From a virus: 25,761 nt of DNA. The notes beneath the pieces are model-generated. The model saw only the letters and a program-made list of their open reading frames with translations, had not been told where the DNA came from and searched no databases. The stretch lies in the IMG/VR virus record IMGVR_UViG_3300005095_000153, positions 1-25,761 of that record. One strand, given 5' to 3'. Positions 1 through 25,761 of the stretch are shown here, piece after piece (position 1 is the stretch's first letter; each line of letters begins with the position of its first letter). The position numbers were made by a program, and so were the translations under genes.

Positions 1-2
1 GA

Positions 3-356
3 AAGGCGAACGGAAAGCTTGCCTATACCACATCTGAAGCTTCAGAGAAGAGTATGCTTTTAACAAAGGGGGTAGACGATATTCTTCCTTTCAAAAAGAC
101 AAAGAAAGTATGGACTCTTGAGCAACTAAAGGCACTTAAAAAAGAGGAGCTTACAGACAAATATGCAGATGTAGTTTTCGTTCTTCACACAGAGGGAGGG
201 GAGATTGTGACAAAAGAAAAAAAGGTATCTAGAAAGAACAAGAAAGGGGAAAAGAAAGTTCTTATAAAAACAAGATATACCATGGCGGACAATCTTCTTT
301 CAGCAAAGAGAAGTCTTATACAAAACAAAGGAAAGGTATTTGTAGAATACAGATAG
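3..356 (+). CDS. Partial internal-protein-like gene (5' end outside window)
   Basis: The frame is open to the left edge, so the start codon lies outside the window; the ATG at 54 is internal because readable codons continue upstream of it. The first visible residues contain YTTSEASEKS, followed by a basic beta-rich stretch ending KVFVEYR. The same pattern (FTTSEASEKS, about 35 residues, a Lys-rich strand, then a V/I-x-EY strand) occurs twice in the 549-residue protein at 11950-13599, so this is a third copy of that domain. The function is unknown. Because the longer paralogue begins with a candidate prohead-protease site, I infer a capsid-internal protein. The gene is on the plus strand and ends just before a GAAA-loop hairpin. 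It is Lys-rich and less AT-rich than the tail genes. Confidence 0.75.
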   Translation, partial: KANGKLAYTTSEASEKSMLLTKGVDDILPFKKTKKVWTLEQLKALKKEELTDKYADVVFVLHTEGGEIVTKEKKVSRKNKKGEKKVLIKTRYTMADNLLSAKRSLIQNKGKVFVEYR

Positions 357-364
357 TCTGAACA

Positions 365-380
365 GGGGGCGAAAGCCCCC
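365..380 (+). terminator. GGGGGC-GAAA-GCCCCC hairpin terminator
   Basis: A perfect 6-bp G+C stem closed by a GAAA tetraloop, 8 nt after the stop of the partial gene. No U-tract follows, so it could also be a 3'-end stability hairpin. The identical hairpin follows three other small genes in the window. Confidence 0.7.
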
Positions 381-402
381 ACCATCCAAACACAAAAACA
401 CA

Positions 403-503
403 TCTCCTAGGGCAACCTTGGCACCGTCCTTTAACGAAAGAAACTCGACCGACGCTTTGCCTGAATCGGATAAGATTTATATAAAGAACGGGCTTCCCTT
501 TAC
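403..503 (+). repeat. Dispersed ~100-bp repeat, copy 1
   Basis: One of four copies of a ~100-nt intergenic element (others at 3993-4092 plus, 13661-13760 minus, 20946-21045 plus). It begins TCTCCT, contains CTTTAACGAAAGAAACT, GACGCTTTGCCTGAATC and TTTATATAAAG, and ends in CGGGCTTCCCTTTAC. Copy 1 is nearly identical to copy 3. Copies 1 and 2 share a further ~40 nt to their left, including the GAAA-loop hairpin. The 357-645 gap around it otherwise holds the palindrome and promoter listed separately. Confidence 0.9.
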
Positions 504-518
504 AACCAATTCAACAAC

Positions 519-536
519 ATTGGTCATATGACCAAT
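519..536. promoter_or_regulatory. Perfect 18-bp palindrome, candidate operator
   Basis: ATTGGTCATATGACCAAT is its own reverse complement. Its right end overlaps the -35 region of the promoter at 536-565, the position expected for a dimeric repressor or activator. Half-sites TGACCA(A)T recur upstream of the promoters at 3530-3632 and at 10197-10209. Confidence 0.6.
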
Positions 537-565
537 TGTGCAAATATATGCCCTCGTGGTATACT
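536..565 (+). promoter_or_regulatory. Early-type promoter P1 (extended -10)
   Basis: TTGTGC, 18 nt, then TATACT preceded by CGTGG (extended -10). The block ATATATGCCCTCGTGGTAT is nearly the same as in the promoters at 3603-3632 and 3530-3559. It drives the gene at 646. A small hairpin (573-578 with 584-589) lies in the early transcribed region. Confidence 0.75.
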
Positions 566-613
566 AAAAGGAGAAAGGAAGAGCCTTTCTTAATAGAATA
601 GAGGGTGGGAGCA

Positions 614-649
614 ATGACGCAAACACCACAGTTTCAGGAGGAAACATGA
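614..649 (+). CDS. 11-residue leader ORF overlapping next start
   Basis: ATG ACG CAA... encodes MTQTPQFQEET and stops at a TGA that overlaps the ATG of the next gene (ATGA). It follows GGGTGGGAG, a possible weak ribosome site. The same 5' segment, AGAGGGTGGGAGCAATGACG, precedes the gene at 3685, where the leader reads MTQPHKLSGGQ and stays in frame with that gene. It may be a translated leader or simply conserved UTR sequence that contains an AUG. Confidence 0.35.
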   Translation: MTQTPQFQEET

Positions 650-984
650 GAAAATCACAAAAGAGAGATTTCACAAGAAAAGGGGACGCATCCATCATTG
701 CCAAGATATCATTGGATCTAAGTTGTCCGGTGGAGGAGATTGGGGAATATGTGGACATGGGCATGAAAAAGTTGGACAAAAACACAATTGCCCTTGCAAA
801 AAGGCTTGTGGAGAAGATTAAAGATGGAAAGATGGACGTTATATACACAGATGGGTGTTCAGAGTTCACTGGAGATTTTGAGTTTAAAGGAAAAAATCTA
901 GATACGTGGACTGCATACAAAGGTTCAAACAAGACCACAGTTTTTGTTTTCTATAGAGGAGAGCAAAATCCTGTAGAAGAATAG
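646..984 (+). CDS. Hypothetical early-type protein, 112 aa
   Basis: The ATG is preceded by AGGAGG at good spacing and lies downstream of P1. The product has a basic N-terminus (MRKSQKRDFTRKGD), a predicted helical middle (KKLDKNTIALAKRLVEKIKDGK) and a beta-rich C-terminal half ending in EQNPVEE. I recognise no catalytic motif and no transmembrane segment. A sampled 60-nt stretch is about 40% GC, higher than the surrounding minus-strand structural genes. With its own promoter and terminator it resembles an independent accessory (moron-like) unit. Confidence 0.8.
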   Translation: MRKSQKRDFTRKGDASIIAKISLDLSCPVEEIGEYVDMGMKKLDKNTIALAKRLVEKIKDGKMDVIYTDGCSEFTGDFEFKGKNLDTWTAYKGSNKTTVFVFYRGEQNPVEE

Positions 985-990
985 GAGAAA

Positions 991-1006
991 GGGGGCGAAA
1001 GCCCCC
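991..1006 (+). terminator. GGGGGC-GAAA-GCCCCC hairpin terminator
   Basis: Identical to the hairpin at 365-380 and placed 6 nt after the stop of the 112-residue gene. The AT-rich ATATATAT run follows. Confidence 0.7.
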
Positions 1007-1026
1007 ATATATATATTGGAGGACAT

Positions 1027-1164
1027 ATGAAGAATATAAAAGTGGGTGATTTTGTACTAGAAGAAATTGCTGAAAAGATTAGTGTATTTAACTCAAGAAA
1101 ATTTCTTATTAAAAAGGTTGTGACTAGAACCACTAAAACAAGAATAAATAAGGAAATGGAATGA
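1027..1164 (+). CDS. Small basic hypothetical protein, 45 aa
   Basis: The ATG follows GGAGG at 4-nt spacing and the frame ends in a TGA overlapping the next ATG (ATGA). The product begins MKNIKVGDFVLEEIAEKISV and ends in a very basic tail (KKVVTRTTKTRINKEME). A short KVGDFVLEE-type strand at the start may suggest a small beta fold, but I do not recognise the family. Translational coupling to the next gene and the good ribosome site support that it is real. It may be transcribed by read-through past the hairpin at 991. Confidence 0.65.
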   Translation: MKNIKVGDFVLEEIAEKISVFNSRKFLIKKVVTRTTKTRINKEME

Positions 1165-1604
1165 GAAGTAGATTATTTAATGACATGGAAGTTGATATTG
1201 ATAAATATAACATTGACACAGAACTAATAATTGAGTTCAAAAATGAGTTTGATGTTGATATGACAATGCACATTGATAAATATATATCATGTGAACATGA
1301 TGAAAAAATGGTGGAATTTGCTGAACAAAGAAATATTCCGTATAAGTTTTTATATGGTAGATTCAATATGGATGTTGCAAATATACCCCAAACATATAAA
1401 CCAAATATAAGCAGTGGTGAATTCAGGGAATTTGTTAATGAATTTAGTATAAAATCAAATAATATGGCTAATGTTGACAATGGTGTGGCTATAGTTACAA
1501 CCGACCATGCTGATGTGATGGATTATTTAGTTAATAATAATATTAGTTTTTGTGTTAGGTCTGATACTTATTCAAAAGATGTGATCTGCACAATAACACT
1601 TTAA
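1161..1604 (+). CDS. Hypothetical protein, 147 aa
   Basis: The start overlaps the stop of the upstream 45-residue gene (ATGA), with AAGGAAATGG before it. The product is acidic, with several IDKY repeats (VDIDKYNID, MHIDKYISCEHDEK). No known domain is recognised. Unlike the gene at 646 it has the low GC of the phage core. Its 3' end overlaps by 4 nt the convergent hub gene, so transcription of the two strands meets here. Confidence 0.7.
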   Translation: MRSRLFNDMEVDIDKYNIDTELIIEFKNEFDVDMTMHIDKYISCEHDEKMVEFAEQRNIPYKFLYGRFNMDVANIPQTYKPNISSGEFREFVNEFSIKSNNMANVDNGVAIVTTDHADVMDYLVNNNISFCVRSDTYSKDVICTITL

Positions 1605-2542
1605 AAACATGTCAACTCAATAGACCATTCTGTATTTCTATCAAACATATGAACTAACTTTATAATGTGATATTTTGATGTATCATTGTCCTTTATTATA
1701 TTAAAATGTTTCATTAATTTATGCTCAAACGTACCAATATCAACAAACCTAATATTATTTGAATTAAACACAGATGTTCTTGTTACACTTTTATTGAATA
1801 TTGGTGGGTTAATGTGTGCACCCCCTCCGGATGAATATGTATTGTAATAATAATCTTTTTCTTTTTTATCCCAATGGGTTGTTTTATATCCGAATGCACC
1901 ATTATTAAAAAATTTAAAAAAATCATATCTTGATCCGAATGAAACTTTATAACTACCAGTATTCAGATTTACATCAGGCATTTTATCGGTTCTATTGTAA
2001 TCCAATATCGATTTCATATTTATGACATTAAATACCCCATCTATATCCATGTATCCAATTATTGTATCATCTTCATCAACTATTTTTCTTAATGATTCAC
2101 CATGTGTTTTTGTTGATGGTGTTAAATATTCACCTTGGTTGATACTACCATTACATGTATTTATATCTATGTCACCCAATAGGGTTTTGATCATATCACA
2201 TGTTTTACCCTTTAAAAAAGTTGAATTTACTTTTGTTAATAGTTTAAATGAAGATATATCAACAAATTGTATACCCAATGTACCATTTGATTTATCAGAA
2301 CCCTCTTTTGTGCTAAACATTAATCCTGTCACAACAAATTTTCTAATTTTCTTTTTATTTTTATGGTTAAATTCTATTGATAACTCCAACGATCCACCCA
2401 ATTTAGATAGTTCATTATTTCTTTTGTTTATCTCAAGTATTAGGCTACCTCTAACAAATATATTATCAACACTTTCTGTTATTTGAGATGAAATTACACT
2501 ACTTGTTACATCGTTGCCTGCAAGCCTGAATAAGGTTCTCAT
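1601..2542 (-). CDS. Baseplate hub protein, gp27/gpD-like
   Basis: The 313-residue product starts MRTLFRLAGNDVTSSVI and has an N-terminal beta domain. It is followed by FVDISSFKLLTKVNSTFLKGKTCDMIKTLL and later GESLRKIVDEDDTIIGYMDIDG. That succession (beta barrel, 'F-x-G-x-T-x-x-D-x-I' helix, then a second barrel entry) is typical of phage hub proteins of the gp27 / late-control-D fold, which hold the spike in the centre of the baseplate. The start directly follows the stop of the neck gene (TAATAATG) behind a GGGG ribosome site, so the two are coupled. T4 gp27 is 391 residues; this one is shorter. Identification is by pattern only and a tail-completion protein is the alternative. Confidence 0.55.
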   Translation of the reverse strand: MRTLFRLAGNDVTSSVISSQITESVDNIFVRGSLILEINKRNNELSKLGGSLELSIEFNHKNKKKIRKFVVTGLMFSTKEGSDKSNGTLGIQFVDISSFKLLTKVNSTFLKGKTCDMIKTLLGDIDINTCNGSINQGEYLTPSTKTHGESLRKIVDEDDTIIGYMDIDGVFNVINMKSILDYNRTDKMPDVNLNTGSYKVSFGSRYDFFKFFNNGAFGYKTTHWDKKEKDYYYNTYSSGGGAHINPPIFNKSVTRTSVFNSNNIRFVDIGTFEHKLMKHFNIIKDNDTSKYHIIKLVHMFDRNTEWSIELTCF

Positions 2543-2544
2543 TA

Positions 2545-3279
2545 TTACCCCATAGCGAACATGGCTGGAAATGTATATCTGTTTCTAAGGATTTCTTCCA
2601 ATTTGTCCATTTCATCTTTACCCTCTGACATTATCTGATTATAGTCTATTGTGAATCCAGACGCTAATGTAACTGCACCAAATTTTATCATTGTGAAACC
2701 CCATTGATATTTAGCTTTAGCCAATGCATACTGTTTTATCCAATGATTTTGCACATATGATGGGTCGTCCATATCAACTTCAATAACAACATCTATTGCT
2801 ATTTTACTACCAAGTTTTGGTGCTGGTGTGATATGTAGAACTTTATCAATTGTCATTTCAATTAACAATCCACTACCTTTTTTACCCATCATACCGAAAT
2901 ATTGATTTGCTATTGTTAATGTTAATAAATTGAATGAGCTTGTACCTGTTCTTGTACCCAATGAGAATCTTGAGTTCATAACCATGGATTTATTGCATGC
3001 TGAGTTCCATGATGTAGCGTCATCCATTAATTTATTTCCACCAAACACATCAATAACAGATTTAACATTATCAGGCATTACTATGTCCCCAACAACTTCA
3101 TGTAATAATAATCCTCTACTTGTTGAACCTATTCCACTAACATCTATATACTCAATAATAGAATCATCTATTGCATCATCTAATTGACTTGGTGTAATTT
3201 CTTGGTCTACAATAGGATCACCTAAACCCCTTAATAGGTAGTTTATTAAATCTTCTCTTGTTTGAATTCTGTGTGCCAT
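2545..3279 (-). CDS. Neck / head-completion protein, gp13/gp14-like
   Basis: The 244-residue product begins MAHRIQTREDLINYLLRGLGDPIVD and has a helical acidic N-terminus (ITPSQLDDAIDDSIIEYID). The C-terminal part, NHWIKQYALAKAKYQWGFTMIKFG followed by DYNQIMSEGKDEMDKLEEILR, has the W..Y.LA..K...G...KF pattern of T4-type neck proteins, which seal the portal and join the tail. T4 gp13 is 309 residues and gp14 is 256; I cannot tell which is closer. It has its own late promoter (3304-3312) just after the terminator of the cassette to its right. Confidence 0.6.
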   Translation of the reverse strand: MAHRIQTREDLINYLLRGLGDPIVDQEITPSQLDDAIDDSIIEYIDVSGIGSTSRGLLLHEVVGDIVMPDNVKSVIDVFGGNKLMDDATSWNSACNKSMVMNSRFSLGTRTGTSSFNLLTLTIANQYFGMMGKKGSGLLIEMTIDKVLHITPAPKLGSKIAIDVVIEVDMDDPSYVQNHWIKQYALAKAKYQWGFTMIKFGAVTLASGFTIDYNQIMSEGKDEMDKLEEILRNRYTFPAMFAMG

Positions 3280-3303
3280 ATTTTCTCCATATGCATATTC
3301 ACA

Positions 3304-3312
3304 TATATTTAT
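3304..3312 (-). promoter_or_regulatory. Late promoter for neck/hub genes
   Basis: ATAAATATA on the minus strand, 25 nt before the neck gene ATG, matches the T4 late core TATAAATA. It lies right beside the terminator hairpin of the upstream minus-strand gene. Confidence 0.65.
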
Positions 3313-3315
3313 GGT

Positions 3316-3331
3316 GGGGGCTTTCGCCCCC
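3316..3331 (-). terminator. GGGGGC-GAAA-GCCCCC hairpin, minus strand
   Basis: On the minus strand this reads as the same 6-bp stem with GAAA loop seen at 365, 991 and 3955. It sits just after the stop of the 56-residue gene and insulates it from the neck/hub late operon. Confidence 0.7.
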
Positions 3332-3336
3332 CTCGG

Positions 3337-3507
3337 CTAGTCCGCTATTCCTGTTATGACATGTCCGCCCAATAAGAATGTTTTTAATTTGTCTCCATCC
3401 AACACCCACAAAACATGGTCTTCCGCTATTTCCAATATCTCAAATTCGCAATCCGTGGATAGTACCAAAATCGTTCCAAGAATGGTGTCTAGTGTCTTTT
3501 CATCCAT
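3337..3507 (-). CDS. Small acidic hypothetical protein, 56 aa
   Basis: A longer open frame exists, but the start MDEKTLDTILGTI is chosen because AGGAGG stands 5 nt upstream and the promoter P3 (3530-3559) lies inside the longer frame. The product is mostly beta-like (ILVLSTDCEFEILEIAEDHVLWVLDGDKLKTFLLGGHVITGIAD), perhaps a small barrel. No family is recognised. It is transcribed divergently from the gene at 3685 and ends at a GAAA-loop terminator, so it forms half of a compact two-gene early cassette. Confidence 0.7.
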   Translation of the reverse strand: MDEKTLDTILGTILVLSTDCEFEILEIAEDHVLWVLDGDKLKTFLLGGHVITGIAD

Positions 3508-3529
3508 GTGTCCTCCTAACCCATACCCT

Positions 3530-3559
3530 ATTATACCACGTGTGCATATATAATGAAAA
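3530..3559 (-). promoter_or_regulatory. Early-type promoter P3, divergent from P2
   Basis: On the minus strand: TTTTCA, 18 nt, TATAAT preceded by CACGTGG. The ATATATGCACACGTGGTAT block matches P1 and P2, and a TTGACCATT half-site lies just upstream, as in P2. Confidence 0.75.
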
Positions 3560-3604
3560 TGGTCAATCTGACCTATATTGGCGAAATACGACAAATTGAC
3601 CATT
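3558..3604. promoter_or_regulatory. Inverted repeat between divergent promoters
   Basis: AATGGTCAAT (3558-3567) and ATTGACCATT (3595-3604) are perfect 10-bp inverted arms, one at the upstream edge of each divergent promoter. The half-site is close to that of the palindrome at 519-536. This suggests one regulator controls both units. Confidence 0.55.
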
Positions 3605-3632
3605 GTGCCGATATATCCCCTCGTGGTATAAT
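3603..3632 (+). promoter_or_regulatory. Early-type promoter P2 (extended -10)
   Basis: TTGTGC, exactly 18 nt, then TATAAT preceded by CTCGTGG. It shares nearly all positions with P1. The transcript would start around AATAGAGGGTGGG, a leader also found before the gene at 646. Confidence 0.8.
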
Positions 3633-3684
3633 AGAATAGAGGGTGGGAGCAATGACGCAACCACACAAATTGTCAGGAGGACAA

Positions 3685-3948
3685 ATGAAAACAATCGCAA
3701 TAAGCTACCAACCAAACAACATTGGGAAAATCGAGAAAATCAAAGAAATCTTGGAGAACGACAAAAATTTTTCCATGGTGTTTGGGACAGAAAAGGAAAT
3801 CACAGCGGAGATTCAAACAGACAAAGATTTTGTACCAAAGGATTCCGAAGATTTCCCAATGTTGGACTGGATCGAGGAGACCCTAAGAAAAGCGTTGGGA
3901 GACCATTACGAGGACGACGGCTTCTATTCTGGAGAAATTGCTGAATAA
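3685..3948 (+). CDS. Acidic hypothetical protein, 87 aa
   Basis: The start MKTIAISYQPNN is chosen because CAGGAGGACAA stands directly before it. An in-frame upstream ATG (3652) would add MTQPHKLSGGQ. The N-terminus looks like a beta strand, then a helix (IGKIEKIKEILENDK), a strand (FSMVFGTEKEITAEIQT) and an acidic helical tail (MLDWIEETLRKALGDHYEDDG). I do not recognise the family. A sampled 60-nt stretch within it is about 48% GC against about 27% in a stretch of the hub gene, so it is compositionally unlike its neighbours and probably acquired. Confidence 0.75.
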   Translation: MKTIAISYQPNNIGKIEKIKEILENDKNFSMVFGTEKEITAEIQTDKDFVPKDSEDFPMLDWIEETLRKALGDHYEDDGFYSGEIAE

Positions 3949-3954
3949 CAAACA

Positions 3955-3970
3955 GGGGGCGAAAGCCCCC
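3955..3970 (+). terminator. GGGGGC-GAAA-GCCCCC hairpin terminator
   Basis: Same hairpin as at 365-380, 6 nt past the stop of the 87-residue gene. The ~40 nt linking it to repeat copy 2 are also nearly the same as those linking the 365 hairpin to copy 1. Confidence 0.7.
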
Positions 3971-3992
3971 ACCGTCCAAACACAAAAACACG

Positions 3993-4092
3993 TCTCCTTG
4001 ACCAACCTTGGTACTGTCCTTTAACGAAAGAAACTTGACCAACGCTTTGTTCGAATCAATAGTGGTTTATATAAAGAACGGGCTTCTCTTTG
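3993..4092 (+). repeat. Dispersed ~100-bp repeat, copy 2
   Basis: Diverged copy of the element at 403-503: TCTCCT, CCAACCTTGGTACTG, CTTTAACGAAAGAAACTTGACC, then CGCTTTGTTCGAATCAATAGTGG, TTTATATAAAGAACGGGCTTCTCTTTG. In this copy TTGACC is followed after 25 nt by GTGG-TTTATAT, the same layout as TTGACC-N25-TATAAT at P2. It lies between the plus-strand cassette and the convergent tail-tube gene. Confidence 0.85.
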
Positions 4093-4100
4093 CAATGAAT

Positions 4101-4733
4101 TTATTTGTTTTGAAATGTTGATTTGAAATTTACAGGGTCTAAATCTGTTACAGTTTTGAACCATGAATTGATTTCATCTATAACTATACCTAATTCACCA
4201 AATGGAATTTTCTTGTATAGTCTTGGATTAAGTGTCACATTAAATTCTTGTGCACTTGCTGTATCACTTCTATCAAAATCAGGATTTGTAACAGCACTTA
4301 ATACATTGCCTATTAATTTCCATCCGGCAATCGGATTTCCATTATTATCATATTGAATAAGTTTTGCATCAAATGGATAAGTATTTGTTATTAGTTTACC
4401 ACATTCATCATGATATGACTGTAAATCCAACAATGTCATAAAGATATCATGTGCCAATTGATTAGCTGAATTTAAAAATGTTAAATCAACTGTTCCATAA
4501 TTTCTTTTTCCAACTTTTTTGTAAACTATACCATCAATTTCTGTTTCAGTCAAGTCAACTTCATTGTCTGGTAAAGGCACTGTTTTACACAGCATCATTG
4601 CTCTTTGTAATTGATTGAAATCAATAGGTATCTTTAATCCAGCCATTACTCCAGCTAGTCCGTCTATTGATATATCAAATGCATTGGGTCTTAAACCCTC
4701 ACCGAATTCATTATCGAAACCGTTTGTGCACAT
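4101..4733 (-). CDS. Tail-tube-fold protein (gp19/gp54-like)
   Basis: The 210-residue product starts after AGGAGG at MCTNGFDNEFGEGLRPNAFDISI. It continues through CKTVPLPDNEVDLTE, YKKVGKRNYGTVDLTFLN and LQSYHDE to an IQYDNNGNPIAGWKLIGNVLSAV...FDRSDTASAQEFNVTL segment. This order (R-P-N-x-F-x-I, 'CKxxxLP', T-F-x-N, a final E-F-x-V-T-L strand) follows T4 gp19, which stacks as the inner tail tube. The same fold is used in the tube-initiating proteins gp54 and gp48. Since it is placed with baseplate genes rather than beside the sheath, gp54 is a fair alternative. A late promoter lies 40 nt upstream. Confidence 0.65.
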   Translation of the reverse strand: MCTNGFDNEFGEGLRPNAFDISIDGLAGVMAGLKIPIDFNQLQRAMMLCKTVPLPDNEVDLTETEIDGIVYKKVGKRNYGTVDLTFLNSANQLAHDIFMTLLDLQSYHDECGKLITNTYPFDAKLIQYDNNGNPIAGWKLIGNVLSAVTNPDFDRSDTASAQEFNVTLNPRLYKKIPFGELGIVIDEINSWFKTVTDLDPVNFKSTFQNK

Positions 4734-4772
4734 ATTTCCTCCTTTTGGTATAAACCAATTAAAATCTACAAC

Positions 4773-4779
4773 TATTTAT
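4773..4779 (-). promoter_or_regulatory. Late promoter for tail-tube-fold gene
   Basis: ATAAATA on the minus strand, overlapping the TAA stop of the gene to its right (CCATAAATAG). Confidence 0.6.
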
Positions 4780-5555
4780 GGTATCCACGTCAGACAAGAA
4801 TAAAATGAATTGTAGAAATCCGCTTTATCTATAGCCATCTGATATGTTATTCCGGATAATTCAGCCAATGTATATAAATTACCCGTATATTCATTTGGTT
4901 GGAATGCAATATCACCACAATCCATTCTCATTTTGACCTCATTACAGATCATCGCACTGTGCGTGAACTCATGTGTATTACCTATATTATATTCACTAAT
5001 TATGTAGTTTGAATAAATTATAAATAAAACACCAAGGGGTCTTATCTCATTAAGTATCATTTCCACTGTGGATAAATCCGATCCATTTGACTTAAATAAA
5101 TATATATTTGGTACAACAGTGGTTTGATCCCCCAATAATGTGGTTAGATTTGGTTTTATCTTTATCCCTATCTTTTTTAGTACATCATTGTCGGAATATA
5201 TTGTATCTATTGAATAATCTCCGATCAAATATCTATAGAAATTTGACACATTAAATGTACCTCTGGCTCCATCATAGTCCGATGACATAGTAATAAATTG
5301 TGATATATAATTACCCAATATCTCTTTACTTGAATCAGGCAATTTAAGTTTATTTACCTCTTCAAGTTCCTTTATATCCATGCTGTTTAATATTTCATCA
5401 AAATTTGTTATCATTTCAATTGGAGATATACCACCTTCACTGTATTTTTTCTCTTGCATTATATCAAGAAATATTTTTATTATTTCAATAAAGTTTTTAC
5501 TTGCATTATTTGGTATTGCACTGTCTATTATTTCAGAAACCCATTTTTTATTCAT
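4776..5555 (-). CDS. Putative baseplate wedge component, 259 aa
   Basis: The start MNKKWVSEIIDSAIP is preceded by GGAG at 6 nt and lies 1 nt after the stop of the gp6-like gene (TAATATG), so the two are coupled. The N-terminal 100 residues are helical. A mixed region follows with NVSNFYRYLIGDYS and an IRPLGVLFIIYSN strand reminiscent of the 'PxGxxxxi' stretch in tail protein I / wedge proteins. The position directly after a gp6/J homologue is where contractile-tail systems usually place a second wedge protein (gp7- or gpI-type). I see no catalytic motif. The role is inferred mainly from context. Confidence 0.5.
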   Translation of the reverse strand: MNKKWVSEIIDSAIPNNASKNFIEIIKIFLDIMQEKKYSEGGISPIEMITNFDEILNSMDIKELEEVNKLKLPDSSKEILGNYISQFITMSSDYDGARGTFNVSNFYRYLIGDYSIDTIYSDNDVLKKIGIKIKPNLTTLLGDQTTVVPNIYLFKSNGSDLSTVEMILNEIRPLGVLFIIYSNYIISEYNIGNTHEFTHSAMICNEVKMRMDCGDIAFQPNEYTGNLYTLAELSGITYQMAIDKADFYNSFYSCLTWIP

Positions 5556-5556
5556 A

Positions 5557-7416
5557 TTACACTCCAACAGGTTCTTTGATTATGGTTATATCTGATGTAT
5601 TGAGAACTGTAACCATATCCATATTTGGAACCAATGTTTCATCTATCAATGTTTTTATGTTAACTTTGGTCGCAATGGCTGGACTTGATATAAATTCGTA
5701 ATAAGTATTTATTGAGTTAAATATGTTCAGATATGACGACAATTCATTTCTTGATATAGTGTTTTGTGTCATTCCGTTAACAACATCTTCTAGTGTAACA
5801 TGATATTTATGCTGATATATAAACATTGCATCCAATCCACTAACATCAACACCACCTATTATTGTCCCAGCTTTGAATCTGTATAAATTTCCAACCTGAT
5901 TTAATCCATTCACGGTTCTACTATGTCCTGATTGAAATAATTCAAACGATGATTCTGTTATAGTATTAACGCCATACCATACTATCATATCAACATTATC
6001 TAATATGGTTGGTGTCAACTCTATTACTCTGTGTGTTTTGGCTATGGTTGATGGTGGTATATCAATTGTTGTGTCATAATAAACCGATGTTACATTGAAA
6101 TCTATCATTCCATCAACATTTTCTTGTATGATAAGTTGTTTTAATCTCAACACACCGATATTGTTTTGACCATTAACATAATTTATTAACTTTGAATTTA
6201 TTTTATTCTTTATATCATTATACGGAAATGATGAATTGAATTTTATAATGTATTCCAACTTTATATCAATTTCCTGTATATAGCTAAATATTGGTACTAT
6301 GCCCAACTTAAGTTTGGATTTTATCCAATTTATTTTATCTGAATGAGCAATTACATCTATGTTCTCAACACCGTTTGCTGTTATTCTATATAAGTATATG
6401 AAAACCTTACCTATCTGTATTTCGTCTATAGGCAAATCATTTGAATCAAGTATTAGATGGCTATATTGTGGGAACATATACGATAAGTATGCATCTAAGT
6501 CTGATTTTTCTACAATTCTATTTTGCATCTTTTTAAATATGGGTGCCAACTCTCTTATGACATCAACACTAGACTCAATATCACCTCCACCTGAAATATC
6601 TGGATAGCTTGTGTCATCTATTAACAATAAATCATCTACTAATTCAAAATCTGTTGCCGGCACATCATTTGATATATCACCTGTTGTTATTAAGTACTTA
6701 ACTTTAATATTTCCTTCAACAACTCCACCAAATGAACCCTCACTAAATATGATGATCAAACCATCATCACCTGAATAATCAAGTTTATAATACATTTCAC
6801 TAAATTGATTGTTATTTTCAGCGTATTCAACTTCATTAAATGCCACTGATAAAGGTTTTATTTCGACACCATCATTTGTTATTATAAGACTGTTATTTGC
6901 TATATTCCATTTTTCAGATAATTCTATCTTGTTTGATATTGAATCAACATAAAATTCCTCAACAGCCGGTTCACCCTGTATAAATTCAACCCTTACAGGT
7001 GTACTATCTATTGTTAACGCACTGTCTATAGTTGCAATCCATGTGTTATCCGAACTATCAACTATTTCTATGGTATCCCCAGATGAATATGACTTTGATA
7101 TATCTCTATATAATTGCATTATTATTTTTGATGAACTTTTTCTTAATGGTTCAAATCCATTGTCAAACATTTTTCTGTACACATTTTTATCTATTTTTGC
7201 GGTCTGTATTGATGCAACCTCATTGACTGATATGTCCAATTCCAATGATAATAGTGTGTAAATATATGTGAGTGTGTCTATGAGTGTGTTTATATTTGAC
7301 CCATCATAATTAACATCCTTTAATGGGCTTCCATTTTCTATTGCTTTATTTATAAAATGCATTTTTATAAGCATTCTTATTTCATCGTAATCTTTGTTAA
7401 CTAGTGATACTAACAT
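5557..7416 (-). CDS. Baseplate wedge protein, gp6/J-like
   Basis: The 619-residue product has near its N-terminus NYDGSNINTLIDTLTYIYTLL, then ASIQTAKIDKNVYRKMFDNGFEPLRKSSS. This is the signature of T4 gp6 and baseplate J proteins ('DF-G-S-x-L-N-x-L...L-A-Y', 'R...a..NGY.P.S..A'). The middle holds beta modules with an acidic DDLLLIDDTSYPDISGGGDIES linker and then VDVIRELAPIFKKMQNRIVEKSDLDAYL, the usual gp6 core. Gp6 dimers form the iris ring that opens the baseplate on contraction. T4 gp6 is 660 residues, so the length fits. GGAGG precedes the ATG and a late promoter lies 23 nt upstream. Confidence 0.88.
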   Translation of the reverse strand: MLVSLVNKDYDEIRMLIKMHFINKAIENGSPLKDVNYDGSNINTLIDTLTYIYTLLSLELDISVNEVASIQTAKIDKNVYRKMFDNGFEPLRKSSSKIIMQLYRDISKSYSSGDTIEIVDSSDNTWIATIDSALTIDSTPVRVEFIQGEPAVEEFYVDSISNKIELSEKWNIANNSLIITNDGVEIKPLSVAFNEVEYAENNNQFSEMYYKLDYSGDDGLIIIFSEGSFGGVVEGNIKVKYLITTGDISNDVPATDFELVDDLLLIDDTSYPDISGGGDIESSVDVIRELAPIFKKMQNRIVEKSDLDAYLSYMFPQYSHLILDSNDLPIDEIQIGKVFIYLYRITANGVENIDVIAHSDKINWIKSKLKLGIVPIFSYIQEIDIKLEYIIKFNSSFPYNDIKNKINSKLINYVNGQNNIGVLRLKQLIIQENVDGMIDFNVTSVYYDTTIDIPPSTIAKTHRVIELTPTILDNVDMIVWYGVNTITESSFELFQSGHSRTVNGLNQVGNLYRFKAGTIIGGVDVSGLDAMFIYQHKYHVTLEDVVNGMTQNTISRNELSSYLNIFNSINTYYEFISSPAIATKVNIKTLIDETLVPNMDMVTVLNTSDITIIKEPVGV

Positions 7417-7438
7417 CTTACCTCCACCTGTTCAAAGG

Positions 7439-7445
7439 TATTTAG
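7439..7445 (-). promoter_or_regulatory. Late promoter for gp6-like operon
   Basis: CTAAATA on the minus strand, directly after the patatin gene stop and 23 nt before the gp6-like ATG. Confidence 0.65.
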
Positions 7446-7446
7446 T

Positions 7447-8265
7447 TTACACTTTAGGAAGTTCTATGTGATATCCATTATTGAACAATTTTGCTCTATC
7501 TTCTATTGATGGATTAAAATTCATTGGATTGAATTGTTCCGGTATATCTATCACAACTGTTTTATCCCAATATGCTTGTGATAGATGCTTTTCATTTGCA
7601 CCCATATATAATAGATTCGCAAGTGTACCAATGTACTGGATGATATTACCAAGTTTACCTTTAGATTCATTTTTCGATTTAAACATAAACCCAATAATAT
7701 CATCGTCTTCATTAAAATATTTTATGTTATAGTTGGCTATCACACCCCCATCACAGTATATTCCACCGTTGTATTTAAACGGAACAAATATAATTGGTAT
7801 AGCACATGACGATGCAACAGCATCAACTATTTTCATATGTGGGGCGGTGTCGTTGGAGAATGTTTCAACCACCCCTTTTTTTAATTCAGTAACAGTACAT
7901 ACCAAATTCTTATTTAGGTCTCTGAATCTTATATTGGGATCGATCCCCTGACCTTTTATTATTGATTTTATTAATTTTCTCATATTATTCAGTGAATAAA
8001 AACCAAATTTAGTGAATATATTATACATTCCAAGTGGATTGTATATCGGCATTATTGATGTATAATCAGTGTGTAATATATCGTTTGTAAATTTATGTAA
8101 ATCAAACTCCAATGCTAATCCCATCGCAATAATAGATCCAAATGATGTACCAACAAATGTATCAACAGAATCAAAATCAAAATTCACATCCATCAATTTT
8201 TGTATGGTGCCACCCATGGATATACCAGCCATGGCTCCACCTTCAAATACGAGACCCTTTACCAT
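7447..8265 (-). CDS. Patatin-like phospholipase
   Basis: The 272-residue product starts MVKGLVFEGGAMAG; AAGGA lies upstream and its first 7 nt overlap the end of the gene before. It carries the complete patatin set: Gly-rich oxyanion loop (EGGAMAG, 8-14), nucleophile elbow GTSFG (39-43, Ser41), the conserved AVASSCAIPIIF helix (149-160) and the DGG motif with catalytic Asp172. Patatin-family enzymes hydrolyse acyl esters of membrane phospholipids through a Ser-Asp dyad. There is no signal peptide, so it acts in the cytoplasm or is carried in the virion. It is coupled to a gene whose product has a candidate prohead-protease site. Use in lysis or host takeover is inference only. Confidence 0.88.
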   Translation of the reverse strand: MVKGLVFEGGAMAGISMGGTIQKLMDVNFDFDSVDTFVGTSFGSIIAMGLALEFDLHKFTNDILHTDYTSIMPIYNPLGMYNIFTKFGFYSLNNMRKLIKSIIKGQGIDPNIRFRDLNKNLVCTVTELKKGVVETFSNDTAPHMKIVDAVASSCAIPIIFVPFKYNGGIYCDGGVIANYNIKYFNEDDDIIGFMFKSKNESKGKLGNIIQYIGTLANLLYMGANEKHLSQAYWDKTVVIDIPEQFNPMNFNPSIEDRAKLFNNGYHIELPKV

Positions 8266-8765
8266 TCCCAATCCTTCATACCATTACTTTCATGATATTT
8301 ATTTATGATGTTTAATCCTCTATCAGATAAAGTAAAATAAACATTTGTGCCATTTATATCAACAATCATGGATGTTCCAAGATTCAAATTTGAATCCATT
8401 TCAGCAATAAATTTATCAGGAGATTTTTTCATTAATCCCTTTACCACCATTAAATCATCAGATTCGTATAACGATAATGCACCAAGATGCATGTTAACAG
8501 TGTATTTATTGGTTGGATTAATATCCCATATTTTTTCAAGATAACTTTCTTTATCATGGATACCTTCACCCAATAAATAGTCTAATATTGCAAAATAGTT
8601 GCCTTCTTCAAATTTTATTTTACTTGTTGATGCATATTCATACATTTGATGTACAGTTGGATCTGTTTCGTCCAATGAATCATACATCCCATAATCTTCT
8701 TCTCTATAATCATCATCCAATGCTGTGTTGCCATAAAATGACTCATCTATTCTTTTAATACCCAT
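8259..8765 (-). CDS. Putative capsid-internal protein with N-terminal cleavage site
   Basis: 168 residues, with GGAGG 5 nt before the ATG. The N-terminus MGIKRIDESFYG contains IDE|S at 6-9, matching the prohead-protease consensus (hydrophobic-x-E, then small residue) and close in placement to the capsid-targeting peptide of T4 internal proteins. An acidic stretch follows (DDDYREEDYGMYDSLDE), then a helical body, with a C-terminal NVYFTLSDRGLNIINKYHE that looks like a winged-helix wing and helix. It ends overlapping the patatin gene. The function is unknown; packaging into the head is inferred from the motif. Confidence 0.65.
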   Translation of the reverse strand: MGIKRIDESFYGNTALDDDYREEDYGMYDSLDETDPTVHQMYEYASTSKIKFEEGNYFAILDYLLGEGIHDKESYLEKIWDINPTNKYTVNMHLGALSLYESDDLMVVKGLMKKSPDKFIAEMDSNLNLGTSMIVDINGTNVYFTLSDRGLNIINKYHESNGMKDWEW

Positions 8766-9110
8766 TTATACCTCCATGGTTGCTATTGATCTAATAGCAT
8801 ATTTATTTGCAAAAAACTTTTCTTTTGTATTACTGTGTGCCACACCATTATATAATGCTTCAAGGTCAATCATTTGTGCTTTTTGTAATTCCGTTAATGA
8901 TTTATCAACATTTATCTCTGTGCCACCACATGATATTATGGCTACAGCCAAGTTTTTGTATAATTGTCTTACACCAACAGCCCTTAATTCAACTGTGGAA
9001 TTAGAGCATGTATCCATATTTATATCAAATACAGCAAATGCCTTTTTTATGGTGCCAATTAATTCTAGTTGTTTTTCTGTTGGATTTTCGTTGTAACTAA
9101 ATCTATCCAT
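8766..9110 (-). CDS. Hypothetical protein, 114 aa
   Basis: The start MDRFSYNENPTEKQ is preferred to an upstream ATG because the late promoter CTAAATA (9135-9141) ends only a few nt before that first ATG, and GGGG-TAAAT precedes the chosen one. The product is mostly helical (QLELIGTIKKAFAVFDINMD, VRQLYKNLAVAIISCGG, LTELQKAQMIDLEALYNGV) and ends TMEV. Its last codons supply the ribosome site for the next gene. No family is recognised. Confidence 0.7.
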   Translation of the reverse strand: MDRFSYNENPTEKQLELIGTIKKAFAVFDINMDTCSNSTVELRAVGVRQLYKNLAVAIISCGGTEINVDKSLTELQKAQMIDLEALYNGVAHSNTKEKFFANKYAIRSIATMEV

Positions 9111-9134
9111 ATTTACCCCAATAAGGTTCATATT

Positions 9135-9141
9135 TATTTAG
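9135..9141 (-). promoter_or_regulatory. Late promoter for 8259-9110 genes and patatin
   Basis: CTAAATA on the minus strand, 25 nt before the chosen ATG at 9110. It probably drives the three-gene run down to the patatin gene. Confidence 0.6.
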
Positions 9142-9150
9142 TATGTTTGT

Positions 9151-10116
9151 TTAGATAGGTTTGCCTTCTTCATTGAGTCCGGCTTCATTTATTGATATTG
9201 ATTCAGACAGTACATAATATTTAAGATATACATTCAAACCATTATAACTGGAATTAAGTGTGTCCACCATTGCAAGACCATATCTATCCGTTCCAACATA
9301 ATAATAATATTTGATTAATCTGTTATCCCTGTCCATTATTCCGTTTTCGTGATATATTATTGATAATCTATTTTCATCTAATTCAGGTCTTTCGGATGGT
9401 CTAAATATTCTTAAATGCATATTTGATTCCGATCTATTTTTTAAAACATACATCAAACCCTCAACAGCCTTCTTTGGATTATTATAAATGTAATGTTTTA
9501 ATATTTTATTGCTCTTTCTTATTGGTTTATCATCGCTATATATCATGTAATACATGTCGCCATCAGGTAATCCTTCACCAATCAATTTCTTCTTTTTAAT
9601 TTCCTTTAATTCACCACCAACTAATCTCAAACAGTTCCTACAAGTTGATACGGCATCATGTGATACTATAGATAAATTTGCTTTTGTACCACACAATGGA
9701 GACCCATCAAATGAATGCACCTCATGTATTAAACCTGATTTTGATTTTAGTTTGTGTTTTGATGCTATTGATAACTCATTTTCTTTTTCGTCAAGTAATG
9801 TGGTGTCAACAACCAATGGTGTAACCCCATATAGGACAACATTACCGTGATTATCAACTAAATTTATAATGTTTCTATTGATTCTTAAATGATGTTGATC
9901 TTCTCTGTAATTGTCAAGTAGATACTCAATCATGATGTCAACTTTATTGTAATCAAATGCACTACATGAATCTATCTTAATATCATTGGTATCATATATG
10001 CCCATTATGAATTTTCCATCACGATCGACTGTAATTGTTTCTTGTATTTTTGTTTTAAATTTTTTCTTAGATTTTATGCTTTTTATAAAATCATCTATGT
10101 CAGTTAATAATCCCAT
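9151..10116 (-). CDS. Zinc-motif protein, 321 aa, unknown function
   Basis: The start MGLLTDIDDFIKS is preceded by GGAGG, though only 3 nt away; an ATG 12 nt upstream has no ribosome site. Residues 131-163 read HEVHSFDGSPLCG...HDAVSTCRNCLRL, an H/C...C-x16-C-x2-C arrangement. It is typical of small zinc-binding modules found in phage and actinobacterial proteins of unknown function. The flanks look like repeated beta-hairpin domains. Near the C-terminus SINEAG (308-313) fits the prohead-protease consensus, so the last ten residues might be removed. It is transcribed from an early-type promoter (P4), unlike most neighbours. Confidence 0.7.
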   Translation of the reverse strand: MGLLTDIDDFIKSIKSKKKFKTKIQETITVDRDGKFIMGIYDTNDIKIDSCSAFDYNKVDIMIEYLLDNYREDQHHLRINRNIINLVDNHGNVVLYGVTPLVVDTTLLDEKENELSIASKHKLKSKSGLIHEVHSFDGSPLCGTKANLSIVSHDAVSTCRNCLRLVGGELKEIKKKKLIGEGLPDGDMYYMIYSDDKPIRKSNKILKHYIYNNPKKAVEGLMYVLKNRSESNMHLRIFRPSERPELDENRLSIIYHENGIMDRDNRLIKYYYYVGTDRYGLAMVDTLNSSYNGLNVYLKYYVLSESISINEAGLNEEGKPI

Positions 10117-10172
10117 AATCCTCCACATTCATATTGTTAACTAAATCGACAAGACCAAGCTTGTTCATCTAA

Positions 10173-10202
10173 AGTTTAACACAATCGAACATGTTGACAC
10201 AA
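10173..10202 (-). promoter_or_regulatory. Early-type promoter P4
   Basis: On the minus strand: TTGTGT, 18 nt, TAAACT preceded by TTGTGT. The upstream TGACCAATTGTG (10198-10209) is identical to the element at P1, with the same spacing to the -10. Its -10 is weaker than that of P1-P3. Confidence 0.55.
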
Positions 10203-10211
10203 TTGGTCAGA

Positions 10212-11333
10212 TTACGATAGAATTACTGGTTCAAGTTTATAAAAGTCGGTTTTGATTATGGTATAAAACCCACTTCTTTTGTTTGCACTTACGTCATAAA
10301 AACCATGTACATCTGTGTGTTTATTCCATGCCTTAACTAATGCATCAACACCAAAACTTTCGCACAACTCTATTTGAAAATTTCTTACTTCACCATCACG
10401 TACCATCTTGGCAATATTAACCACATTTCTTCTTAATGAATCAATATCATCTTCAACAAATACATAATCTGTTGCCCAATAATAAAATTCAGTTGGATCG
10501 TGTTCAAGTAAACTTCTTAATATTTTTATTATCTGTGCCGTTCCAATAACATCATTCACACTGTCCGTTGCTGGTTTAAATTTGGTTTTATCTATATAAG
10601 TACTAACAACATGTTTACCATATTTCATTGCCGTATCAAGAGACCCAAAATATATGCCAATACCAAGTAGATTAAACCCACCAAGATTCATGTTTTTTGA
10701 TAATATTTTTGTTGTACCATGATTGTCACCATGAAACACCTGTTTATATCTACCACTATTTTTTGATTCATTAAATCTGGTTTTAACAACGGATTTTTTA
10801 TTGAACCTACCAGCTTTTTTACTCTCGTTAATTGAGTATGGTTCATTCAATTCAGTCCAACAGCTCTCTGGAGACCAATTATCAACAGAATTCTTAAATG
10901 ACTTATGATTATATCCGACAAACACATCATATCTGTTTATATCAACAACAACATATTTGGTCGTTTTACCATTGTTTTTATTCCACCAATCAACAACATA
11001 ATCGATTCTTGTTTCAAAACCAAGTGATTCAACCATATCATCGTCATCATATGTACTTAATTCGTTGTCCGGATCATCAATAACAATTAAATTTCCGGAT
11101 GCTATTAATCCTGCAACATGTGACATTAATTCAAACCCCATAGGATCTTGTCTGTAATTTCCACAATCTGTCATTGCGTATGAGTTTTGTTTGCTTAACA
11201 CATTAACAGCTCTCATATATGTTTTCTTGTTTGCTCTACCAATGTTTTTGAAACCACTCGATTCCGCCAATTGTATCCATAAAGCCATTGCTACAATGTC
11301 TCCCTTTGATATTTTGCTTAAGTTTAAGTCCAT
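10212..11333 (-). CDS. PARP-like ADP-ribosyltransferase with cleavable propiece
   Basis: 373 residues, AGGAGG before the ATG. The C-terminal half carries VFHGDNHG (199-206), then LLGIGIYFGSLDTAMKYG (222-239) and VVSTYID. This H-G...G-x-Y-F...A-x-x-Y arrangement is the NAD-binding core of H-Y-E (PARP/diphtheria-toxin type) ADP-ribosyltransferases. The third catalytic Glu is not obvious; the likely last strand reads SGFYTIIKTDFYKLEPV. Just before the domain are two sites resembling prohead-protease targets, SINE|S (170/171) and RFNE|S (189/190). Cleavage would release a ~184-residue enzyme from an unrecognised N-terminal domain. T4 also packages an ADP-ribosyltransferase (Alt), but of the R-S-E type. 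An injected host-modifying effector is inferred. Confidence 0.72.
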   Translation of the reverse strand: MDLNLSKISKGDIVAMALWIQLAESSGFKNIGRANKKTYMRAVNVLSKQNSYAMTDCGNYRQDPMGFELMSHVAGLIASGNLIVIDDPDNELSTYDDDDMVESLGFETRIDYVVDWWNKNNGKTTKYVVVDINRYDVFVGYNHKSFKNSVDNWSPESCWTELNEPYSINESKKAGRFNKKSVVKTRFNESKNSGRYKQVFHGDNHGTTKILSKNMNLGGFNLLGIGIYFGSLDTAMKYGKHVVSTYIDKTKFKPATDSVNDVIGTAQIIKILRSLLEHDPTEFYYWATDYVFVEDDIDSLRRNVVNIAKMVRDGEVRNFQIELCESFGVDALVKAWNKHTDVHGFYDVSANKRSGFYTIIKTDFYKLEPVILS

Positions 11334-11368
11334 TTTATCCTCCTATAATAATTTCTGGAAAAACATGA

Positions 11369-11512
11369 TTAATTTATATCTATCAAATGATGAATTGAAC
11401 ATGAACACATATTTAATTTTGTTTTGAATTGAACAGGTTCTATGTAAACTTGTTCAACAACAATTTCACCCGAACCAATCTTACCAAATCTACCTTTGAT
11501 TTTTGTGTCCAT
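11369..11512 (-). CDS. Small hypothetical protein, 47 aa
   Basis: The start MDTKIKGRFGKIGSG follows GATGGGGGTAAC. An upstream GTG in frame has no ribosome site and lies across a late promoter. A short beta-like body (GEIVVEQVYIEPVQFKTKL) ends in MCSCSIHHLIDIN, with a C-x-C...H-H cluster that might bind metal. No family is recognised. Its stop overlaps the late promoter of the ADP-ribosyltransferase gene. Confidence 0.55.
   Translation of the reverse strand: MDTKIKGRFGKIGSGEIVVEQVYIEPVQFKTKLNMCSCSIHHLIDIN
11371..11378 (-). promoter_or_regulatory. Late promoter for ADP-ribosyltransferase gene
   Basis: TATAAATT on the minus strand (7 of 8 to TATAAATA), 38 nt before the ATG and overlapping the stop codon of the upstream 47-residue gene. 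Confidence 0.55.
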
Positions 11513-11532
11513 GTTACCCCCATCAACATTTT

Positions 11533-11539
11533 TATTTAG
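11533..11539 (-). promoter_or_regulatory. Late promoter for 47-aa gene
   Basis: CTAAATA on the minus strand, 21 nt before the ATG; the TAA is also the stop of the 76-residue gene. Confidence 0.6.
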
Positions 11540-11766
11540 TTTACTCTCATTAAACACTCAACGTTTTTTATATCGAATTTTCTGCCAATTGATTTATACA
11601 ATCTATATGGTATGTGGTAACGTATTTGTTCTATTCTTGATTTAGATTTACCATGTTTGTACCCATCAACATATATCATTTTCATCACATCAAGCTGACC
11701 CTCCCATCCTATTCCTCTATTTGGATGGTCTTTGCTAGTCCATGGCATTTTATCAAACCAATACAT
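11536..11766 (-). CDS. Basic hypothetical protein, 76 aa
   Basis: The frame reads MYWFDKMPWTSKDHPNRGIGWEG, then a very basic stretch (YKHGKSKSRIEQIRYHIPYRLYKSIGRKFD). There is no clear ribosome site before either the ATG at 11766 or the MPW codon, so the start is uncertain. A TATAAATG late-type promoter lies 38 nt upstream and a late promoter overlaps the stop. The basic charge would suit nucleic-acid contact, but I do not recognise the family. Confidence 0.5.
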   Translation of the reverse strand: MYWFDKMPWTSKDHPNRGIGWEGQLDVMKMIYVDGYKHGKSKSRIEQIRYHIPYRLYKSIGRKFDIKNVECLMRVN

Positions 11767-11803
11767 TTTAAATAGATCTATTTTTCGGTGGGTGTAAGCT
11801 TAT

Positions 11804-11811
11804 CATTTATA
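11804..11811 (-). promoter_or_regulatory. Late promoter for 76-aa gene
   Basis: TATAAATG on the minus strand, 7 of 8 to the T4 late core TATAAATA. Confidence 0.5.
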
Positions 11812-11869
11812 CACTAAATGGTTCTACATCATGTTTAATTTCATCTAGTATGAACATTGATTTGTTTGA

Positions 11870-11950
11870 TTAGTCAATACCCTCCAACATATTAACCAAC
11901 TCTTCAGCTCTATCCAAGAGTTGATCATAACTCATTTTATTAATATCCAT
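11870..11950 (-). CDS. 26-residue micro-protein
   Basis: The ATG overlaps the stop of the 549-residue gene (TAATG), with GGAG 6 nt before it. The product MDINKMSYDQLLDRAEELVN... is acidic and would form one amphipathic helix. The same TAATG coupling joins clear genes elsewhere (14836, 14168, 21215), which supports translation. The region between it and the 76-residue gene (11767-11869) holds only the late promoter at 11804. Confidence 0.5.
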   Translation of the reverse strand: MDINKMSYDQLLDRAEELVNMLEGID

Positions 11951-13599
11951 TATTTACTCCATGATTTTATAATGTCTGATAATTGATCATCATAGTTGTT
12001 AACCTTTCTCTCAAACATCATTGTTAGCTTCATCATTTCTTTTGCTTTACCTGAATCCAACCATTTATTAAGTCCTTTAAATACTTTCGAATTTTTATTA
12101 CCTTTCTCAGCAATATCCAATACCATATCAAACAGTTCTTTACCAACAGTTAATTTTTCAATGATATGACCAACATTAAATTGTGATTGTGTTGATACAA
12201 TCTTCTTTTTAGATACTTTTTTATTTGGTAATTGATGATCAGGATCTAGTACATGTTCTATTTTTTGTCTACCTAATTCATCGCCCTCTTTATAAATTCT
12301 CATATTAACAACTGTTTTACCTTCATTCTCATAAACATTTATGATCGCTTTTCTGAAAATATATCTGTATCTATAATTCGGTTTATAAATATCAACATAT
12401 GTCAACCCATTATCATCAGTGAAATCATATGATTCATCTAATTCAAAATAAATCCCCAATGCTTTTTCAAATCTTTTTCTTGAAATACTATGCACAGGCT
12501 TTATTGGTTTTGTTGATTCTTCTTGTATTTCAGACAAAAATCTGTTTTTGAATGTATCTGCATTTGATAATACTCTACTAAACAGTATTTTCTGTACATC
12601 ATTTGATATACCACCCTCAACAACTTCAAATTTATCATTGACTTTTTTAACTGATTCTGTTTTTATTTCTTTTTCTGGTAGATATTCAACTATTGCTAAT
12701 TCATCATTATGTAATAGTTTAAGAGACATTTTGGCTTTATTAAAATCAAAAAAGATGTAAAATTTTGTTTTATTAACTTTCCTACCCCTAATGTTTTTCT
12801 GAACAACTTTGAAATAAACTGTACCTCCACCATAACTTATTACATAGATACTATTTGGACTTTTTGCTGATGTAACTTCACCTTTTGGTTTATAAGCTAT
12901 AATCTCATCGGCTAAGGTTCTTATCATTGATTGTTCGCTTGATTTACTAGTTGTAAATGCTTTTTGACCTTTTGATTTTAATACGGGTTTACCCTTTATC
13001 ATTGCCAATCCAAGTCTAAAATCCAAATGCTTTCTTTCTTCATCAACTCTTGACATGGATGTAATAGGTTCATATGCCTCATTAACCAAATTGTATGCAA
13101 GACCTAGATGTGACACCAACGATCTAATATTCTTTTTATTTGTCCCAAATTCTTTATTTAATTCAAATAGATTGCCTGATATTTTCGTGAACCCATCATC
13201 AATGGTATACACCTTTTTATTTCTACCCTTTGACTTCCTATATGCACCAGTACTTGTATACTCAGTAACAATAAGCTTTTCTTCAAATTTTGAACCAAGT
13301 GATTTGACCATATTTCTTGCTATAGACATTGATTCATAAATGTAATATTTCTTTCTTTTTTTCTTTAATGTGGTAAATGGTGACATATCTTCTCTTGTTA
13401 TCACAAACAATGAATGCTCTCCACCTGTACCAATCTCCATAACAGCAATTTTATCAGCCATTAGTTTTAATGCCGATTTCTCACTTGCTTCACTAGTAGT
13501 GAATGAAAACCCACCACTTCTTTTATCAATTCTGCTATCACCAATTAATGGTACACCAAGTCTAAATTCGGTATTAAAAGCTTCATCAAACTTTTTCAT
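11950..13599 (-). CDS. Tandem-domain putative capsid-internal protein, 549 aa
   Basis: The start MKKFDEAFNTEFRLG is chosen for its GGAGG ribosome site; an upstream in-frame ATG has none. Two copies of one domain are visible: residues ~11-115 (FRLG..., FTTSEASEKSALKLMADKI, KKYYIYE, LIVTEY) and ~193-306 (FRLG..., FTTSKSSEQSMIRTLADEI, KFYIFFD, LAIVEY). Each copy is preceded by a candidate prohead-protease site: FDE|A at 6/7 and VNE|A at 174/175 (RVDE-E at 187/188 is weaker). LDE|S at 389/390 precedes a third, different C-terminal region. The gene at 3-356 carries the same domain. This reads as two internal proteins fused head to tail. Function unknown; Lys-rich character fits DNA contact inside the head. 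Confidence 0.7.
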   Translation of the reverse strand: MKKFDEAFNTEFRLGVPLIGDSRIDKRSGGFSFTTSEASEKSALKLMADKIAVMEIGTGGEHSLFVITREDMSPFTTLKKKRKKYYIYESMSIARNMVKSLGSKFEEKLIVTEYTSTGAYRKSKGRNKKVYTIDDGFTKISGNLFELNKEFGTNKKNIRSLVSHLGLAYNLVNEAYEPITSMSRVDEERKHLDFRLGLAMIKGKPVLKSKGQKAFTTSKSSEQSMIRTLADEIIAYKPKGEVTSAKSPNSIYVISYGGGTVYFKVVQKNIRGRKVNKTKFYIFFDFNKAKMSLKLLHNDELAIVEYLPEKEIKTESVKKVNDKFEVVEGGISNDVQKILFSRVLSNADTFKNRFLSEIQEESTKPIKPVHSISRKRFEKALGIYFELDESYDFTDDNGLTYVDIYKPNYRYRYIFRKAIINVYENEGKTVVNMRIYKEGDELGRQKIEHVLDPDHQLPNKKVSKKKIVSTQSQFNVGHIIEKLTVGKELFDMVLDIAEKGNKNSKVFKGLNKWLDSGKAKEMMKLTMMFERKVNNYDDQLSDIIKSWSK

Positions 13600-13626
13600 T
13601 TTTCCTCCAGTATAAAACCTCATGCG

Positions 13627-13634
13627 TATTTATA
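13627..13634 (-). promoter_or_regulatory. Late promoter, exact TATAAATA
   Basis: TATAAATA on the minus strand, 28 nt before the 549-residue gene, identical to the T4 late consensus. Confidence 0.75.
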
Positions 13635-13660
13635 TGTTTATTTACACCAAATGTTTTGTG

Positions 13661-13760
13661 CAAAGAGAAGCCCGTCCTTTATATAAATCTTATCCGATTC
13701 AGGCAAAGCGTCGGTCGAGTTTCTTTCGTTAAAGGAAAGTACCAAGGTTGCCCTAGGAGA
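13661..13760 (-). repeat. Dispersed ~100-bp repeat, copy 3 (inverted)
   Basis: The element of 403-503 in the opposite orientation; only about six differences from copy 1. It fills the gap between the 131-residue gene and the 549-residue gene and lacks the GAAA-loop hairpin found beside copies 1 and 2. Confidence 0.9.
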
Positions 13761-13772
13761 CCCATCGCTTTG

Positions 13773-14168
13773 TTAAAGGTTGCTTATCTCTGATTGTCTC
13801 ATTGATGGAATGTTTATTAATCTATTTGAAATGTATGTCATGTCACATAAAGCACTAGTTGTATTTGCACCCATTGGATCAATTGTTATCTCAATATTAT
13901 TTACTCTGTATACACCATTGGCAAGATTAACTGCAATATCCAATGCATTTAATCCTTCTTCTGAATTAGTTGGTGCACCTCCTATGTTGGCATATGGTTC
14001 GACCCAATTAACCATCCCTGTGTTCATATTCTCTATTGCCATCGATAAATAAAAGTCATTGCCATTGATATCAAATTCTGTTTGAACAGCACTTTTATTC
14101 GGAAAAATTAGTTGTATAAAGTTTCTATGCACAGTTAACATTGGTGAATCATTTAAATTTAAAGCCAT
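13773..14168 (-). CDS. Hypothetical structural protein, 131 aa
   Basis: The ATG overlaps the stop of the gp15-like gene (TAATG) behind GGAGG, so it is translated with it. The product starts MALNLNDSPMLTVHRNFIQLIFPN and is beta-rich (FDINGNDFYLSMAIENMNTG, VYRVNNIEITIDPMG), with no charge clusters and no signal peptide. Its size and place after the sheath-completion gene suggest a tail or neck component. I do not see the sequence pattern of gp25, gp3 or gp14. The role is inferred from context only. Confidence 0.6.
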   Translation of the reverse strand: MALNLNDSPMLTVHRNFIQLIFPNKSAVQTEFDINGNDFYLSMAIENMNTGMVNWVEPYANIGGAPTNSEEGLNALDIAVNLANGVYRVNNIEITIDPMGANTTSALCDMTYISNRLINIPSMRQSEISNL

Positions 14169-14836
14169 TATTCCTCCGTTGGTAAATATTCTTGTACAAA
14201 TGTTTTACCTATTATTCTTATTATTGAACTATAATTTATCTTTTCAATGGAAGCATTGAATATCCATACAGGTTCAACAGTTATTGTGAACGAAGCAAAT
14301 ATTATATCGTCATCTTGTTCTGATAAATCTTCTGCACCATCGTCTATTGACCCAAATTCATATACAAATCCTGTTGATACAGGTAACATGTCCAATATTG
14401 GATATTTCACATCTATTGATCTTTGTTGGTGATATAATAAATCGAGTTGTTCCATTATCATTAACATTGTTCTCATTTTACCTGTGCCGATTATACCATT
14501 AAATGTTAATCTTTTTGGTACGCCTGATAATAATTTATTACCTGTGTCCCTAAACTCTGCTTTATTGAGTTTGATCATATCTATTTCATCTATATCTTCA
14601 TATCCACCTGACATAGATAATGATATGGCTGGTAAAAAGTTTTGTATTCTGAAATTTTCATCATTTTTGCGTTCATCATAATATAACTTTGATAGAATAT
14701 CTTTTCTACCATTTGATAAACCAACTCTCAACTGTTTTCTATTACCTTCAAAATCATAATATCTGATATTATTGAATAAATCTTGTAATACGGCTGATGT
14801 AACAGTTTCTACAATAAAATTATAAGGTGCATTCAT
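14168..14836 (-). CDS. Tail sheath stabiliser/completion protein, gp15-like
   Basis: 222 residues. The N-terminus NFIVETVTSAVLQDLFNNIRYY leads to KQLRVGLSNGRKDILSKLY, then FLPAISLSMSGGYED, PKRLTFNGIIGTGKMRTMLMIMEQLDLLYHQQRSIDVKYP and a final ASFTITVEPVWIFNASI strand. This matches the order in T4 gp15: an 'RVPITYASKEHFM' strand, 'LPRINLHL', a 'P...Y.L.I.....D....VEQILPYF.P' helix and a 'W.LTFEV.GW..P' strand. Gp15 forms the hexamer that caps the tail and joins it to the neck. T4 gp15 is 272 residues. The start overlaps the stop of the lipoprotein gene (TAATG). Confidence 0.75.
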   Translation of the reverse strand: MNAPYNFIVETVTSAVLQDLFNNIRYYDFEGNRKQLRVGLSNGRKDILSKLYYDERKNDENFRIQNFLPAISLSMSGGYEDIDEIDMIKLNKAEFRDTGNKLLSGVPKRLTFNGIIGTGKMRTMLMIMEQLDLLYHQQRSIDVKYPILDMLPVSTGFVYEFGSIDDGAEDLSEQDDDIIFASFTITVEPVWIFNASIEKINYSSIIRIIGKTFVQEYLPTEE

Positions 14837-16548
14837 TATAGATCCTCACATGTTGAAATATCATTAACTTGAACAGATTTTTCCGTATTGTCATCAAATC
14901 TACTCAATACAACGTCGGTTTGGTCTATATCACCAGAAACACATATTTTTGTAACAGACAGATCAACAAAATATTCTGTTCCAACATGTGGTTCATGCAC
15001 CAGATAACCACCTATAAACGGAACCAATATATCTCTATTGTGTTTATCTTGTTCTAGTGATATTAAATCTAATTTAAAACCATCTGTTGTTACAACCATA
15101 CCATCCCCACCGTCTGATATACAATCTGTGCAACTGTCACCATAAACATACCCATGGTTTATTAATTTATGTTTATTGCCCGTAGTATCAATAGGTACAA
15201 ACAACACAACTCTTTTTTTGCTACCAAGGTCTGTTCTAAACGGCATACTGAACATATCTCCTGAATCATTAAATGATGTGGTATCTCTCCAACCCATGCT
15301 GTCACCATATCTATGTGTATGTATCTCATTATGTCCTGTTAGTGTAGCTGTAAGCATACCCATCCCATCATTAACAATGTTGATGTTTATAAATTTAAGT
15401 GTTTTGTCTGATGTGTTCCATATGACAACTATTGCATCTTCCTCCCATGCACCTGAACCATTATTAGTGTGGAATGCATGAGATGACATTATAATATCCC
15501 CTGATTTAAATGATACTCCAATTTCACTTTCTAGTCCAGAATTAACATAATCACTCATGGAGTTAACGGTGAGTTTATATGGTGCGTTATTATTGAAGTA
15601 AAACGTTGAGCGTACATCTTCACCATATGGAAATGAAGCAATTGCACCATGTAATTTATTGGATCTGTCTGCACCCGTGCCATCCGCACTATCTGTTATT
15701 GTTATAACTAAATTTGCACCTGATATATGGTCAAACACTATATCATGTACCGTCCCACCTGCTGACCCGTTTGAATGCAATGTTGCCGTGTGTTCAGATG
15801 AATGTTCACCATTATATCTAAATTCAAAATTTGACATATTAACTGTTTTTGTGTTTTCATGAACAAAATCAACTGATCCTGTGGTTGTTGAGTAAAAATA
15901 TGTGGACACAACGAACTTGTCGTTGTATATCCTTACCGTCCATATTCGTATATCCGTCTGTGTTGCATCATTTTGTGCTATCCATGTCCCTATGTATATT
16001 TTTGATGGTGAACCCGTTGTTGCACCACCATAACCAAGTGAATAGGGGTCAGTGAAATCCACACCCCCCTTCATGTTTTTAAACGATACATATATGGCTT
16101 CGGTGTTGTCTGACACACGCCTGCCAACAATGACATCTATTAATACGTCGTCTTTTTTGCTCTTATATGTTTTTGTGTCAAATGGGACGGTGAAATCACC
16201 ATGCACACCCTCTTGTTCACTAAGCATTGATTTATTTAACACTATTCCACGTGGATTTTTTATTACCATGTTGGTATGAATGTTTAAACCTAACATATTT
16301 GTTTTGAAATCAGAGTCATTAATACCTGATTGATTATGCCAATCCATATGTTCATTAAATTTTGTTAATGTATCAGGCATTGTATCCGCCAATATCAATT
16401 TTGTGTCATCAAATACTGTCATTTCATCTCCCTGTATATTATAGACAATTTCGTCATCTTGTCTTATTTCAGGTGTATTTAGTTGATTTGGCTCACCACA
16501 GCTTATTAGTATTAATATTGTGATTATTGTGATTATTGTGTGTTTCAT
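14836..16548 (-). CDS. Large predicted lipoprotein, 570 aa
   Basis: The ATG (MKHTIITIITILILISCGE) lies 5 nt after GGAGG. Residues 4-16 are hydrophobic and end in LISC, a fitting signal-peptidase-II lipobox with the lipidated Cys at 17. Gly at +2 allows outer-membrane sorting. The rest is beta-rich, with many Asn/Thr/Ser/Gly and acidic residues (e.g. SKIYIGTWIAQNDATQTDIRIW) and paired cysteines near the C-terminus (GDSCTDCISDGG). Such a protein would sit in the host envelope rather than the virion. Phage lipoproteins such as T5 Llp block superinfection, but those are small. It lies in the gp15-like operon, which is odd. Function unknown. Confidence 0.75.
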   Translation of the reverse strand: MKHTIITIITILILISCGEPNQLNTPEIRQDDEIVYNIQGDEMTVFDDTKLILADTMPDTLTKFNEHMDWHNQSGINDSDFKTNMLGLNIHTNMVIKNPRGIVLNKSMLSEQEGVHGDFTVPFDTKTYKSKKDDVLIDVIVGRRVSDNTEAIYVSFKNMKGGVDFTDPYSLGYGGATTGSPSKIYIGTWIAQNDATQTDIRIWTVRIYNDKFVVSTYFYSTTTGSVDFVHENTKTVNMSNFEFRYNGEHSSEHTATLHSNGSAGGTVHDIVFDHISGANLVITITDSADGTGADRSNKLHGAIASFPYGEDVRSTFYFNNNAPYKLTVNSMSDYVNSGLESEIGVSFKSGDIIMSSHAFHTNNGSGAWEEDAIVVIWNTSDKTLKFININIVNDGMGMLTATLTGHNEIHTHRYGDSMGWRDTTSFNDSGDMFSMPFRTDLGSKKRVVLFVPIDTTGNKHKLINHGYVYGDSCTDCISDGGDGMVVTTDGFKLDLISLEQDKHNRDILVPFIGGYLVHEPHVGTEYFVDLSVTKICVSGDIDQTDVVLSRFDDNTEKSVQVNDISTCEDL

Positions 16549-16588
16549 GATCACCTCCATTAAAACTGATGAAAAACGCTTCCATCAT

Positions 16589-16626
16589 TATTTAATATTG
16601 TAACATGTTGGGGTGATTTTTTGTAA
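16589..16626 (-). promoter_or_regulatory. Tandem promoters for the lipoprotein-gp15 operon
   Basis: On the minus strand TTACAA (16621-16626), 18 nt, TACAAT (16597-16602) preceded by CATGT gives an early-type extended -10 promoter. TTAAATA (16589-16595) directly downstream resembles a late core. The lipoprotein gene may thus be expressed both early and late. Confidence 0.5.
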
Positions 16627-16637
16627 TTAATGGATTT

Positions 16638-17531
16638 TTATAGAACAACATACATTATAAATTCAAATGAATCTATATCTATACATTTAATGTTCCATTC
16701 CATACCACTTTTTTCTGCGTAGTCAATAACCTTTTTAAAATCACCACTGTATTTGTTACCGTGATTGAATACCCCTTTCAATAAATAGTTCCCTTCATTG
16801 AATACAACTTTTAGGGTGGTATTAAGTTTATCAACATCTTTATATAGTTTTGAAAGATATGTTGCTCTTTTTTGATCCTTTTTCATATGGAATTCCAAAA
16901 TAAACCCATCAACATCACGACCCTCTCCTTCATAGTCCACCATTGTTTCTTCAATAATATTCATCTCATACCCATAAATGTCTGTAAATACCGCCTTCCA
17001 TTTTGGTATGAATTTTTTATATTCATTAGGAAATGCACCATCTATAATGGTATATTCAATATACATTTTCATGCCAGTTTCTTTTTCAAGTTCATCAATC
17101 TCTCTTTGTATTCTCTTTCTATCCAATGCTTCATCAACTCTACCAAGTTTAGTTTCATTTTTTCTGGATTCATTTATTGAATGTCTTAATCTTGGCTTGG
17201 TCTTTGTCTTTGATTCATTAACTAAACCCAAAACAAGATTTAATTTTTTCATTATTTTTGTTAATGAGTATGTATCTTCAAGAAAACTTTCATCGACCAA
17301 ATCTTCAATGTGAACCCTTACAATACTACTTATTTGCATGGATATCTTCTTTCCACCAGCCAATTCAAATAACATTGTTGAATTACCATTTGTATCCCTA
17401 GATAATCCCCTAACATATACATCATTTGATATTTCAAGGGGTGAATCTAGTATAAATGCCTTTCCTTTTTTTAAATATCCCTTTCTACTCTCATTGAATC
17501 TTTTAAGAGTACCTTCTCTTTTAATTTCCAT
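16638..17531 (-). CDS. Polyprotein-like protein with clustered protease sites, 297 aa
   Basis: The start MEIKREGTLKRFNESRKG is chosen for GAAGGAG 6 nt upstream, but the frame stays open for about 75 more codons (see 17532-17772). Candidate prohead-protease sites occur at FNE|S (14/15), VDE|S (81/82), VNE|S (106/107), INE|S (121/122), VDE|A (134/135) and FNE|G (246/247). Full cutting would give a ~67-residue beta-rich peptide, several 13-25-residue basic peptides and a C-terminal domain of ~110-160 residues. The central part (KTKTKPRLRHSINESRKNETKLGR) is strongly basic. T4 scaffold and internal proteins are similarly processed, but this many sites in one product is unusual. No enzymatic motif is seen. 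Confidence 0.7.
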   Translation of the reverse strand: MEIKREGTLKRFNESRKGYLKKGKAFILDSPLEISNDVYVRGLSRDTNGNSTMLFELAGGKKISMQISSIVRVHIEDLVDESFLEDTYSLTKIMKKLNLVLGLVNESKTKTKPRLRHSINESRKNETKLGRVDEALDRKRIQREIDELEKETGMKMYIEYTIIDGAFPNEYKKFIPKWKAVFTDIYGYEMNIIEETMVDYEGEGRDVDGFILEFHMKKDQKRATYLSKLYKDVDKLNTTLKVVFNEGNYLLKGVFNHGNKYSGDFKKVIDYAEKSGMEWNIKCIDIDSFEFIMYVVL

Positions 17532-17772
17532 ATTAACTCCTTCATTTATGCTGTGTTTTATACCAAACACATAATTATTTAGTTGATTCGTCAAAACAAC
17601 ATCAACCATAGTTTCAGACCCAGATTTTTGTAACATTATAATTGGTCTATCAGTATAATGTTTTTCTATTGAATTAACAAGTCTATTTGCCTGTTGGGGT
17701 GAATGTTGTTCCTTTTTCAGGATACAATTTATTAAATACTTATAATTGTATCGGCTCTATTGGTTTTGCCAT
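17532..17772 (-). other. Possible hidden 5' coding extension with 10-codon ORF and hairpin
   Basis: The 258-nt gap before the sheath gene contains ATG at 17772 behind a run of eight Gs; it reads MAKPIEPIQL and stops (TAA at 17740). The +1 frame is open from 17756 to 16638 and reads like protein (KYLINCILKKEQHSPQQANR...). It is in frame with the 297-residue gene. A 9-bp inverted repeat GATACAATT/AATTGTATC (17721-17752) spans the stop. A late promoter CTAAATA (17576-17582) lies closer to the downstream ATG. Either a +1 frameshift joins the two parts, or the extension is a decayed or misread start. Confidence 0.35.
17576..17582 (-). promoter_or_regulatory. Late promoter for 297-aa gene
   Basis: CTAAATA on the minus strand, 45 nt before the ATG at 17531. 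It supports a start at MEIK even though the frame is open further upstream. Confidence 0.5.
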
Positions 17773-17789
17773 AACCCCCCCCTATTAAT

Positions 17790-20285
17790 TTATCCTACTT
17801 TAACACCTGAAGTGAATATTAGATGTATTGATTTCATTTTGCCCTTATATAATATTGTTATATCTGTTGTTACCAACTCATCTTGAATATCTCTTTCAGT
17901 GTCAATTGTAAATTCAACGATATCTTTACGCAATACATATGGTTTCAAATAATCATTAACTGAATCCCTTAATAAACTTCTATCTGCCGGTGTGTTGTCC
18001 TCAAATCTAAATGTTTCAACTCTGTATCTTAATTCATTTTCAATCATATTTGCAAGCATTCTAGTAGACGCATCTTTATATGGTGAATTTGTATTAAGCA
18101 TTGTCTGGTCTGCATTTAGATAAATTTTACCACCTGCGATTGCTTGTACCGGATTCAATAGTCTAACATATAATTCATTTGCATCTATCTTATCAATAGG
18201 AACAAATAATACCTTATTATATCCACCAAGTACACCCCTAACAGTACCTGCTGCTGATTTACTTCTGCCGTGAGTTCTAATAGTTTTAATGATATTATCA
18301 AGTAATATAACACTAACCGGTAAAACAATATCATCACCATTGTCCTCTGTATCCGTAACAGTAACATATGTTGAAAACACTCTATATTTATCAATATCAC
18401 CACTTATCTTGAATCCACCTCTATCAGACCAATCAACAAGTTTACTTTGGACATAAGCTGTGTCAAAAATACCACTGTATGGTGCACAGAATAAACCCAA
18501 TGTATCAAGTTTTTTATCTTTCTTCAATAGGTTGTTATATACACCCTGATTTAAGGTTGTTAATTCAACGTTTGTATTCTTACCGGTACCTGTAACAACA
18601 ATTGGTGTATCCACATTTTCATTTGTAAATGGTTTGTATGCTTCAGCAATATCATTCATTGATATTGTTCCATCCGCCCCATGAGTTAATTTAAAACTAA
18701 AATTAAATCTTGATCCATCTGTTGTAGTTGTATTCATGAACACGGATATCAATGGATTATTATTTTTAGTTTTCATTTCAATGTTATACTGATTTCCATC
18801 ATGGTCAATCGCTATTGATGAATCATTTAATGACACAATCATTTGTTTAACAAGTAATCCATCTGTTGCAATAATCAATACTTCATGTGATTCAAGCACT
18901 CTTGTTTTAATAGCCTTTGTTAATAGTGGCGAATTGTTAACAAAATCTGATCCATATATCTGAACCTCGATATCATCACCCCATACACCAGCCGTATTTG
19001 CTATTACCATTATTGAATCACCAACCAACGCCATTGAGGTAGATAATCTGTTTTTAAATTCAATATCATTGATATCATATAATCCAGTTGATGAACCATA
19101 ATAAACACCATTTGATACGAAATCAACATCTTCTTCATAAACCATATTTGATAAAGGTAAACCCTTGTCTGTCATCGGTAAATGCTCGCCTTCAGAACTT
19201 TCTGTGATTGGATATGTTGATGTAACGGTGCCTAATACTTGCTTGAATATCTGACCATCTGTGAATTGTTCATATGTTGGTGAACTATATTCAAGTAAAG
19301 ATCCACTTTGTGTGATATTAATTATCTGTGAAACTTTAATAAATGTACCACCAATATCATGTATCCCTGTCATGTCAACAGGTATCAATGAATCATCAAT
19401 CTTAAGTGTACCAAAATAATTAACCATGCCCATTGTTTGTAAAGTCCATGAATTTCCTGCAACTTGAGTTATATTATTTGGTGCATTAGAAACTATAGGT
19501 GAATCTGTTTGAAACCATAAAAATGTTGTATTCACATCTTCCACAACATCAAGGATAGTTATGATTTGTTCAGCACCCAATGAATTAACAAATTTATGAA
19601 CAGGTGTACCATTAATTTCTCTGATAGCACCCAATGTGAATAAATCTGTTATTGCTGATGCACCGGCTGATGGGTCTTCTATTGATAGATTAACACCAAC
19701 TTCCTTTGATGTAAATTTAATGAAATTCCCATCTAATTCCGCTGTAACAGGACAATCAAACAATGAATTAAATGCACTTACAATTGCATCCCCATCTACT
19801 GTTCCTGAAATATCAACATCATAGATTGCTCCACCATCAATAACTATACCAATAAAACCTGCTCCAGCATGTCCACCGGAAATATCCATGTCACCATCAA
19901 TAACAGCATTTCTTTTTGTTAGGTCAATTTGATCAGCAAAGGTATCAATTTCAACCTTATATGAATTTTTGTTTAATGCACTTAACCCAATATTTGCATA
20001 CGAGTTTTTTGTGCCATCAATTTGGAATGCTCTTGACACAAGCATTTTATTTGTTGAATTAAGCATGGTCTTAACCATGTTAAAACTACCCTTTGTTGAT
20101 GGTTTTGTTCCACCAAACACTGTTCTTAAATCAGTAACGTTCTTAATAGGTATTGGTAAACCAACATACCCTCTTTCAAATATACCTGCATACGCTACAT
20201 TGAGAACTGTATTTTTCTCATTAACAGGAGTTTTTAAGTCTCTCTCTGTGATGTATACGTCTGGTAATTGCAATATTTCAGCCAT
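17790..20285 (-). CDS. Tail sheath protein, gp18-like
   Basis: 831 residues; the start MAEILQLPDVYITERDL is chosen for GGAGGAGCAT before it. The N-terminus (PDVYITERD, AYAGIFERGYVGLPIPIKNVTDLRTVFGG, TMLNSTNKMLVSRAFQ) and C-terminus (NPVQAIAGGKIYLNADQTM, ASTRMLANMIENELRYRVETFRFEDN, LRDSVNDYLKPY, DIQDELVTTDITILYKGKMKSIHLIF) have the typical sheath handshake strands and fold. Sheath subunits stack around the tail tube and contract on infection. T4 gp18 is 659 residues, so this one has ~170 extra residues, probably as surface insertions in the middle. A late promoter lies directly upstream. Confidence 0.93.
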   Translation of the reverse strand: MAEILQLPDVYITERDLKTPVNEKNTVLNVAYAGIFERGYVGLPIPIKNVTDLRTVFGGTKPSTKGSFNMVKTMLNSTNKMLVSRAFQIDGTKNSYANIGLSALNKNSYKVEIDTFADQIDLTKRNAVIDGDMDISGGHAGAGFIGIVIDGGAIYDVDISGTVDGDAIVSAFNSLFDCPVTAELDGNFIKFTSKEVGVNLSIEDPSAGASAITDLFTLGAIREINGTPVHKFVNSLGAEQIITILDVVEDVNTTFLWFQTDSPIVSNAPNNITQVAGNSWTLQTMGMVNYFGTLKIDDSLIPVDMTGIHDIGGTFIKVSQIINITQSGSLLEYSSPTYEQFTDGQIFKQVLGTVTSTYPITESSEGEHLPMTDKGLPLSNMVYEEDVDFVSNGVYYGSSTGLYDINDIEFKNRLSTSMALVGDSIMVIANTAGVWGDDIEVQIYGSDFVNNSPLLTKAIKTRVLESHEVLIIATDGLLVKQMIVSLNDSSIAIDHDGNQYNIEMKTKNNNPLISVFMNTTTTDGSRFNFSFKLTHGADGTISMNDIAEAYKPFTNENVDTPIVVTGTGKNTNVELTTLNQGVYNNLLKKDKKLDTLGLFCAPYSGIFDTAYVQSKLVDWSDRGGFKISGDIDKYRVFSTYVTVTDTEDNGDDIVLPVSVILLDNIIKTIRTHGRSKSAAGTVRGVLGGYNKVLFVPIDKIDANELYVRLLNPVQAIAGGKIYLNADQTMLNTNSPYKDASTRMLANMIENELRYRVETFRFEDNTPADRSLLRDSVNDYLKPYVLRKDIVEFTIDTERDIQDELVTTDITILYKGKMKSIHLIFTSGVKVG

Positions 20286-20310
20286 ATGCTCCTCCATAAC
20301 TGTACATGTT

Positions 20311-20320
20311 TATTTATTTA
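20311..20320 (-). promoter_or_regulatory. Late promoter for tail sheath gene
   Basis: TAAATAAATA on the minus strand, beginning at the stop codon of the spike gene and 26 nt before the sheath ATG. Confidence 0.65.
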
Positions 20321-20929
20321 TTTTTTCTCAAATGTGACATCAACACCTGATTCTATTGGATTTATTAATATTGGTGTGGCTACAACAAGCATAACTGTTG
20401 GGGCGGTGGTCGCCTGTGTCTCAACATGTGTATGTGTGTTATATTTTGTAACCACTGAAGCCAATCTGTTATTAATCTTGTCATCATTATTTATTAATGT
20501 CTTTATTTGTTCCTTTATGTCATTTAATTGTTCAAGTAAATTTTTATGTCCATTGGACAGACTTAACAATAAATCACCATCGATCTTTATTTCTATGTTT
20601 TCATCGACATATTTTTTTCTTATACCATATGTTTTATTAAGTTCAACATATTCATTTGTTTCTATGTCTGGTATGTCTTGTTTCTCACTAACAAACCCCA
20701 TTATTACAGGTTTATTTGGTAAATTATCTTCCAACATAACCCACACCCATACATCTTTCTTAAAAAATTCCTGCATGAACACACCCATTCTTGAATTAGA
20801 TGGATAAGATAACCCAATGCTTGCTTTTGGATATTGGTCGTTCGGTAATTTGTCATCAAAAAATCTTGGTATATAAACCCTATATTCATATTTTTTGTGA
20901 TCAACGTGTGTTAGTCTTGCTCTATACAT
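20318..20929 (-). CDS. Baseplate spike, OB-fold gp5/gpV-like
   Basis: 203 residues. The start MYRARLTHVDHKKYEYRVYIPRFF is chosen because AAGGAG lies 7 nt upstream; the longer frame would begin at TTG inside the upstream region. The N-terminal part has the OB-fold pattern of spike proteins (RV-x-IP..., VFMQEFFKKDVWVWVMLEDNLPNKPVIMGF). A coiled region follows (LLEQLNDIKEQIKTLINNDDKINNRL). The C-terminus contains NTHTHVETQATTAPT, an H-x-H motif like the one that holds iron at the tip of P2/Mu-type spikes. T4 gp5 carries a lysozyme domain; none is present here. Confidence 0.75.
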   Translation of the reverse strand: MYRARLTHVDHKKYEYRVYIPRFFDDKLPNDQYPKASIGLSYPSNSRMGVFMQEFFKKDVWVWVMLEDNLPNKPVIMGFVSEKQDIPDIETNEYVELNKTYGIRKKYVDENIEIKIDGDLLLSLSNGHKNLLEQLNDIKEQIKTLINNDDKINNRLASVVTKYNTHTHVETQATTAPTVMLVVATPILINPIESGVDVTFEKK

Positions 20930-20945
20930 CGATTGCTCCTTAGTG

Positions 20946-21045
20946 TCTCCTTGACTTCCCTTGGTATCACCCTTTAACAAAAGAAACTTGACCGACGCTT
21001 TGCCTGAATCAAATAAGATTTATATAAAGGACGGGCTTTTCTTTA
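20946..21045 (+). repeat. Dispersed ~100-bp repeat, copy 4
   Basis: Most diverged copy: TCTCCT at the left, CTTTAACAAAAGAAACTTGACC, GACGCTTTGCCTGAATC, TTTATATAAAGGACGGGCTTTTCTTTAC at the right. It occupies the space between the 55-residue gene and the spike gene. Read on the minus strand it contains TATAAATC, which could serve as a late promoter for the spike gene. Confidence 0.85.
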
Positions 21046-21047
21046 CA

Positions 21048-21215
21048 CTATAATTTATCCAGTAGATTTCTACTTGCCACAATGTTTGTTTTTTTAATAA
21101 AATTTTTTAACTCAATAACAGAATTTATCTGTATTTCATCATCATACTTTCCTATTAACGATAAAAACCTTTTATATTCAACTATCAATGCTTTTACTTC
21201 TTCTTTTAAATCCAT
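21048..21215 (-). CDS. Small protein after portal, 55 aa (gp67 position)
   Basis: The ATG overlaps the portal stop (TAATG) with AGGAGG 4 nt before it. The product MDLKEEVKALIVEYKRFLSL... is helical and charged and ends ASRNLLDKL. In T4 the gene directly after the portal encodes gp67, a small helical prohead core protein, so a core or scaffold role is possible by position. The sequence is too short to confirm. Its stop lies 3 nt from repeat copy 4. Confidence 0.65.
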   Translation of the reverse strand: MDLKEEVKALIVEYKRFLSLIGKYDDEIQINSVIELKNFIKKTNIVASRNLLDKL

Positions 21216-22675
21216 TAGTCCTCCTTCTCAACAAACCACCAATAACCCTCTTTGGATTCTTTTATTATTTGTTTTTTAGTTTTCTTTATATCGTCCTCGG
21301 TGAGTCCAAATAATCCAGACAGCACCTGTTTAACTGAAACCAATGGAAATCTATCTGGTTCCTCTTCTGTAGGCATACCCATTATTGGCTTTAATTCATC
21401 AAGTGTTTCAGCCATTAATTTATATTTTGTGTATTTCAAAACTCTTTCTATATGTTCGTCTTCAGAAAATTCAAATGTAATAAATGATTTCATTTCATCT
21501 ATTTCTTTTTGTTTGATCCCACTTTCAAGCATATGATCAATGAACATTTGTTTGTTTATAAATGAAAATCTATACCTTAATTTCATATAATATCTTCTGA
21601 AATCTCTTTCGTCTTGAGTCATTTCTTCGATATTATCACCAACTTTTATATCACCACCACCATCATCTGAATCCATTAATGATTTTGGTATTTGCATTGA
21701 ATTATTTAGATCATTAACAAACATGTTAACATCTTCTATGTCAGACACATTGACATCACCACCAACTGTATCTAGTTCTGTATTTTTATCACCATGTCTA
21801 CTAAACCAAAAATTTTCAGACATGAGCATTTGACTTGCATTTGCCACTAATGTATCACCATCAAAAAACCTTTCTAAATTATATTCATTTTTATATCTGT
21901 TTATCAAGGAATATGCTGTATCAGGATCCATTGTCCCAACATCTATGTAAATAGCATATCTTAATGGTGCACGTACAACTCTGTGTATCAATAATGCATT
22001 CTTTAACATATTAAGCTCATAGGCGGCTTTCATGGAGTCATGTAAAAATGATACCGGTGTTATACCATCATATTCGCCTGATGTAGCATATATAATATCA
22101 TCATTATCCACCTCTATGAATTTTTTTGCTTCAAAATCGTATGCTTCCCAGATATATGACGTTCTATCCGATGATATTTTCTTTCTTATATTATATGGGT
22201 GCAATATATCATAGTTGATAATTTTCTTTTTATCATCTCTTATTTTCCTTATATACATTCTTCCATCAATGAACCACTGTCTGAACATTGCTTCAACATC
22301 ATCATTTAAATCATCCATTTTTGTTAGATATTCTTTATATGATTTGTAATATTTTTCCAGATTAGAATCACTTATAGTGTGTGGTTCCCTGAACTTTAGT
22401 TTCATTATGGCATCGGTGTATGTATTGACTATAACATGGTTGACTATTTTTCTGATTCTAGTTGAAACATCCGTGAATGTAGCCATGGTTCTGTATCTCA
22501 ATATAAGTTCTTTGTCATCGAAGTACTCATAATATTTTATGTTGCTATATGATCTGTTTGAGACACCACCCCCACCACCATTAAGCATATTGTCATAATC
22601 AGAACGAATTTCCACACCCTCATCAATTCTTTTTGTTTCTGTAGCTATATCATTTCCATTTCTGGTAAATTTCAT
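21215..22675 (-). CDS. Portal protein, gp20-like
   Basis: 486 residues. The start MKFTRNGNDIATETKRIDEG is chosen because GGGAGG lies 7 nt upstream and the ATG overlaps the stop of the metallophosphoesterase gene (ATGA). Diagnostic stretches are FTDVSTRIRKIVNHVIVN, YDILHPYNIRKKI, a VRAPLRYAIYIDVGTMDPDTAYSLINRYKNEY segment (T4 gp20: 'FYIDVGNLPK.KAEQYM..IM.RYKN'), EMTQDERDFRRYYMKLRYRF and a C-terminal helix. The portal dodecamer sits at the head vertex and passes DNA. T4 gp20 is 524 residues. RIDE|G at 17-20 fits the prohead-protease pattern, so the first 19 residues may be trimmed. Confidence 0.9.
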   Translation of the reverse strand: MKFTRNGNDIATETKRIDEGVEIRSDYDNMLNGGGGGVSNRSYSNIKYYEYFDDKELILRYRTMATFTDVSTRIRKIVNHVIVNTYTDAIMKLKFREPHTISDSNLEKYYKSYKEYLTKMDDLNDDVEAMFRQWFIDGRMYIRKIRDDKKKIINYDILHPYNIRKKISSDRTSYIWEAYDFEAKKFIEVDNDDIIYATSGEYDGITPVSFLHDSMKAAYELNMLKNALLIHRVVRAPLRYAIYIDVGTMDPDTAYSLINRYKNEYNLERFFDGDTLVANASQMLMSENFWFSRHGDKNTELDTVGGDVNVSDIEDVNMFVNDLNNSMQIPKSLMDSDDGGGDIKVGDNIEEMTQDERDFRRYYMKLRYRFSFINKQMFIDHMLESGIKQKEIDEMKSFITFEFSEDEHIERVLKYTKYKLMAETLDELKPIMGMPTEEEPDRFPLVSVKQVLSGLFGLTEDDIKKTKKQIIKESKEGYWWFVEKED

Positions 22676-23433
22676 TTCCATCCCTCCCATCTAAGTGTTA
22701 CTTTTTTCTCACCATTAATGTATTCTATTAACGCCACCCCAAATCTTGATTCTTTACCACTGGTTGAGCCACCATTAACGAACGTTATATTGTTTTTTAT
22801 TTTCTTTCCTAGATACATATGTTTATGACCATACAAAACCAATCCGACGTTTGTATCTTTTATTGTGTCCATGAACATTTTGCTATCTTCCAACTCCATT
22901 GTTTTTTCACTAAACCATTTCCATATTTTCCACCATTTATGTCTGTGTTTGAATGGATGATGGTGCATATATATTATGGTGTCAGTGAATGTTTTATTCT
23001 TTTTAACTATACCTCTTAGATCAATTATTTGTTTTAATCCTATCTCACCACTAGCAAAAAATCTTGCATTTGCCGTGTTTATACCAACGAATCTATATCC
23101 ATCTATTACAGTTTCTATTGGATATCCACCAACACCAAAAACAGTATTAAATCTATTGATACATTCACCACATCTAGTGAATCCGTTTCCCATTATTCTC
23201 AAATAGTCATGATTTCCGGCAACAAATAATATATCCTTTGCCCTAGCTATTAACCCAAATAAACCCAACGCTAATCTTGTATCATGTTCACTAGATGTAT
23301 CGGTAAGGTCACCTGTAACAACAACCACGTATTCATTTAAATCTTTTAATTTTGACAGTGATTTAAACAACACCAATAATTTTTCATGATTTTCATCATT
23401 AACATGTAAATCTGACATATGCAATATTTTCAT
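22672..23433 (-). CDS. Calcineurin-like metallophosphoesterase
   Basis: 253 residues, GGAGG 5 nt before the ATG. All family motifs are intact: MSDLH (6-10; metal ligands Asp8 and His10), TGDLTD (40-45), AGNHD (72-76), HHHP (157-160) and YGHKH (201-205). The two-metal centre hydrolyses phosphodiesters or phosphomonoesters. The order fits the Icc/CpdA-type branch, which acts on cyclic nucleotides and related substrates, rather than SbcD nucleases. The substrate cannot be read from the sequence; nucleotide second messengers made by host defence are one possibility. It lies between a lytic transglycosylase and the portal and has its own late promoter. Confidence 0.93.
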   Translation of the reverse strand: MKILHMSDLHVNDENHEKLLVLFKSLSKLKDLNEYVVVVTGDLTDTSSEHDTRLALGLFGLIARAKDILFVAGNHDYLRIMGNGFTRCGECINRFNTVFGVGGYPIETVIDGYRFVGINTANARFFASGEIGLKQIIDLRGIVKKNKTFTDTIIYMHHHPFKHRHKWWKIWKWFSEKTMELEDSKMFMDTIKDTNVGLVLYGHKHMYLGKKIKNNITFVNGGSTSGKESRFGVALIEYINGEKKVTLRWEGWK

Positions 23434-23453
23434 TTAATCCTCCAGCTCATACA

Positions 23454-23460
23454 TATTTAG
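23454..23460 (-). promoter_or_regulatory. Late promoter for metallophosphoesterase-portal operon
   Basis: CTAAATA on the minus strand, 21 nt before the metallophosphoesterase ATG and just after the stop of the transglycosylase gene. It probably also transcribes the portal and 55-residue genes. Confidence 0.65.
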
Positions 23461-23463
23461 TTG

Positions 23464-23940
23464 TTACAGACCAGCCATAACCTTATATAGGTATTTTTTA
23501 CCAGCATTATTTCTTACTGATCTTTTTGCATGATATCCTGTGTTGTATGAAATTATCGTTTTATTCCAATCTCCACCATGTAATTTATTAAGCCATGATA
23601 GGTAATATTTTGCTATTGTGAAATTAATATATCGTATTGTTAATGATTTTTTTGTTCCAAGGTTAATGAATAATTTATATATCACCCATTTTTTTAGCTC
23701 TATTATTGATTTTGGCTTGAACACCCTTTTAACCAACCATTCGGCAGTTTTCAATCTTATTTGGCAATACCCAACGGAATAATTTTGTTTGAATTTTGAA
23801 TCACCTATTACTGTATCCCTATTTTTTGCAAACCTTGATTCATGTTGACAAATTTTATATGCAACCACATCAACATTCATTGGTTTATATATCGTATTAA
23901 TTTGTATTAGTGAAGTGATTATTATTGAAATGAACATCAT
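23464..23940 (-). CDS. Lytic transglycosylase (SLT-like) with signal anchor
   Basis: 158 residues; start MMFISIIITSLIQINT, overlapping the upstream stop (ATGA), with AAGG 8 nt before it. Residues 1-16 form a hydrophobic N-terminal segment, a signal peptide or signal anchor. The catalytic pattern of family-1 transglycosylases follows: KICQHESRF with Glu34, SVGYCQI (55-61, the 'S-x-G-x-x-Q' motif), then GGDWNKTIISYNTG (122-135, the 'A-Y-N-x-G' motif). It would cleave peptidoglycan between MurNAc and GlcNAc. Because it carries its own export signal and is not fused to the spike, a lysis role is more likely than a tail role. Confidence 0.8.
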   Translation of the reverse strand: MMFISIIITSLIQINTIYKPMNVDVVAYKICQHESRFAKNRDTVIGDSKFKQNYSVGYCQIRLKTAEWLVKRVFKPKSIIELKKWVIYKLFINLGTKKSLTIRYINFTIAKYYLSWLNKLHGGDWNKTIISYNTGYHAKRSVRNNAGKKYLYKVMAGL

Positions 23941-24431
23941 AATTTTAACCTTAAGCACACCACATCATGTTGTTTCACTATATCATGATCATACAGTGGT
24001 GTATTGTCTAATTTCATGATTTTGATAAGTTGATTCCAATTTTCATGTGGTCTCCAATCAACAATACATTCTTTATATACCGTTTGTTCGAAGAATGGAA
24101 GTTTCAACATTTTTTCGTATGTTATATCAAGGTCAACCTCATTGAGTTTATAGTTTAGTTTGGCTGAATTTAAAGCTGATGTGTCCCAGAATATATGTCT
24201 GTCAACATAAGTATCAACTCTCAACCCAACCATTTTTGCTAGTTTGATGTTTCTCCAAATAAATTTGTCTTCCTGTAATGTAATATAATATTTTTTGTTA
24301 TCAATAAAAAAAGTATCATTTTTTGAATCAAGCCACTTTTTCAATATGAGTTTATTAATATTTTCAGTGACATCTGTTATTTTTCCATCACTGTCTATTA
24401 CAAATTTACCATCAACTAGCAATATTTTCAT
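23937..24431 (-). CDS. Hypothetical protein, 164 aa
   Basis: The ATG overlaps the dUTPase stop (ATGA) and the stop overlaps the transglycosylase start, so it lies within a tightly coupled set. The product begins MKILLVDGKFVIDSDGKITD, a beta-hairpin-like start, and contains FIDNKKYYITLQEDKFIWRNIK and ECIVDWRPHENWNQLIKIMK. I see no membrane segment and no catalytic motif and do not recognise the family. Confidence 0.75.
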   Translation of the reverse strand: MKILLVDGKFVIDSDGKITDVTENINKLILKKWLDSKNDTFFIDNKKYYITLQEDKFIWRNIKLAKMVGLRVDTYVDRHIFWDTSALNSAKLNYKLNEVDLDITYEKMLKLPFFEQTVYKECIVDWRPHENWNQLIKIMKLDNTPLYDHDIVKQHDVVCLRLKL

Positions 24432-25048
24432 TTACCTGAACTCCCAAATCCTTTTTCACCCCTCTCGGTCTTTTTGGTTATTTCACCTTTAATAAGGTTA
24501 ACGTTTAGTTCTCTTTTAAATATAACCTGACCTATTCTATCACCGATATTTATGGTTACTCTTTTCTTGGTTGTGTTGTATATTATGGCACCATAAACAC
24601 CAGTAAAATCAGGGTCTATTAAACCAAGTATTGTTAAATACCCATTAAGACTCATACCTGATCTAGGTCTAATGTCAGCATATATACCGGATGGTAGTTG
24701 TACTCTTAAATCACTCCTGACAAGAACAACCTCCCCAGCCTTAATTGTGACTTTTTCGGACGATCTAATGTCCAATCCACTTGCTTCATCAGACCCCTTA
24801 TGTAAATGTTTTGTATCATTGACTATAATATCTACAGGTTTGAAAAGGTTTGATAGTTCATCCAATTTTTTAAGGTTTTCTATATCTCTAAATTTCTCTA
24901 TCAGCTCAAATGCTGTCTTTTTGTCCATATCACCAACATCAATGATAAACATTGATTTATCTTTTTCCTCATGTTTTAAATGTTCCAATATCTTATCAAC
25001 GTGTTCCGATAAATCCGCAACTCTCTTTAGTCTAGCCCAAAGTCCCAT
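24428..25048 (-). CDS. dut: dUTPase with N-terminal extension
   Basis: 206 residues, AGGAGG 5 nt before the ATG. All five trimeric dUTPase motifs are present: EASGLDIRS (88-96), RPRSGMS (127-133), GLIDPDFTG (142-150), IGDRIGQVIF (168-177) and RGEKGFGSSG (196-205). The enzyme converts dUTP to dUMP, keeping uracil out of DNA and feeding dTMP synthesis. In motif 3 the usual Tyr is Phe. The first ~75 residues are an extra helical domain absent from standard dUTPases (~150 aa). It includes MFIIDVGDMDKKTAFELIEKF, which resembles the IDVG segment of the portal encoded nearby. It is expressed from P5, an early-type promoter overlapping the end of the sigma gene. Confidence 0.93.
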   Translation of the reverse strand: MGLWARLKRVADLSEHVDKILEHLKHEEKDKSMFIIDVGDMDKKTAFELIEKFRDIENLKKLDELSNLFKPVDIIVNDTKHLHKGSDEASGLDIRSSEKVTIKAGEVVLVRSDLRVQLPSGIYADIRPRSGMSLNGYLTILGLIDPDFTGVYGAIIYNTTKKRVTINIGDRIGQVIFKRELNVNLIKGEITKKTERGEKGFGSSGK

Positions 25049-25072
25049 ATTTGCCTCCTTGCAATGTTCAAA

Positions 25073-25102
25073 ATTTTAACATGTGGTCGATGTTAACGTC
25101 AA
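25073..25102 (-). promoter_or_regulatory. Early-type promoter P5 for dUTPase
   Basis: On the minus strand TTGACG (25097-25102), 18 nt, TAAAAT (25073-25078) preceded by CATGT (extended -10). The -35 overlaps the stop codon of the sigma gene. Confidence 0.65.
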
Positions 25103-25566
25103 TTTATGGTATCACCCAATAAATCATCAAGCATCGACATATTTTCTTTTTTTCTTTTTAATTTTTTCGATCTGGATTTTGTGAATGTTTGTTCATGTAA
25201 CATAGCACCATCCATCTCATTATCATCTCTAACGTAATATTGACCATCATCGGATATTTTCAATCTATATTCAACTTCACATTTCTTTTTATATTCTTTT
25301 ATATAGCCCCAAAATGATCTCTCTGTGGTGGTTGTAAAATAAGAAAAAGCAGACTTATCTGAATTGATATCTATCTTTCTCCACTTTCTAAGACACATCA
25401 TTATGGCATCTCTTCTCATATCCATTGGATACCCTCTATACGTACCCTTTGATGCGAAATTGTTAACCAATAATTCAATTAATTTACCCAACCTTTCTGT
25501 GGCTCTATCTTGTTTAAACGATTTTTTTATTTCTTCTTTTAGTTCACTATCTTCAACTCTTTTCAT
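25099..25566 (-). CDS. Late sigma factor, T4 gp55-like
   Basis: 155 residues. The start MKRVEDSELKEEIKK is chosen for GAGG 6 nt upstream; a longer frame begins at an ATG without a ribosome site. Residues ~25-95 (RLGKLIELLVNNF...YRGYPMDMRRDAIMMCLRKWRKID...AFSYFTTTTERSFWGYIKEYKKK) follow T4 gp55 ('[34 protein letters not shown]...[22 protein letters not shown]'), the region-2-like part that binds polymerase and the -10. T4 gp55 is 185 residues. It would direct host RNA polymerase to the TAAATA late promoters spread through the window. Confidence 0.82.
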   Translation of the reverse strand: MKRVEDSELKEEIKKSFKQDRATERLGKLIELLVNNFASKGTYRGYPMDMRRDAIMMCLRKWRKIDINSDKSAFSYFTTTTERSFWGYIKEYKKKCEVEYRLKISDDGQYYVRDDNEMDGAMLHEQTFTKSRSKKLKRKKENMSMLDDLLGDTIN

Positions 25567-25588
25567 GATCAACCTCATTTAAAGAAAC

Positions 25589-25618
25589 ATTTTAACATGC
25601 TGAAGCAACCCTAAACAA
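25589..25618 (-). promoter_or_regulatory. Early-type promoter P6 for gp55-like gene
   Basis: On the minus strand TTGTTT (25613-25618), 18 nt, TAAAAT (25589-25594) preceded by CATGT. A TTGACA (25652-25657) with TAGATT 17 nt on may be a second start further upstream. Confidence 0.55.
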
Positions 25619-25650
25619 TTTATATAATAATCTAATAGATCCCCTATAAA

Positions 25651-25680
25651 TTGTCAAGGGTGACCTTTCAATGTTAAAAT
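25651..25680 (+). promoter_or_regulatory. Early-type promoter P7, divergent
   Basis: TTGTCA, 18 nt, TAAAAT preceded by AATGT on the plus strand, same layout as P5 and P6. It drives the gene starting at 25711. Confidence 0.55.
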
Positions 25681-25690
25681 GAATCAACCG

Positions 25691-25697
25691 CTAAATA
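25691..25697 (+). promoter_or_regulatory. Late promoter, plus strand
   Basis: CTAAATA 14 nt before the ATG at 25711, with AGGCGG between them. With P7 it gives the rightmost gene both promoter types. Confidence 0.55.
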
Positions 25698-25710
25698 AAG
25701 GCGGACATAA

Positions 25711-25761
25711 ATGGTTGCAGTAAGTCAACTAACAAATGATGGTAGTAAGCCCATCAACAAA
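25711..25761 (+). CDS. Partial plus-strand gene, 3' end outside window
   Basis: The first 17 codons of an open frame, MVAVSQLTNDGSKPINK, run to the right edge. It follows AGGCGG, a late core and an early-type promoter. Too little is visible for identification. Being divergent from the minus-strand block, it marks the start of another transcription unit. Confidence 0.6.
   Translation, partial: MVAVSQLTNDGSKPINK

What the first reader, a model, noticed from the sequence alone, without database searches (positions are those of the whole stretch)
11950..13599. Tandem duplicated domain, each copy with its own leader-like cleavage site, and a third copy at the window's left edge
Residues 11-115 and 193-306 share the FRLG...TTS(E/K)xSE(K/Q)S...L(A/M)D(E/K)I...(V/I)xEY framework. 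Each copy is preceded by a short K/R-containing segment with a candidate protease site. The plus-strand partial gene at 3-356 carries YTTSEASEKS and the same following pattern, about 12 kb away on the other strand. This is an unnamed paralogous family that appears to spread within the phage by duplication and fusion.
Basis: partly seen in the sequence, partly recalled or inferred. Interest (0 to 1): 0.7.

Follow-up and report, generated by a model that had tools for sequence, protein, structure and literature searches.

The report
Duplicated phage domain, probably packaged in head
A T4-like phage known only from a metagenome carries a protein domain with no known relatives in at least five diverged copies, two of them in one late protein with likely capsid-protease cut sites between them, which suggests a precursor that is cut up inside the virus head and injected into the next host.

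Summary
The two segments of ORF 11950-13599(-) and the left-edge segment are homologous: local scores lie 12.5, 11.5 and 4.4 SD above shuffles, with 0 of 1000 shuffles reaching any of them. A sister contig from the same metagenome completes the left-edge gene and adds two more members, giving five copies in four genes. No relative was found among 50,697 phage records, IMG/VR, GTDB genomes, Pfam, PHROGs, NCBIfam or PDB. The fold could not be determined (pLDDT 50).

The 'leader-like sites' resemble the Glu-specific prohead-protease motif of T4 (L/I-X-E). They have the form [FIVL]-[ND]-E|[AS] and fall at residues 6, 174, (187) and 389, all outside the two domains. The same motif is strongly enriched in unrelated neighbouring late genes and absent from the tail, portal and baseplate genes and from the other family copies. 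So the sites are a feature of a packaged-protein set, not of the domain.

The ORF has a perfect TATAAATA late promoter. The left-edge gene and the coiled-coil paralog have sigma70-like early promoters. Best reading: an internal-head (ejected) polyprotein plus early-expressed paralogs, comparable to T4 Alt versus ModA/ModB. Cleavage, packaging and biochemical function are inferred, not shown.

The parts
11950..13599 (-). Late gene 'P', 549 aa, pI about 9.6: domain A, linker, domain B, C-terminal region
   Evidence: ORF, GGAGG Shine-Dalgarno and late promoter; pI
13255..13569 (-). Domain copy A (residues 11-115)
   Evidence: Homologous to B and to the left-edge copy
12682..13023 (-). Domain copy B (residues 193-306)
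13579..13590 (-). Candidate prohead-protease site FDE|A (residues 4-7) in an N-terminal MKKFDE|AF segment
   Evidence: Motif scan; T4 gp21 motif L/I-X-E (PMC9026906)
13075..13086 (-). Candidate site VNE|A (residues 172-175) between A and B
13036..13047 (-). Candidate second linker site VDE|E (residues 185-188), weaker (P1' Glu)
   Evidence: Read directly from the sequence; position
12430..12441 (-). Candidate site LDE|S (residues 387-390) in the C-terminal region
11953..12681 (-). C-terminal region (residues 307-549) without detectable relatives
13627..13634 (-). TATAAATA late promoter of P
   Evidence: TAAATA stands upstream of 10 of 24 minus-strand genes against 2.0 expected, 1 on the opposite strand; gp55-like late sigma in the window
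3..356 (+). 3' part of family gene 'E' (213 aa when completed from the sister contig)
   Evidence: Window 1-85 = L003 9999-10083 at 100%; reading
16638..17531 (-). Neighbouring late gene 'X' without the domain; five candidate sites (FNE|S, VDE|S, VNE|S, INE|S, VDE|A)
   Evidence: 5 observed, 0.08 expected
10212..11333 (-). Neighbouring gene: N-terminal region, linker with INE|S and FNE|S, then a C-terminal domain that resembles ADP-ribosyltransferases by eye only
   Evidence: 2 observed, 0.10 expected, P 0.004; no database match
8259..8765 (-). Neighbouring gene with an N-terminal KRIDE|SF site
   Evidence: P 0.07 on its own
9151..10128 (-). Neighbouring gene with INE|A near its C-terminus
   Evidence: P 0.08 on its own

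Best explanation
ORF 11950-13599 is a late-expressed precursor of internal (ejected) head proteins of a T4-superfamily phage. Shown: two diverged copies of one domain, further copies elsewhere in the lineage, a late promoter, a basic product, and Glu-type motifs lying only outside the two domains. Inferred: the N-terminal MKKFDE segment acts as a capsid-targeting sequence that takes the protein into the prohead core; the phage's gp21-like protease then cuts after Glu at FDE|, VNE|, (VDE|) and LDE|, releasing a mature A fragment (about 18.9 kDa), a B fragment (about 23-25 kDa) and a C-terminal fragment (about 18.8 kDa); these basic pieces are packed with the DNA and injected. Early-promoter paralogs (the left-edge gene and L002 1010-1657) make more of the same domain once infection starts, as T4 does with packaged Alt and early ModA/ModB. 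The domain therefore most likely acts in the host cytoplasm at the start of infection, on nucleic acid or a host protein. Its target is unknown.
For: Homology of the copies. Strict motif [ILVFM][ND]E[AS]: 12 sites against 0.50 expected in five late genes (P, X, 10212, 9151, 8259), none in sheath, baseplate, portal or tube genes nor in family copies E, F, G. The four P sites fall outside both domains. T4 gp21 cuts after L/I-X-E, and short N-terminal capsid-targeting propeptides carry varied proteins into the head (PMC9026906). T4-superfamily portal, sheath, baseplate wedge, tube, terminase and gp55. Late promoter for P; sigma70-like TATAAT promoters before E and F. P has pI 9.6, while most tail and head-shell proteins are at 4.2-5. 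[quoted passage not shown]
Against: The prohead protease, scaffold and major capsid protein lie in neither contig, so the cleavage specificity of this phage is unverified. The motif is short. Copy G sits in a late tail operon (between gp25 and a tail tube gene) without any site, and F (pI 5.1) and G (6.5) are not basic, so packaging and charge are not constant in the family. No proteomics exist. The fold is unresolved (pLDDT 50).
Confidence: 0.55

Rival explanations
1. P is a packaged, ejected internal head protein that loses only its short N-terminal propeptide (FDE|A) and stays one two-domain chain; the linker motifs are not cut.
For: The N-terminal site fits T4 capsid-targeting sequences, which are 10-20 residue N-terminal propeptides. 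The linker site VDE|E has a non-canonical P1' residue.
Against: Linker motifs recur in X (three in about 30 residues) and in 10212-11333 (two in about 20 residues), in what look like interdomain linkers. Several cuts in one protein are known in giant phages (PMC10052503).
Confidence: 0.22
2. P is a non-virion late protein, or a tail/assembly accessory; the Glu motifs are linker composition and the domain is a generic protein- or nucleic-acid-binding module.
For: P lies among tail genes. Paralog G sits in a late tail operon without any site.
Against: The motif excess is confined to one gene set; other long acidic late proteins (sheath, portal, gp6) have none.
Confidence: 0.18
3. The similarity is convergence of low-complexity K-rich sequence, not homology.
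For: Some members are lysine-rich, and identity is only about 25-35%.
Against: Composition-preserving shuffles never reach the scores; leave-one-out profiles recover members at 4e-11 and 1.5e-8; F and G are not basic yet keep the (S/T)TS(E/D)AS motif.
Confidence: 0.03

Closest known systems
T4 internal proteins IPI-IPIII and their capsid-targeting sequence
   Same: Late, basic, short N-terminal segment ending in a Glu cleavage motif; a modular way to load varied proteins into the head (PMC9026906)
   Different: No sequence relation found; here two domains and further candidate sites in one chain, and early-expressed paralogs of the same domain
T4 Alt versus ModA/ModB
   Same: A packaged, injected family member alongside early-expressed paralogs (PMC5512222)
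   Different: The domain is not an ADP-ribosyltransferase by any search; no catalytic signature recognised
Head paralog families A and B of giant phages (SPN3US, PhiKZ)
   Same: Paralogous head families of variable copy number; family A members are processed by the prohead protease (PMC5694885)
   Different: Separate genes there; cleavage motif AXE in SPN3US; no sequence relation found
Polyvalent proteins of phages (e.g. P1 DarA/DdrB)
   Same: Multidomain proteins packaged, in some cases processed, and injected (PMC5512222)
   Different: Those join unlike enzymatic domains; P joins two copies of one domain, with no known enzymatic domain found

Membership tests
T4-like internal head (CTS-bearing) proteins | N-terminal segment of about 10-20 aa ending in a prohead-protease Glu motif | tested here: inconclusive
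   MKKFDE|AF at residues 1-8: P1 Glu and a hydrophobic P3, but Phe rather than the L/I of T4, and a segment of 6 rather than 10-20 residues
T4-like internal head (CTS-bearing) proteins | Late expression | tested here: met
   TATAAATA 27 nt before the ATG; TAAATA enriched before late genes; gp55 homologue present
T4-like internal head (CTS-bearing) proteins | Basic product | tested here: met
   pI 9.6; predicted fragments 9.3-9.7
T4-like internal head (CTS-bearing) proteins | Present and cleaved in the virion, injected | not testable with these tools
   Needs proteomics; no isolate
T4-like internal head (CTS-bearing) proteins | A gp21-type protease with matching specificity in the same genome | not testable with these tools
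   The window is a 25.8-kb fragment; protease and major capsid protein are in neither contig
Giant-phage head paralog families (PF12699 type) | Sequence membership | tested here: not met
   No Pfam match to P, the left-edge copy or other family members that bears on this family
Alt/Mod ADP-ribosyltransferases | ART domain | tested here: not met
   No Pfam, PHROG, NCBIfam or PDB match for P or the domain

The most novel reading that the evidence does not exclude
A phage head-maturation polyprotein: one late gene carries several copies of an injected effector domain that the prohead protease cuts apart inside the capsid, while the same domain is also made as separate early proteins. One domain would thus be delivered both with the DNA and by early transcription.
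Probability: 0.4. Interest if true: 0.65.

Novelty: new variant of a known kind. Interest (0 to 1): 0.45.

Why it matters
If true, it gives a protein domain family with no known relatives a likely place of action (injected at infection) and a simple route by which a phage enlarges its injected arsenal: duplicate a domain, join the copies, and separate them with capsid-protease sites. It also suggests a genome-reading rule: late genes rich in [FIVL][ND]E|[AS] linkers mark ejected proteins in uncultured T4-like phages.

Tried and rejected
Relatives elsewhere: tblastn of P, F and G against phages gave none. Viral-contig scans with P, alignment A1, the portal, the terminase and three DNA patterns returned only the sister contig or chance motif hits. 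GTDB genomes gave none, and the alignment was too divergent to scan there. Pfam, PHROG and NCBIfam gave nothing significant bearing on the domain (the Rod_CreS hit at 0.002 is taken to be the coiled coil of F). PDB by sequence gave none. Structure: two AlphaFold jobs at pLDDT 39 and 50; Foldseek gave no match at E <= 0.001, so no fold is claimed. Internal half-repeat of the domain (beta-alpha-beta twice): suggested by eye and by the poor model, not supported by profile comparison. Homology of the P linker to the linkers of X and of 10212-11333: not significant (P 0.17 and 0.22), so the shared motif is not explained by detectable common descent of the linkers. TATAAATA over the whole window is not enriched (6 against 6.3); only its placement before genes is.

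Full report
Setting. The window is a 25.8-kb IMG/VR virus fragment. PHROG and Pfam profiles identify a T4-superfamily portal, sheath, baseplate wedge (gp6-like), head-tail adaptor, tail tube, sheath stabiliser and gp55-like late sigma factor. Identity to named phages is low: portal 24-29%, terminase of the sister contig about 31%.

Observation. Their local alignment scores 101 against 31 +/- 5.6 for shuffles. B against the left-edge segment scores 97 and A against it 57; none of 1000 shuffles reached any of these. The duplication and the third copy are real.

The family is larger. A scan with the three segments found contig IMGVR_UViG_3300005095_000195 (16.7 kb). It carries T4-type terminase, DnaB helicase, gp25 and a tail tube gene. 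Its ends lie inside the left-edge gene: window 1-85 is identical to one end, and window 89-652 is 94% identical to the other. Joining across the 85-base overlap gives a 213-aa protein E, 'MAKIEMKK...FRLGVALDKKG...YTTSEASEKS...FVEYR'. The join could mix two strains or two copies. The contig also encodes F (L002 1010-1657, 215 aa, with a coiled-coil insert in the domain) and G (L003 6943-7722, with the domain at its C-terminus). A five-member profile finds all of them; with one left out, E returns at 4e-11, F at 1.5e-8 and G at 0.15; G and F match each other at 1e-6. G is therefore the least certain member. A, B and E share the FRLG entry; F and G keep (S/T)TS(E/D)AS and the C-terminal part. B scores about equally against E and A, so A and B need not be each other's nearest relatives. 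Nothing related was found in any other collection searched.

The protease sites. The residues that recur are [FIVL]-[ND]-E followed by A or S: FDE|AF (residue 6), VNE|AY (174), LDE|SY (389), plus VDE|ER (187). This resembles the T4 prohead protease, which cuts after L/I-X-E (PMC9026906). In shuffles of the same proteins the strict motif is expected 0.16 times in P (3 seen), 0.08 in X (5 seen) and 0.10 in 10212-11333 (2 seen), with one each in 8259-8765 (residue 6) and 9151-10128; the sheath (831 aa), gp6-like protein, portal and other structural proteins have none, and neither do E, F and G. The linkers are not significantly similar otherwise. The sites therefore belong to a set of late genes, not to the duplicated domain. 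(and one search count residues from one codon upstream of the ATG, so their numbers for P are one higher than those given here.)

Expression. P has TATAAATA 27 nt before its ATG. TAAATA lies in the upstream window of 10 of 24 minus-strand genes (2.0 expected; 1 on the opposite strand), which together with the gp55 homologue indicates T4-type late promoters. E is preceded by a TTGTGC...TATAAT promoter and a strong AGGAGG. F is preceded by a GTGGTATAAT promoter. E and F thus look early, P late, and G lies in a late operon.

Mechanism. Shown: the copies, the motif placement, the promoters, the charge. Inferred: prohead targeting, cutting, packaging, injection. The closest working parallels are the T4 internal proteins (targeting and cutting), Alt versus ModA/ModB (packaged against early paralogs) and the head paralog families of giant phages. 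In the papers read, propeptides are removed by one or several cuts. I found no paper describing repeated copies of one internal-protein domain separated by such sites, but the library is partial.

Limits. Fold, target and cleavage are unknown. Two AlphaFold models were poor (39 and 50 pLDDT) and fold searches gave nothing at E <= 0.001. The protease and capsid genes of this phage are not in hand.

Noticed in passing
window 403-504(+), 3992-4094(+), 13659-13760(-), 20945-21048(+); L002 314-415, 8243-8344: A dispersed intergenic repeat of about 100 nt, 83-94% alike between copies with almost no indels, on both strands and in differing relation to the neighbouring genes. No Rfam family; predicted RNA fold no better than shuffles and no covariation, so more likely a DNA element.
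   Followed up: partly
window 597-621, 3635-3659; L002 and L003 upstream regions: A recurring leader of early-type genes: TATAAT/TATACT promoter, AATAGAGGGTGGGAGCAATGACGCA, then TCAGGAGGAAACATG.
   Followed up: partly
window 7447-8271(-): Patatin-like phospholipase (PF01734, 1e-28) with GGxxxG, GxSxG and DGG motifs among tail genes; weak similarity to the CBASS lipase model.
   Followed up: no
window 14836-16560(-): A 574-aa late-region protein with a lipoprotein-like signal and lipobox (ILILISC), which suggests a lipoprotein of the infected cell envelope.
   Followed up: no
window 10212-11333(-): The C-terminal domain after the FNE|S site has 'FHGDNHGTT...GIGIYFGS', which looks like an ADP-ribosyltransferase by eye; no database supports it.
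   Followed up: partly
window 21215-22690(-), residues 22-25: The portal N-terminus carries KRIDE|G, close to the KRIDE|S of 8259-8765; the portal might be processed, as in giant phages but not in T4 (PMC5694885).
   Followed up: no
IMGVR_UViG_3300005095_000195 ends: The contig begins and ends inside the same gene E with a 3-nt gap, and both ends match the window's left edge (100% and 94%); assembly break at strain variants or at two copies of E.
   Followed up: partly

Follow-up and report, generated by a model that had tools for sequence, protein, structure and literature searches.

Gene setting and reading frame

The window analysed here is the whole of a 25,761-base fragment recorded in IMG/VR. 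It contains an ORF of 297 amino acids with six candidate cleavage sites for a prohead protease (Table 1). The first-pass annotation had described a polyprotein-like gene at 16638-17531; these coordinates are retained, with the gene placed on the minus strand (17531..16638), the plus strand of the same interval carrying many stops. The ATG at 17531 is preceded by a good Shine-Dalgarno sequence (GAAGGAGTTAATATG), and the codon usage along the whole 297-aa frame agrees with that of the other genes of this phage. Upstream of this ATG the frame keeps a coding-like codon usage as far as about 17,700, and a short frame behind a run of eight G (MAKPIEPIQL and a stop) ends just before the coding-like stretch. 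This region (17532-17790, minus strand) resembles a longer, split or decayed gene start. The true start of the six-site ORF is thus uncertain: the gene may extend beyond 297 aa, or it may have been joined by a gene that is decayed or separate. A seventh match to the site motif, KHSINE|G, is located in the upstream extension; its reading as a Shine-Dalgarno artefact is made uncertain by the upstream codon signal, and its reading as a real site is kept as well.

Matches to PHROGs of T4 type were obtained in the window for the portal (phrog_213), sheath (phrog_23), sheath stabiliser (phrog_227), wedge (phrog_219), neck (phrog_211), tube (phrog_45) and late sigma factor (phrog_234). Relatives in IMG/VR were sought via the sheath, the portal and a second suspected head protein, and only the portal reached any, with no more than about 30% identity to any relative found. 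The T4-type matches together with this low portal identity indicate a T4-like myophage, deeply diverged, as the source. No gene for a prohead protease, a scaffold or a major capsid protein was seen on the 25.8-kb fragment. The six-site ORF sits between the tail sheath gene and a lipoprotein-like ORF and is flanked by tail genes, not within the interval between portal and major capsid genes (the gp20-gp23 head-core cluster). A 574-aa ORF adjoining tail genes (14836-16560, minus strand) has a signal peptide and a lipobox-like ILISC|G and is a putative phage lipoprotein. A patatin-like phospholipase (7447-8271, minus strand; Pfam E 1e-28) is encoded within the virion-gene cluster of this T4-like phage.

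No homologue of the six-site protein was found by tblastn against 50,697 phage records, in IMG/VR or in ten related genomes and records. Searches against Pfam, PHROGs and PDB gave no significant match and no similarity to gp22, gp67 or gp68; no Pfam domain scored above its cut-off, and no recognisable effector domain was found. Weak matches to a GTF3C1 winged helix and to Gp54 fell below the curated cut-offs and were rejected. A comparison of the domains of the protein with other window proteins revealed no convincing similarity.

Table 1. Coordinates of the six-site ORF, its predicted parts and matches to the site motif in other genes of the window (the bar marks the putative cut).
Feature	Position	Strand	Basis
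Multi-site precursor ORF (putative), 297 aa, begins MEIKREGTLKRFNE|S	16638..17531	-	SD GAAGGAG; codon signal
Putative 14-aa capsid-targeting-like leader, MEIKREGTLKRFNE	17490..17531	-	position, motif and resemblance to leaders of window genes and relatives
Candidate site 1, FNE|S, cut after residue 14	17487..17498	-	motif
Candidate site 2, VDE|S, cut after residue 81	17286..17297	-	motif
Candidate site 3, VNE|S, cut after residue 106	17211..17222	-	motif
Candidate site 4, INE|S, cut after residue 121	17166..17177	-	motif
Candidate site 5, VDE|A, cut after residue 134	17127..17138	-	motif
Candidate site 6, FNE|G, cut after residue 246	16791..16802	-	motif; alone in C-terminal region, weakest candidate
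28-residue linker, sites 3 to 5, SKTKTKPRLRHSINE|SRKNETKLGRVDE, site 4 within	17130..17213	-	sequence
C-terminal region, residues 135-297	16638..17129	-	no family match
In-frame upstream extension to next ATG (17636)	17532..17636	-	coding-like codon usage
Seventh match, KHSINE|G, in upstream extension	17538-17549	-	sequence
MGIKRIDE|S near N-terminus of 168-aa ORF 8259-8765	8739..8750	-	motif
MKKFDE|A near N-terminus of ORF 11950-13623, after GGAGGAAAAATG	13579..13590	-	motif
Inter-domain VNE|A in ORF 11950-13623, SRVDE|E shortly after	13075..13086	-	motif
INE|S (SINE|S) in ORF 10212-11333, first of tandem pair	10821..10832	-	motif
FNE|S (RFNE|S) in ORF 10212-11333, second of pair, 19 residues on	10764..10775	-	motif
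IDE|G (KRIDE|G) near portal N-terminus	22616..22627	-	motif

Candidate cleavage sites and predicted fragments

The 297-aa protein contains exactly six sequences of the form [F/V/I]-[N/D]-E|[S/A/G], and these are the six that had been listed by the first-pass annotation, all of them present; confidence is lower for sites 2 and 6 than for sites 1 and 3-5. The motif was defined after the data were seen, and in the form [FVIL][ND]E[SAG] it occurs 6 times against 0.14 expected, a count reached by none of 20,000 shuffles of the protein, while the looser [FVILM]xE[SAG] occurs 6 times against 1.28 expected by shuffling (P = 0.001). In a look-elsewhere control, in which each shuffle was allowed to pick its own best two P2 residues, six sites were never reached. 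The published form of the T4 gp21 site, [L/I]xE (PMC9026906), is not enriched in the protein by the same shuffling (6 against 4.7 expected, P = 0.32), nor is [LI]xE[SAG] (1 against 0.69 expected), so that the multi-site reading depends on a lineage-specific preference for [FVI][ND]E. Since the protease and major capsid genes lie off the contig, we infer the cleavage specificity: the protease of the source phage would prefer [F/V/I]-[N/D]-E|[S/A/G].

The sites could be thought a product of chance or composition in an unrelated late protein that is rich in N, D, E, K and S and undergoes no processing. This is very unlikely: the search for homologues was negative, site use is read from the sequence and the T4 consensus shows no enrichment, all of which would suit such an explanation, but the shuffles never reach six, the motif recurs at the N-termini of neighbouring proteins, and the calibration with T4 and 115 loci given below also counts against it.

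Full cutting would yield pieces of 14, 67, 25, 15, 13, 112 and 51 aa, from the N- to the C-terminus. The first of them is a short N-terminal leader that ends in a candidate site and, when compared by eye with the capsid targeting sequence (CTS) of T4, shares with it only basic residues, an aromatic residue and E|S. The short segments between the clustered sites had been described as very basic, which is true of peptide 107-121 (pI 11.1) but not of peptide 122-134, which is near neutral (4 K/R, 3 D/E, pI 8.3). The proposal that the gene encodes several small basic head peptides is a conjecture: only one predicted excised peptide is strongly basic, the other pieces being near neutral or of folded-domain size. 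A single-sequence AlphaFold2 model of the whole protein had a pLDDT of 38, too low to rely on; in this low-confidence model the 67-aa piece is beta-rich, sites 4 and 5 are in coil and the linker between sites 3 and 5 is mostly coil, and at such a pLDDT the exposure of sites 2 and 6 is not readable from the model.

The arrangement of the sites also bears on how many of them are used. In T4 the internal proteins are cleaved close to their ends (PMC9026906), site redundancy is documented in giant-phage propeptides (PMC10052503), and sites 2 and 6 may be situated in folded regions, so the protein might be an internal protein of IP/Alt type with a single propeptide, in which only FNE|S-14, and perhaps the linker, is used, the remaining matches being redundant or unused. 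Such limited processing is improbable, however, as the presence of three near-consensus sites within 28 residues suggests their use, as do similar pairs of sites in two other window proteins.

Recurrence of the motif in the window and in other T4-like phages

Outside the six-site ORF, the strict motif has nine matches among the listed proteins of the window, four of them within the first 25 residues (P = 0.007), namely MGIKRIDE|S, MKKFDE|A, an MFNE|S reading and KRIDE|G of the portal; it is absent from the sheath, tube and baseplate wedge proteins. In ORF 11950-13623 the sequences LVNE|A and SRVDE|E fall between two copies of a repeated domain. An MFNE|S can be read near the start of ORF 11369-11557, the gene start being uncertain there. 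The portal match aligns with the conserved DGxVEI position of gp20, which it may simply reflect, and it is possibly no cleavage site.

The repeated domain (..FTTSEASEKSAL.. and ..FTTSKSSEQSM..) is present in two copies in the 557-aa protein of ORF 11950-13623 (minus strand) and recurs in the cut ORF 3-356 (plus strand; blastp E 1.5e-5); no homologue of it was found elsewhere. The C-terminal part of the protein of ORF 10212-11333, which follows the tandem sites, has by eye the look of an ADP-ribosyltransferase (FHGDNHGTTK...GIGIYF) and would as such fit an Alt-like injected enzyme, but Pfam, PHROGs and PDB gave no support for this assignment, and single-sequence AlphaFold2 modelling reached a pLDDT of 33, too low for use.

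As a control, sites were counted in T4 proteins. The counts are clearly raised in gp22 (10 against 3.0 expected) and gp21 (5 against 1.0), less so in gp67 (3 against 0.6) and gp23 (6 against 2.3), and at or below chance in the sheath, tube and portal proteins gp18, gp19 and gp20. For calibration, 2,314 ORFs of at least 60 aa were taken from 115 loci, most of them T4-like head and tail regions, and at least five [FVILM][ND]E[SAG] sites were found in only two of them: the gp22 scaffold of Aeromonas phage GomatiRiver_11 (locus L001) and an 839-aa modular protein on IMG/VR contig 3300032268 (locus L076, 6134-8653, plus strand). The first-pass view that so many sites in one ORF are unusual is thus borne out for the [hydrophobic][N/D]E|[S/A/G] motif, by the shuffles and by this count.

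The 839-aa protein lies between the portal and an ORF that resembles gp21 by sequence, begins with a CTS-like MKTLNQIIKE|A, and is built of modules separated by junctions of the VDLDE|G/A and KPSLNE|A types, with LDE|S occurring as well; as a candidate head polyprotein of a phage it is, by its sequence, cleaner than the six-site ORF. Three of its modules are near-identical. Leaders in other T4-like contigs include MKTFKDFMTE|G, MKSFKQAFSTSITE|A and MIKSFSDYLQE|S, the last of which opens a 399-aa protein (L132, 13325-14524, plus strand) with nine loose sites against 1.9 expected. In the same 399-aa protein there is an FNPPxxxH motif that looks nucleotidyltransferase-like, and a protein of Methylophilales phage Melnitz-3 (L085, 923-2875) resembles it in both start and motif.

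In site density the nearest protein to the six-site ORF is gp22, and gp22 and gp67 are cut to multiple fragments, most of which leave the head (PMC9026906). The ORF might thus encode a disposable core or assembly protein like gp67, gp68 or gp22, with sites whose sole role would be to have it broken up and the head emptied ahead of DNA packaging, and with no functional fragment. This is considered unlikely: the C-terminal region, some 112-163 residues long, could remain intact, as its single internal site is isolated, three sites out of six are grouped in the linker instead of being spread, and the gene is located outside the gp20-gp23 cluster.

Comparison with known systems and proposed processing

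What is directly seen is that the sites exist, that they are enriched, and that they recur in the neighbours within the window and in other T4-like phages' head proteins. It is fairly likely, on this evidence, that the 297-aa protein is a late virion precursor from a T4-like phage, that it enters the prohead core, and that a gp21-type protease cuts it there at several sites. It is probably a multi-site substrate of such a protease, an orphan head precursor resembling known ones. The precursor reading of the first-pass annotation is partly supported, in the form of multi-site prohead-protease processing, by indirect evidence: the enrichment, the motif of the neighbours, the T4 control and a rarity shared with gp22 and the L076 protein.

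In T4, internal proteins enter the core by means of a short leader, the CTS, and are then trimmed by gp21, while cleavage breaks gp22 and gp67 into multiple fragments (PMC9026906). Like gp22 and gp67 of T4 (Straboviridae), the product of the six-site ORF is small and carries several xxE|[A/S/G] sites, many more than expected; unlike them, it has [FVI][ND] at P3-P2 where T4 has mainly [LI]x, three of its sites are clustered in a linker, and no sequence similarity was detected. The T4 proteins IPI-IPIII and Alt also have a short N-terminal leader ending in xxE|[A/S/G] and a mature part that diverges fast, but they receive one or two cuts only, and the leader of the six-site protein, compared by eye, does not appear to be the T4 CTS. 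The L076 protein shares the [hydrophobic][D/N]E|[S/A/G] grammar (LDE|G/A/S, LNE|A), and differs in being larger, in its tandem repeated modules and in its location in the head-core cluster, with no detected similarity; it is known from sequence alone.

In the giant phage SPN3US long propeptides are removed by several cuts, and the cleavage motif, A-x-E, also departs from the T4 form (PMC10052503). The inner-body and ejection proteins of phiKZ and SPN3US are alike in that a gp21-like protease cuts their propeptides at several E| sites, and unlike in the A-x-E motif of SPN3US, the long N-terminal propeptides and the giant-phage lineage. The polyvalent proteins (Iyer et al. 2017, PMC5512222) are likewise multidomain late-region proteins, thought to be packaged and often processed before delivery; they have recognisable enzymatic domains, often a zincin peptidase, whereas none was found in the six-site ORF.

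The cleavage, the location in the head and the fate of each fragment, as we infer them, would be as follows. The basic N-terminal leader (MEIKREGTLKRFNE) would dock the protein in the scaffold core, like the T4 capsid targeting sequence. After assembly of the shell, the protease would take off the leader and excise the 107-134 linker at the three closely spaced sites. The N-terminal beta-rich piece (residues about 15 to 81 or 106) would thereby be separated from the C-terminal region (135-297); one or both of these large pieces would remain with the DNA, perhaps to be ejected into the host, and the small peptides would leave or stay bound. By analogy with T4, where most core fragments and propeptides are lost (PMC9026906), the short excised pieces may be lost too.

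The ORF might even encode a true polyprotein, giving at least two functional, separately packaged proteins (the N-terminal beta-rich piece and the C-terminal domain) together with a DNA-binding peptide, as part of a wider strategy in which cleavable linkers join head cargo in the source phage (ORFs 11950-13623 and 10212-11333) and in some further T4-like phages (L076); this is possible, though somewhat unlikely.

Multi-site processing is already known for gp22 and gp67 of T4 and for head proteins of giant phages, and the six-site ORF adds an orphan example. If the reading as a multi-site prohead-protease precursor is true, the counting of protease-site grammar, as the T4 and 115-locus calibration suggests, would find fast-evolving internal head proteins, free of detectable homology, in uncultured phages, and such proteins are often anti-defence cargo. 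It would also mean that gp21-type proteases of different lineages drift apart in their P3/P2 preference, and that one gene can deliver several cargo domains.
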